Positions 1 through 49,779 of a DNA stretch of 49,779 nt are shown piece after piece. Position 1 is the stretch's first letter, and each line of letters starts with the position of its first letter. Origin of the DNA: Mesobacillus persicus. Lineage in GTDB: Bacteria; Bacillota; Bacilli; Bacillales; Cytobacillaceae. Location: contig NZ_FOBW01000024.1 in assembly GCF_900109925.1 (NCBI RefSeq), positions 1 to 49,779 on the forward strand, given 5' to 3'. The position numbers and the translations under genes are program-made. Below the pieces are notes generated by a model. The model made no database searches. It was not told where the DNA came from and saw only the letters and a program-made list of their open reading frames with translations.

Positions 1-227
1 TGTTTCGACTCCTCCATCTTTTGGATTAGGGACTTCATTCCAGTCTGATTGACCATAAAGGCAAAAGGGGTATGGACTACATCGCCAAAATAATTCAGGA
101 TCATTGCTTTCTGTACAACCTTTGAAGCATCGATGGGAATAATCAATACTTTTTCTAAATCAGCACCTTTGAGTTCTTTTGCGAATTGACTTCTTCTTAA
201 GCCTTGTTTACCATTAAGTAGTCTCAT
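1..227 (-). CDS. IS110-family transposase, N-terminal part (runs off the window)
   Basis: The minus-strand frame opens with ATG at 227-225, preceded by a strong AAGGAGG, and stays open to the window edge (75 codons visible). The visible part has the N-terminal DEDD (RuvC-like) pattern of IS110 transposases: a hydrophobic strand followed by PIDASK, whose Asp33 would be the first catalytic acidic residue. The strand after it reads GDVVHTPFAFMVNQTG, also typical. IS110 enzymes are DEDD recombinases that act with a structured RNA from the element's non-coding end. The rest of the gene, including the C-terminal serine domain, lies outside the window, so intactness cannot be judged. The alternative is another DEDD transposase of the same superfamily. 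Confidence 0.85.
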   Translation of the reverse strand, partial: MRLLNGKQGLRRSQFAKELKGADLEKVLIIPIDASKVVQKAMILNYFGDVVHTPFAFMVNQTGMKSLIQKMEESK

Positions 228-358
228 TGACTATGACCTCCTTGTCAGGGTGGGTGATTGAGTAAACTTGGTTAAGTACTTCAATCGTAGCATAGTCATG
301 GGACTTTTTTGCGTTTGAAATTATTATTTCATACACCAGGAAATTAGAACAGTTAAAG
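228..358 (-). other. Upstream non-coding end of the IS110 element (possible guide-RNA region)
   Basis: No gene is seen here. TGACTATG (228-235) is inverted at 291-298 (CATAGTCA), enclosing the transposase Shine-Dalgarno. A second small hairpin, TGAAAT-TATT-ATTTCA, lies at 316-331. In IS110 elements the non-coding end next to the transposase encodes the bridge RNA. The left boundary is unknown but should lie before the chromosomal repeat that begins near 359. Assignment as a bridge-RNA locus is inference. Confidence 0.35.
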
Positions 359-456
359 ATGTGGATAATTGTGTTCGTTCTTTGCATCCAGCTCCAGCGC
401 TTAGCCCGCGGCTAGACTCACGGGGCTGTTCAAGGCGCTTGCGCTTTTGTCCTTTC
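359..456 (+). repeat. Dispersed repeat, family A, copy 1
   Basis: The segment starts GTGGATAATTGTG, continues through a GCATCCAGCTCCAGCGC-like core and ends AAGGCGCTTGCGCTTTTGT. A second, shorter copy lies at 34873-34940. The core is GC-rich with short inverted arms. Sequences of this type are familiar as intergenic dispersed repeats in Bacillus genomes (from memory). No ORF is present. The region 457-642 behind it holds only the presumed promoter of the next gene. A possible sporulation-type -10 (CATATGTTT, about 598) is too weak to assign. Confidence 0.6.
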
Positions 457-642
457 TAGGAATAAAGGAGGCAGTGGACATAATCCTGACAAACGCTTTT
501 TCTCTGGTTAAGATGTTACTTACACAGCTCCACGATAGTAGGAGATTAAAAAACTCCAAGCTTAGGAATAGCTGAGATATAAATTTTGTACTTCCATCAT
601 ATGTTTATATAGATGCGATTCTGAACAACAGGAGGAGCAGAA

Positions 643-1833
643 ATGGATGTATTTGTAAGACGAGGAGATACGCTCTGGTATTACAGCCAGATATTTAACA
701 TGAATCTTCAACTTATCTTAGATTCTAATCGGGAGAATCCCGCTGCTAGCCTTTCAGTAGGCCAACGTGTCCGTGTCCCAGGTTTTGTTGCAGTAGATTA
801 TCGAATTAGATCTGGAGATACTTTATGGGGCATCGCAGCAAGCCGTAATTTGTCCCAGGATGCTTTATTCTTAGTTAATCCAAATATTAACCCGAATCGT
901 CTGCAGGTGGGCCAGACTATTAAAATTCCTCAGAGAATTACATGGAGGCTTGTTCAGGGTAAACAGGAATATGATTATAGTACGATGATGACGGATTTAG
1001 CCAGACTTGAGCGAGTTTACCCTTTTATTCGTCTTCCGTCGGCGGGCAACTCTGTTTTAGGAAAAGATATACCTGAGGTTTTAATTGGGAATGGTTCGAA
1101 GCGAGTTCATTATAATGGATCCTTCCATGCGAATGAATGGATTACCACCCCTGTGATTATGACGTTCTTAAATGATTATTTGTTATCTCTCACCAATCAA
1201 AATCCAATCCGCGGTTTATCCATGGGGAGGTTTTATGGGGGAACTCAGCTTTCAATTGTCCCGATGGTTAATCCAGATGGTGTGAACCTTGTTTTGAACG
1301 GTCCCCCGCCAACAGAACCTTATGAAAGTAGTGTGGTCGAATTAAATAATGGCAGCACTGACTTTACCGGCTGGAAGGCGAATATAAGGGGAGTGGATTT
1401 GAATGATCAGTTTCCAGCAAGGTGGGAGCTAGAGAAGGAACGTAATCAGGTTGGTCCAGGTCCAAGGGATTATGTTGGGGAGAGGCCTCTAAGCGAACCA
1501 GAAGCAATTGCTATGGCTGAGTTAACAAGACGGCGTGATTTTTCCCGAGTGCTCGCCTTTCATACACAAGGAGAAGTTATTTATTGGGGGTTTGAAAATC
1601 TCGAGCCACCTGAAGCCGAACCGATGGTACAGGAGTTTGGTCGCGTGAGTGGGTACCAGCCTGTTAAAACCATTGAGAGTTATGCAGGCTATAAAGACTG
1701 GTTTATTCAAGACTGGAGACGACCAGGTTTTACAGTGGAACTAGGCTTTGGGGTAAACCCACTGCCATTGTCTCAATTTGATGAGATTTATCAAGAGTCG
1801 CTTGGGATCTTTTTAGCAGGTTTATATATGTAA
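643..1833 (+). CDS. LysM-containing M14 zinc peptidase (gamma-D-glutamyl-diamino acid endopeptidase type)
   Basis: This 396-residue protein has two N-terminal LysM repeats (about residues 3-47 and 52-96) that should bind peptidoglycan, followed by a carboxypeptidase-A-fold M14 domain (about 105-396). The zinc ligands are visible as HANE (His162, Glu165) and His307 in AFHTQGE. Glu366 in FTVELG is the general base, and VNPDG and DLNDQF are further M14 signatures. The architecture matches Bacillus endopeptidase I, which cuts the gamma-D-Glu-diaminopimelate bond of wall peptides. There is no signal peptide, as in the family members that act in the sporangium. The start is supported by AGGAGGAG 6-7 nt upstream. 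The gene is monocistronic and converges on the next M14 gene across a shared terminator. Confidence 0.85.
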   Translation: MDVFVRRGDTLWYYSQIFNMNLQLILDSNRENPAASLSVGQRVRVPGFVAVDYRIRSGDTLWGIAASRNLSQDALFLVNPNINPNRLQVGQTIKIPQRITWRLVQGKQEYDYSTMMTDLARLERVYPFIRLPSAGNSVLGKDIPEVLIGNGSKRVHYNGSFHANEWITTPVIMTFLNDYLLSLTNQNPIRGLSMGRFYGGTQLSIVPMVNPDGVNLVLNGPPPTEPYESSVVELNNGSTDFTGWKANIRGVDLNDQFPARWELEKERNQVGPGPRDYVGERPLSEPEAIAMAELTRRRDFSRVLAFHTQGEVIYWGFENLEPPEAEPMVQEFGRVSGYQPVKTIESYAGYKDWFIQDWRRPGFTVELGFGVNPLPLSQFDEIYQESLGIFLAGLYM

Positions 1834-1859
1834 GTTCACTTAAATTAAAATCACAATAA

Positions 1860-1888
1860 AAGCCCGGCATATGCATCATGCCGGGCTT
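1860..1888. terminator. Bidirectional rho-independent terminator
   Basis: Perfect 11-bp stem AAGCCCGGCAT (1860-1870) with ATGCCGGGCTT (1878-1888) between two convergent M14 peptidase genes. Its A/T flanks suit termination from both sides. Confidence 0.85.
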
Positions 1889-1896
1889 CACCTTTG

Positions 1897-4269
1897 TTAT
1901 TTTGTAAAAATAGCGTTCGATAATAGACGGAACAGGTAGTCCGTATGGTCACGGAAGCCTGCTTCTAGCCCGATAAGGGTTACGTCTTTGTCTTGTTCTT
2001 TTACGATGACGGGTTGACCTTGAGCATCGGAGTTATTTTTCCAGTGACCAGCAACGAAGAAATCTTCTGAATCTGCGATTGTTGCTGCGATCTCATCATT
2101 ACCGACAACGGTATACCAAGTTGGTTTATAGACAAAGCCAAGGTCTTTCTCGCTATATCCTGCTGTTAGTCCGTTACCAACATAATCAACTTTAACGATT
2201 CCATTGCTGTTTCGACCTCCAACTGAGATTGTGTTATCAGTTAGTCCTAATTCTTTTGAAGCAAGTGAGGCTCCTGCTCCAATAGCAATATATTTACCAC
2301 CTTGTTCAACATAACTTTGCACATTGGTTTTGAAAGCTGCTACTTGGGAATTATCTTGTAAACCAAAGTCTTTATTTGCTCCACTTAGAGTATAGGTTAG
2401 GTACTCTGAACCACTGTATACAAATACATCAATCCCCCCAAGTCCAGTGGTTGCAACATCAACAGGAGTTACTTCTGTGACATCAAACCCAAGACGTTTC
2501 AGTGCAAGCTTCGTACCCGCATGGGATTGTACCTTGCTAATTCCACCATCTTTTAGAATAGCTATTTTCAAGCTTTCAACAGGTTCAGCATCTGTAGGAA
2601 TGTTGGCAGTGCTAATCTCTAATCCAGAAGCTTTCACAGCTGCAGACACCTGATTAGCCGCTGCTTCAGCATAGAAGTTTCCTTCTGTATCACGTTTAAC
2701 TGTCACACCTTGGCTCAACAACGTATTAACAAGTTCTACCGCTTTTACAGAACTATTCGGAATTAAGAAAGGCCCTTTACCAGAAACAGCTCCTTGTCCA
2801 TCAACTTTATTGACCTTAGTGGCGACAACGTTCACATCTTCGTGCACAGGGTTCGCCTCAAACCCCCAAAGCTCAGGTAGACTCCAAGCAGATATATCGT
2901 ACATAGATGGTGTATCGTTTGAGATATCTTCTCCGTCCCAAAGCATGGTATTAGCTAGTCCAGCTTTCGCCTGGTCCATCTGAACAATATAGGTACCTTT
3001 GGCATAGGATTTTCCACCAGCTGTAAACGCCTTAGAAGCTTGTACTACCTCAACGTCATTCTTAAGAAGGTGATTAACAGCTTTTTCTGTTACGGTTGGA
3101 TCTTGCTCATCAACAGGCAAAATATAAGCATTTGGGAAAAATCCTTCTTCATGATTTGGATGGTCAAAATTAATGCCGCGCTTAAAAATTTCAATTTGGT
3201 CAGCAATCATTTCTTGTTTGTTTTCGGTTGCATATTTTAAAGAACCCATGATGGCATTGTACATCCAACGTACGCCATCCTCATCGTTTGTTGGGGCCTC
3301 TAATGTATGTCCATAGGCTCCATGATACATTGCGTACATTGGGGTAAAGATTGGTGGATAATCATCCCAGCCAGCTGCATCGTCACGCTGAGGGATATAG
3401 GTACCTTCCATTGATTGATAAATGCTGCCATCAAATGAAGCTTTATCCGCCATAATTTCAGCTTCCATTGCTTTGGCTTGACCCAGCGCCCAATCCTTGT
3501 ACAAGTCATACTCATAATTCGGGTTGTGTGGCGGGGTACAAGGCTCGATCAACCCTTGTAGATTAGTACCGTAATTTTTAACATAACCGTGTGTATCAAG
3601 AAACACCATCGGATTCCACTCTGTTAGTAGTTCTACCATTTGTTGGGTTTCTGGCTGTGACTGGGTGATAAAGTCCCGATTCAAGTCAATCCCCTCACCA
3701 TTAAAGCGGGTCGCATCCACACGTCCATCTGGATTCTGAACGACATTAAAAATAAGAATATTATTTTCTAAGATTTCCTTTGTTTCTGCATCACTCTGTG
3801 TGGCGAAGCGCTCAATTAGCTGTATTACTGCATCGGTACCAACGAACTCTGTTCCATGAATGGAACCATTAATCATAATCGGCACTTTAAAATCGGGGTT
3901 ATTCGCAATCCAATCCTGTGCCTTTTCCGGATTTTTGAACATTTGCTTTCTTAATGCCTGAATCTTTCCGAATTTACCTTGTGACTCCGGATCGGCAATG
4001 GTTACGACATAAAGAGGATAACCTTGCGAAGAAGTTCCAGTAACTTCTATTTTCACACGATTCGATTGCTTATTAATTTCCTCTAGCTTTGCACCAATCT
4101 CTGAGAATTTCATAAAATCATAGTTTTCACTATTAAATAAACTTCCTTCTTGCTCTTCATTTACATTTGCGTTTATCCATTTAACTGGTCCAGCTAATGC
4201 AGGTGTCATTGGTACGGAGACTAGTAAACTAGCTGCCAGTAGTCCAGTAATCACTTTTTTCTTTTTCAA
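1897..4269 (-). CDS. Secreted M14 family zinc carboxypeptidase with C-terminal glutamine-amidotransferase-like domain
   Basis: About 790 residues. The best start is TTG at 4269-4267, 8 nt after GGAGG; in-frame ATGs at 4284 and 4275 are placed wrongly for that site. This gives a typical signal peptide (KKKK, hydrophobic core, cleavage after TPALA). The M14 domain follows (about 40-400): IHGTE carries the first His/Glu zinc ligands, then NPDGR, DLNRDF, LDTHGY (third ligand) and HTLEAP (catalytic Glu). The C-terminal 200 residues begin KIAILKDGG and contain VFVYSGSEY and YIAIGAGASL, which resemble a class I amidotransferase-like fold without an evident catalytic Cys. Probable role: extracellular protein or peptide digestion. 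Many Bacillaceae carry such 'zinc carboxypeptidase' genes, and the substrate is unknown. Confidence 0.8.
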   Translation of the reverse strand: MKKKKVITGLLAASLLVSVPMTPALAGPVKWINANVNEEQEGSLFNSENYDFMKFSEIGAKLEEINKQSNRVKIEVTGTSSQGYPLYVVTIADPESQGKFGKIQALRKQMFKNPEKAQDWIANNPDFKVPIMINGSIHGTEFVGTDAVIQLIERFATQSDAETKEILENNILIFNVVQNPDGRVDATRFNGEGIDLNRDFITQSQPETQQMVELLTEWNPMVFLDTHGYVKNYGTNLQGLIEPCTPPHNPNYEYDLYKDWALGQAKAMEAEIMADKASFDGSIYQSMEGTYIPQRDDAAGWDDYPPIFTPMYAMYHGAYGHTLEAPTNDEDGVRWMYNAIMGSLKYATENKQEMIADQIEIFKRGINFDHPNHEEGFFPNAYILPVDEQDPTVTEKAVNHLLKNDVEVVQASKAFTAGGKSYAKGTYIVQMDQAKAGLANTMLWDGEDISNDTPSMYDISAWSLPELWGFEANPVHEDVNVVATKVNKVDGQGAVSGKGPFLIPNSSVKAVELVNTLLSQGVTVKRDTEGNFYAEAAANQVSAAVKASGLEISTANIPTDAEPVESLKIAILKDGGISKVQSHAGTKLALKRLGFDVTEVTPVDVATTGLGGIDVFVYSGSEYLTYTLSGANKDFGLQDNSQVAAFKTNVQSYVEQGGKYIAIGAGASLASKELGLTDNTISVGGRNSNGIVKVDYVGNGLTAGYSEKDLGFVYKPTWYTVVGNDEIAATIADSEDFFVAGHWKNNSDAQGQPVIVKEQDKDVTLIGLEAGFRDHTDYLFRLLSNAIFTK

Positions 4270-4340
4270 AGTCATATCCTCCATTCGGTATTTTAATATA
4301 AATACATGTATAAATATTCACTAGTGTTATTTTAATTTAG

Positions 4341-4394
4341 TCAGTTTATCAAAACAATAGTGATATATTACTATTGTTTTAGCTTTTTAACTGA
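4341..4394. promoter_or_regulatory. Long interrupted palindrome between divergent genes
   Basis: AAAACAATAGT (4351-4361) pairs perfectly with ACTATTGTTTT (4370-4380). TCAGTT (4341-4346) and AACTGA (4389-4394) form outer arms. It lies between the divergent secreted peptidase and nirB genes. It is either an operator or a terminator for an upstream transcript; the flanking TTTTT at 4384-4388 makes the latter possible. Confidence 0.4.
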
Positions 4395-4548
4395 ATTAAT
4401 ATGCAACCATCGAACTTAAGACCTATTTTTATTTAGCTTCCACTGCAGTGGTGATGTATTTAGATAATTTAAGGAGTCGCAAACATTGGTTAAAAAAACT
4501 TTTTCTAACTTTGACGTATTTGTGAAATGATGAACAAGGATGGGATTA

Positions 4549-4591
4549 TGTGATAAACTTCACAAAGTTATTTTATGAAAAGATTTACAAT
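4549..4591 (+). promoter_or_regulatory. Fnr-type box and class II promoter of nirB
   Basis: TGTGA-TAAACT-TCACA at 4549-4564 is a perfect TGTGA-N6-TCACA palindrome, the B. subtilis Fnr consensus. A -10-like TACAAT lies at 4586-4591, and a start 7 nt later (about 4598) puts the box centre at -41.5, the class II activation position. No good -35 hexamer is present, as expected for an activator-dependent promoter. A 60-nt leader precedes nirB. Confidence 0.7.
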
Positions 4592-4658
4592 CTAATCATA
4601 AAGAAGACAATATATACCCTTAACAAGGTAAAAAATAGATTAGTAGGGGGAATCGAAA

Positions 4659-7088
4659 ATGGGTAAGAAAAAACTTGTGATGATTGGGAATGGTATGGCG
4701 GGTGTAAGAACGATTGAAGAAATTATTAAGCTTGCCCCTGAAGCTTTTGATATTACGATTTTTGGTCTAGAACCACATCCAAACTATAACAGGATTAAGC
4801 TTTCAACAGTCCTTCAAGGTGATACAACAGTTGAAGATATCATTATGAACAGCTGGGAGTGGTATCAAGAAAACCACATCGAGCTATTTACAGGTGAAAC
4901 GATTGTCAAAATAGATACAGACAAGAAAATAGTCCTTTCCGATAAAGGCCGAGAAGTTGAGTATGACGAGCTTATTATTGCTACAGGCTCTAGTTCTTTC
5001 ATCCTTCCAGTCCCTGGTGCGGATAAACAAGGAGTAACGGGATTTCGTGATATTCAAGATTGTGAAACGATGATCAATACTTCGAAGCAATTTAAAAGAG
5101 CAGCTGTTATTGGCGGGGGCCTTCTCGGTCTAGAGGCGGCACGTGGTTTGTTAAATCTCGGTATGGAAGTAGAAGTCATTCACTTAATGCCGCATTTAAT
5201 GGAACGGCAGCTTGATCCAACATCATCGAAAATGTTAAAAGATGAGCTAGAAAAACAAGGCATGAACTTCATAATGGAAAAGCAGACGGCTGAAATTTTA
5301 GGGGAGGAAAGAGTGACTGGCCTGCGGTTTACAGATGGTTCGGAAATAGCGGTAGACCTAGTAGTGATGGCAGTTGGAATTAAGCCGAATGTCGATATCG
5401 CCAAGGACAGTGGAATTTACGTAAACCGTGGAATCGTAGTTGATGATTTTATGCATACAAGTGCGACAAATGTGTATGCAGTTGGGGAATGTGCTGAACA
5501 TAGGGAAATGGTTTACGGGCTTGTCGCTCCACTTTATGAGCAAGGAAAAGTTCTAGCTTCCATCCTTTGTGGAGCTGAAACAAAACCATATGAAGGATCC
5601 ATTGTCGGAACTGGATTGAAGGTATCAGGTGTGGATCTCTTTTCTGCTGGAGAAATTGAAGACGATGAAAATACCAAATCAATCAAAGTTCATAATGAAT
5701 TTGACGGAGTATATAAAAAAATCATTATTCGTGACAACAGAGTTTCAGGTATTGTCCTTTACGGTGATACGAAGGATAGCTCTAGGTTATTTAAAATGCT
5801 CATCAAAAAAGAAGATGTGAGCGGGATGACAAGTGTTTCTATCTTAGAGTCAGGTTGCTGCGGCGGGGGAGTCGATTCCAATGATGTAGCGGCAATGGCT
5901 GACGATGATATTGTGTGTGGTTGCAATGGAGTCACAAAAGGGACGATTGTTGAAGCGATTCAGTCGAAGGAGCTAACAACTGTTGATGAAGTTGGAGGCT
6001 GCACCAATGCGGGGCGTTCTTGTGGTCGTTGTAAGTCACAAATTGCGGATATTCTTGCGTATACCCTTGGGGATAAGTTTGATGTAGCTGCGGAGAAAAC
6101 AGCCTTATGTGGATGTACAACGCTAAGCCGTGATGAAGTGGTCGCAGAGATGAAGGAAAAAGGATTAACAAGTATCCGAGAAGTGATGAATGTCCTTGAG
6201 TGGAAGCAGGAGGAAGGCTGTTCTAAATGTCGTCCTGCATTGAACTATTACTTGGGGATGATTTTACAAGATCAATATGTCGACGATCGTGATTCCCGTC
6301 TTGTGAATGAAAAAATGCATGCGAACATCCAGAAAGATGGAACTTATTCTGTGATTCCAAGAATGTATGGTGGAGTAACATCTGCTGCGGACTTGAAAAA
6401 AATCGCTGAAGTTGCTGAAAAATACAACGTTCCACTTGTTAAGCTGACTGGTGGACAACGAATTGGTTTATATGGCGTGAAAAAAGAAGATCTACCTGTG
6501 ATGTGGGAAGAACTTGGAATGCCATCGGGCTATGCCTATGGAAAAACACTACGCACAGTAAAAACTTGCGTTGGAGCGAAGTTCTGTCGGTTCGGCACTC
6601 AAGATTCTATGGGACTTGGGATTGAGCTTGAGAAAAAATTTGAAAGACTAGATACTCCTCATAAGGTGAAAGTGGGTGTGTCAGCTTGCCCGAGAAACTG
6701 TGCTGAAGCAGGAATAAAGGACTTTGGAGTCGTGGGGATTGATGGAGGCTGGGAAGTTTATGTAGCTGGTAACGGCGGAACGGACCTACGGGCTGGAGAT
6801 CTTTTAGAAACTGTTAAAACAAAAGAAGAAGTGATTGAGTTAATTGGTGCCTTTATGCAATATTACCGTGAAACAGCTGATTACCTTGAACGTACTTCGA
6901 AGTGGGTTGAGCGCGTGGGCCTTGACCATGTGAAAGAAATTTTAGCAAATGAAAATACTAGACAGGCACTGAATGCACGTCTTGATAAAACGCTTCTAAA
7001 GTACAATGAGCCATGGAGCGAAGCGATTGAAAATAAAGAAATTCAGGAGAAGTATTATCAGAAACGCGAAGTACCAGTATTGGTCTAA
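4659..7088 (+). CDS. nirB: Nitrite reductase [NAD(P)H] large subunit
   Basis: This 809-residue cytoplasmic enzyme reduces nitrite to ammonium with NAD(P)H. In order: an FAD/NAD-binding pyridine nucleotide-disulphide oxidoreductase module (1-about 400; IGNGMAGVR and VIGGGLLGLEAARGL), two BFD-like [2Fe-2S] regions (about 418-460, CGCNG...CGRCK; about 482-535, CGCTT...CSKCRP), then the ferredoxin-like half-domain and the siroheme/[4Fe-4S] domain. The cluster Cys lie near 635/641 (TCVGAKFC) and 675/679 (ACPRNC). Length and order match NirB/NasD. The start follows AGGGGG at 8-9 nt. nirD and the siroheme-synthesis gene follow, which fits assimilation or anaerobic nitrite detoxification. The upstream Fnr box suggests induction by oxygen limitation. 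Confidence 0.97.
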   Translation: MGKKKLVMIGNGMAGVRTIEEIIKLAPEAFDITIFGLEPHPNYNRIKLSTVLQGDTTVEDIIMNSWEWYQENHIELFTGETIVKIDTDKKIVLSDKGREVEYDELIIATGSSSFILPVPGADKQGVTGFRDIQDCETMINTSKQFKRAAVIGGGLLGLEAARGLLNLGMEVEVIHLMPHLMERQLDPTSSKMLKDELEKQGMNFIMEKQTAEILGEERVTGLRFTDGSEIAVDLVVMAVGIKPNVDIAKDSGIYVNRGIVVDDFMHTSATNVYAVGECAEHREMVYGLVAPLYEQGKVLASILCGAETKPYEGSIVGTGLKVSGVDLFSAGEIEDDENTKSIKVHNEFDGVYKKIIIRDNRVSGIVLYGDTKDSSRLFKMLIKKEDVSGMTSVSILESGCCGGGVDSNDVAAMADDDIVCGCNGVTKGTIVEAIQSKELTTVDEVGGCTNAGRSCGRCKSQIADILAYTLGDKFDVAAEKTALCGCTTLSRDEVVAEMKEKGLTSIREVMNVLEWKQEEGCSKCRPALNYYLGMILQDQYVDDRDSRLVNEKMHANIQKDGTYSVIPRMYGGVTSAADLKKIAEVAEKYNVPLVKLTGGQRIGLYGVKKEDLPVMWEELGMPSGYAYGKTLRTVKTCVGAKFCRFGTQDSMGLGIELEKKFERLDTPHKVKVGVSACPRNCAEAGIKDFGVVGIDGGWEVYVAGNGGTDLRAGDLLETVKTKEEVIELIGAFMQYYRETADYLERTSKWVERVGLDHVKEILANENTRQALNARLDKTLLKYNEPWSEAIENKEIQEKYYQKREVPVLV

Positions 7089-7110
7089 GGTAGAGGAGGG
7101 AATGAGAGTG

Positions 7111-7416
7111 ATGAAAATGTTTATTGCAGATTATCAATCGCTACCAGAAAGAACAGGACAAGTGTTTAAGATGGATGGTGAGGAGATTGTCCTTTTCCGG
7201 CTGTCCAGTGGAGAAGTTCGAGCGATTGAAAATCGAAGCCCTCATCCAAAGGGTGGAACACTTAGTGAGGGGTTAGTCAGTGGTGAGTATCTGTTTTGTC
7301 CAGTTTATGACTGGAAAATTTCCTTGCAAGATGGCAAGGTTCAAGCTCCAGATGAAGGAAAAGTGAAAATTTATCAGATAGAACGAGACAAGGACCATGT
7401 TTTTATCGTAAAGTAA
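7111..7416 (+). CDS. nirD: Nitrite reductase [NAD(P)H] small subunit, Rieske fold with degenerate cluster ligands
   Basis: About 101 residues, 22 bases after nirB. GAGGAGGG (7093-7100) allows ATG 7111 or GTG 7108; ATG 7102 is too close. The protein aligns by pattern to the NirD/NasE Rieske_2 family (ENRSPHPKGGTLSEG and LFCPVYDWKISL). A true Rieske centre needs C-x-H and C-x2-H. Here the first Cys is Ser (SPH) and the second His is Tyr (CPVY), so only one Cys and one His remain and a [2Fe-2S] centre is unlikely. Loss of ligands is known for NirD of enteric bacteria, where the subunit is structural. It probably still pairs with NirB. Confidence 0.92.
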   Translation: MKMFIADYQSLPERTGQVFKMDGEEIVLFRLSSGEVRAIENRSPHPKGGTLSEGLVSGEYLFCPVYDWKISLQDGKVQAPDEGKVKIYQIERDKDHVFIVK

Positions 7417-7432
7417 TGGATAATAGTTAGTC

Positions 7433-7461
7433 AGAGAGAACAAACTGTTCTCTCTTTTTTA
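7433..7461 (+). terminator. Rho-independent terminator of nirBD
   Basis: AGAGAGAACA (7433-7442) pairs with TGTTCTCTCT (7446-7455), followed by TTTTTT. It separates nirBD from the next gene, which therefore needs its own promoter. Confidence 0.85.
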
Positions 7462-7537
7462 GAACGGCTCTTTTCGTTTCAGCAATGCTATCGTGCAAAA
7501 TGGCGATATAACTAGGAGAAAAGAGTTTGTAAACATA

Positions 7538-7648
7538 TTAACGTACAATATTAGCTTATCTTACGTTAAAGTCGGCTTAAAGATTTTAACAATAAACTTC
7601 TCTAAAACAGCATTAAAACTTAGCTGAGGGAACGACTTCAGTTTTAAT
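7538..7648 (+). promoter_or_regulatory. Two inverted repeats in the leader of the siroheme gene
   Basis: TTAACGTA (7538-7545) is inverted at 7562-7569 (TACGTTAA, 16-nt gap). ATTAAAACT (7612-7620) is inverted at 7640-7648 (AGTTTTAAT, 19-nt gap). They lie in the 215-base gap between the nirBD terminator and the next start codon and have no T-run. They could be operators or a leader structure. No -10/-35 pair could be fixed with confidence. Confidence 0.4.
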
Positions 7649-7676
7649 AAAAGCAAATTGGAAGGATGTCGGCACC

Positions 7677-9122
7677 ATGAAGACGGGAAAAGTATTTTTA
7701 GTTGGAGCAGGGCCAGGTGATGTTGGACTTATTACAGTAAAAGGGATGGAAGCCATTCAGCAAGCAGATGTCATTTTATACGATCGGCTTGCGAATCCAA
7801 AGCTTCTTAAGTTTGCTCCGGCCAACTGTGAACTAATTTATTGTGGTAAGCTTCCCGATCGCCATGTTTTACGCCAGGAGGCAATAAATTCTTTGTTAGT
7901 TGAAAAAGGACTGCAAGGGAAAATAGTTGTTCGCCTAAAAGGTGGTGACCCTGGTGTTTTTGGAAGGGTAGGGGAAGAAGCTGCTGCTCTTGCAGAACAT
8001 AACATTCCTTATGAAATGGTACCAGGCATTACTTCTGGAATTGCCGCACCACTTTATGCAGGTATTCCTGTTACTCATCGAGAATTTGGTGAGAGCTTTG
8101 CGATTGTTACGGCTCATGACAAGTCCAGGGAAGGCCAACCTAATTTAAACTGGGCGGGCTTAGCAACGAGTATTGACACAATTGCTTTTTATATGGGGAT
8201 TTCTAACCTACCTTATATTGCTGAAAATCTGATTAAGCATGGAAAACCGTCAAACACCCCTGTCATCCTTATTCGCTGGGGGACCTTTGGGCGTCAACAA
8301 ACACTTGAAGGCACGCTCTCGACAATTGCTGAAAAAGCGAAAGCGGAGAAGTTTGCTAATCCTGCAATCACTTTAGTTGGCGATATTGTCTCGGTCCGGG
8401 AAAAATTAAATTGGTTTGAAAAGAAGCCCTTATTTGGGCGACAAATTCTTCTCCCGAGAACAGGAACGGATGAAAGCCGCATGGCTAAAGAGTTATCCGA
8501 CCATGGGGCTGATGTGATTGAATTTCCAAGATGGATAAGAACAGTCGCACCTATAAATCATGAACTATTAGATAAAATCTCCTCTTATGAGAAAATTTTG
8601 TTCACTTCACCAGAAAGTGTGAATGACTTTTTTGAAGTTCTTCTCAATCAAGGAATCGATGTTCGGAGCATGAAGGCAAACCTTTATGGATTATCGAGCA
8701 AATCGATACGTGCTATACAAGCAAAAGGATTGCTTGCCGAGCTTATGGATGAAATGGATGTAAAGGAAGAAGTGGTTAAATTCCTTGTTGTTGGAGACGA
8801 ACATCAGGAAAGTACGTTTGGGAAGACTGATTTTTACCGGACCAGTTCCAAGGAAATTGACAAGAGCTTTCTCCCGATTCTAGCGAGAATGCTTGAGGAG
8901 TCGGACATTAATACCATTTTGCTACCATCATCAAGCGCCGTTCACGTATTGATGACTGAAGGAATCAACGATGAGCTCATCTCAAATGAGCTGCTAGAAA
9001 AGGCTGAAGTGGTTTGTCTTGGCGAGAAAACAGAAGCTGCCTTACGAAAATATGGCTATCAAGCGGACCTCTTACCAGATAGCCCAACGATTGAATCGGT
9101 ACTCAAATGCTTAAAGAAATGA
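7677..9122 (+). CDS. nasF: Fused uroporphyrinogen-III C-methyltransferase / uroporphyrinogen-III synthase
   Basis: 481 residues. The N-terminal half (1-about 240) is SUMT: VGAGPGDVGLIT, then a second SAM-binding segment VRLKGGDPGVFGR, and PGITSGIAAP. It methylates uroporphyrinogen III to precorrin-2, the first committed step to siroheme, the NirB cofactor. The C-terminal half (about 255-481) is a HemD (HEM4) domain that closes hydroxymethylbilane to uroporphyrinogen III. It contains ILLPRTGTDESRMAKELSDHG and the ILLPSSSAV/CLGEKTEAAL pattern. B. subtilis NasF has the same fusion and length. The RBS GGAAGGA lies about 9 nt before ATG. The gene is separated from nirBD by a terminator, so regulation may be partly independent. 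Confidence 0.93.
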   Translation: MKTGKVFLVGAGPGDVGLITVKGMEAIQQADVILYDRLANPKLLKFAPANCELIYCGKLPDRHVLRQEAINSLLVEKGLQGKIVVRLKGGDPGVFGRVGEEAAALAEHNIPYEMVPGITSGIAAPLYAGIPVTHREFGESFAIVTAHDKSREGQPNLNWAGLATSIDTIAFYMGISNLPYIAENLIKHGKPSNTPVILIRWGTFGRQQTLEGTLSTIAEKAKAEKFANPAITLVGDIVSVREKLNWFEKKPLFGRQILLPRTGTDESRMAKELSDHGADVIEFPRWIRTVAPINHELLDKISSYEKILFTSPESVNDFFEVLLNQGIDVRSMKANLYGLSSKSIRAIQAKGLLAELMDEMDVKEEVVKFLVVGDEHQESTFGKTDFYRTSSKEIDKSFLPILARMLEESDINTILLPSSSAVHVLMTEGINDELISNELLEKAEVVCLGEKTEAALRKYGYQADLLPDSPTIESVLKCLKK

Positions 9123-9164
9123 TCCATTCTGTTGAGATTAAAGGACTGGTAAATAAGCATGTCG

Positions 9165-9193
9165 AAAGAGAAGCAAAGCCTTGCTTCTCTTTT
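9165..9193 (+). terminator. Rho-independent terminator after nasF
   Basis: AAAGAGAAGCAA (9165-9176) pairs with TTGCTTCTCTTT (9181-9192), with a 4-nt loop and a short T tract. Confidence 0.8.
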
Positions 9194-9232
9194 GCTATTT
9201 CTGAGAATATGCTATACACTGTTCGAATGGAA

Positions 9233-9267
9233 AATAACTGGGTGGTGCCTGGCACCATCCAGTTATT
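9233..9267. repeat. 35-bp near-perfect palindrome before the EamA gene
   Basis: AATAACTGGGTGGTGCC, a central T, then an almost exact inverse ending CCAGTTATT. Only one pair of the 17 is non-Watson-Crick (a possible G-U). The core GGTGCCTGGCACC is a motif I recall as a recurrent palindrome in Bacillus genomes. It ends 20 nt before the GTG start and just ahead of the Shine-Dalgarno, so it could be a mobile palindromic unit or a translational/transcriptional control hairpin. Confidence 0.6.
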
Positions 9268-9287
9268 TGGTGAAAGAAGGGACTATA

Positions 9288-10205
9288 GTGAAGAATCTAT
9301 CAATCTATGCAATTCTTATTGGGATTATGTTTATATGGGGCATGAATGTGACGGCGATTAAAACGCTTGTGCAGTATTTTCCAACGATTACGATACAATC
9401 TGCACGGGTGTTTACGGCTGGACTTGTGGTTTTTGCGATCTTAGCAATGATGAAGAAAATTAGAAAACCGACAAAAAAGGAGTATGTGTATATCATCCTT
9501 GGCGGACTATTGAATGTAACAACTCATCATCTATTTCTTGGAGTTGGACTTTCAAAAACTTCAGGTGTCAACGGAGGGCTTATTCTTGGTATGGGTCCAT
9601 TACTAACAGCCCTCATGGCGATTTTGTTTCTAGGAACGAGGCTGACTTTGGCTAGGACCATTGGTTTTATTTCTGGAGGAATCGGGATTACTTTAACTGT
9701 ATTGGGTGGAGGGAATGGCCTGAGTGGAATTTCCCTTGGTGACCTTGCTATTTTTCTTTCCATTACGGCCCAAGCAGCCAGCTTTATTATCATTTCAAAA
9801 GCAGCAAAGACGATGGACCCACGGTTGCTAACGGGCTATATGCTTATCTTTGGTTCGGTTGTCTTATTTTTTATTGGACTAATAATTGAACCGGAAGGAC
9901 TTGGTAGCTTAGCGAATGATTCTCTCTCATTGTGGCTTGTATTTTTAGGGTCAGCAGTCATTGCAACCGCATTTGGGCATATGCTTTATAATCATGCCGT
10001 CGGTGTAGTTGGACCTGCTGAAACATCTATTTTCCTTAATCTTAACACCTTCTTTTCTTTAATAGGAGCTTCTATTTTTCTAGGTGAAGAGATTACCAGT
10101 TTCCATCTATTAGGGTTAGTGTTCATCGTGATTGGAGTTTTATTCGGATCAGGAGCAATAGAGGAATTGTTATTGAAAAGAAAAGCAACTAGAAAAGTCG
10201 CTTGA
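9288..10205 (+). CDS. EamA/DMT-superfamily permease
   Basis: 305 residues from GTG 9288, which has AGAAGGGA 6-7 nt upstream. An in-frame extension to 9159 would run through a terminator and a palindrome and add non-family sequence, so it is rejected. About ten hydrophobic helices form two EamA repeats: LIGIMFIWGMNVTAIK opens repeat 1, and FLSITAQAASFIIISKAAK opens repeat 2. PAETSIFLNLNTFFSLIGA is the classic end of repeat 2. These permeases export or import small metabolites such as amino acids and nucleosides. The substrate cannot be told, and the neighbours (siroheme upstream, a CoA-catabolic cluster downstream) do not point to one. Confidence 0.9.
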   Translation: MKNLSIYAILIGIMFIWGMNVTAIKTLVQYFPTITIQSARVFTAGLVVFAILAMMKKIRKPTKKEYVYIILGGLLNVTTHHLFLGVGLSKTSGVNGGLILGMGPLLTALMAILFLGTRLTLARTIGFISGGIGITLTVLGGGNGLSGISLGDLAIFLSITAQAASFIIISKAAKTMDPRLLTGYMLIFGSVVLFFIGLIIEPEGLGSLANDSLSLWLVFLGSAVIATAFGHMLYNHAVGVVGPAETSIFLNLNTFFSLIGASIFLGEEITSFHLLGLVFIVIGVLFGSGAIEELLLKRKATRKVA

Positions 10206-10290
10206 ATTTTCTAACAATATGATTGATAGATTTCAGCTTTTTCGTTAGGATTAAGATAGTGACCGAAATTGTGCAATAGGGGGGATACTA

Positions 10291-11058
10291 ATGAAAATGA
10301 GTGATGTGAAGGCTATTGTAACAGGTGGTGCTTCTGGTCTAGGTGAGGCAACGGTAAGGAGTATCGTTAAAAATGGAGGAAAAGCCGCTATTTTTGACTT
10401 ATCAGATGAACGTGGACGCGCTTTATCTGATGAACTAGCTGAGGGGATTTTATATCTTAAAACGGATGTAACCAATGAAACGGATGTAGTGAAGGCAGTT
10501 GAGAGGACAGTAGAAACATTTGGTGAAGTAAATACTGTAGTCAATTGTGCAGGAGTTGGCGCAGCAAGCAAAGTGATCGGAAAGAAAGGTGCCCATGATC
10601 TTGGTCTCTTCTCTAAAGTGATATCCATTAATCTCATCGGCACCTTTAATGTAATCCGATTAGCAGCTGAACAAATGGTCAAAAATGAGGCGAATGCCCA
10701 TGGTGAAAGAGGAGTAATTATTAATACCGCTTCTGTTGCAGCCTATGAAGGACAAATTGGTCAAGCGGCATATAGTGCCTCAAAAGGTGGAATTGTTAGT
10801 ATGACTCTACCGATAGCTCGGGAATTAGCTGTTCATGGGATTCGTGTAATGACGATTGCCCCGGGGCTATTTCACACACCTATGTTTGATACCTTACCAG
10901 AAGAAGCAAGAGACGCATTAGGTAAAATGATTCCATTTCCTCCGCGCTTAGGATTCCCTGAAGAGTATGCTCAGCTTGTAACAGGCATTGTTGAAAACCC
11001 TATGCTAAATGGAGAAACGATCCGCTTAGATGGCGGGATTCGAATGCAGCCTAAGTAG
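10291..11058 (+). CDS. SDR-family 3-hydroxyacyl-CoA dehydrogenase (type II / HSD10-like)
   Basis: 255 residues with a complete classical short-chain dehydrogenase pattern: TGGASGLGEA (NAD-binding glycines), DVTN, NCAG, Ser about 147 in INTASVAAY, and YSASK with Tyr about 159 and Lys about 163. The asparagine-rich insertion after NCAGVGAASKV and the ending RMQPK are like type II 3-hydroxyacyl-CoA / 2-methyl-3-hydroxybutyryl-CoA dehydrogenases. AGGGGGG lies 6 nt upstream of ATG. The gene precedes an acyl-CoA dehydrogenase, thiolase and ligases on the same strand, so it would supply the third beta-oxidation step (3-hydroxyacyl-CoA to 3-ketoacyl-CoA). Substrate preference is inferred. Between 11059 and 11333 there is no gene, only a weak promoter and a cre site. 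Confidence 0.82.
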   Translation: MKMSDVKAIVTGGASGLGEATVRSIVKNGGKAAIFDLSDERGRALSDELAEGILYLKTDVTNETDVVKAVERTVETFGEVNTVVNCAGVGAASKVIGKKGAHDLGLFSKVISINLIGTFNVIRLAAEQMVKNEANAHGERGVIINTASVAAYEGQIGQAAYSASKGGIVSMTLPIARELAVHGIRVMTIAPGLFHTPMFDTLPEEARDALGKMIPFPPRLGFPEEYAQLVTGIVENPMLNGETIRLDGGIRMQPK

Positions 11059-11249
11059 ACTAGATGGGATTATGAGTTTAGAGGTAAAACTGCCTTGTTG
11101 TGGAGAGCATACTGTCGTTTTACAGAGGGTACTAAATGTTACCGAGTTTCACTTAAAGAGGACAGGACTGCCTAAAAGAAACAGTTAGCAGTAAAATATT
11201 CAGAAATTACTAAAAACAATTCAGAATTTCCGTTAAAATAGAGTAGTAT

Positions 11250-11277
11250 TGTAAGTAGTTCTAAAACTAGTATTAAG
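11250..11277 (+). promoter_or_regulatory. Possible sigma-A promoter of the acyl-CoA dehydrogenase operon
   Basis: TTGTAA (11250-11255), a 16-nt spacer and TATTAA (11272-11277). The match is moderate and low in confidence. If correct, transcription starts near 11284 and the cre site lies at about +22 to +35. Confidence 0.3.
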
Positions 11278-11304
11278 ATTGATTATTTTTAAATAAGCTT
11301 ATCT

Positions 11305-11318
11305 TGTAAGCGATTTCA
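11305..11318 (+). promoter_or_regulatory. cre site (CcpA operator), perfect match
   Basis: TGTAAGCGATTTCA agrees at all defined positions with the catabolite-responsive element consensus TGWAANCGNTNWCA. It sits directly before the Shine-Dalgarno AGGGGGA and ATG 11334. CcpA bound here would block elongation (roadblock), giving glucose repression of this acyl-CoA catabolic operon. Confidence 0.7.
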
Positions 11319-11333
11319 GTAGGGGGAGAGAAA

Positions 11334-12479
11334 ATGAAACATCTTTATTTAGCGGATGACCATGAGATTTTTCGTAAGTCCTTGAGGAAATTTCTTGAGA
11401 AAGAAGCCTATCCATACTATGAGAAGTGGGAAGAGGAAAGGATGATTCCAAGGTCATTCTGGACGAAGATGGGCGAACAGGGCTTTCTATGTCCAGATCT
11501 TGACGAGGAGTACGGAGGAAGCAATGTCGACTGGGGCTATGCTGTTGTCATCAATGAAGAACTAGAACGTGTCGGTTCTGGGCTCGTTGGATTAGGTTTA
11601 CATAATGACATCGTTGTTCCTTATATTAATTCCTACGGGACAAAAGAGCAAAAGCAACGGTGGTTGCCTCGTTTTACGACTGGTGAACTCATTACGGCCA
11701 TTGCGATGACAGAACCAGGTACGGGTTCAGACCTTGCTAACATCAAAACAACTGCGATTCTTGATGGTGATCATTATATTGTAAATGGACAAAAGACCTT
11801 TATTACAAATGGAATTCAATCAGACCTTGTTATTGTTGCTTGTAAAACGAACCCGAATGCAGAGCCGAAACATAAAGGGGTCAGCTTGCTTGTAATTGAA
11901 AGAGACTCACCAGGATTTTCGCGTGGGAGAAAGTTAAACAAGGTGGGTCTTCACTGTCAGGATACAGCTGAATTAATCTTTGAAGATTGCCGCGTACCAA
12001 AGGAAAATCTCCTTGGTGAAGAAGGAAAGGGATTTTTATATTTAATGGAAAAGCTTCAGCAGGAACGGTTAGTTGTCGCCATTGCTGCCCAGGTCGCTGC
12101 AGAAGTGATGTATAACCAAACCTTGGATTATGTAAAAAGTCGTGAAGCCTTTGGCAAACCAATTGGAAAGTTCCAAAATACCCAGTTCAAGCTAGCGGAA
12201 ATGGCAACAGATATAGAAATGGGCCGTGCGTTTCTTGATCAACTGATTGCTGAACATATTGAAGGCAAGGATGTTGTCACGAAGGTATCGATGGCGAAAT
12301 GGAAACTAACTGAAAACGCGAGAAACATGGCTACCGATTGTATGCAGCTTCATGGTGGCTACGGCTATATGGAAGAATACGAGATTGCAAGAAGGTTCAG
12401 GGACATTCAAGTCGCTAGCATTTATGCAGGCACGAATGAAATTATGAAAACAATCATCGCTAAGAATATAGGGTTATAG
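11334..12479 (+). CDS. Acyl-CoA dehydrogenase (isovaleryl/long-chain type active site)
   Basis: 381-residue FAD flavoprotein that inserts the alpha-beta double bond into an acyl-CoA. ITAIAMTEPGTGSDL (FAD/substrate loop), YIVNGQKTFITNG, and the C-terminal signature MATDCMQLHGGYGYMEEY and YAGTNEIM are clear. In short- and medium-chain enzymes the catalytic Glu is in the IYEGT motif. Here that position is Ala (IYAGT), while QQERLVVA carries Glu244 at the helix-G position used by isovaleryl-CoA and long-chain dehydrogenases. This places the enzyme with those branched/long-chain types. The start follows AGGGGGAGAG. It heads a run of co-directional genes and is probably CcpA-repressed. Confidence 0.93.
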   Translation: MKHLYLADDHEIFRKSLRKFLEKEAYPYYEKWEEERMIPRSFWTKMGEQGFLCPDLDEEYGGSNVDWGYAVVINEELERVGSGLVGLGLHNDIVVPYINSYGTKEQKQRWLPRFTTGELITAIAMTEPGTGSDLANIKTTAILDGDHYIVNGQKTFITNGIQSDLVIVACKTNPNAEPKHKGVSLLVIERDSPGFSRGRKLNKVGLHCQDTAELIFEDCRVPKENLLGEEGKGFLYLMEKLQQERLVVAIAAQVAAEVMYNQTLDYVKSREAFGKPIGKFQNTQFKLAEMATDIEMGRAFLDQLIAEHIEGKDVVTKVSMAKWKLTENARNMATDCMQLHGGYGYMEEYEIARRFRDIQVASIYAGTNEIMKTIIAKNIGL

Positions 12480-12528
12480 ACAAATAGTATGCAGACGGAG
12501 TTCTGCCTTAAAATGAGGGGGATGAAAG

Positions 12529-13683
12529 ATGAGAGAAGTTGTGATTGTCGAAGCCGTTAGAACACCCGTTGGAAGAAGAAATGGAGTGCTAAAGGATATC
12601 CGCCCCGATGTACTCGCAGCAGAAGTGCTAAGGGAACTTGTCCAGCGTACTGGGATTGAGGCTGCACTTGTAGAGGATGTAATTTTAGGCTGCGTTTCTC
12701 AAGCAGGGGAGCAAGCGGGAGATATCGCTAGAGTGGCCGCTTTAACCGCGGGCTTTCCCATTGAAGTTCCGGGAACAACCGTTGACCGTCAATGCGGCTC
12801 GAGTCAGCAGGCAGTTCACTTTGCGGCACAAGCAATCCTAGCAGGGGACATGGATATTGTCATTGCTGGTGGGGTGGAAAGTATGTCAAGAGTGCCGATG
12901 GGATCCAACTACGGAGATGCTAAACCATTTAGCCCGGAGCTTCGCGAGAAATATGAAATGATTCACCAAGGGTTATCAGCGGAACGAATTGCTGAAGCAT
13001 ATGGATTTACCCGGGAGGAATTGGATGAATTTTCAACGGAAAGTCATCGCCGGGCACTAAATGCTCAGGCTGAAGGCTATTTTCAAAGAGAAATCATGCC
13101 TTTAGAAGTAACACTAGAGACTGGTGAAAAAGTAGTTGTGAGGGATGATTCAGGTCCAAGGGAAGGAACATCCGTAGAAGTGCTTGCTGGGCTAAAGACC
13201 GTATTCAAAGAAGATGGGGTCATCCATGCGGGAAATTCTAGTCAAATTAGTGATGGAGCCGCTGCCCTTCTTTTAATGTCAAGGGAAAAAGCAGAGGAGC
13301 TTGGCTTAAAGCCTCGATTCCGTGTGCTTACTAGAATCGTCGTAGGCTCTGACCCAACGATGATGCTTACAGGTCCAATTCCAGCTACGAAAAAGGTCCT
13401 CCAAAAAGCGGGTCTCACAATCGATGACATTGATGTATTTGAAGTAAATGAAGCGTTTGCTTCTGTGCCAATGGCTTGGTTAAAGGAATTAGGCGCTGAC
13501 CCAGAAAAGCTGAATCCAAACGGTGGCGCAATTGCGCTCGGCCATCCTCTTGGGGCAAGTGGAGCTCGGTTAATGGTGTCATTGGTGCACGAGCTTGAAA
13601 GAGCGGGCGGACGCTACGGTTTACAGACCATGTGTGAAGGTCATGGAATGGCGAACGCTACGATTATTGAACGGATTAGGTAA
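12529..13683 (+). CDS. Acetyl-CoA C-acyltransferase (thiolase)
   Basis: 384 residues with the complete thiolase triad: nucleophile Cys89 (DRQCGSSQQA), His339 (ALGHPLGASG) and Cys369 (MCEGHGM), plus GGVESMS and NEAFAS. It would cleave a 3-ketoacyl-CoA with CoA to release acetyl- or propionyl-CoA, the last beta-oxidation step. GAGGGGG precedes ATG by about 6 nt, and the gene begins 50 bases after the acyl-CoA dehydrogenase. The family also includes biosynthetic acetoacetyl-CoA thiolases, but the catabolic neighbours favour the degradative role. A steroid- or branched-chain-specific thiolase cannot be excluded. Confidence 0.93.
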   Translation: MREVVIVEAVRTPVGRRNGVLKDIRPDVLAAEVLRELVQRTGIEAALVEDVILGCVSQAGEQAGDIARVAALTAGFPIEVPGTTVDRQCGSSQQAVHFAAQAILAGDMDIVIAGGVESMSRVPMGSNYGDAKPFSPELREKYEMIHQGLSAERIAEAYGFTREELDEFSTESHRRALNAQAEGYFQREIMPLEVTLETGEKVVVRDDSGPREGTSVEVLAGLKTVFKEDGVIHAGNSSQISDGAAALLLMSREKAEELGLKPRFRVLTRIVVGSDPTMMLTGPIPATKKVLQKAGLTIDDIDVFEVNEAFASVPMAWLKELGADPEKLNPNGGAIALGHPLGASGARLMVSLVHELERAGGRYGLQTMCEGHGMANATIIERIR

Positions 13684-13735
13684 GGACACCAGTCTATAAT
13701 TCTTCTTTAAAGAATATATATGGACGCTGTTAATT

Positions 13736-13788
13736 GGATGAGAGGGGATTTTAACCATAACCTTGATGACCGTCTCCACCTCTCATCC
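13736..13788. repeat. Gapped inverted repeat between thiolase and ligase genes
   Basis: GGATGAGAGG (13736-13745) is inverted at 13779-13788 (CCTCTCATCC) with a 33-nt loop. No T-run follows, so it is not an ordinary terminator. It may stabilise or process the polycistronic mRNA, or be an operator. Confidence 0.45.
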
Positions 13789-13827
13789 CGATAAAACACC
13801 CAATCTATTAAATCAGGAGGAAGATAG

Positions 13828-15399
13828 ATGACGACAACAATTGGTAAAATTTTTGATTTAACTGTACAAAAGTATCCGCAAAAAGAAGCTATCTATGATG
13901 CACGAAAAAACCTTCGTATGACCTACAGTGAATGGAACGAGGAAGTGAACAAGCTAGCCAACGCGCTCCTAAATGAAGGAGTGAAAAAAGGTGATCTTGT
14001 TTCTACTTACCTTTTTAATACGGAAGAATTAGCAACTACTTTCTTTGCCTGTGCAAAAATTGGCGCTGTTTTTAACCCAATTAATTTCCGTCTAATGGCA
14101 GAAGAAGTGGCCTATATACTTACGGATGCTAAGCCTAAGGTCGTTATTTTTGAAAAAGCACTTGAGTCGGCCATCACCACAATAGAAGCGCGCTTTCCGG
14201 AAACCGCTTTTTGGTTCATAGATGAAGGTACACCTGATTATGCTGCGAACTATCATGAAAAAACTCAAGCAGCCCCAAACACATCCATTCGTGCAGATGT
14301 AAAGGAAACAGATGTTTACGCCATTATGTATACGAGTGGAACGACTGGTAGACCGAAAGGCGTGATGCATCTCCATCGCGATATGGCAGAACAAAGTTTG
14401 ATTGTGATCAACGCTACTAAGTTAAATCCTCACGATGTTGGTCTTGTAACCGCCCCGATGTTTCATTGTGCTGAACTACACTGCGCCTACTTACCTCGTG
14501 TACATGTAGGGGCAAAAAATGTCATCCTTCACCAATTTCAACCGCAGAGAGTACTAGAGTTAGTTGAATCAGAGAAAATTACGAAATTATTTGCTGCTCC
14601 AACGATGTGGAATATGCTTCTTCAAGAAGAGTTAGAAAACTATAAGATTGATAGTCTCCAGCTTGGTCTATACGGGGCAGCTCCTATGGCACCAGCTCTT
14701 GTTCGTGCCTGCCAGGAAAAACTAGGTATCGGGCTCGTCCAAGCATACGGAATGACTGAAATGGGTCCGGCGATTGCATTTTTATCAGAAGAGGATCAGT
14801 TGGTTAAAGCAGGGGCAGCTGGTCAGGCTTGCTTAAATCATGAAATTCGCGTGGTGAGGCCGCGTGAAGATGGCCCTTCAGATCCTGACGAAATCATGCC
14901 AGCAGGAGAAAATGGTGAAATTATTGTCCAAGGTCCTTGTATGATGACAGGATATTATAACCGTGAAGAAGCAACGGAGACTGCCTTGTATAAAGGTTGG
15001 TATCACTCAGGTGATATTGGTTATCTTGACGAAGATGGCTACCTTTGGGTAAAGGACCGCGTCGACGATATGATTATCTCTGGTGGAGAGAATATCTATC
15101 CTCGTGAGGTAGAAGATGTTCTTTATGAACATAAAGGGGTTCTCGATGTCGCAATTATTGGTCAGCCTGATGAACGCTGGGGAGAAATGGTCACTGCGTT
15201 TGTCGTCAAAAAGGATCCTGCAGTTACCGAAGCTGAACTCGAAGCAATCTGTAAAAACAGCGATAAATTAGCAAACTATAAACGACCACGAAAATATATA
15301 TTTGTAGATTCACTTCCAAGAAACGCTAGTGGTAAAATTCAAAAATTCGTTCTGCGTAAACAGCTAGAGGATGTGTTCTCTGAAGGGCAACCTCGTTAA
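13828..15399 (+). CDS. Acyl-CoA synthetase (AMP-forming), FadD-like
   Basis: 523 residues of the ANL adenylating superfamily. The phosphate-binding loop YTSGTTGRPKGVMH lies near 170, the ATP motif YGMTEMGP near 310, and the hinge motif YHSGDIGYLDEDGYLWVKDR near 390-410, with ISGGENIYP. The C-terminal catalytic Lys is in NASGKIQK (about 507). It activates a carboxylic acid to its CoA thioester via an acyl-adenylate. AGGAGGAAG precedes ATG. Two ligases in this cluster suggest substrates of different size or branching, or one for a side product. Acid specificity cannot be read from the sequence. Confidence 0.92.
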   Translation: MTTTIGKIFDLTVQKYPQKEAIYDARKNLRMTYSEWNEEVNKLANALLNEGVKKGDLVSTYLFNTEELATTFFACAKIGAVFNPINFRLMAEEVAYILTDAKPKVVIFEKALESAITTIEARFPETAFWFIDEGTPDYAANYHEKTQAAPNTSIRADVKETDVYAIMYTSGTTGRPKGVMHLHRDMAEQSLIVINATKLNPHDVGLVTAPMFHCAELHCAYLPRVHVGAKNVILHQFQPQRVLELVESEKITKLFAAPTMWNMLLQEELENYKIDSLQLGLYGAAPMAPALVRACQEKLGIGLVQAYGMTEMGPAIAFLSEEDQLVKAGAAGQACLNHEIRVVRPREDGPSDPDEIMPAGENGEIIVQGPCMMTGYYNREEATETALYKGWYHSGDIGYLDEDGYLWVKDRVDDMIISGGENIYPREVEDVLYEHKGVLDVAIIGQPDERWGEMVTAFVVKKDPAVTEAELEAICKNSDKLANYKRPRKYIFVDSLPRNASGKIQKFVLRKQLEDVFSEGQPR

Positions 15400-15481
15400 A
15401 TAAATCTAAGATGATAGTAAAACATGAAAAAATAAAGAGATAGTTTTTCAATTGTCTAGCATATGATTGTGAGGGAAAGCG

Positions 15482-16579
15482 ATGTTAGAAGGAATCAGAA
15501 TCATCGATTTTACAAACTATCTACCAGGTCCGTATGCGACCTTAAGACTCGGGGATTTGGGAGCGGAAATCATTAAGATTGAACCACCCGAGGGTGATCC
15601 TGCGCGAAGTACAGGGACCTCTAAGGAAGAAGAGGGTCCTGTGTTCCGCGCCCATAACCGGGGGAAAAAGAGCGTCATCCTTAATTTAAAATCAAAAGGG
15701 GGCCGAGATGCTGCTTTAAAGCTGATTGAAGAAGCTGATGCCGTCATTGAAAGCTTTCGTCCCCATGTAATGGAGAGGTTTGGTCTTGGGTTTGATGAGG
15801 TGAGTGAAGTGAATCCAGGAATTGTCTATGTGTCGATAACAGGGTTTGGCAAGGACGGAACGATGGCGGAGTTAGGTAGTCATGACCTCAATTACATGGC
15901 TCTTAGTGGCGTCCTTGCTCAGCTTAAGGACGAGGAAGGAAGACCTGTGCATCCGTCGACAACATTTGCTGATTTTATAGGTGGAATGGCAGCGGCTGAA
16001 CGGATCCTAGCCGGTCTCGTTTCTCGAATGAAAACGGGAAAGGGTAGTTACCATTGTCTCTCGCTTACAGATACGATGGCTTCGCTGATGACCAATCATG
16101 TTTTGATTGAAAACAAGACAGGGTACTCTCAAGGAGTGGAGGTCCTTAATGGCACAATTGTTTCTTATGGGCTTTATGAAACAAAGGATGAGCGGTACGT
16201 AAGCATAGGGGCCCTTGAACCAAAGTTTTGGAATCACTTTTGTCAGGCAGCTGGTCGTGAGGATTGGATTCCAGCCCATTTCTCAAGAGCACAAGCGGAA
16301 AATCCAGTGTACCGAGAGATTCAAGAGTTTTTCAAAAGTAAAACATTAGCCGAATGGACCAAGTTTGGTCAGGAGGTAGATTGTTGTCTGGCACCTGTAT
16401 TAGAAACAGGAGAAATGGCTAATCACCCATATTTCCGAGACCGAGGAGTTGTTTACGATTCTCCCGTAGGCGATCGACAGGTGAAAATGCATAGTGATTT
16501 GGCAGGAAATCAAACTGCCGTACCGCCAGTAAAAGGAGAGCATAACCAATGCGTTTTAAACAAAATGGATAGTTTTTAA
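15482..16579 (+). CDS. Class III CoA-transferase-fold protein, probable alpha-methylacyl-CoA racemase
   Basis: 365 residues of the CaiB/BaiF fold (IIDFTNYLPGPYATLRLGDLGAEIIKIEPP at the N-terminus; RGKKSVILNLKS). The active-site pattern is that of alpha-methylacyl-CoA racemase rather than a formyl-CoA-type transferase. HDLNYMALSG carries His134, TFADFIGG carries Asp164, and GALEPKFW carries Glu246. The His-Asp spacing of 30 residues equals that of the mycobacterial racemase (His126/Asp156, with Glu241). Length also fits the racemases (about 360) better than typical transferases (about 400). It would interconvert (2R)- and (2S)-methylacyl-CoAs so that the dehydrogenase can act. The RBS GAGGG is 6-7 nt upstream of ATG. 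Confidence 0.8.
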   Translation: MLEGIRIIDFTNYLPGPYATLRLGDLGAEIIKIEPPEGDPARSTGTSKEEEGPVFRAHNRGKKSVILNLKSKGGRDAALKLIEEADAVIESFRPHVMERFGLGFDEVSEVNPGIVYVSITGFGKDGTMAELGSHDLNYMALSGVLAQLKDEEGRPVHPSTTFADFIGGMAAAERILAGLVSRMKTGKGSYHCLSLTDTMASLMTNHVLIENKTGYSQGVEVLNGTIVSYGLYETKDERYVSIGALEPKFWNHFCQAAGREDWIPAHFSRAQAENPVYREIQEFFKSKTLAEWTKFGQEVDCCLAPVLETGEMANHPYFRDRGVVYDSPVGDRQVKMHSDLAGNQTAVPPVKGEHNQCVLNKMDSF

Positions 16580-16580
16580 C

Positions 16581-16612
16581 AAAAAGCTCTGTTAAAGGCA
16601 ATTGTTTATTTT
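16581..16612 (+). repeat. Fragment of dispersed repeat family B
   Basis: GCTCTGTTAAAGGCAATTGTT corresponds to the left end of the full repeat at 22618 (GCTCTGTTAAAGGAATTGTT). Only this end remains here, directly behind the racemase stop codon. Confidence 0.5.
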
Positions 16613-16626
16613 AATAAAAGTTGATC

Positions 16627-16644
16627 GTATGTAAATCAACATAC
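16627..16644. promoter_or_regulatory. Palindromic operator-like site
   Basis: GTATGT-AAATCA-ACATAC is a perfect 6-bp inverted repeat with a 6-nt centre, 46 nt before the second ligase start. Size and symmetry suit a TetR/GntR-type dimeric regulator, but no regulator gene is adjacent. Confidence 0.35.
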
Positions 16645-16689
16645 TAGTTTAAGAGAGCTAATTTAGAATTGAGAGGGGTATTGATACCA

Positions 16690-18309
16690 ATGATGAATGT
16701 TCCATTAACGGTAGGATCATTGTTAGAGAGAGCTGAGAAATTTTTCCCCAAAAAAATGGTCGTTTCAAGGACACTTTCTGGTGTTCATCGCTTCACTTAT
16801 AAGGAAATAGGTGAACGGACACGTAGATTAGCGAGTGCATTAGAGAAATTAGGTGTGGAGCAAGGGGATAAAGTTGGTACATTTGCTTGGAACCATCACC
16901 GTCATCTTGAAGCCTATTTTGCCGCTCCAGGGATGGGAGCTGTATTGCACACAATCAACATTCGCTTATCGCCAGAACATATCTCCTATATTATCAATAA
17001 TGCTGAGGATAAAGTGCTGTTCATTGATGAGGACTTACTCCCGTTAGTGGAAAGGGTAAATGAAAAATTCAAATCGGTTAAAGCTTATATTATTATGACG
17101 GATAAGGATGAACTTCCGGAGACGACTCTTTCGCCAGTGTACTCTTATGAGGAGTTAGTAAGAGAAGGAGATCCTAAGTTTGAGTTTGTTAAGGACATTG
17201 ATGAAAATGCACCAGCGGGATTGTGCTATACCTCTGCAACAACTGGGAACCCAAAAGGTGTTGTCTATTCTCATCGGGGAATTGTTCTTCACTGCTATGC
17301 AATGGGATTAGCAGACACAACCGCTCTTTCTGAGAGTGATATTTGTATGGCTGTCGTACCGATGTTCCATGTAAATGCATGGGGACTGCCGTTTGCGGCA
17401 GCTTGGTTTGGATCTACTCAGGTTTTACCAGGACCGCAATTTACTCCAAAATTACTAGCGGAACTGATTGATCAGGAAAAAGTTACCCTTACGGCGGGTG
17501 TACCGACGATTTGGCTTGGAGTATTAAATGAACTTGAAACTGGAAATTACGATACATCTTCACTAAGAGCAGTCGTTTGTGGTGGGTCAGCAGCGCCACG
17601 TGGGATGATTAAAACCTTTGAAACGAAATATGGGATTCCATTCCTTCATGCTTATGGAATGACAGAGACTGCACCGCTTGTAACGGTTTCAAGATTAAAG
17701 AGCTATCAGGAAAATCTTGATATTGAGGAGAAACTTGATATTCGCTCCAAACAAGGGTTACTTGTCCCTGGTTTGGAAATGAAGATTGTTAGTGCTACTG
17801 GTGAGGTTGAATGGAATGGTCAAGACATGGGGGAACTCCTAATTCGAGGGCCATGGATAGCTGATGAGTACTACCGGGATGAGCGAACAAAGGATGCTTT
17901 CCGAGACGGCTGGCTCTATACAGGTGATGTCGCAACCGTTGATGAGGAAGGAGTCATCAAACTTGTAGACAGAACAAAAGATTTAATTAAGAGTGGTGGC
18001 GAATGGATCTCATCTGTCGATCTTGAAAACGCACTGATGGCCCATGAAGCCGTTTTTGAGGCGAGTGTCATTTCTGTACCTCACCCACAATGGCAGGAGA
18101 GACCACTTGCTTGTGTCGTATTGAAAGCGCCTTATAAGGATAAGGTGGAAAAACAAGAGATACTCGACTTTATTGCACCGCAATTCGCCAAGTGGTGGTT
18201 GCCGGATGACATTATATTTATGGATGAAATTCCAAAAACATCCGTCGGAAAGTTTTTAAAACGGGCTCTTCGCGACCAGTTGAAGGACCATCTTGTTAAA
18301 AACATATAG
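16690..18309 (+). CDS. Acyl-CoA synthetase (AMP-forming), medium/long-chain type
   Basis: 539 residues from ATG 16690, with GAGAGGGG upstream; the in-frame TTG codons at 16669 and 16681 are poorly spaced. ANL motifs are complete: YTSATTGNPKGVVYSH (Ala replaces the usual Gly in S-G-T), YGMTETAP, YTGDVATVDEEGVIKLVDR, KSGGEWISSVDLENAL and the C-terminal SVGKFLKR catalytic Lys. The GGEWISSVDLE form is typical of the AlkK-like medium-chain and 3-methylmercaptopropionate ligase branch. It shares strand and cluster with the other catabolic genes but lies behind its own palindrome and a repeat fragment, so it may be transcribed separately. Confidence 0.9.
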   Translation: MMNVPLTVGSLLERAEKFFPKKMVVSRTLSGVHRFTYKEIGERTRRLASALEKLGVEQGDKVGTFAWNHHRHLEAYFAAPGMGAVLHTINIRLSPEHISYIINNAEDKVLFIDEDLLPLVERVNEKFKSVKAYIIMTDKDELPETTLSPVYSYEELVREGDPKFEFVKDIDENAPAGLCYTSATTGNPKGVVYSHRGIVLHCYAMGLADTTALSESDICMAVVPMFHVNAWGLPFAAAWFGSTQVLPGPQFTPKLLAELIDQEKVTLTAGVPTIWLGVLNELETGNYDTSSLRAVVCGGSAAPRGMIKTFETKYGIPFLHAYGMTETAPLVTVSRLKSYQENLDIEEKLDIRSKQGLLVPGLEMKIVSATGEVEWNGQDMGELLIRGPWIADEYYRDERTKDAFRDGWLYTGDVATVDEEGVIKLVDRTKDLIKSGGEWISSVDLENALMAHEAVFEASVISVPHPQWQERPLACVVLKAPYKDKVEKQEILDFIAPQFAKWWLPDDIIFMDEIPKTSVGKFLKRALRDQLKDHLVKNI

Positions 18310-18360
18310 GTAGAAGACTAGTTTTGCTTTCTAATTTAAAATTAATCTGGGGTGAAAATA

Positions 18361-18849
18361 ATGATTTTAGAACAATTACAAGAAGCTAGGTCTACAGTGT
18401 TAAACAGTATTAACGGTCTTTCGGATGAGGAGTTAAATAAAGTTTCTGCTCCTGATAGCTGGAGTATAGCTCAAGTATTACTTCATTTACAGCAAATTGA
18501 ATCTTATTTTCTATCCCTTATGGACGCAGCCCTTCAGGGTCCAAGCGAACAAGTAAAGGAAAAGAATTTATCGTATATAACAGACCGATCAAAAAAAGTA
18601 AAAGCTCCAGTGGAGCCATCTTCTGAGTTTAAAACAGGAGAGGAGTTGCTTTCGAGGCTTAACCACTCACGTGAAAAGCTAATTGCACTTTTAAATAAAA
18701 CGAACCTTGACCTTCTTCCTGAGAAAGCACTTTCCCACCCAGTGTTTGGTAAGCTAAGTGTGCAGCAAACACTCGAATTCATCGCTTCACATGAAATACG
18801 CCATGTTAAACAAATTCAAGAGATAAAACAAACGTTAGTTGTCGGGTAA
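18361..18849 (+). CDS. DinB/YfiT-like metal-dependent protein
   Basis: 162 residues from ATG 18361 (GGGGTG 7 nt upstream; an in-frame GTG at 18352 overlaps this site). It is a DinB_2-type four-helix bundle: SAPDSWSIAQVLLHLQQIESYF holds the first His ligand, and ASHEIRHVKQI holds the last His pair. Such proteins bind a divalent metal. Some are thiol transferases (bacillithiol S-transferase-like) and most are of unknown function. It follows the acyl-CoA ligase by 51 bases and is closed by a terminator, so it may be the last gene of that transcript. Confidence 0.75.
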   Translation: MILEQLQEARSTVLNSINGLSDEELNKVSAPDSWSIAQVLLHLQQIESYFLSLMDAALQGPSEQVKEKNLSYITDRSKKVKAPVEPSSEFKTGEELLSRLNHSREKLIALLNKTNLDLLPEKALSHPVFGKLSVQQTLEFIASHEIRHVKQIQEIKQTLVVG

Positions 18850-18887
18850 ATGAAGAAGAAGCAATGTTGTGGATGTATATAAAATTA

Positions 18888-18925
18888 AAAACAATCCGCC
18901 TGTTAACTAGGTGGATTGTTTTTAG
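18888..18925 (+). terminator. Rho-independent terminator
   Basis: AAACAATCCGCCT pairs with AGGTGGATTGTTT (one G-U pair) over a GTTAACT loop, followed by T-rich sequence. It ends the catabolic/DinB unit. Confidence 0.85.
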
Positions 18926-19053
18926 TTTTATTATTTATCGTTCATAAAATGATAAAATTTTCTAAAGAATGATAGTATAATAAAATCCAAAGCTTTCTTT
19001 CGCTTAACGAAATAATTAGGCTAAATACATGTTCAATGCTGGAGGCTCCCAAA

Positions 19054-20775
19054 ATGAAGGTGTTATCTTTATTAAAACCCTATCGCATCCCAATGGCGAT
19101 TGCGATTTCATTAATGCTGGTTGAGCTTGCCGTTGAGCTCTGGCAACCTTTGTTAATGGCACAAATTATCGATGAAGGAATCGTAAAGAACGATCTACAT
19201 ACCGTAAAAAAATATGGTGTGATTATGTTAGGTATTTCGCTCGTTGCCCTAATAGCGGGCGTTGTTAACTCCTTTTTTGCTGCTTATGCTAGTCAGAACT
19301 TTGGTTTCGATATTCGGAAAAATCTATATGAAAAAGTCCAGTCCTTCTCATTTGCTAATTTTAATAAGTATCCAACCTCATCATTGATTACAAGAATGAC
19401 GAACGATGTAAATCAATTGCAAATGACTTTGTTTATGAGTTTAAGGATTGCTTTAAGGGCTCCACTCCTCGTCATTGGTGGTATCATTTTGGCGATGACT
19501 GTAAATGTAAAACTTGCGCTCGCCTTTATCTTAATTATTCCACCCTTGTTTGTTTTTCTTGTTTGGATTATGAAGAAATCAACAAGACTATTTAAAATCG
19601 TTCAGGAGCGACTAGACCAAGTCAATGGAGTCATGCGAGAGAATCTTGTGGGGATAAGACTTATTCGCGCTTTTTCAAGAGGAGCTCATGAAGCAAAGCG
19701 TTTTTTTGGTTCAAATCAAGAACTAATGAACCGTACTGCCTATGCCCTTAGGGTGACGGAGGTTGTTATCCCAGTTTTGCTCCTCTTCATGAATATGACT
19801 GTACTTGCTGTTCTTTGGTTTGGAAACATCGAGATTCAAAATGGAACTGTCACTGTAGGGCAAGTGGTGGCAGTTGTTAATTATTCAGCAAGGATTACGA
19901 CCGCTTTTTCCATGTTTTCGTGGATCATTATGGTTTATTCCAGAGCAATGGCTTCAACGAGCAGAGTCGAGGAAATCCTTATTACCGAGGCCGACTTAAA
20001 AGATGGGAATACGAAACTCAAAGGTGAGGATAGCGCTGGTGGAAGAATTGAGTTTAAAGATGTTTCCTTTCGCTATCCTGATACCCAAACGGATGTGTTA
20101 AGAGATCTTAGTTTTCATGCGAATCCTGGCGAGACGGTCGCTTTACTTGGGGCGACAGGCTCTGGGAAATCATCACTTTTTCAGTTAATTCCTCGGCTCT
20201 ATGACCCTACGCGGGGTAAAGTTGAGTTAGATGGAGTGGACATTCGTACACTAGAGTTCGACCATTTACGAAAACAAATCGGGTATGTCCCTCAAGAAGC
20301 AGTGCTTTTTACAGGGACTGTCAAAGAGAATCTTGCATGGGGAAAAGAAGATGCTACTATTCAAGAAATGATCAACGCGACTACCGATGCACAAATTCAC
20401 GAAACAATCGAAGCTCTCCCTAATAATTATGAGGCGATGCTTGGCCAAAAGGGAGTGAATTTATCAGGAGGTCAGAAGCAACGGTTATCCATTGCGAGAG
20501 CACTGATTAAGAAGCCAAGAATTTTATTACTCGATGATAGTACCAGTGCCCTTGATTTAAAAACAGAAGCAACGTTATTGGCGGCTCTAAAACAGTATAA
20601 ATGTACGACTTTAATTATTACCCAAAAGATTAGTACTGCTAAAGAAGCAGATAAGATCCTTCTCCTTGAGGACGGGGAAATCATTGCTACAGGAAGTCAC
20701 GACCAATTGATGGAACAGTCAAGGCTTTATCAAAAGATTCACCAATCACAGTTAGGATTGGCAGAATCAAGCTAG
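19054..20775 (+). CDS. ABC exporter half-transporter with degenerate ATPase site (YfiB-like)
   Basis: 573 residues from ATG 19054 (GGAGG at 8 nt; the in-frame ATG 19036 lies before the RBS). A six-helix type IV exporter membrane domain (about 1-310) is followed by an ATPase: Walker A GATGSGKSS (about 366), intact signature LSGGQKQR (about 470), Walker B LLLDDSTSALD (about 490). The catalytic Glu after Walker B is Asp and the switch His is Gln (IITQKIS), so this half has a non-canonical ATP site. The next gene encodes the complementary half, which fits a heterodimeric exporter of the TM287/288 or BmrCD kind. Substrates of such pairs are often drugs or lipids; this one is unknown. Confidence 0.9.
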   Translation: MKVLSLLKPYRIPMAIAISLMLVELAVELWQPLLMAQIIDEGIVKNDLHTVKKYGVIMLGISLVALIAGVVNSFFAAYASQNFGFDIRKNLYEKVQSFSFANFNKYPTSSLITRMTNDVNQLQMTLFMSLRIALRAPLLVIGGIILAMTVNVKLALAFILIIPPLFVFLVWIMKKSTRLFKIVQERLDQVNGVMRENLVGIRLIRAFSRGAHEAKRFFGSNQELMNRTAYALRVTEVVIPVLLLFMNMTVLAVLWFGNIEIQNGTVTVGQVVAVVNYSARITTAFSMFSWIIMVYSRAMASTSRVEEILITEADLKDGNTKLKGEDSAGGRIEFKDVSFRYPDTQTDVLRDLSFHANPGETVALLGATGSGKSSLFQLIPRLYDPTRGKVELDGVDIRTLEFDHLRKQIGYVPQEAVLFTGTVKENLAWGKEDATIQEMINATTDAQIHETIEALPNNYEAMLGQKGVNLSGGQKQRLSIARALIKKPRILLLDDSTSALDLKTEATLLAALKQYKCTTLIITQKISTAKEADKILLLEDGEIIATGSHDQLMEQSRLYQKIHQSQLGLAESS

Positions 20776-20803
20776 CTGGGCTATGAACAGGAGAAGTTGA
20801 GAG

Positions 20804-22603
20804 GTGAAACGGGTGAAAAAAAATCCAGAGGATTCAACTAAGAATACTCGCGGCGGCTTTATGAAGACGGTAAAAAGAATATGGATGTACATCTCTGCGC
20901 ATAAGGGACTTTTGTCCGGTGTTCTGCTAATGGTTGTGGCTAGCTCTTTCTTAGGTCTACTTGGTCCTTTTATCATTGGGAGGACAATTGATACTCATCT
21001 TTCAGTCCAAAATGCAAGCGGGTTAGGGGTCGTTTTAGCCGGCTTGGCACTTGTATATCTGTTTCATTCGCTCTCACTATGGCTGCAAAGCTATTGGATG
21101 GTTGGAATTGCTCAAGAAAGTGTGTTTAGAATGAGGACCCAGCTTTTCTCGAAGCTACATAAACTTCCTATTCGTTTTTTTGATAAGCGTCAATCCGGTG
21201 AGTTGATGAGCAGGGTTACGAATGATATTGAAAATGTTAGTTCAACCTTAAACAGTTCAGTAATTCAGATCTTCTCTAGTATCCTTACTCTGATTGGGAC
21301 ACTTTCCGTCATGCTGTGGCTTAGTCCACTTTTAACGCTTGTGACAATGACGATTGTACCGATTATGTTTCTTGGCATGAAGTGGATTACAAACCGAACT
21401 GGAAAATTATATAAAGAGCAGCAAAAACATCTTGGCGATTTGAATGGTTTTATTGAAGAAAGTATCTCTGGTCAAAAAATCATTAAATCCTTTTCCCAAG
21501 AGCAGAAAGTTATTTCGGAGTTTCTAGTAAAGAGTCAGAATTTGAAACAGGCAGGTTATTGGGCTCAGGTGTATGCGGGATTTATACCGAAGTTAATGAA
21601 CGTCTTGAATAATCTCAGCTTTACGCTTGTCGCCGCTACTGGTGGGATTTTCGCCTTAAACGGCATGGTTTCAATTGGAACGATTGTCATTTTCACGGAA
21701 TATGCACGTCAGTTCACGAGACCTCTTAATGATTTATCAAACCAATTCAATACTTTGCTATCTGCTGTTGCAGGGGCTGAACGTGTATTTGATATTCTGG
21801 ATGAACACGAGGAAGCCGCTAATGAAAAACAGGCAACGGCCATCACTCAGCTAAGGGGAAAGGTGGAGTTCAAAGATGTATCTTTTGCTTATGAACAGGG
21901 TGGAGATACGGTAAGTCATCTAAACTTTCGTGCCTCTCCGGGTGAAAGTATTGCCCTTGTTGGACCAACAGGAGCCGGCAAGTCCACGATAATTAATCTG
22001 ATTACCAGATTTTACGAACCAGTTAATGGATCGATTATGTTTGATGATCAGAATAGTAAGCTGATCACTAGAGATAGCTTAAGAAACCACATGGCTTTCG
22101 TACTCCAAGACTCGTTCTTGTTTCAAGGAACGATTAGGGAGAATATCCGATATGGTCGTCTAAATGCTAGCGACGAAGAGGTTGAGCAAGCTGCAATTGA
22201 TGCAAATGCCTATTCTTTTATAAAAAGAATGCCCAATGGCTTCGATACAGAGTTGAGTCAGGACGGAGCAGGAATTTCACAGGGACAAAAGCAACTGTTA
22301 TCAATTGCACGCGCCATTCTTGCCGATCCTTCCATTTTGATCCTAGACGAAGCGACAAGTAGTATTGATACGATTACGGAAATAAAAATTCAAGAAGCGC
22401 TCAAGCGGTTGATGAAGGGGAGGACCTCATTTATCATTGCGCACCGACTGAACACGATTCAGCAGGCGGACCAAATCCTTGTGATTGAAAGTGGTCAAAT
22501 TATTGAGAACGGCTCACACGATAATTTGCTAAAAAAGCGCGGCTTCTATCATGATCTTTTTCAAAACCAAATCAAGAAAGTACGGGCAAAAGCCATCCCT
22601 TGA
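20804..22603 (+). CDS. ABC exporter half-transporter with canonical Walker B (YfiC-like)
   Basis: 599 residues from GTG 20804 (AGGAGA 9 nt upstream), 28 bases after its partner. Membrane domain about 20-330, with the charged N-terminal extension typical of the larger half. ATPase: Walker A GPTGAGKST (about 386), signature ISQGQKQ (about 491, deviating from LSGGQ), Walker [12 protein letters not shown] with the catalytic Glu, and switch His in IIAHRLN. In a heterodimer its good Walker site faces the partner's good LSGGQ, and its poor signature faces the partner's degenerate Walker site. The sequence is therefore exactly complementary. It is likely co-transcribed with the first half. Confidence 0.92.
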   Translation: MKRVKKNPEDSTKNTRGGFMKTVKRIWMYISAHKGLLSGVLLMVVASSFLGLLGPFIIGRTIDTHLSVQNASGLGVVLAGLALVYLFHSLSLWLQSYWMVGIAQESVFRMRTQLFSKLHKLPIRFFDKRQSGELMSRVTNDIENVSSTLNSSVIQIFSSILTLIGTLSVMLWLSPLLTLVTMTIVPIMFLGMKWITNRTGKLYKEQQKHLGDLNGFIEESISGQKIIKSFSQEQKVISEFLVKSQNLKQAGYWAQVYAGFIPKLMNVLNNLSFTLVAATGGIFALNGMVSIGTIVIFTEYARQFTRPLNDLSNQFNTLLSAVAGAERVFDILDEHEEAANEKQATAITQLRGKVEFKDVSFAYEQGGDTVSHLNFRASPGESIALVGPTGAGKSTIINLITRFYEPVNGSIMFDDQNSKLITRDSLRNHMAFVLQDSFLFQGTIRENIRYGRLNASDEEVEQAAIDANAYSFIKRMPNGFDTELSQDGAGISQGQKQLLSIARAILADPSILILDEATSSIDTITEIKIQEALKRLMKGRTSFIIAHRLNTIQQADQILVIESGQIIENGSHDNLLKKRGFYHDLFQNQIKKVRAKAIP

Positions 22604-22617
22604 TTTATAATAAAAAT

Positions 22618-22880
22618 GGCTCTGTTAAAGGAATTGTTGATTTTGCTACAGGTTGATTGGAGCGGAAGGCACTCGACTCCTCGAAAATGAACTACACATT
22701 TTCTCGTGCGTGGGCCTATTCAAGGAAGTTTTTCAGTGTCCTGCGGGAGTACGGGGCAGGGGAGACCTAGGTTGAAATGGTCCAAGTAAGGGGCCATTTA
22801 ACCCCACAGGCGCTGGAGGCGCCGAGGAGGCTCCCCGGCACGCCCTAAGGTGCGCGAGTGCCTGGAGCGGAAATCAACAC
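22618..22880 (+). repeat. Dispersed repeat family B, long copy with nested palindromic insertions
   Basis: It begins GGCTCTGTTAAAGG, passes TTGATTGGAGCGGAAGGCA and ends TGGAGCGGAAATCAAC; the ends carry inverted GTTGATTT/AAATCAAC. The 37982-38105 segment is a shorter copy in the opposite orientation. Compared with that copy, this one has two extra blocks. One is about 22683-22738, with a CGAAAATG...CATTTTCTCG hairpin. The other is around 22771-22801, with GAAATGG...CCATTT. No ORF is visible. It fills the gap between the ABC genes and the S-box promoter. Confidence 0.7.
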
Positions 22881-22917
22881 CCGCGTTTATTACAGCTAAT
22901 AAGATAGTAAAAAATAA

Positions 22918-22946
22918 TTGACACAAATATGGATATATTATAAAAT
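22918..22946 (+). promoter_or_regulatory. Sigma-A promoter of the S-box/hom transcript
   Basis: TTGACA (22918-22923), a 17-nt spacer, TAAAAT (22941-22946). Initiation near 22953 leaves about 40 nt before the riboswitch. Confidence 0.75.
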
Positions 22947-22992
22947 CAGTGCTAATTGAATTATCAAAAAATACGAAAATATTTATATAAAA

Positions 22993-23108
22993 CACTCTTA
23001 TCGAGAGCGGCGGAGGGACATGGCCCGATGAAGCCCGGCAACCTTCAAGGAATAAATCCTTGAAAAGGTGCTAATTCCTGCAGGCAGATTTCTGCCTGAA
23101 AGATGAGG
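22993..23108 (+). ncRNA. SAM-I (S-box) riboswitch
   Basis: The conserved S-box core is readable: CTCTTATCGAGAG (P1 5' arm and P2 start), GGCGGAGGGACATGGCCC, GATGAAGCCCGGCAACC, a CAAGG...CCTTG stem (P3), AAGGTGCTAATTCC, and the P4 stem CAGGCAG/CTGCCTG. The closing AGATGAGG pairs with the P1 start. S-adenosylmethionine binding stabilises P1 and permits the terminator that follows at 23116, turning the downstream gene off. Confidence 0.95.
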
Positions 23109-23115
23109 GGAGGAG

Positions 23116-23152
23116 CGGGGTCCTCTTCTTATGAAGAGGGCCCCGTTTCATT
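23116..23152 (+). terminator. Riboswitch expression-platform terminator
   Basis: CGGGGTCCTCTTC (23116-23128) pairs with GAAGAGGGCCCCG (23133-23145), followed by TTTCATTT. It lies between the S-box and the homoserine dehydrogenase RBS, the usual place of a SAM-controlled terminator. Confidence 0.88.
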
Positions 23153-23194
23153 TGGTCGCCCTCTTCCTCACAAATAACGAAGGATGTGGAAGGA

Positions 23195-24418
23195 ATGTCT
23201 TCAATAAAAGTTGCTATATTAGGATTCGGAACCGTTGGTGAAGGAGTATATAAAACGATCAACACCCATAAGGCAAAACTAGAAGCTGTGTTAGGAAGAA
23301 AAGTAGAAGTCGCAGCCATTTTAATCAAAAACAAGTATAAAAATCGCGGTATAGATAAAGAGACGCTTGTAACAGATGACTTCAATGAAATCCTCAAATT
23401 AAAGAAGATTGATGTAGTTGTCGAGGCAATCGTTGGTCAAGAGCCAGCTTTTACATACATACAAAGAGCCATCCAAAAAGGCTGTCATATTATCACGGCT
23501 AACAAAGAAATGTACGCGATTCACGGACGCTTTCTTCAGAAGCTTGCTGCTGAAAACAATGTTTCGATTGGCTTTGAAGCTACTGTCGCAGGTGGAGTAC
23601 CAATCATTCAAACCCTACAACAATTGCTTAACATTAATCACATTGTAAAAATCGAGGGCATCCTAAATGGTACCTCCAATTATATTTTAAGCGAGATGAG
23701 AGCTAGAAACCTTTCTTTTAATGAGGCATTGAAATCGGCCCAGGAAAAGGGATACGCGGAAGCAAATCCGACCAATGATATCGAAGGCTATGATGCTTTT
23801 TATAAATTGATGATCTTAAGTGAGATCGCCTTTGGAGGGAAACCTAAATGGGAGAATGTACCCCGAGAAGGAATTACAGCTATTACAGCTGAACAAATTC
23901 AAGAGGTCGAAAAGATTGGTTTAAGGTTTAAACTGATCGCCTCTATTCAATTAGTAGAGGGAGAAATCATTGGCTCGGTTCGGCCAACTCTCGTTTCAGA
24001 GCAACACCCTCTATATAATATTGAAGGAGTGGAGAACTCTGTCTCAATTGAAGGGGATATTGTTGGTCGAATTACATTGCAGGGACCGGGAGCTGGGATG
24101 TTACCAACGGCAAGTGCCATGGTGGAAGATTTAATCCACGTGCTTGTTGGGGGAAAGAAAACAAATGACCTTTATCAAAAATCATTTGTGGGTACTGAAG
24201 AGGATAAAAAGATAAAACAATGCTGGCTCATGATTCAACCTGGGGAAGCTGAGTTGAAGGGTGTAAGCACTTTTATGGGCAGTGAGAGAGATCATCATGT
24301 TCTTCTGGAGGCAGATGAACTAACAATTTCGACTCTACGTAAAGAAAACCATTGGGCTAGTTTCTTTGAGGTGCTAGGTGAGTTGAATTATAAAGATTCA
24401 GTACGGCTTACTTCATAA
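23195..24418 (+). CDS. hom: Homoserine dehydrogenase, SAM-riboswitch controlled, without a recognisable ACT domain
   Basis: 407 residues from ATG 23195 (AAGGA about 10 nt upstream). It reduces aspartate semialdehyde to homoserine in methionine/threonine synthesis. NAD(P)-binding ILGFGTVGEGV (7-17), TANKEMYA, GILNGTSNYIL and the catalytic EANPTNDIEGYDAFYKL segment are present. Family members such as B. subtilis Hom (about 433 residues) end in an ACT domain for threonine feedback. Here the last 80 residues do not show the ACT pattern, so allosteric control may be missing or altered. The upstream S-box suggests control by SAM and a dedicated role in methionine supply. Confidence 0.9.
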   Translation: MSSIKVAILGFGTVGEGVYKTINTHKAKLEAVLGRKVEVAAILIKNKYKNRGIDKETLVTDDFNEILKLKKIDVVVEAIVGQEPAFTYIQRAIQKGCHIITANKEMYAIHGRFLQKLAAENNVSIGFEATVAGGVPIIQTLQQLLNINHIVKIEGILNGTSNYILSEMRARNLSFNEALKSAQEKGYAEANPTNDIEGYDAFYKLMILSEIAFGGKPKWENVPREGITAITAEQIQEVEKIGLRFKLIASIQLVEGEIIGSVRPTLVSEQHPLYNIEGVENSVSIEGDIVGRITLQGPGAGMLPTASAMVEDLIHVLVGGKKTNDLYQKSFVGTEEDKKIKQCWLMIQPGEAELKGVSTFMGSERDHHVLLEADELTISTLRKENHWASFFEVLGELNYKDSVRLTS

Positions 24419-24457
24419 AGCTGCTAAGGGGACATAAACCCCTTAGCAGCTTTTTTT
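24419..24457 (+). terminator. Rho-independent terminator of hom
   Basis: AGCTGCTAAGGGG pairs with CCCCTTAGCAGCT over an ACATAAA loop, followed by TTTTTTT. Confidence 0.93.
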
Positions 24458-24491
24458 ATGGACTGCGGTAGGGTAGACCTTCAGGAGCAGC

Positions 24492-24566
24492 TAATGAAGA
24501 TGGTTACAGGGTGCTTTCCACAGAGATTTAATGAAGATGATTAAAGGCTGGTTTCCTCCACGGATT
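24492..24566 (+). repeat. Imperfect tandem duplication, two 37-38-bp units
   Basis: TAATGAAGATGGTTACAGGG... (24492-24528) is followed directly by TAATGAAGATGATTAAAGGC... (24529-24566). Both units continue with TGnTTTCC and end in an A(C/G)(A/G)GATT-like sequence. No ORF is present. The rest of the 24458-24749 gap holds the marR promoter/operator. Confidence 0.6.
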
Positions 24567-24674
24567 CATCTTCATCAAGCACTGAGGAGGAACCCTGGAA
24601 TCTCCGCTGTTCGCTTAAAATAAAATCATCATGCTTATTCAACAAAGCTTTTGATAGACAGAAGTAACAACTAA

Positions 24675-24686
24675 TTACCTAGGTAA
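24675..24686. promoter_or_regulatory. Palindromic MarR-type operator
   Basis: TTACCTAGGTAA is a perfect 12-bp palindrome with partly symmetric flanks, 63 bp before the marR start and just upstream of a TATAGT -10-like sequence (about 24698). Size and place suit autoregulation by the MarR dimer, which would repress the marR-MFS operon. Confidence 0.55.
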
Positions 24687-24749
24687 CTAATTTATGGTAT
24701 AGTTAACTTTATTGCATTACCTACTAATACACAGTATAAAGGCGGTTCT

Positions 24750-25211
24750 ATGTTAAATAACAGTCATTCTTTATTTCATGCTGTACACCAGCTTTCTAGA
24801 CAATTAACAAAGCAATTGAATGAGGCTCTAGAACCATTTGGCTTATATAATGCGCAGTGGGCAGTTCTGTATGTGCTGAAAGCAAATGGGGCCTTAACTC
24901 AAAAGGAGCTTTGTGAATACCTAGCTGTCGAGGCTCCACCAATGACACGAACGATTCAACGGCTTATGAAACAAGGTTATATCGATCAGCGCACGGGTCT
25001 CGACAAACGGAAAAAGTTTATCCATCTAACAAGCAAAGCAGAGTCTGAATTTCCAAAATGGGAAAAAGCTGTTTTGGAGGCGAATCAGGTTCTAATCACT
25101 TCACTACCAAAGGGCTCTCAAGATGCAATTTATTCAATATTGTCTGAGTGGCTCATAGGAATCAAACAACAGGTAAAAACAGTAGAGGAAGAAGCGATCT
25201 TTAATGATTGA
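24750..25211 (+). CDS. MarR-family transcriptional regulator
   Basis: 153 residues with a winged-helix core: LYNAQWAVLYVLKANGALTQKELCEYLAVEAPPMTRTIQRLMKQGYI (about 33-80) holds the helix-turn-helix, and DQRTGLDKRKKFIHLTSK is the wing. Both terminal helices for dimerisation are present. AAAGGCGG lies before ATG. Its stop overlaps the MFS gene by 8 bases, so the two are translationally coupled. The pair is the usual arrangement of a ligand-released repressor with its efflux pump. No redox Cys of the OhrR type is evident in the N-terminal helix. Confidence 0.92.
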   Translation: MLNNSHSLFHAVHQLSRQLTKQLNEALEPFGLYNAQWAVLYVLKANGALTQKELCEYLAVEAPPMTRTIQRLMKQGYIDQRTGLDKRKKFIHLTSKAESEFPKWEKAVLEANQVLITSLPKGSQDAIYSILSEWLIGIKQQVKTVEEEAIFND

Positions 25212-26418
25212 GAATCAACCTAGGTTATGGACTAAAAATTTTATAAGTGTTTCTGTTAGTAATTTCTTTCTGTTTATGACGTTTTACTTTTTATTAGTGA
25301 CCATGCCTGTGTATGTACTTAATGAGCTTAAAGGAAAAGAATCGGAAGCTGGTCTGGCTACGACTGTCTTTTTATTATCTGCGATTATTATTCGGCCAAT
25401 CGCTGGTCGATGGATTGAGAAATTCGGGGCACGGAGCATCCTTCTTAGCGCACTGGTTTTATTTTCATTAGTAACCTTATTGTACTTATACGCTGATTCG
25501 ATTCTAGTATTAATGGTGATTCGTTTTATCCACGGTATTGGATTTGGAATGGCTACTACAGCAACTGGTTCAATTGTTGCAGCGATTATCCCTGATTCAC
25601 GCAGGGGAGAAGGGATGGGCTATTTTGTTCTTTCTTCAAATCTTGCGATGGTAGTCGGGCCATTTTTAGGATTGACCATCATGCAACAATTGGGAGTCTC
25701 TACGATGTTGTTCATAGGGGTCATTTCTGCAACGATTGGTTTAGTAGCGGGCTTATTTATTACTCTTCCGAAAAGAGATATGGCTACTGTTAAAAATAAT
25801 CGTATCAAGGGGTCCTTCCGTTTCAAGGAGCTTTTTGAAATAAGTGCCATCCCAATTGCCGTTACGGGTGCCTTCTTTGCAATCGTTTATTCCTCCATAC
25901 TTTCATTCGTGTCAGTATATGCGGTTGAAATAGGTGCGGGCAATGTTGCTAGTTATTTCTTTGTCGTCTACGCTGTGGTTTTGTTAATTTCAAGACCATT
26001 CACAGGGAAGTGGTTTGACTTATATGGTGCGAATTCAATTGCTTATCCAGCAATCATTCTATTCGCGATTGGTATGGTTATATTGGGAATAGCTGACTCT
26101 CCTACGTTATTCTTGGTTGCTGCAGCGTTTGCAGGTCTTGGTTGGGGTACACTTTTTCCTAGCTTCCAAACCATTGCGATTACAGTAGCTCATCCGAAGA
26201 GGCGGCCTGTGGCGACGGCAACTTTCTTGTCTATCTACGATATTGGAATCGGTCTAGGCTCTTTTCTTGTTGGTCTTGCGGCAGCAAACCTTAGTATAGG
26301 CACTTTATATTTATTTAGCTCTGTGTATATTCTTATTGGATTGGTGATCTATCATTTATTACAGGGCCGTTATTTAAAAAAAGATAAAAATCATAAAGAA
26401 CAATATCTTGACATTTAA
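25204..26418 (+). CDS. MFS transporter (drug/metabolite efflux type)
   Basis: 404 residues with about 12 hydrophobic helices. The loop 2-3 motif is FLLSAIIIRPIAGRWIEKFGAR, and the half-repeat after the central loop is RPFTGKWFDLYGANSI. GFGMATTATGSIVAAIIP resembles motif C-like segments of drug/H+ antiporters. It starts within the marR 3' end (ATG 25204), so expression is tied to the regulator. Likely function: proton-coupled export of a toxic compound sensed by MarR; the substrate is unknown. The 3' end contains the -35 element of the strong promoter described next. Confidence 0.9.
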   Translation: MIENQPRLWTKNFISVSVSNFFLFMTFYFLLVTMPVYVLNELKGKESEAGLATTVFLLSAIIIRPIAGRWIEKFGARSILLSALVLFSLVTLLYLYADSILVLMVIRFIHGIGFGMATTATGSIVAAIIPDSRRGEGMGYFVLSSNLAMVVGPFLGLTIMQQLGVSTMLFIGVISATIGLVAGLFITLPKRDMATVKNNRIKGSFRFKELFEISAIPIAVTGAFFAIVYSSILSFVSVYAVEIGAGNVASYFFVVYAVVLLISRPFTGKWFDLYGANSIAYPAIILFAIGMVILGIADSPTLFLVAAAFAGLGWGTLFPSFQTIAITVAHPKRRPVATATFLSIYDIGIGLGSFLVGLAAANLSIGTLYLFSSVYILIGLVIYHLLQGRYLKKDKNHKEQYLDI

Positions 26419-26436
26419 ACTTATCTTTACTATAAT
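26408..26436 (+). promoter_or_regulatory. Consensus sigma-A promoter
   Basis: TTGACA (26408-26413), exactly 17 nt, TATAAT (26431-26436). Both hexamers are perfect. The -35 lies inside the end of the MFS gene. Transcription would start near 26443, and the only thing before the next terminator is an approximately 260-nt stretch with no sizeable gene. Confidence 0.85.
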
Positions 26437-26470
26437 GAAATTTCAGCTTCACGAAAGGGACATTCAAGAT

Positions 26471-26557
26471 ATGTCAATAAACTTATGGCGTTCTGCTTTT
26501 AAATATATTTTGAAAACTTATTCACACTGGATCGGCTTCGGAGCCGTAAGGATGTAA
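26471..26557 (+). CDS. Possible small membrane-active peptide, 28 codons
   Basis: ATG 26471 follows AAAGGGA by 10 nt, slightly long but usable. The peptide begins MSINLWRSAF, continues with KYILKTYSHW and ends IGFGAVRM, then TAA. It is basic and aromatic-rich and could form an amphipathic helix. It stands alone behind the consensus promoter and has a long 3' UTR. I do not recognise a family. It could be a chance ORF in a non-coding RNA; conservation of its codons in relatives would decide. Confidence 0.35.
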   Translation: MSINLWRSAFKYILKTYSHWIGFGAVRM

Positions 26558-26672
26558 GAGAGGTAGGGCTTACGTCGTTTAGGTTAAAAATCATCAAGTG
26601 GAATAAAATGTACCGCGGCAGTTTATAAACGAAACATATACATCTTGTGAAGTTGCAAGTTACTATACGAAG

Positions 26673-26705
26673 AAAGCGAACTAGCTACCTGGTTCGCTTT
26701 TTTAA
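26673..26705 (+). terminator. Rho-independent terminator of the 26443 transcript
   Basis: AAAGCGAAC (26673-26681) pairs with GTTCGCTTT (26692-26700), followed by TTT and more T-rich sequence. Confidence 0.88.
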
Positions 26706-26721
26706 TTGAGTTTTTTTCTTC

Positions 26722-26912
26722 TGTGGATAATATAATTATCCACATCCGAAAGTAGTTAATAAATAAGTGTTCCACAGGTTTATCCACATTATCCACAAAG
26801 TAGACAATATTTTATCCACAGAATATATCCACAACACCTTGAGTTACTATATAAGGACTCGGTCTGACTTATGCACAATATCCATAAAAATGTGGATAAC
26901 CGTTGTGGATAA
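26722..26912. promoter_or_regulatory. DnaA-box cluster
   Basis: Seven perfect TTATCCACA boxes: plus strand at 26736-26744, 26780-26788, 26789-26797 and 26812-26820; minus strand at 26722-26730, 26891-26899 and 26904-26912. TTATGCACA (26869-26877) and ATATCCACA (26825-26833) are near-consensus. Two boxes abut head-to-tail and two form a close inverted pair. AT-rich sequence follows to about 27050. No dnaA, dnaN, rep or par gene is near. It resembles the oriC-like or DnaA-titrating clusters of Bacillus. Confidence 0.85.
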
Positions 26913-27059
26913 TGGTTTCTAAAAAACTTTTTATGAACACTTTGTGAAAAACATTGCCATTATAGTGGTTTTAACGTATATTTAGGTTAAGAAAGTTAGT
27001 GAAGTATTTCACAAATTTTCTTCTCTCCTTAAAAAAATAAACAAACCCTACCCCTTACC

Positions 27060-27090
27060 AAAAGCAGGATCAAATGATGATCCTGCTTTT
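27060..27090. terminator. Hairpin, probable terminator
   Basis: AAAAGCAGGATCA (27060-27072) pairs with TGATCCTGCTTTT (27078-27090). It ends the gene-free region after the DnaA boxes, with short T-runs on both strands. Nothing further is recognised in 27091-27231. Confidence 0.7.
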
Positions 27091-27231
27091 AGGTTTGTAT
27101 TGGTTGTATAGATCTACTCATTAGATGGAAGGTCCCCATTAGACCTAACCTTTATGGGGGGGGAATATGCCTTAAATGCTTAAGCCATATTAGCAGGCAT
27201 AAAATTTATCCTGTATCTAGTACCTTCCAAA

Positions 27232-27423
27232 CTAATGCTTTTGTTTTTTTCCTTTTGCACGTGCGTCTGCGGCTTTAGAGCGAGCCATCGCTTCTAGGTC
27301 TTCATGATCAGCTAATTCGCGGTTAAACTCAACATCAAGTCCATCTGATTTCATGTTTTTTGGTACCTGTGGTAGCTTAGCTGTATTCTTATCTCTACTT
27401 CTTTGCCCACGTGAACGTCCCAT
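27232..27423 (-). CDS. yfhD: YfhD family small protein
   Basis: 63 residues from ATG 27423, which is 8 nt after AAGGGG; a second ATG at 27429 is too close. It starts MGRSRGQRSRDKN, has the conserved LPQVPKNMKSDGLDVEF centre and ends in the AAD(A)RAKGKKQ basic tail. The protein is hydrophilic, charged and cytoplasmic, with no known function. In B. subtilis yfhD and yfhE are adjacent, as here. The conserved position upstream of yfhF/recX supports the assignment. Confidence 0.85.
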   Translation of the reverse strand: MGRSRGQRSRDKNTAKLPQVPKNMKSDGLDVEFNRELADHEDLEAMARSKAADARAKGKKQKH

Positions 27424-27463
27424 TATCATAACCCCTTTCGATTTAAAAGCATTTGTAAAAACA

Positions 27464-27497
27464 AAAAGTACGGAAAACAGAAGTTTACCGTACTTTT
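27464..27497 (-). terminator. Rho-independent terminator of yfhE
   Basis: AAAAGTACGG (27464-27473) pairs with CCGTACTTTT (27488-27497). On the minus strand it is followed by TTTTTGTTTTT, so it ends the yfhE transcript before yfhD. Confidence 0.75.
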
Positions 27498-27594
27498 ATG
27501 ATTTGCTTTTATCTTCGAGCTATAAGTGGAAATTAAAGTTTTGCTTGCTGGATTCTCTGGGTGTGTAAAACCCTGATCACAGACAAGAAAAATG

Positions 27595-27723
27595 TTATTG
27601 GTCTCTTTTCTTGTTTGCAAATCCTCCTGCTCTGTCAGCAGCTCTGAATTCATGACTATAAGTAACCTCTTGCATACTAGACAGTGTATGTCTGCGTTTT
27701 TCTTTCCTCTTCTTGTCAGCCAT
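27595..27723 (-). CDS. yfhE: YfhE family small protein
   Basis: 42 residues (ATG 27723-27721, TAA 27597-27595). It starts MADKKRKEKRRHTLSSMQEV, continues TYSHEFRAADRAGGF and ends NKKRDQ. The LSSMQEVTY..EF..AD..GGF pattern is that of YfhE, a small conserved Bacillaceae protein of unknown function. AGGAAGGG lies about 10 nt before ATG, and this SD is part of an inverted repeat (CCTTCCTGT 27733-27741 with ACAGGAAGG 27768-27776) that could mask it in the mRNA. Confidence 0.85.
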   Translation of the reverse strand: MADKKRKEKRRHTLSSMQEVTYSHEFRAADRAGGFANKKRDQ

Positions 27724-27788
27724 CCTTATCACCCTTCCTGTCGTTTTCGTTTAACAGTATTTCCATTACAGGAAGGATTAAACAATTT

Positions 27789-28694
27789 TCATTTATTAAA
27801 TATTTCTTCAAGTGCAGCATCTAGGTGCGGATATTGAAAAGAAAACCCATGATTAAGCAGTTTGCTTGGTAAGACTTTTTGACCTTCTAAGACAAGTAAA
27901 CTCATTTCCCCAAGTAGGAGACGGAGAGCAAAGCTAGGAACAGGGAGCCAATGGGGACGGTGGATCACGTGAGAAAGAGTCTTGCCGAAATCCTTCATTT
28001 TTATTGGTTCCGGTGCTGTGAAGTTGACTGGACCTGTCAGTTCGCTATTTTCTATTGCGAATAAAATCCCTCTAACAACGTCATTGATATGGATCCATGA
28101 AAGCCACTGCTGCCCATTTCCAATCGTTCCACCGATAAAAAAGCGATAAGGCAAGGCCACTCGAGGCAAGGCACCTTCTTTTGCATCAAGTATCACCCCA
28201 AAACGGCAAAGGACGGTTCTTAAACCCAGATCCTCTATTTGTTTAACAGCTGACTCCCATTTCACAACTGTATCAGCTAAAAAGTCTGTTCCGGGCTTTG
28301 TTGATTCTTCCGTGTAGATCTGGTTCTCAGATGTACCATAAAAACCTATAGCACTTGCGTTGATGAATACTTTTGGTTTTATATTTAGGTTTTGAATGAT
28401 TTTCGCTAATTCATCAACGGTGTTAAGGCGACTATTAACAATCAATTCTTTCCCTTTGTCTGTCCAGCGGCTATTAATGGTTGAACCAGCAAGATTTACA
28501 AGGGCATCAAGGTCTTCTAATTCTTTTTCAGGCTGATTTCCCTTATTCAGCCATGGAACGTACCGTGTGTTATCACTAATTGAACCTCTGGAATCTGATC
28601 TAGTAAGGACCAACACGGTATGCCCTTTTTTAGAAAGGGAATTGGAAAGAGCTTTTCCGACTAGACCGGTTCCACCTGCAATCGCAATCTTCAA
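27789..28694 (-). CDS. yfhF: Epimerase family protein (SDR39U1/YfhF)
   Basis: 301 residues from TTG 28694, 8 nt after GAGAGG; a GTG at 28703 abuts the SD and is less likely. An atypical extended SDR: IAGGTGLVGKAL (NADP-binding), LVNLAGSTINSRW, NASAIGFYG (active-site region), WIHINDVVRGI, and the C-terminal DUF1731 with VLEGQKVLPSKLLNHGF. The family (TIGR01777-like) is close to nucleotide-sugar epimerases but has no defined substrate. It is divergent from recX, as in B. subtilis. Confidence 0.9.
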   Translation of the reverse strand: MKIAIAGGTGLVGKALSNSLSKKGHTVLVLTRSDSRGSISDNTRYVPWLNKGNQPEKELEDLDALVNLAGSTINSRWTDKGKELIVNSRLNTVDELAKIIQNLNIKPKVFINASAIGFYGTSENQIYTEESTKPGTDFLADTVVKWESAVKQIEDLGLRTVLCRFGVILDAKEGALPRVALPYRFFIGGTIGNGQQWLSWIHINDVVRGILFAIENSELTGPVNFTAPEPIKMKDFGKTLSHVIHRPHWLPVPSFALRLLLGEMSLLVLEGQKVLPSKLLNHGFSFQYPHLDAALEEIFNK

Positions 28695-28792
28695 TTTCGT
28701 CACCTCTCTTTAAAATAGTTCTTCCTCTTAGTTTACTCGCATTCATCAGCAAATCCTATCATCATGTGGTAAATTAATATGGAGGTGATAAA

Positions 28793-29617
28793 ATGCCGGT
28801 TATAACAAAGATAAAGGTTCAAAAAAAGAATAAACATCGATATAGCATCTTCACAGATGATGGCAAAGGGGAAGAATATGCCTTCAGTGTAGATGAAGAT
28901 GTGCTCATAAAGTACGAGTTAAAAAAAGGAATGGAATTGGATGATACATCGATATCAGAAGTGTTGTTTCAGGACGATATTCGGAAAGCCTATAATACAG
29001 CACTCCAATATTTATCGCACCGTATGCGTTCTGAAGGGGAAGTAAGGGAGCATCTAAGTAAAAAGGAAGTATCCGAGTCAATCATACAAGAAGTAGTCCA
29101 TCGTCTTTATCACCATAAATTTTTAGATGACGTTGAATTTGGAAAAGCATTTGTACGGACCCAAATGAATACTACGGATAAAGGTCCAGGGGCTGTTAAG
29201 ATTGATTTAAGAGAAAAAGGCATTAAAGCGGTTGTCATTGATGAAGTAATGGGTGAGTATCCTTACGAACGACAAGTGGAGAAAGCGGTTCAGCTTGGTA
29301 GTAAATTTATAATGAAAAATAGCAAAGATTCTTCTGTAATTTTAAAACAAAAACTAGAACAATTTCTGTTACGTAAAGGCTATCCGTTTAGTGTCATCCA
29401 ACTTGTTATGAAGGAAGTCAGTGTTAAAAAGGAAACCGACGAAGAAATGGAAGCACTACAGTATCAAGGAGCAAAACTTCAGCGTAAATTCTCTAAGCTG
29501 GAAGGCTATGAACAGAAACAGAAAATAAAAAAGGGTTTATATACTAAGGGCTTTTCCATTGATTTGATTGATCAGTACTTAAGTGAACTTAAAGAGGAGG
29601 ATTCCGACAATAGGTAA
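28793..29617 (+). CDS. recX: Recombination regulator RecX
   Basis: 274 residues of tandem three-helix RecX repeats, e.g. ALQYLSHRMRSEGEVREHL, VVHRLYHHKFLDDVEFGKAF and LEGYEQKQKIKKGLYTKGF. RecX binds RecA filaments and modulates RecA in recombination and SOS. The length suits the long Bacillus form. GGAGGTGATAAA before ATG is near ideal. Its position between yfhF and yfhH is conserved. No LexA box was recognised in the short divergent promoter region. Confidence 0.93.
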   Translation: MPVITKIKVQKKNKHRYSIFTDDGKGEEYAFSVDEDVLIKYELKKGMELDDTSISEVLFQDDIRKAYNTALQYLSHRMRSEGEVREHLSKKEVSESIIQEVVHRLYHHKFLDDVEFGKAFVRTQMNTTDKGPGAVKIDLREKGIKAVVIDEVMGEYPYERQVEKAVQLGSKFIMKNSKDSSVILKQKLEQFLLRKGYPFSVIQLVMKEVSVKKETDEEMEALQYQGAKLQRKFSKLEGYEQKQKIKKGLYTKGFSIDLIDQYLSELKEEDSDNR

Positions 29618-29706
29618 AGGAGTCATAAACAATCCTTCTTCTTTATTTATTATCTTTAATTCGCTATGATGAAACAGCGTAATTCTCAATTAGGAGAGTG
29701 AAATGG

Positions 29707-30039
29707 ATGCAAGAAAAAAGATATAGCCAACTAACAGAACATGAACTTCATCAGGAAATCGCAACTCTTTCGGAGAAAGCTAGAAAAGCGGAGCAATTAG
29801 GAATGGTCAATGAATATGCGGTACTAGAGCGTAAAGTTACGATGGCCAAAGCCTATTTACTAAATCCGGGTGATTATAAATCAGGAGATATATATGAAAT
29901 TGAAGGGGATCCTGGGACTTATTTTAAAATAAATTACATGAATGGTGTCTTTGCATGGGGACACAGAATTAATCATGAAGATAAAGAAGAAGCTCTTCCG
30001 ATTAGCATGTTAGGGAAAATCAGGCAAAATCAGGGGTAA
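29707..30039 (+). CDS. yfhH: YfhH family protein
   Basis: 110 residues from ATG 29707 (AGGAG 10 nt upstream; GTG 29698 overlaps the SD). It reads MQEKRYSQLTEHELHQEI, then a helical SEKARKAEQLGM and an SH3-like C-terminal half containing MAKAYLLNPGDYKSGD and GVFAWGHRIN. DUF1811/YfhH, cytoplasmic, function unknown. It follows recX in the conserved order and may share its transcript. Confidence 0.88.
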   Translation: MQEKRYSQLTEHELHQEIATLSEKARKAEQLGMVNEYAVLERKVTMAKAYLLNPGDYKSGDIYEIEGDPGTYFKINYMNGVFAWGHRINHEDKEEALPISMLGKIRQNQG

Positions 30040-30062
30040 ACCCTGATTGCCTGATAACCAAA

Positions 30063-30239
30063 TTAAAAATCAAAATCTGGGGAATCACTTTCCCGATTGG
30101 TTGAAGCACGCATTCTTTCTTGTGGATGTGTGTTGATCGTGCCGTCAGCCCTTCTAGAAGCATATTCTGCTTTTGCACGTGGTTCGCCTTCAAAACGATT
30201 GTGGTTCATGTTAGGGAAGTTTTTCGCTTTGTTTCGCAT
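30063..30239 (-). CDS. sspK: Small acid-soluble spore protein K
   Basis: 58 residues from ATG 30239, 4 nt after AAGGAGG; an in-frame upstream extension to 30296 has no RBS. The sequence has [29 protein letters not shown] and [11 protein letters not shown], the SspK hallmark. It is a minor SASP made in the forespore and found in the spore core. Expression is expected from sigma-G; I could not fix a promoter in the short upstream region. Its presence shows that the organism sporulates. Confidence 0.93.
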
Positions 30240-30347
30240 AATGGCCTCCTTGAAGGGAATTACGTGTTGTGTTAAACACGCTCTTATAGTATTCAACTGT
30301 TTAACTGGCTTTACCCGCGGTTAATTTTACATAAGGAGGGATTTCAT

Positions 30348-30617
30348 ATGAATGATTATCATGACAGACTTGCACGAATATTATTAGAAAAAAACCATCA
30401 TCTCTCTCATCAGAAGGCCCTGACATGGGTTGAGTTGTTATGGGAAGATTTTGAAACTACCTCTGCAAAAGCAGGAAGAAAATACTTAGGCAACGAAGTG
30501 ACCGAAAAGGTCGTTCGACAATGGATAGAGAATTATGGCGACAGGCTTCACGCCTTTGTTGCGAAGAACCCTAAATATAAAGATTTTTTAAATGATGAAG
30601 ATAAAAGGCTACACTAA
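30348..30617 (+). CDS. yfhJ: YfhJ/WVELL family small protein
   Basis: 89 residues with the defining ALTWVELLWEDFE segment near residue 25 and VVRQWIENYGDRLH later. All-helical, hydrophilic, cytoplasmic; function unknown. AAGGAGGGATTTCAT precedes ATG. The gene is divergent from sspK and convergent with yfhP across a terminator, as in B. subtilis. Confidence 0.88.
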   Translation: MNDYHDRLARILLEKNHHLSHQKALTWVELLWEDFETTSAKAGRKYLGNEVTEKVVRQWIENYGDRLHAFVAKNPKYKDFLNDEDKRLH

Positions 30618-30646
30618 AAAGCGATGCAAGCCTTGCATCGCTTTTT
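30616..30646. terminator. Bidirectional terminator between yfhJ and yfhP
   Basis: AAAAAGCGATGCAA (30616-30629) pairs with TTGCATCGCTTTTT (30633-30646), with a 3-nt loop. The poly-A and poly-T ends allow termination both ways. Confidence 0.9.
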
Positions 30647-30672
30647 ATGCCTGTCCAAGAGTTTATTTAGAC

Positions 30673-31653
30673 CTAGCTTGTTATAATCTCGAGCTTTTTA
30701 CGTAGTTTTTCCTCGCTATAAATCCAACCTGTGTATGAACTAAGAATGTTTAATTTATTATCCAATTTGACAACGGCTACGAATGGATAATGGCCGTTGC
30801 TTCGATAACGAAGGTCGATGAACCGGACTTCATAATGGTCATCGTAGTCATCCATCTCCCAGCGATAAACCGGGGAGAATGATAAAAATGCGGAAAGATT
30901 ACTATCCTTCTTAGCGGCAGTTAAAACTGCTGTTTGAGGGACAGGAATACGATTAAACTGATCAAGGATATTAACCTCTAGCCTCTTTGACCTTCCAACG
31001 AAAAATTGGTGTTCATTCATGACAGCGATTCGCCATTCGCTGTTTCTCATTGTTGGAGCAATGATAATATCTGTAGCATCAGGAATCATATTTTTTACGA
31101 TGCTTAAAAGCTTGCGTTTATAAATAAATCGATGGATATAGTAGGCGACTATCACTGCGTACATTCCGAGAAAAGTATAACCAGGTGCGGCACCGAATAC
31201 CCAAACGATGATTCCAATTACATGTAAGATAAAGATAAATGGGTCAAATGTATTAATAATCCCTAAAGCAATCCACTTGTTTGAAAAGGGCCTTAAGGCT
31301 TGTGTACCATAGGCGTTAAATATGTCCACGAAAACATGTAGGAAAACAGCCAGTTGAGTCCACATCCATAGGTGAGTTAAATTTACTTCGGGTTGAAATA
31401 GATAAATTGTCCCGACAATAAGCATTGGCCAGAGAATAACTGCTGGTATGGAATGGGTAATTCCTCTGTGATTTCGAATATAAACGGCATTATTCTTAAG
31501 CTTTAATACAGTGTCGATATCTGGAATTTGCGAACCAACAATGGTGGCGATCAAAACACTGGTTGCTGTAACAGAGCTTTCAGTTACGACAGGATCAAGA
31601 GTTGCAATTCCACCTAGTGCCACCCCCATTACAATATGTGTTCCTGTGTCCAA
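30673..31653 (-). CDS. yfhP: Membrane-bound metal-dependent hydrolase (YdjM family, YfhP)
   Basis: 326 residues from TTG 31653, 8 nt after AAGGGGG; the reading frame continues upstream without a better site. It begins MDTGTHIVMGVALGG (first His), continues SQIPDIDTVLKL (Asp pair) and NHRGITHSIPAV (His cluster), with HVFVDIFNAYG in the fourth helix: the YdjM/DUF457 metal site on a multi-helix membrane domain. A soluble C-terminal half of about 130 residues follows. In B. subtilis YfhP is reported to influence expression of neighbouring yfh genes. It is divergent from mutY. Confidence 0.87.
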   Translation of the reverse strand: MDTGTHIVMGVALGGIATLDPVVTESSVTATSVLIATIVGSQIPDIDTVLKLKNNAVYIRNHRGITHSIPAVILWPMLIVGTIYLFQPEVNLTHLWMWTQLAVFLHVFVDIFNAYGTQALRPFSNKWIALGIINTFDPFIFILHVIGIIVWVFGAAPGYTFLGMYAVIVAYYIHRFIYKRKLLSIVKNMIPDATDIIIAPTMRNSEWRIAVMNEHQFFVGRSKRLEVNILDQFNRIPVPQTAVLTAAKKDSNLSAFLSFSPVYRWEMDDYDDHYEVRFIDLRYRSNGHYPFVAVVKLDNKLNILSSYTGWIYSEEKLRKKLEIITS

Positions 31654-31811
31654 GGAAAAAACCCCCTTCAAAGGAAAGTATTTATTCTTATATATCGCTT
31701 GTAACGCTGCAACTTATAGTTTACGTTAATAAGGTTAAAAAAATTTATCTAGCACGTCCATTTATAATATATTCCCTTAAAGATTGAATGTTTAACATGT
31801 GGAGGCCCAAA

Positions 31812-32909
31812 TTGACGAATGAAATTTTAAAAACAATAGAGGAAATGGATAGACAAACCTTTAGAGAAGATTTAATTGGCTGGTTTGAAAATGAAATGCG
31901 AGATTTACCTTGGCGTAAAGACCAAGATCCATATAAAGTGTGGGTTTCTGAAATCATGTTGCAACAAACACGAGTGGATACGGTTATACCTTATTTTACT
32001 AGATTTCTGGATAAATTTCCAACAATTGAAGCGCTTGCGACTGCTGATGAGGACAAGGTACTAAAGGCATGGGAAGGTCTTGGCTATTATTCTCGTGTCC
32101 GTAATCTGCAATCTGCTGTCAAGGAAGTACATGAAAAATATAATGGGAAAGTTCCTGACCAACCAGAAGCCATCTCTTCCCTTAAGGGAGTAGGTCCATA
32201 TACAGCTGGAGCAATCTTAAGCATTGCCTATGGGAAGCCGGAGCCAGCCGTTGACGGGAATGTTATGCGAGTTCTTTCAAGAATTCTGCTAATTTGGGAG
32301 GACATAGCTAAGACATCCTCTCGTAAAACCTTTGAATCCGCAGTAAGAAGCTTGATTTCTCATGAAAATCCTTCTTATTTTAATCAAGCCTTAATGGAGT
32401 TAGGTGCCTTGATTTGTACTCCAACGTCGCCTTCTTGTTTGTTGTGTCCTGTCAGGGAACATTGTCAGGCATTTAATACAGGAATGCAGAATGAGTTACC
32501 AGTTAAGTCTAAAAAGAAAAAGCAACGGTCAGTTGAAATGGTAGCGGTTGTTTTACGTAATGATAAAAATCAATTACTTATTCGGAAGCGTCCTGAAACA
32601 GGGTTACTTGCTAATCTGTGGGAGTTTCCTAATACTGAAGTGGGTCTTGAATTTAGGAGTGAGAAGGAACAATTTGAGGATTATTTCAAGGAGAAATATC
32701 AAGTAGAAGCAACCCTTGATGACATGGTCGGTCGGATAGAGCATGTCTTTTCTCATCTAATCTGGAATATCCATGTATTTACCGGACAGTTGAAAGGGCC
32801 CATTCAAGAAAGTTCAAAACTAAAATTGGTCACCCTTGAAGAAATAGAGCAATACGCATTTCCAGTTTCTCATCAAAAGATACTTAAAGAAGTAGTAGGA
32901 AAAATATAG
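31812..32909 (+). CDS. mutY: A/G-specific adenine glycosylase MutY
   Basis: 365 residues from TTG 31812, 7 nt after GGAGG; an in-frame ATG at 31788 lies before the SD. It removes adenine mispaired with 8-oxoguanine. The HhH glycosylase domain has [10 protein letters not shown] (catalytic Glu47), [14 protein letters not shown] (helix-hairpin-helix) and [11 protein letters not shown] (catalytic Asp). A [4Fe-4S] loop, C-x6-C-x2-C-x5-C in [17 protein letters not shown], follows, then a NUDIX-like C-terminal domain that recognises 8-oxoG (about 235-365). A perfect terminator follows. Confidence 0.95.
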
Positions 32910-32918
32910 AAGCCATTT

Positions 32919-32946
32919 AAAGAGGGGAGATTCCCCTCTTTTTTTA
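32919..32946 (+). terminator. Rho-independent terminator of mutY
   Basis: AAAGAGGGGA pairs with TCCCCTCTTT over a minimal loop, followed by a T-run to 32946. Confidence 0.92.
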
Positions 32947-33054
32947 GGATTTTTTTCTCAAGTGTTAGTATTCAGAAAACAGTCATGAGAGAGGATATCT
33001 CGGACCGTGCTTATCGTTAGGTTATAAGGTTTGCCACTTTAGTCTGATAACATA

Positions 33055-33240
33055 AAGGGAAAAATTCCCCTTAATTAGCAGATGGCACTGAAAATAACCT
33101 AAATAGAGGGAGAGATTCCCCTTATTTAAGTCGAAAAACGTGAAAATAGGTAATTTTGCATTGTATAGGGGGAAAAACTCCCCCTATTTACCTCGAAACG
33201 AGCTCTAATTTTCATTTAACGGCAAAATTTCCCCTTATTT
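33055..33240. repeat. Degenerate tandem array of GGGGA...TCCCC palindromic units
   Basis: Four units at 50-60-nt spacing share TTCCCCTTATTT or TCCCCCTATTTA. Three of them are preceded by inverted GGGGA/GGGA arms: 33056-33072, 33106-33122 and 33165-33187 (ATAGGGGG with CCCCCTAT). The fourth ends near 33240. Units 2 and 3 share TCGAAA(A)ACG-like linkers. The array fills most of the 320-base gap between mutY and yfhS. No ORF is present. Confidence 0.65.
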
Positions 33241-33267
33241 TTCTTTAGCTGATACTCAATTAAGGTT

Positions 33268-33492
33268 TTAATCGTAGCTTACTCTTGTTCCATGGGTGTA
33301 ATCTGCCTCATTTCGATGCAGACCACCTCGCCTTTCGATTTCTTGAATGATCTGTCGATGAAGGGATTGTCCTTCGGCGTTTAAATACGGTACGACTTGT
33401 TGCATTGAATGATGGAAGAAGGCGAGCTCACTATCTTTCCAGTCCGTTTTAGACATCATGGTCAATTCTGTCATATCCCTGCCAACGTACAT
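33268..33492 (-). CDS. yfhS: YfhS family small protein
   Basis: 74 residues: MYVGRDMTELTMMSKTDW at the start, AFFHHSMQQVVPYLNAEG in the middle, then LHRQIIQEIERRGG. A small soluble helical protein that I recognise as YfhS from sequence and from its place between mutY and fabL; no function is assigned. AGGAAGAGG lies before ATG. The gene is divergent from fabL. Confidence 0.8.
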   Translation of the reverse strand: MYVGRDMTELTMMSKTDWKDSELAFFHHSMQQVVPYLNAEGQSLHRQIIQEIERRGGLHRNEADYTHGTRVSYD

Positions 33493-33568
33493 ATACCTCT
33501 TCCTTTCTTTTTACTGAACTAAAGGTAGTTTGAGTTCTAATATTGTCTTATATACCTGTAACCGATAA

Positions 33569-34378
<810 letters not shown>

Positions 34379-34477
34379 GTTCCCTTTCAAAGGAATATAA
34401 TCCAATTTATTTTTTTTATTTTTTTAGGATAGTAACTCACCTCCCTGGTTAAATTATTATTCGTGGAGGTGATAATG

Positions 34478-34798
34478 ATGGCAAACAACAGACCAAATCA
34501 AACTCAATCTGGTACAAACATTCAGCAAGTGAGACAACAAAATGCTCAAGCTTCTCAAGGAGCTGGTGCAGGTCAATTTGGCACTGAGTTCGCTAGCGAA
34601 ACGAATGCGCAACAAGTTCGTGAGCAAAACGCTCAGGCTTCACGTGGAAGACAAGCTACTACTTCTGCTGGTCAAGGACAATTTTCTACAGAATTTGGAC
34701 TTGAAAGCCAAACAAATGCACAAGAAGTAAGACGCCAAAACCAGCAAGCTGAAGCTAACAAATCACAGAATGCTGGACAATTCGGACAAAATCAATAA
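34478..34798 (+). CDS. sspE: Gamma-type small acid-soluble spore protein
   Basis: 106 residues from ATG 34478 (GGAGG at 8 nt; ATG 34475 also possible). Composition is dominated by Gln, Asn, Ala, Gly and Ser. It contains repeated blocks QQVRQQNAQAS, QQVREQNAQAS and QEVRRQNQQA, and two GPR protease sites, GTEFASE and STEFGLE. Gamma-SASP is an amino-acid store in spores; it is degraded at germination and does not bind DNA. Size and repeats fit SspE, and the place after fabL is the B. subtilis order. The long T-rich run upstream may hold a sigma-G promoter. Confidence 0.92.
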   Translation: MANNRPNQTQSGTNIQQVRQQNAQASQGAGAGQFGTEFASETNAQQVREQNAQASRGRQATTSAGQGQFSTEFGLESQTNAQEVRRQNQQAEANKSQNAGQFGQNQ

Positions 34799-34813
34799 TC
34801 ACCCATTTACACT

Positions 34814-34847
34814 AGGACACGCTCTCTTTTGGGAGCGTGTCCTTTTT
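34814..34847 (+). terminator. Rho-independent terminator of sspE
   Basis: AGGACACGCTCTC pairs with GGGAGCGTGTCCT over a TTTT loop, followed by TTTT. Confidence 0.93.
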
Positions 34848-34872
34848 GGTTGAAGAAATGATAAAAGTTAGG

Positions 34873-34940
34873 GGTGTGGATAATTGTGCGTTCTCTGCAT
34901 CGAGCTTAAGCGCCTAGCTCCAGGCGCTTGCGCTTTTCTG
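34873..34940 (+). repeat. Dispersed repeat family A, copy 2
   Basis: GGTGTGGATAATTGTG...GCATCGAGC...AGCGCCTAGC...CAGGCGCTTGCGCTTTT. It shares both ends with the copy at 359-456 but lacks the middle about 30 bases. It lies between sspE and ygaB in the same orientation relative to the window. Confidence 0.6.
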
Positions 34941-35043
34941 TTTTCGACAAAGAATCCTACTGGTCAACAGAACTTGTCAAAGGAAGTTTCAATCATATAT
35001 CGAATATCATATGATAGAAAAATAATTACAGGCGGTGGCAGAT

Positions 35044-35298
35044 GTGGAGCAGTTTAATGAATTGGTGTCTATGCAAATGAAAACAATGGATAAGCTTTTA
35101 TACTTACAGTCCGAACTTGAACGCTGCCAGCAAATCGAACAACAGCTCTTCACCTTAAGGCAGAATACTGAGCTTGTAGAAATTCGGGAAGAAATAGATC
35201 GGATGAAAGATGAATTGAGGGATATTCATCGTATCTTTGAGGAGCAAACAGAAGAGGTTATTCGTTCCTATCAAGAAATGAATATCATGATACCGTGA
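35044..35298 (+). CDS. ygaB: YgaB family coiled-coil protein
   Basis: 84 residues, most likely from GTG 35044 (AGGCGG 8 nt upstream; GTG 35035 overlaps the SD). Nearly all alpha-helical with heptad-like charge patterns, e.g. DKLLYLQSELERCQQIEQQL and REEIDRMKDELRDIHRIF, so probably a coiled coil. No enzymatic motif. The conserved place between sspE and ygaC supports YgaB; function unknown. A hairpin terminator follows. Confidence 0.8.
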   Translation: MEQFNELVSMQMKTMDKLLYLQSELERCQQIEQQLFTLRQNTELVEIREEIDRMKDELRDIHRIFEEQTEEVIRSYQEMNIMIP

Positions 35299-35325
35299 TA
35301 AATAGGTAGATTATATGTAATTAAT

Positions 35326-35363
35326 GGGCCTCCTAATTGAAAAACGGTGGCTCTTTTGTTTTA
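35326..35363 (+). terminator. Imperfect terminator after ygaB
   Basis: GGGCCTCC (35326-35333) pairs with GGTGGCTC (35346-35353) with one mismatch and a G-U pair, followed by TTTTGTTTT. Confidence 0.6.
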
Positions 35364-35490
35364 AATTTTTCGCTGAACCGTTATAATAGTAACAAAAAGG
35401 AATTGTTTTGTTGCCTTTTGTCGGTTATTTATCAATACATATAATGATTAGGTTGCAAAAGCTCCAGGAAAGGAAAGTAGGGGAGAAAAT

Positions 35491-36021
35491 ATGGGCGTAC
35501 CCACCGAAGGTGAATCTGTCCAAATACACAGCTATAAACACAGCGGGCACATCCATAGAGTCTGGGATGAAACAACTGTCTTAAAGGGAACACAAAATCT
35601 TGTTATTGGCGGCAATGATCGCACCATTGTAACAGAATCCGATGGAAGAACGTGGATTACGAGAGAACCTGCTATTTGTTATTTCCATTCTCAGCATTGG
35701 TTTAACGTGATCGGGATGATTCGAGAGGATGGTGTGTACTATTACTGCAATCTGAGTTCACCTTTTATTTACGATGAGGAAGCACTAAAATACATTGATT
35801 ATGACCTTGACATTAAGGTGTTCCCTGATATGACGTTTAACTTACTGGATGAAGATGAATACGAACGTCACCGTCAAGAAATGCAGTATCCCGAAGTGAT
35901 TGACAAGATATTAAAGTTTAATGTTGAAAAGCTCATTCGTTGGATTAGGCAGAGAAAAGGGCCGTTTGCACCTGATTTTATTGATATATGGTATGAACGG
36001 TATTTGACTTACAGACGTTGA
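35491..36021 (+). CDS. ygaC: DUF402 nucleoside tri-/diphosphatase (NtdP/YgaC type)
   Basis: 176 residues of the DUF402 fold. It starts [20 protein letters not shown], then [31 protein letters not shown], and the metal-site strand [12 protein letters not shown] followed by [10 protein letters not shown]. The staphylococcal homologue (Ntdp) hydrolyses nucleoside di- and triphosphates. The acidic residues DYDLDIKV and DEDEYERH fit its divalent-metal site. AGTAGGGGAG is 7 nt before ATG. It is followed by a terminator and the ABC transporter gene, as in B. subtilis. Confidence 0.88.
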
Positions 36022-36026
36022 TGGAT

Positions 36027-36058
36027 AAAACCTGTTGATTAGCTTTCAACAGGTTTTT
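36027..36058 (+). terminator. Rho-independent terminator of ygaC
   Basis: AAAACCTGTTGA (36027-36038) pairs with TCAACAGGTTTT (36046-36057), then T. Transcripts passing it could feed the next gene, which starts 55 bases later. Confidence 0.85.
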
Positions 36059-36112
36059 AAATGTTATCGTTACAAACACGAACTTTATCGTACTTTTAGG
36101 GGGAATATCTTC

Positions 36113-37861
36113 TTGGGCAGTGTGAACAGATATTTGCAATTTGTAAAACCTTACCGCTGGCAAATCGTTGGAACCGTCATCATAGGAATTTTTAAGTTTA
36201 CTATTCCCCTCCTAATTCCGCTCTTAATTAAATACGTAGTAGATGATGTTGTCCAAAATGATGCGCTAACAAATGCCGATAAATCAGAGCGACTTTTAAC
36301 TGTAATGGGCATCATGATCATCGTTTTTGTTATTTTACGGCCACCGATTGAATATTACAGACAGTACTTTGCTCAATGGACAGCTAGTAAAATTCTATAC
36401 GATATTCGCGATAAATTATTTACCCACCTTCAAAAGCTAAGCTTTAAGTATTATTCGAATACTAGGGCTGGGGAAGTCATTTCAAGGGTCATTAATGATG
36501 TCGAACAGACTAAGACCTTTGTTATTACGGGGCTGATGAACCTGTGGCTTGATGTTGCAACGATTATTATTGCGGTAAGTATTATGTTTACAATGGATGT
36601 TGCTTTGACCTTTGTTTCCTTGGTTTTATTTCCGCTCTATGCCTTTTCCATTCGTTACTTTTTCGGTAATCTTCGAAAGTTAACAAAGGTTCGTTCACAG
36701 GCACTTGCGGAAGTGCAGAGTTATCTCCATGAGCGTGTTGCAGGTATTTCGCTTGTTAAGAGCTTTGCTTTAGAGGACTTTGAGCAAAAACAATTTGATA
36801 AGCAGAATAGTAACTTTTTAGAAAAAGCATTAAACCATACTAGTTGGAATGCGAAGGCATTTGCCGTCGTAAATACAATTACGGATGTGGCACCACTAAT
36901 TGTTATTGGCTTTGCGGGCTATCAGGCAGTAAACGGTGCGATTACGATTGGTACGATGATGGCCTTTATTGCTTATATCGATAAATTATACAATCCACTT
37001 CGAAGATTAGTTAACTCATCTACAACGTTAACGCAATCTATTGCCTCTATGGATCGGGTATTTGAATTTATGGATGAAAAATATGATATTGAAGACGCAC
37101 CAGATGCTGTCGAGCTGAAAAAGGTTAATGGAGATATTAAGTTTGATAACGTTAGCTTTGCGTATGAAGATAACGGAGATACGGTCCTTAAAAAAATCAA
37201 CCTCGAGGTAAAGAGAGGGGAAACCATTGCTCTTGTTGGAATGAGTGGGGGTGGGAAATCTTCGTTTGTCAGTTTGATTCCACGATTTTACGATACTACA
37301 GAAGGAAGAATACTGTTGGATGGGCAGGATATACGCAGATTTAAAACTCATTCCTTACGGGATAAAATCGGAATGGTTCTTCAAGATAATATTTTATTTA
37401 GCGAATCGGTTAAGACAAATATTCTTCTTGGAAATCCAGAGGCTAGCGATGAGGAAGTTTTAGCTGCTGCGAAGGCTGCGAACGCCCATGAATTTATTAC
37501 GGCTCTACCTGAAGGGTATGATACGAAGGTGGGAGAGAGAGGCGTCAAGCTTTCAGGTGGTCAGAGACAGCGTGTAGCCATTGCCCGGGTCTTTTTAAAG
37601 AATCCTCCAATCTTAATTCTTGATGAAGCCACATCTGCTCTTGATTTAGAAAGTGAGCATTTGATACAAGAGGCCTTAGAAAAACTAGCTAAGGATCGGA
37701 CAACCTTTCTTGTTGCTCATCGTCTCTCAACGATAACCCATGCCGACCGAATTGTTTTAATTGAGCACGGTCGAATTGTTGAGGTCGGTTCCCATGAGGA
37801 ATTGATGAAGCTAGAAGGGGGCTACCATAAGTTGTTCCAGGTCCAGCAACTTGAAAACTAG
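36113..37861 (+). CDS. ygaD: ABC exporter, homodimeric MsbA/BmrA-like (YgaD)
   Basis: 582 residues from TTG 36113 (AGGGGG 9 nt upstream); an in-frame ATG at 36035 lies inside the ygaC terminator and is rejected. A six-helix exporter membrane domain (about 1-310), then an ATPase with all canonical elements: Walker [10 protein letters not shown] (about 376), Q-loop VLQDNILF, signature LSGGQRQR (about 480), Walker [12 protein letters not shown] and switch His LVAHRLS. Unlike the 19-22 kb pair, it is catalytically complete alone. Substrate unknown; multidrug or lipid A-like export is the family theme. The next 498 bases to ygaE hold a repeat and two terminators, no gene. Confidence 0.92.
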
Positions 37862-37981
37862 TTTTGACTACGGCGTCTACTGTTAGTTAGAGCGAGAATC
37901 ATCACCACAGTATTAGTTTAAAATTAAGGCTTTTTTAACATTTTTTGTTGTTCTTGAATTGATTAATAGGTGAAAATTAGT

Positions 37982-38105
37982 TCGTTCCATTGCGCTCCAA
38001 ACACTTGCTTTCCGCGGGGAGGAAGCTGAGCCTCCTCGGATTCGCCTGTGGGGTCTCAGCCTTTCCTCTACATCCCGCAGGAGTCAAGTGTCTTCCGCTC
38101 CATTC
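37982..38105 (-). repeat. Dispersed repeat family B, short copy (inverted)
   Basis: Read on the minus strand: GGAGCGGAAGACACTTGACT, CCTGCGGGA, TGAGACCCCACAGGCG, CCGAGGAGGCTCAGC, CCCCGCGGAAAGCAAGTGTTT, GGAGCGCAATGG. It matches the flanks and core of the 22618 repeat without its two insertions. The ends are inverted (GGAGCGGAAG...). It is a GC-rich island in AT-rich intergenic DNA. Confidence 0.7.
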
Positions 38106-38164
38106 ACTATAAATATTCAAAAGCAACAATCTTTACGAAAACAGCCAAAATTAAAAAACATGAT

Positions 38165-38194
38165 AAATAGCAAGGGGTTATTCCCTTGCTATTT
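38165..38194. terminator. Strong hairpin with A/T flanks, probable terminator
   Basis: AAATAGCAAGGG pairs perfectly with CCCTTGCTATTT over a GTTATT-type loop. It may terminate ygaD, or a transcript from the minus side. Confidence 0.6.
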
Positions 38195-38260
38195 CGCTAC
38201 AAATCGCACTACAAATCCCCAAAAAGATTATGAACAAACCCCTTATATATCAACAAAAAT

Positions 38261-38297
38261 AGACCTCCAAATTACCATACAATTTGAAGGTCTTTTT
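38261..38297. terminator. Rho-independent terminator between ygaD and ygaE
   Basis: GACCTCCAAATT pairs with AATTTGAAGGTC (one mismatch) over ACCATAC, followed by TTTTT on the plus strand. Confidence 0.8.
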
Positions 38298-38359
38298 GTA
38301 TTACATTTTTAATGTTTGCGATATTAATGGAACCCGTTACTACCACTAGCTGCTGTTTT

Positions 38360-39439
38360 TTAGTCTTGGTTGGGTTCTACGATTACTAGTTCATCACTTT
38401 TGTGGTACGAATGAAAGCTTGTGATTAGTGTATCTAGGTGTTCGATTTGCTCGCCATATTCCATAATTACTGAGACAAGTTGCATCATATGGTAGAGCAC
38501 TTGGTTATCGGATTCGGTGAACTCTTTTTGTTGTGAAAGGAATAGCTCGAAAAGTTCTTTTTTATTTAGGCATTCATGAACCTCGTAAATAGTCGTTTCT
38601 GTCTTAATTTTGCCAATGTACTTAAGCATCACTTGTTCATGATGGTTAATTGCACAGTCTAACTGGTGCTGAATTGCTTCCTGGAAAGTTTCTGGCATAT
38701 GATGAATTTCATTCTCATAGCGGTGAAGTCGTTTCAATGTATCAAGTGCTTTTTTTGTCGTGGTAATCATTTGCCGATAAACAACGAGTTTTCTTGATTT
38801 TGCTAAACTATTTTTTTTAAAATAATCACGTTCTTCCTTATACATCATATAAAGATGTTCTAGCTTCATAATTCCTTCTCGTAGCTTTTCAATATCCGCC
38901 TTTAGCAGCTGATGCTCAGAGGCGTGTCGTGTGCTAATTCTTATCCACTTAGAGATTTCCTCTGTAAGCCCTGCGTTTTTTTGGTAAAGCTTATTTTCAT
39001 ACTTTGGTGGTAAGAAAACAAGGTTAACTATAAATGCAGATATTACACCAATGATAATGGCAGAAAACCGCAGGAGTGCAAACTCAATGAAGTCATCCCC
39101 AGGTGTCACCATAATAGATATCAAAGTAACTAGAGATAGTGAAATGGTACTCTCAAGGTTGAGCTTCAGGTTTAGGGTAATTAGTAGTATTGCAGCCAGA
39201 CCAATAATAATAAAATTGTTACCAAGCATCAATACAAATACTACGGCTATTGCAGCTCCAATGACATTTCCTTGAACTTGTTCCATGACTGAGATGTAGG
39301 ATCGATAAATCGTCGGCTGTACTGCAAAAATAGCAGCAATTCCTGCGAATACAGGAGAGGGGAGTTCCAAGAGATGGGCGAGAAATAATGATAAAATAAT
39401 GGCTATTCCCGTTTTTAAAATGCGGGCTCCGAGTTTCAT
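38360..39439 (-). CDS. ygaE: FUSC/aromatic acid exporter-family membrane protein (YgaE)
   Basis: 359 residues from ATG 39439 (AAGGA about 11 nt upstream); the in-frame extension to 39484 has no better site. It starts MKLGARILKTGIAIILSLFL, followed by about six membrane helices (to residue 160; e.g. PVFAGIAAIFAVQPTIYRS and VIGAAIAVVFVLMLG). A long cytoplasmic helical half with charged repeats follows (about 165-345). This is the ArAE_1/DUF939 family, linked to aromatic-acid or general metabolite efflux; substrate unproven. It lies between ygaD and the glutamate synthase gene on the opposite strand to ygaD. Confidence 0.85.
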   Translation of the reverse strand: MKLGARILKTGIAIILSLFLAHLLELPSPVFAGIAAIFAVQPTIYRSYISVMEQVQGNVIGAAIAVVFVLMLGNNFIIIGLAAILLITLNLKLNLESTISLSLVTLISIMVTPGDDFIEFALLRFSAIIIGVISAFIVNLVFLPPKYENKLYQKNAGLTEEISKWIRISTRHASEHQLLKADIEKLREGIMKLEHLYMMYKEERDYFKKNSLAKSRKLVVYRQMITTTKKALDTLKRLHRYENEIHHMPETFQEAIQHQLDCAINHHEQVMLKYIGKIKTETTIYEVHECLNKKELFELFLSQQKEFTESDNQVLYHMMQLVSVIMEYGEQIEHLDTLITSFHSYHKSDELVIVEPNQD

Positions 39440-39631
39440 GAATAGATAATTCCTTTCTGAGTTCCGGATAAAAGACAAGGACACCTATGAATACTATCCC
39501 CTTTATGTACTCTTTATACGGATTTGTGCAAAGCTAAACAACATTGTACTATACATGTGTTTATTGGGAAGTTCAAGTAAAAATATTATGAAATTTATGG
39601 GAGGGAAAGATTAAATAACTCAAGGAGGAAA

Positions 39632-39668
39632 AAAAGAAAAGCAGTCAGAGACTGCTTTTCTTTTTTAA
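39632..39668. terminator. Terminator after the glutamate synthase gene
   Basis: AAAAGAAAAGCAGTC pairs with GACTGCTTTTCTTTT over an AGA loop, between the stop of the minus-strand gltA and ygaE. Confidence 0.88.
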
Positions 39669-39672
39669 ATAA

Positions 39673-42600
39673 TCATTCAGTTGATACAGATGGATCTGCT
39701 TGTTCTTTAACTGGAACGACTTGGACAAAGTTCTTTTCAGGATTTTCTAAAAGAAGTGATAATTCTTTCGCCTCTTCTACTTGGCCATTGCTTTCGAGTG
39801 CGTCAATATACTTACCTAGCAATTCCTTAATATCCTTTTGGCCTGTAGCGTTTAGTGATTCAACATTTACCTTAGCGCCCTTGGCAATTCTTCTTTGAAT
39901 TGCGTCCTTGGTTAATCCCATTTCTGGTTGGTGGCGTAGGTAAACAACTCCGCCCGTCATACCTGCACAAATCCATGGTCCTGGATCGCCGAGGACCAAC
40001 CCTCGGCCATTCGTCATATATTCAAAGGCAAAGCCTTTAATATTAGCACTTGAACCGATATTTCCGTATTCTTTTTCAGTAATTGGTTTTCTAACTAATC
40101 CCCCAATAATCATGTCTGCTCCGGAAAGTCGGATCCCCGCACGTGCATCGGCATTTCCTTGAGCTACTAATAGGCCTTTTTGGGCGCCATAGCCGAAGCC
40201 TTTACCGACAGAGCCATTATAGAACCGGCCGTCTTTACCCTTAGATTTTAAGATGAGAATATTACCGCCAAAGGATGTTTTACCGACGCCATCCTGGCCA
40301 CCGCCATTTACTTCAATATTGATGCCCTCAGTGTTGTACGCTCCGAGTCCATTACCAAGGATAGAACCCTTGTAACGTAATGAAACAGGTGATAGTTGTT
40401 TGTAAGAACCATCTAGGCGGCCACGAACACGATGACAGCTTACGCGACTAGCAAGAACTCTCTGGCTAGAATTGACACTTTCGAATTCACGTGAACGATG
40501 AAGCTCTTCGTCAATTGCATCCAGATATTCAGCACCAGCAGCAACCTGTAGTTGTTTTTCTTCAAGGGTAGCAGCTGCTTCCTGGTAGTAAAGTTGACTA
40601 ATCTCAAGTTGTTTTAATAGATACGTTAAGTCAAGTAAGTCATTACCTTTTACTTGTTCAAGAAGATCGGAGCGACCGACTGCATCTTGTAAATTTTTAA
40701 TTCCAATAGAGGCAGCAAGAGCTTGCAATTCACTTCCAAAAGCACCGAATAAATTCATAATTCCTTGAACCGCTAAATCAAGTTGTCTTGGTACAAAACG
40801 ACGTAAGCCATGTTCTTTTGCTTGGGCTTCGGATTCAATTTGCGTGGCAATACCGACATGACATGTATCTAGGTGACAGCCACGGCAAGTTGTACAGCCA
40901 ATTGCTAACATAGAAAGGGTACCGAAACCAATACGGTTTGCTCCAAGTAACATAACCTTTAGTGCATCCAGAGCACTCTTAATACCACCATCTGCCCAAA
41001 TTTCTACCGAATCACGTAGTCCTGCTTCAAGTAGTGCGTTATGAGCAGCTTTTACCCCAACTTCAACAGGGAGACCTACATGCTGAAGTGCATGGATCCT
41101 AGCTGCACCTGTTCCTCCATCAAAACCACTAAGAGTAATAATGTCGGCACCAGCTTTTGCAATACCTACAGCAATTGTCCCGATATTTGGAACGACAGGG
41201 ACTTTAACCGCAACCTTTGCTTTATCATTTCCAGTTTTCAATTCATGAATCATTTGAGCTAAATCTTCAATTGAATAAATATCATGGTTATTTGATGGTG
41301 AAATCAAATCAGATCCAATTGTTGCGTTACGTGCTTCAGCAATTTTAGCTGTAACCTTTGAACCTGGTAAGTGGCCACCTTCTCCAGGCTTGGCTCCTTG
41401 CCCAATTTTAATCTCCAATAGATTAGAAGAGTTCAAGAGTTCTGCATTAACACCGAAACGTCCTGAGGCAACCTGTTGGCCACGTGTCCGAGGATATTTA
41501 CCAAGCATATCTTTGATCTCGCCACCCTCACCGTTCAGTGACACCATATTCAGGCGGTCTGCACCTTCAGCATAGGCACGGAAAGCAATCTCATTTTGGG
41601 ATCCAAACGACATCGATGAAATGACGAATGGCAAGCTATGTTCACCAACACTGATATTTACATCATTTGCAGAAAGGTCTGAGTTTGTTTGTTTTAAACC
41701 TGTTAAGTGACGAATGGTCGTTGGATTTTTCTCTTCCTGCTCGGAAATCTTTTCTCGATAAGCACTATAATCACCCGTAGCAGCAACCTCACCAATTGCT
41801 TTCCAAATACGAGGGAAGAGACTAAAAGTTTTACCGATCCTTTCCTTCTCGTTCTGGTAATCCACTACTCTAGCCAGAGAATCCTCTTTCATGAGCGTGA
41901 AATCGTATTTGAGTTCTTTGCTACCGAAGAAGTTTACAATGTTAAGGTAGTTTGCAAGTTCCTCATTTAAGCCGATTGCAGAGAATAGGCGCCCATAGCC
42001 TCGGAGTTCGTGAATACCGATGGTTGAAATGACTTTTTCAAGCCCTTTTGTTAAGGCGCTATATAAATTGACAAGAGGTTTAGTAGAATCCCCCATAACA
42101 GTCATAAACATATAATAAGGACTAATAACGTCTGCGCCTAATCCAAGCGCTGTAATGATATCGTGTAAGGAACGTATAGCTGCAGAGCGAAGGAATAGGG
42201 AGCAATCTCTTCTAAGTCCAGCCTCTACTAGTGCTTGATCAACTGCGGATACGACTAGGTGTGGATCAAGCCATAGACCATCTTGGTGTGCTTTCGCATC
42301 ATCTAAAATAATAAGTGCTTTCCCGTTCTTTACTGCAGCAATCGCTTCAGCATTGATTCTTTCAAGTGCTTCTGGAATCGTCTCTGTTTCCGGGAAAATT
42401 GTTTCGATATAACTAACCAATTGTTGTTCCTGAAAGTAATGAATAACCTGGTCTGCGCTAGGTTGCCCTGTTAATTCTGAGCAGTCAAACCCGGCCTTCC
42501 CTTCAATTACGAGGGGAGTTGATAGCTCGATGATACTTCCCGTCTCTTCTTTGGCAAATAATGCAGGTCTTTTACCAACAACCGTTCTAGTTGAGAAATG

Positions 42601-44136
42601 CTCTGTTTCACGATCGCGGTCAATTGCTGGGTTTGTTACGACTGCAACGCTTTCCTTTATAAAATCTGGTATGTTTCTTCTGTCAGGATTTAGAGCTGCA
42701 AGTGGAGAATCGTGACCTAAGGAACGAATCGGTTCAACACCCTTTTCGGCCATTTGTTCAACTAGCTGAACATGATCGCGTTCCCAGCCAAACGCTTTGT
42801 ATTGCCCGTTGTGAATCTTTTCAGGATAGCTAATGGTCACTTTCTTTTCCATGCTAGGTACTTCAAGACGTGAACGTGCATTTGTAAAATCAATACGCTT
42901 TGAAAAGCGTGAAAAGACCTCTTCTTGGAAACTGCGATGCTCATAAACTTCAATAGTATCACCGTTCCACTTAAGACCCACTTTTTCTCCAGGTGAGAGT
43001 GGTTTAGGTTCCCCTACATAATCGCTTGATGGTACAATTCCAGGTTCTGAAGAAAACAGATACGATTCCTCAATTTCCACCATCCATAATGGACGTAATC
43101 CCAGTGCGTCTACACTGAAAACAGCTTCGTCGCCAAATCTTGAAATAATCGCAGCTGGTCCTTGCGCGTAGTGCCCCCAGCCTTCACGTAGATATGTGTA
43201 TAGGTCTTGAAGATTCTCTGGATAGGCTTTGATTTCATTGATGATTGGTGGAAACAGTAAATCCATTGCCTCAAAAAGCGAATAGCCATCCCGGCAGATA
43301 AACGTTTCTAATGTTCTGCTTAAATCTTGAGAATCACTTCCACCCTTAACAAGGGGGACATCAACCATGTTCGCTTCGTCGCGTAGTTTAGCAATCGTAT
43401 TAATTTCTCCATTATGTCCAAGTACGCTGAATGGTTGCACACGGAAAAAGCTTGAAAGAGTATTAGTAGAATAACGATTATGTCCCAGAGTCATCGTCGA
43501 AGCGACAAGTGGGTTCGCTAAATCATGGTAGTATTTCGGTAGGATATCACCAGCGCCCATTACTTTATAAACCGCATGGTGTTGGCTTAATGAAGCCACG
43601 TGAACCTGGTCATTTTTCTCGAAATCTACAATTATATTAAATAATTTTTTTGAAAGTTCGTTGCCAGTTTCCTTTGAAAGAGAGGCAAACTGCCAGAAAA
43701 CAGGGTTTTCCTGTATCGCGATTGGACCAAGGGCTGAGGGATCTGTTACATTGTCTGTATCAAAGATAAGCTCTAAATCGTATTGAACTAATTTTGCTTT
43801 AAGTTCAGCTTTAATTGCCTCAGCATCACTGCTGCGATTAAAAAATACATGTCCTACGATGAAATTTTCTCTATCCACTATAGAAGAATCAACATTAACA
43901 GCAGCTAACTTTTCCTTCCAAAGGGCACGAGGGATGTCAATGTGAATACCTACTCCGTCCCCTTCACCATTGATAAATCCAGCGCGATGGTTCATCATAA
44001 CTAGCCCGTCAATACAGTGAAAGATATTTTCCCGTGTAGGGTTTTTTTTCTTTTCAACACTAGCGATAACTCCGCAAGCATCGTGTTCCTGTCGATTAAA
44101 CTCTTTGAATAAGGATGGACTCCAATTTTCTGTCAT
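39673..44136 (-). CDS. gltA: Glutamate synthase, large (alpha) subunit
   Basis: About 1487 residues from ATG 44136. This start puts the nucleophile Cys at position 21 (QEHDACGV), giving a propeptide like that of B. subtilis GltA. The frame stays open to TTG 44208, and an AGGAGG at about 44175 has no ATG, GTG or TTG at normal distance in frame. Domains: class II glutaminase (21-about 420), central domain, FMN-binding synthase domain with HLPGSKVT, GGTGAARIH and the [3Fe-4S] cysteines in CTTCRGCHLDTC, then GXGXG helix-like repeats (about 1210-1420; GNGLGAYN, GSVGKGFGYGAQKG). It converts 2-oxoglutarate and glutamine to glutamate. The small NADPH subunit is not nearby, so it must come from elsewhere. 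Confidence 0.93.
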   Translation of the reverse strand: MTENWSPSLFKEFNRQEHDACGVIASVEKKKNPTRENIFHCIDGLVMMNHRAGFINGEGDGVGIHIDIPRALWKEKLAAVNVDSSIVDRENFIVGHVFFNRSSDAEAIKAELKAKLVQYDLELIFDTDNVTDPSALGPIAIQENPVFWQFASLSKETGNELSKKLFNIIVDFEKNDQVHVASLSQHHAVYKVMGAGDILPKYYHDLANPLVASTMTLGHNRYSTNTLSSFFRVQPFSVLGHNGEINTIAKLRDEANMVDVPLVKGGSDSQDLSRTLETFICRDGYSLFEAMDLLFPPIINEIKAYPENLQDLYTYLREGWGHYAQGPAAIISRFGDEAVFSVDALGLRPLWMVEIEESYLFSSEPGIVPSSDYVGEPKPLSPGEKVGLKWNGDTIEVYEHRSFQEEVFSRFSKRIDFTNARSRLEVPSMEKKVTISYPEKIHNGQYKAFGWERDHVQLVEQMAEKGVEPIRSLGHDSPLAALNPDRRNIPDFIKESVAVVTNPAIDRDRETEHFSTRTVVGKRPALFAKEETGSIIELSTPLVIEGKAGFDCSELTGQPSADQVIHYFQEQQLVSYIETIFPETETIPEALERINAEAIAAVKNGKALIILDDAKAHQDGLWLDPHLVVSAVDQALVEAGLRRDCSLFLRSAAIRSLHDIITALGLGADVISPYYMFMTVMGDSTKPLVNLYSALTKGLEKVISTIGIHELRGYGRLFSAIGLNEELANYLNIVNFFGSKELKYDFTLMKEDSLARVVDYQNEKERIGKTFSLFPRIWKAIGEVAATGDYSAYREKISEQEEKNPTTIRHLTGLKQTNSDLSANDVNISVGEHSLPFVISSMSFGSQNEIAFRAYAEGADRLNMVSLNGEGGEIKDMLGKYPRTRGQQVASGRFGVNAELLNSSNLLEIKIGQGAKPGEGGHLPGSKVTAKIAEARNATIGSDLISPSNNHDIYSIEDLAQMIHELKTGNDKAKVAVKVPVVPNIGTIAVGIAKAGADIITLSGFDGGTGAARIHALQHVGLPVEVGVKAAHNALLEAGLRDSVEIWADGGIKSALDALKVMLLGANRIGFGTLSMLAIGCTTCRGCHLDTCHVGIATQIESEAQAKEHGLRRFVPRQLDLAVQGIMNLFGAFGSELQALAASIGIKNLQDAVGRSDLLEQVKGNDLLDLTYLLKQLEISQLYYQEAAATLEEKQLQVAAGAEYLDAIDEELHRSREFESVNSSQRVLASRVSCHRVRGRLDGSYKQLSPVSLRYKGSILGNGLGAYNTEGINIEVNGGGQDGVGKTSFGGNILILKSKGKDGRFYNGSVGKGFGYGAQKGLLVAQGNADARAGIRLSGADMIIGGLVRKPITEKEYGNIGSSANIKGFAFEYMTNGRGLVLGDPGPWICAGMTGGVVYLRHQPEMGLTKDAIQRRIAKGAKVNVESLNATGQKDIKELLGKYIDALESNGQVEEAKELSLLLENPEKNFVQVVPVKEQADPSVSTE

Positions 44137-44319
44137 ATAAGTCGGCTTTAGAAATAATTCTGTAGCCGTTTCACCTCCTGAAAAATTACTTGTAAGATTA
44201 CCTGCCAAATGAAGAACGTGAACGGGGAATAAGGTTTAAAATAAGATGAGTAAATGACGAGTTCCTATCTTTGTACTAGCGGAAATAACCCAAATTAAAC
44301 CTACGGAAAAATTTATCTT

Positions 44320-44348
44320 ATTTTATCATACGAATTTTCAGAAATCAA
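44320..44348 (-). promoter_or_regulatory. Probable sigma-A promoter of gltA
   Basis: On the minus strand TTGATT (44348-44343), 17 nt, TAAAAT (44325-44320). It gives a leader of about 175 nt before ATG 44136. Confidence 0.55.
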
Positions 44349-44418
44349 TTAATTATACAATTATTTGGATAATAAATGTGGGGGATTGAGAATGAGGAAT
44401 ATATTTACAGCCTGTATA

Positions 44419-44432
44419 TGTAAGCGTTTCCA
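44419..44432. promoter_or_regulatory. cre-like site (CcpA)
   Basis: TGTAAGCGTTTCCA matches the cre consensus at all defined positions but one (C for W at position 12). It lies about 75 bp upstream of the gltA -35, on the side from which CcpA could activate, and 15 bp from the gsaB terminator. B. subtilis glutamate synthase is glucose-controlled through CcpA/CcpC, which makes a role plausible. Confidence 0.45.
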
Positions 44433-44446
44433 ACGTATTGGTATTA

Positions 44447-44475
44447 AAAACAGGAGCCCTTTTGAGCTCCTGTTT
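44447..44475 (-). terminator. Rho-independent terminator of gsaB
   Basis: AAAACAGGAGC (44447-44457) pairs with GCTCCTGTTTT (44465-44475). On the minus strand a T-run follows. Confidence 0.85.
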
Positions 44476-44494
44476 TGCATAAAAAACTGTATAT

Positions 44495-45790
44495 TTATTC
44501 GTTGGCTAGTGAATAAAATGCATGGTCAACGGCGTGCAGAGTTGCCTCGATATCCTCTTCTGTATGAGCAATGGTTAAAAACCAGGCCTCATATTTAGAA
44601 GGAGCAAGGTTAATTCCCTGATTGAGCATAAGTTTGAAGAAGCGAGCGAACATCTCTCCATCCGTATTCTCTGCTTGTTCATAATTCTCAACTTGCTCAT
44701 TTGAGAAGTAAACAGTTAAAGCGCCTTTTAACCGGTTGATGGTAATGGATACCCCATGTTTTTGAGCGGCATCGGAAATACCTTTCTCGAGCATTGCACC
44801 CAAATGATCTAAATATTCATAGACGCCCTCTTGTTGTAACACCTCGAGACAAGCGATACCAGCTAGAATTGAAGCTGGGTTTCCTGCCATAGTACCTGCT
44901 TGATAGGCAGGACCGAGTGGAGCTACTTTTTCCATAATTTCCGCTTTTCCTCCGTATGCTCCTATTGGGAGGCCACCACCTATGATTTTTCCTAGTGCCG
45001 TGAGGTCAGGCTTAACATCTAGTAAATCCTGTGCCCCCCCATACATAAAACGGAAAGCTGTGATCACCTCATCGTAGATAACAAGTGCCCCGGCTTGGTG
45101 GGCTAAATCGTTAATCTGTTCGAGGAAACCAGATTTCGGCTCAACGATGCCGAAATTGCCGACAATCGGTTCAACAAGTACGGCTGCAATCTCATCCCCC
45201 CACTTAGCTAAAGCTTCCTTAAATGGCTCGATATCATTAAAGGGGACTGTGATTACTTCTTGGGCGATACTCTTAGGTACGCCAGCAGAGTCAGGCGTTC
45301 CGAGTGTAGATGGGCCACTACCGGCAGCGACAAGGACTAAGTCAGAGTGGCCGTGATAACACCCGGCAAATTTGATGATTTTATCCCTTCCAGTATAGGC
45401 GCGCGCTACCCGAATCGTAGTCATGACAGCTTCTGTCCCCGAGTTAACGAATCTCACTTTGTCGAGTGCTGGCATTGCTTCTTTTAGCATCTTTGCGAAT
45501 TTAACCTCATGAGCAGTAGGGGTTCCGAATAATACTCCTGATTCCGCGGCTTTTTTTATTGCCGCTGTGATATGTGGATGAGCGTGACCAGTAATAATTG
45601 GTCCGTAGGCGGCTAAGTAATCTATGTACTGAGCTCCGTCAACATCCCAGAAATAAGCTCCTTGAGCTCGCTCCATGGCAACAGGTGATCCGCCACCAAC
45701 AGCTTTATAAGAACGGGACGGGCTGTTTACGCCGCCTACGATATGCTCTAGAGCTTCTTTATGCAGTCTTTCTGAATTAGGTCTCTCCAT
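44495..45790 (-). CDS. gsaB: Glutamate-1-semialdehyde 2,1-aminomutase
   Basis: 431-residue PLP enzyme that isomerises glutamate-1-semialdehyde to 5-aminolevulinate in tetrapyrrole synthesis. [18 protein letters not shown] at the N-terminus, [22 protein letters not shown], the PLP Asp in [11 protein letters not shown], and the Schiff-base Lys268 in [17 protein letters not shown] are all present. AGGAGG lies 7 nt before ATG. Its position upstream of bcp and perR matches B. subtilis gsaB, the second copy next to hemL of the hem operon. It is divergent from the channel gene. Confidence 0.93.
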
Positions 45791-45967
45791 TTGTAAACCT
45801 CCTAAACTTAAAATGCCGATTTCATTTTAGCATACTTTCTCCAATCAAGAATTTATTGCTAATCTTCAAGGTGAAAGTCTTTTTGTAGAAAGCTGGGACT
45901 TGCCTGCATAGAACGGTGAGAGGGCGCGTATAGATGAAGAGAGAAGCAGGGGAAATGGGGCAGGGAT

Positions 45968-46393
45968 ATGGGTTTTTATTTTTCAATCATCATCATTATC
46001 CTGTGTATTGTGCTTAGTCTCAGGGAATTATTTATACCTGATAAAATAAAAGGGAAAAAGATGTCGGTTGAAAACTTTTTTATTCTGGCAATCATATATG
46101 CGACGGTAATGATTGGATTTGGACTCATCTACTTTTTACTGGGATCGGAGGGGCATCCGGTTTTAATAGAAGGGGAATATACAAAAAGTACTAGTACGAA
46201 TGCGGCTATTAGTACCATTGCGAAACTTGAAACCTGCATTTATTTTAGTGCTGTTACCCTTTTTTCGGTTGGGTATGGGGATTTAGCGCCTGTAGGGGTA
46301 GGAAGGTTTATTGTGGTTCTGGAGGCGTTAGTTGGATATACCATTCCTACAGCATTTGTAGCTAGGACTGTTTTTGACCGGAAAATGGAATAA
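45968..46393 (+). CDS. Two-helix potassium-channel family protein
   Basis: 141 residues. The outer helix lies near 1-20, a second hydrophobic helix (FILAIIYATVMIGFGLIYFLL) at about 37-57, a pore helix and filter at about 95-108 (AVTLFSVGYGDLAPVG), and the inner helix GRFIVVLEALVGYTIPTAFVA after it. The filter reads SVGYGD where most K+ channels have TVGYGD; Ser is tolerated. No C-terminal RCK or ligand domain is present. Start ATG 45968 has a very close GGGGCAGGG, so translation initiation is uncertain. I do not recall this gene between gsaB and bcp in B. subtilis. Confidence 0.8.
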   Translation: MGFYFSIIIIILCIVLSLRELFIPDKIKGKKMSVENFFILAIIYATVMIGFGLIYFLLGSEGHPVLIEGEYTKSTSTNAAISTIAKLETCIYFSAVTLFSVGYGDLAPVGVGRFIVVLEALVGYTIPTAFVARTVFDRKME

Positions 46394-46468
46394 TCACTAT
46401 ACTATCCGTTGTATTTGCTTCCTTGTTTAGGTAGGCTTGTCGTAAAGAGCTTACAAGGAGGAATAGTA

Positions 46469-46936
46469 ATGGTGTTAAAATTAAATGAAATTGCACCTGA
46501 CATGGAATTAGAAGCTAGCAACGGAGAAAAGGTCAAACTGTCAGATTATCGGGGAAAGAATGTTGTTTTGTATTTTTATCCCAAAGACATGACACCTGGT
46601 TGCACAACAGAGGCTTGTGATTTTCGTGACCATCATGAAAGCTTCGAAGGGTTGGATACAGTTATTCTTGGTGTGAGTCCTGATCCAATTACCCGACATG
46701 GAAAATTTATCGAAAAACACGGACTTCCGTTTCTATTGTTATCTGATGAAGATAATAAAGCGGCCAATGAATTTGGGGTATGGAAGTTAAAGAAAAACTT
46801 CGGCAAGGAATACATGGGAATTGAGCGTTCAACCTTTATCATTGATAAAGAAGGGAAATTGGTCAAGGAATTCCGAAAGGTAAAAGTGAAAGGACATGTA
46901 GAAGAAGCGCTAGGGTATATAAAGGAAAACCTTTAG
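46469..46936 (+). CDS. bcp: Thioredoxin-dependent thiol peroxidase (Bcp/PrxQ)
   Basis: 155 residues from ATG 46469 (AAGGAGG 7 nt upstream; an in-frame ATG at 46409 lacks an SD). YFYPKDMTPGCTTEACDFRD carries peroxidatic Cys45 and resolving Cys50, the PrxQ spacing of four residues. Thr42 and Pro43 of the active site are present, and ERSTFIIDKEG is the conserved later strand. It reduces peroxides with thioredoxin. It is the ygaF homologue next to perR in the conserved order, which fits a joint role in peroxide defence. Confidence 0.93.
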   Translation: MVLKLNEIAPDMELEASNGEKVKLSDYRGKNVVLYFYPKDMTPGCTTEACDFRDHHESFEGLDTVILGVSPDPITRHGKFIEKHGLPFLLLSDEDNKAANEFGVWKLKKNFGKEYMGIERSTFIIDKEGKLVKEFRKVKVKGHVEEALGYIKENL

Positions 46937-47028
46937 TAATAGCCTATTTTACAGATTAAAGGCATTTGTCCATTCATTTCAGAGGGATTTGAATAGTTTA
47001 TATTAGGGCATACCTCCTCAATAATCTT

Positions 47029-47057
47029 TACCGAGCCAATTGGCTCGGTACTTTTTT
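47029..47057 (+). terminator. Rho-independent terminator of bcp
   Basis: The 22-bp perfect palindrome TACCGAGCCA-AT-TGGCTCGGTA (47029-47050), then CTTTTTT. Confidence 0.92.
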
Positions 47058-47371
47058 ATTTTCCCCTTGAAATTATTAATAGAAAAGAGTGAATCTTGCT
47101 CTTTTTGTAGGGAACTATTTATATAGAAGAGGTTTCTAGAAAATTTTTATTTTTCTCTCCCTATAAACTAGGTGAAGAGGATCGATCAAAAGCCATGATA
47201 AATTTTATAAAGCTGCATACATATGTAAAAAAATAGGTCCCCTGGTAAGGTTAATAAACCAAAAAAGGAGGTAGACATACTCAATTTATCTTTTCTTTGA
47301 TAGCTTTCATAATTGATGATTGAAATTGTTAGCTTTACACCAAGGATTGGAATATATCGAAGTGACTTATA
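47058..47371. other. Gene-free stretch before perR
   Basis: No ORF, tRNA or clear repeat is recognised. It contains an orphan strong Shine-Dalgarno AAGGAGG at 47265-47271 that has no start codon at a suitable distance, possibly a relic of a small gene. Confidence 0.5.
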
Positions 47372-47418
47372 TTGACAAGAGGGCCTGAGACCTAGTACAC
47401 TAATTATAAATATTATAA
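47372..47418 (+). promoter_or_regulatory. perR promoter with overlapping PerR box
   Basis: TTGACA (47372-47377), 18 nt, TACACT (47396-47401). TTATAAATATTATAA (47404-47418) matches the Per box TTATAATNATTATAA at 14 of 15 positions and covers the transcription start, so PerR should repress its own gene until peroxide inactivates it. Confidence 0.75.
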
Positions 47419-47454
47419 AGTAATAATTTGTAAAGAGAAGAGAGGTGCATGGCT

Positions 47455-47892
47455 GTGGTTGAGAATCAATTAAAAGAAGCGTTAGATGCCTTGAAGGATA
47501 CGGGGGTTCGTATTACGCCTCAGCGTCATGCGATACTCGAATATCTAATTGAGTCGATGTCCCACCCTACTGCGGATGATATTTATAAAGCGCTTGAAGG
47601 GAAATTCCCGAATATGAGTGTGGCTACTGTATATAACAACCTAAGAGTATTCCGTGAGGTAGGTCTCGTTAAAGAGTTAACCTATGGTGATGCTTCGAGT
47701 CGATTTGATTTTGTGACAACGCATCATTATCATGTTATTTGTAAAAGTTGTGGTAAGATTGTTGACTTTCACTATCCAGGTTTAGATGAGGTCGAACAAC
47801 TTGCATCACACGTGACGGGCTTTACTGTAGGGAATCATAGACTTGAGATTTATGGCGTATGCCCAGATTGCTCGAGTAAAGAGACGCATTAA
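47455..47892 (+). CDS. perR: Peroxide-responsive Fur-family repressor PerR
   Basis: 145 residues from GTG 47455 (AGAGAGG 9 nt upstream). An ATG at 47449 adds two residues and is closer than ideal to the SD. With the GTG start, residue numbers equal those of B. subtilis PerR: His37, Asp85, His91, His93 and Asp104 bind the regulatory Fe/Mn, and Cys96, Cys99, Cys136 and Cys139 the structural Zn. Peroxide oxidises the metal-bound His residues and releases [15 protein letters not shown] and [12 protein letters not shown] form the winged helix. The neighbour bcp is a likely target. Confidence 0.96.
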
Positions 47893-47924
47893 GTAATTAG
47901 ATTTTTGTGTTCTAATAAATAAAA

Positions 47925-47950
47925 AAACTCGACAAACTTGTCGAGTTTTA
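47925..47950. terminator. Bidirectional terminator between perR and ygzB
   Basis: AAAACTCGACAA pairs with TTGTCGAGTTTT over a 2-nt loop, with A- and T-runs on the two sides. Confidence 0.88.
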
Positions 47951-47985
47951 TTTTGTTTATGGATGGTTTAATGATTAGGTCTTAT

Positions 47986-48327
47986 TTATTTTCTATTATA
48001 ACTTTCGCTGAACTCTTTGCCTTCTAGTGAAGCGTCAAGTGTTAAGGGTTCGTTGCAATACATACAAATGTCAACTCGTCCGAGTACTTTTGTTGTTTTC
48101 CCACACCCAGGGCAAACGACCTGAACGGTCTTCGTGGATAACATGCCAATCCAAAAGTAAACAATGGTACTTGCTATGATGAAAAGTAATCCAAGTAGCA
48201 TGAAGACGGTCATGACAATCGGACTATTTCGAAAGAAGATCCCACCATACATAACAAAGAAGCCGATGAAAATAAGGCTTAGAGCAAACGTGCGAATTTT
48301 ATTGATCTTGCTTGAATATTTCCCCAT
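47986..48327 (-). CDS. ygzB: YgzB family membrane protein with zinc ribbon
   Basis: 113 residues. Two membrane helices (about 12-33, [19 protein letters not shown]; about 39-62, [23 protein letters not shown]) and a cytoplasmic C-terminal rubredoxin-like knuckle pair CPGCGK...CMYCNEP. Function unknown; widespread in Bacillaceae at this site. AAGGAGGG is 8 nt before ATG. Convergent with perR and divergent from ygxA, as in B. subtilis. Confidence 0.9.
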
Positions 48328-48553
48328 GCTTTTTCCCTCCTTAGAGAATGCGGTTTTGATTGTATCCCCGAACCCTTACCTTAGGTAATTACCGTTAGTG
48401 TTAGATATGAACGGAATTAATTTTATTTTTAAAAGTTCACTTTATAATATCACTTTAAAAAAGTTTTTCACAGGAAAACGTAGATTACCAGTTGCAGGAT
48501 TTTTATAAGGGGTGTCGAAAATGTATTGCTAATATGGAAATGGAGGAATTGCC

Positions 48554-49420
48554 ATGGAGGATCTTCTTCGTCCGCTATATCAGGAAAAGGCTAGTCAACC
48601 GAACACCATAGGTGTGATGATTATTGAAAAGAGGCAGAAAGCTTCTCCGGCAACCGATACATTTGATGTAGTCTTACTGATTATTGTGAAAGATGGGGAA
48701 CAACCAGTCTCAGTTAAACACTATACCTATAATGATAAAAAGGCAGCGATGCATGTTGTGACAGAGAGCCAATTAAAGGAATGGATGCTTTTAGGGAGTA
48801 ATCGTAAAATTTTCGAATGGCTTTATGAGGGAAAGATAATATTTGATAGAAATGAATACATCGTAGACTTAAAAAAAGAGCTGAGGGATTTCCCGTTCTA
48901 TGGTAGGAAGATAAAGATGGGGATCGAATTTGCTCGGTTGATTCGGAGATATCGTGATGGAAGGTCTTTGTTTGAAAATCTTCATTATTTAGATGCATAC
49001 AATCATATTATCCATTCTCTGCACCATTTAGCGAGACTGGCCATTATTGAAAATGGATTTCACCCAGAAATAACAGTTTGGCATCAAGTTAAACATATTG
49101 ATCCTGAAATATATAAACTGTACGAGGAACTTGTGTGTAGTGAGGAGACGATGGAAAAGAGACTTGAGTTGCTATTTTTAGCAAGTGAATTTTTAATTCA
49201 TTCAAGAACTCGAGTGGGAACAACGCATTTCCTTTCGGTAATGGAGGAAAAAGAGTTGTGGTCTTTTAATGAGATAATCGCTCATGAGGAACTTAAGGCT
49301 TATTCTGTTGATTTGGGTATATTATTGGAGTACTTAATAGAAAAAAAGTTAATTGAGGTGGTTCCTAAAATGAAAGGTCACGGTATCTTTCATAGGTATT
49401 ATAAAGTAACTCAAGAATAA
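48554..49420 (+). CDS. ygxA: Nucleotidyltransferase-like protein YgxA
   Basis: 288 residues. The N-terminal part resembles a degenerate nucleotidyltransferase fold (TFDVVLLIIVKDG at about 36-48), followed by a helical middle (HHLARLAIIENGFHPEITVWHQVKHIDPE) and a C-terminal winged-helix-like end (EYLIEKKLIEVVPKMKG). No catalytic G-S/D-x-D triad is obvious, so enzymatic activity is doubtful. ATGGAGGAATTGCC before ATG gives the RBS. It is the last gene before the rRNA operon, as in B. subtilis near rrnD. Confidence 0.88.
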   Translation: MEDLLRPLYQEKASQPNTIGVMIIEKRQKASPATDTFDVVLLIIVKDGEQPVSVKHYTYNDKKAAMHVVTESQLKEWMLLGSNRKIFEWLYEGKIIFDRNEYIVDLKKELRDFPFYGRKIKMGIEFARLIRRYRDGRSLFENLHYLDAYNHIIHSLHHLARLAIIENGFHPEITVWHQVKHIDPEIYKLYEELVCSEETMEKRLELLFLASEFLIHSRTRVGTTHFLSVMEEKELWSFNEIIAHEELKAYSVDLGILLEYLIEKKLIEVVPKMKGHGIFHRYYKVTQE

Positions 49421-49445
49421 CTATTGTAAAAAAACAAAATACCTA

Positions 49446-49474
49446 TTGACCTTTTTAAAAATACTTGGTATATT
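49446..49474 (+). promoter_or_regulatory. rRNA operon promoter P1
   Basis: TTGACC (49446-49451), 17 nt, TATATT (49469-49474). Start expected near 49481. Confidence 0.8.
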
Positions 49475-49479
49475 AATAA

Positions 49480-49534
49480 CCGTCGCTGCAAGTTAAGTGA
49501 AAAAAACTTGTGTAGCTGACGGTTTAACTTTTTT
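49480..49534 (+). terminator. Terminator-like hairpin between the two rRNA promoters
   Basis: CCGTCGCTGCAAGTT (49480-49494) pairs with AACTTGTGTAGCTGACGG (49505-49522, imperfect), followed by TTTAACTTTTTT. It lies at the very 5' end of P1 transcripts and before P2. Confidence 0.55.
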
Positions 49535-49544
49535 GAAAAAGGTG

Positions 49545-49574
49545 TTGACTTACAAATACGCCTCGTGTTATATT
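49545..49574 (+). promoter_or_regulatory. rRNA operon promoter P2
   Basis: TTGACT (49545-49550), 18 nt, TATATT (49569-49574). The AATAAAGTCGCT after it resembles the sequence after P1 (AATAACCGTCGCT), so the promoters look duplicated. The leader from about 49582 to 49710 includes a CATGTT...GAACATG stem (about 49651-49679). Confidence 0.8.
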
Positions 49575-49710
49575 AATAAAGTCGCTTCTGAGCGGCGCTT
49601 AAAGTGCTCCTTGAAAACTAAACAAACAAGCGTCAACAAACAATATTATCATGTTTCTTCTATTGTATAGAGAACATGAGCCAACGTTTTATTTTATGAG
49701 CTAATCACTC

Positions 49711-49779
49711 TTTATTGGAGAGTTTGATCCTGGCTCAGGACGAACGCTGGCGGCGTGCCTAATACATGCAAGTCGAGCG
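49711..49779 (+). rRNA. rrs: 16S ribosomal RNA, 5' end (runs off the window)
   Basis: The segment starts TTTATTGGAGAGTTTGATCC and continues TGGCTCAGGACGAACGCTGG, the universal 16S 5' end with the 27F primer site. Only 69 bases are in the window. Its place behind ygxA fits the B. subtilis rrnD locus. Confidence 0.97.

Follow-up and report, generated by a model that had tools for sequence, protein, structure and literature searches.

The question raised by this locus is why a dense group of DnaA boxes lies in an intergenic region beside yfhD, apart from dnaA, in a stretch of 49,779 nucleotides of Mesobacillus persicus DNA (the window). The restraint of DnaA in spore-formers has been studied mostly in Bacillus subtilis, and according to the available text of a 2026 review the existence of regulators of DnaA ATP/ADP interconversion in B. 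subtilis is not known (PMC13220808).

Boxes, neighbours and chromosomal place

Nine DnaA boxes are present between positions 26722 and 26912, namely seven exact copies of TTATCCACA together with ATATCCACA and TTATGCACA (Table 1). All nine boxes that the original prediction had placed in these 191 bp were recovered at their positions, including an abutting direct pair (26780/26789) and a close inverted pair (26722/26736). The further claim that this number lies far above chance was borne out: exact TTATCCACA occurs nine times in the whole window, seven of them within the 191 bp, as against 0.50 expected by chance and a maximum of two in 100 shuffles. Genome-wide the word is found 93 times (4.64 Mb, 40 contigs), with seven in the cluster, and the next densest 300-bp stretches, on contigs C11, C33 and C36, hold three exact boxes each; the density is thus not a property of the genome as a whole. 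When boxes with up to one mismatch are counted, the yfhD cluster has nine in 300 bp and so does the ywlC cluster of the same genome. Therefore, the yfhD site is exceptional in its perfect boxes, of which it has more than the oriC of the same genome, and not in its total number of boxes. The surrounding region (26700-26999) is intergenic with a G+C content of 30%, and the DnaA-box cluster beside yfhD is confirmed as real.

Table 1. Boxes of the cluster and features on either side of it, in positions of the window.
Feature	Position	Strand	Remark
MFS transporter gene	25204-26418	+	Pfam MFS_1; on the other side of the cluster from yfhD
BsrC-like small RNA gene	26408-26703	+	Upstream neighbour, outside the cluster; promoter 26408-26436, terminator 26670-26703
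Outer boxes, TTATCCACA	26722-26730, 26736-26744	-, +	5 bp apart; variable part
Left core	26768-26797	+	Weak TGTTCCACA 26768-26776, abutting TTATCCACA 26780-26788 and 26789-26797; offsets 12 and 9
Middle pair	26812-26833	+	TTATCCACA 26812-26820, ATATCCACA 26825-26833
Right core, + boxes	26869-26886	+	TTATGCACA 26869-26877, weak ATATCCATA 26878-26886
Right core, inverted boxes	26891-26899, 26904-26912	-, -	The first after a 4-bp gap
Exact TTATCCACA, first positions	26722, 26736, 26780, 26789, 26812, 26891, 26904	-, +, +, +, +, -, -	
ATATCCACA, first position	26825	+	
TTATGCACA, first position	26869	+	
Promoter TTGCCA-17-TATATT	26954-26982	+	Downstream neighbour; promoter scan
Operator TAGTGAAGTATTTCACAA	26997-27014	+	Downstream of the promoter; Rex-like by the operator consensus
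Rest of putative short C-rich transcript	27015-27090	+	Ends at hairpin 27060-27090
yfhD	27232-27429	-	Convergent to the cluster; Pfam YfhD 1e-29

The original prediction had also held that this is not the standard oriC arrangement, which agrees with the location of dnaA on a separate contig (C33) and with the resemblance of the cluster to B. subtilis clusters outside oriC. Its statement that no replication gene is near holds for the neighbours that were searched. The family search covered seven genes, the other open reading frames of the window being listed only, and gave the order homoserine dehydrogenase, MarR, MFS, the intergenic region, YfhD, YfhE, an epimerase-like protein, and RecX. The window belongs to the Mesobacillus chromosome and is not a replicon. 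A regular expression for trinucleotide runs (DnaA-trios) gave no match at the cluster and none at the genome's own oriC either.

In 19 cluster-bearing genomes, the distance between dnaA and yfhF, which served as a proxy for the cluster, is 11.3-27.8% of the genome, on the same arm. Distances were taken where both genes lie on one long contig, with some genome lengths rounded; dnaA was placed in 32 genomes, of which 27 were used, leaving out G000 and G021, which are in pieces, and also G063, G087, and G318 (three boxes). One genome, G109, was measured but not counted among the 19. Six of the seven genomes that lack the cluster fall in the same range, and the seventh (G067) lies at 45%. Therefore, the place is a property of the gene neighbourhood, and it does not by itself support a role in replication.

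Conservation and order of the cluster

The cluster is present between the MFS gene and yfhD in all seven Mesobacillus genomes examined, with three to seven exact boxes, and with six to nine boxes in the densest 300 bp when up to one mismatch is allowed. The comparison of the yfhD region in relatives that the original prediction had proposed thus found the cluster in place in every genome of the genus that was compared. Of the sequence results that it had named as refuting, namely loss from close relatives or a similar box density genome-wide, neither was obtained. In the outer pair, the + box at the second position is common to most relatives, but the - box is not. Mean pairwise identity in the seven-genome alignment is 83% for box columns and 44% for other columns, the box columns having been defined on the same alignment that was scored, which favours them somewhat.

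In the loci of other genera that were looked at, the MFS gene does not adjoin yfhD, and it was rejected as an anchor; yfhF was therefore chosen, with matches in 137 of 151 genomes of the family and 222 of 249 of the order. The 87 loci anchored on yfhF comprise seven from the genus, 40 from the family, and 40 others from the order. The 80 loci from outside the genus are a hand-picked and non-random set with one or a few per group, taken from 130 matches in the family and 213 in the order outside it (40 of each). A cluster, defined as at least four boxes with up to one mismatch in 300 bp, was found in 48 of the 87 loci. By group it is present in 33 of 58, that is, in 16 of 23 genera of the family and 17 of 35 other families. 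As controls for the same loci, the reversed word gave at most two matches, and none of 1740 first-order Markov sequences reached four. Since 39 of the 87 loci are without a cluster, including both from family f7, the cluster is dispensable. It was not found in 25 groups (e.g. g3, g6, g7, g18, g23, f3, f6, and f7), and four groups are split (g19, g24, f11, f20). Two groups, g11 and f39, have three boxes each and fall below the threshold; two loci, L130 and L151, are short, and L130 may end ahead of the site.

Outside the set of 87, at least four boxes were found in 21 of 23 further loci with 1.5-kb flanks (L080-L102), mostly from genomes or genera already counted, and in the other two (G117, G167) the cluster becomes visible once a longer stretch is taken. 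Among 11 named genomes, also apart from the 87, at least four boxes are present in six (Bacillus sp. P14.5, B. salacetis, Priestia abyssalis, Neobacillus terrae, Bacillus sp. FJAT-14578, and Bacillus sp. SG-1), and fewer than four in Domibacillus tundrae, Gottfriedia endophytica, Anoxybacillus vitaminiphilus, Neobacillus massiliamazoniensis, and Rossellomorea vietnamensis (three boxes). Judged by its distribution and arrangement, the cluster is old and ordered.

The arrangement was surveyed by box offsets in 39 loci (the seven of the genus and one per other group), two mismatches being allowed if one is at position 5. On the same strand, an offset of 9 occurs in 35 of the 39 loci and one of 12 in 20, followed by 54 (16 loci) and 22 (15 loci). 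Convergent boxes are offset by 22 in 19 loci and by 13 in 17, while every other convergent offset is seen in at most three. In the common order, tandem boxes succeed each other at 9 bp, and an inverted box comes next across a gap of 4 bp. Summed over the densest 300-bp stretch of each of the 48 cluster loci, 253 boxes point one way and 47 the other, with + boxes exceeding - boxes in 46 of the 48. Judging by how dnaA and yfhF are oriented in complete genomes, we infer that the majority direction is that of fork travel on its arm. What these comparisons show directly is the presence of the boxes in excess of chance, and how they are conserved, ordered, oriented, and placed.

A strict pattern for the convergent triplet matched in 57 of 397 order genomes, as compared with two for the backward control, and had no match in the genome of the window. 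A relaxed form matched once in the window, at 26874 in the yfhD cluster, and in none of seven other cluster loci from the same genome. Thirty strict-triplet loci were taken from the 57 genomes: twenty lie beside yfhD, yfhE, yfhF, recX, or doxX, eight at gcp/ydiF, and two at neither. The right-core triplet as a mark of yfhD only was rejected because of the eight loci at gcp/ydiF. Four genomes of family f7 (L219-L222) have a convergent triplet elsewhere, beside none of the query genes.

Possible roles of the cluster

The explanation that we favour, with moderate confidence, is that this is an undescribed, old accessory DnaA-box cluster which would sequester DnaA and delay initiation. Like clusters of the B. 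subtilis type, it has several close intergenic boxes outside oriC, in a number above chance and conserved in relatives. Sequestration is suggested by this kind of cluster and by its persistence while neighbouring genes change, so that the titration of DnaA put forward in the original prediction is supported as far as sequence can support it. The binding of DnaA, its sequestration, and an effect on initiation are what we infer from these features, and the cluster probably helps to hold replication back.

The cluster may be regarded as a candidate non-coding site outside oriC with a high affinity for DnaA. On this reading, DnaA molecules would fill the boxes of common direction cooperatively as far as the inverted box at the right end, and each new copy of the cluster may take up further DnaA and so help to delay the next initiation. 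Since the site is 11-28% of the chromosome away from oriC on a single arm in the genomes measured, its duplication would come some time after initiation. Natural pairs with and without the cluster are available for such a titration model, with none of four loci of genus g18 having it and group g24 divided two and two.

The B. subtilis clusters are described chiefly in Okumura et al. 2012, as cited in reviews. The eight B. subtilis regions that bind DnaA most strongly in vitro are the dnaA promoter, dnaA-dnaN, ywcI/vpr, gcp/ydiF, trmE, ywlC, yqeG/sda, and yydA, and the same eight are those readily seen in vivo (PMC4447404, available part). The Mesobacillus genome has box clusters at seven of the eight regions so listed: dnaA, dnaA-dnaN, trmE, gcp/tsaD, ywlC, rlmH (yydA), and yqeG, with proteins named by NCBIfam. 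Small clusters of three or four boxes, at up to one mismatch, are found at yqeG, dnaA-dnaN, and trmE, and no counterpart of ywcI/vpr was noticed in this survey of box clusters. Being intergenic with several boxes close together, the yfhD cluster is similar to those of B. subtilis away from oriC (gcp/ydiF, yqeG/sda, ywlC, yydA, ywcI/vpr, and trmE), five of whose six loci are also clustered in the Mesobacillus genome. It differs in having more perfect boxes per 300 bp than anywhere else in its own genome, in the strong predominance of one box direction, with an inverted box closing the row, and in its place, which is outside the B. subtilis top 20. The site is absent from the top-20 table of PMC4447404 (269 regions in all), and yfhD is not named in the main text of that paper; B. 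subtilis has a YfhD gene (family control). In the literature search, no earlier mention of a cluster at yfhD was found in titles or abstract openings. The cluster is kept in 33 of 58 groups sampled yet lies outside the B. subtilis top 20, which suggests that the set of accessory DnaA sites turns over.

Deletion of six B. subtilis clusters leads to early initiation (PMC13220808, PMC5295017), and a 2024 paper describes these clusters as inhibitory by sequestering DnaA (PMC11019786); according to one review, their role in initiation is not significant (PMC5295017). Each of these statements is taken from the available part of its source.

It is possible, albeit unlikely, that the main role of DnaA at this site is to control transcription from the downstream Rex-type promoter, thereby linking a redox-controlled transcript to replication. 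The target would be the short C-rich RNA in Mesobacillus and doxX in other genera, by analogy with sda. In the available parts of two papers, DnaA activates or seems to repress genes at several strong B. subtilis sites (PMC4447404, PMC8203912). Rex-like sites were found in 13 of 33 groups with the cluster and 2 of 25 without it (Fisher p = 0.008), an enrichment that fits either gene regulation or a shared loss of the whole region; among yfhD-bearing groups only, the figures are 13 of 26 and 2 of 10 (p = 0.14). The distance from the last box to the Rex-like operator downstream of it is 69-117 bp in 17 of 23 loci (49-265 bp over all of them), and this distance is also seen in groups without doxX (g1, g4, g13, g16).

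However, 20 of the 33 cluster groups have no Rex-like site at up to one mismatch, one locus of the genus itself (L039) has none at up to two, and the cluster leads into yfhD (g19, g20) or yfhE (g2) with no Rex-type operator between. Regulation of doxX as the entire explanation was rejected, since the association of cluster and doxX is not significant by group: ten groups have both, 23 the cluster without doxX, three doxX without the cluster (g18, f25, f28), and 22 neither (Fisher p = 0.12). By the group counts, none of its neighbours always accompanies the cluster. As at the sda promoter, the boxes of some groups are upstream of a short transcription unit, but the unit downstream of the yfhD site varies or is absent between groups. 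The cluster may regulate the adjacent small transcript, as the original prediction had proposed: where present, the Rex-type promoter is conserved just downstream, but the operator is absent in 13 of the 26 yfhD-bearing cluster groups.

It seems very doubtful that the cluster is a DARS- or datA-like site, in which an inverted box set against tandem boxes would bring DnaA into head-on contact and change its nucleotide state. In the E. coli DARS cores, one box faces two same-strand boxes with equal spacing at DARS1 and DARS2 (PMC5742627 and PMC8682772, available parts). In two places of E. coli K-12 that were taken for these cores by position, orientation, and equal spacing, the boxes lie at + 0, - 14, and - 26, and the right core at yfhD has + 0, + 9, and - 22, a mirror of that arrangement. 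The two have in common an inverted box facing two tandem boxes, an intergenic location, and a position between oriC and terminus. The convergent offset of 22 is present in 19 of the 39 loci, and the relaxed triplet is found in the window at the yfhD cluster alone and in none of the seven other cluster loci taken from this genome. The one-facing-two feature is found in about half of the 39 loci.

The spacing, however, differs, with offsets of 13/22 at yfhD as compared with 14/26 at DARS1/DARS2, a gap of 4 instead of 5 bp, and tandem boxes 9 instead of 12 bp apart, and the yfhD cluster has more perfect boxes. Since the orientation is matched and the spacing is not, the cluster has not been filed as a DARS. 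In the window, the + box at 26878 of the right core is weak (two mismatches) and there are two - boxes, and the strict triplet is unmatched in the genome; its presence at gcp (8 of 30 loci, in other genomes) means that it is not unique to yfhD. B. subtilis is without DiaA and IHF, according to the available text of PMC13220808. The E. coli datA locus is likewise a box cluster away from oriC and lowers initiation, as is supposed for the yfhD cluster; datA acts by IHF-dependent ATP hydrolysis (PMC5742627, available part). That the cluster is a switch of the DnaA nucleotide state in endospore-formers, with head-on contact altering exchange or hydrolysis, is correspondingly improbable. If it were, DARS or datA would have a Gram-positive equivalent, seated mainly in the yfhD and gcp clusters. 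The fixed inverted-box geometry offers a concrete structure for the question of nucleotide exchange.

The original prediction had offered a replicon relic as another option; that the cluster is what remains of the origin of a plasmid, a phage, or an integrated replicon is highly improbable. The box density is iteron-like, but plasmid and phage searches in distant mode gave no match, the searched neighbours include no replication gene, and the cluster keeps the same chromosomal place in 33 of 58 groups. Chance or neutral build-up of an AT-rich word, for which the intergenic location and low G+C content could speak, may be practically dismissed, since the shuffle, reversed-word, and Markov controls are all far below the observed number and box columns change more slowly than spacers.

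Neighbouring transcripts and lesser clusters

Downstream of the cluster, the stretch 26930-27090 contains GTGAA repeats, the promoter, the Rex-like operator, CCCTACCCCTTA, and a hairpin, and may encode a short C-rich RNA, which would span about 26988-27090. The same putative layout with a Rex-type promoter was seen in four genera without doxX. It is reminiscent of RoxS, the promoter of which carries a conserved Rex site (PMC5419742, available part). Identity of the short transcript with RoxS/RsaE was rejected, as the sole match above the RsaE cut-off sits elsewhere (C17:174921). In several genera, a DoxX-family gene lies behind Rex-like operators beside the cluster (L110 1468-1980, - strand; L107 and L127).

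On the upstream side, three of the seven Mesobacillus genomes (L004, L006, L007) have the BsrC-like gene inverted along with its promoter and terminator, with the orientation of the cluster unchanged. A match to the Rfam BsrC model (RF01410) at 26502-26588 lies on the strand opposite to the promoter and terminator of this gene. In B. subtilis, bsrC sits at ydaG-ydaH (PMC2784878, available part).

Two lesser clusters of the same Mesobacillus genome, L035 4468-4544 and L037 4163-4403, lie beside an unnamed 1140-residue protein and a ThiF/MoeB-like gene. In genus g13, an open reading frame with a small acid-soluble spore protein domain (L115 2776-3372, - strand) runs into the cluster region.
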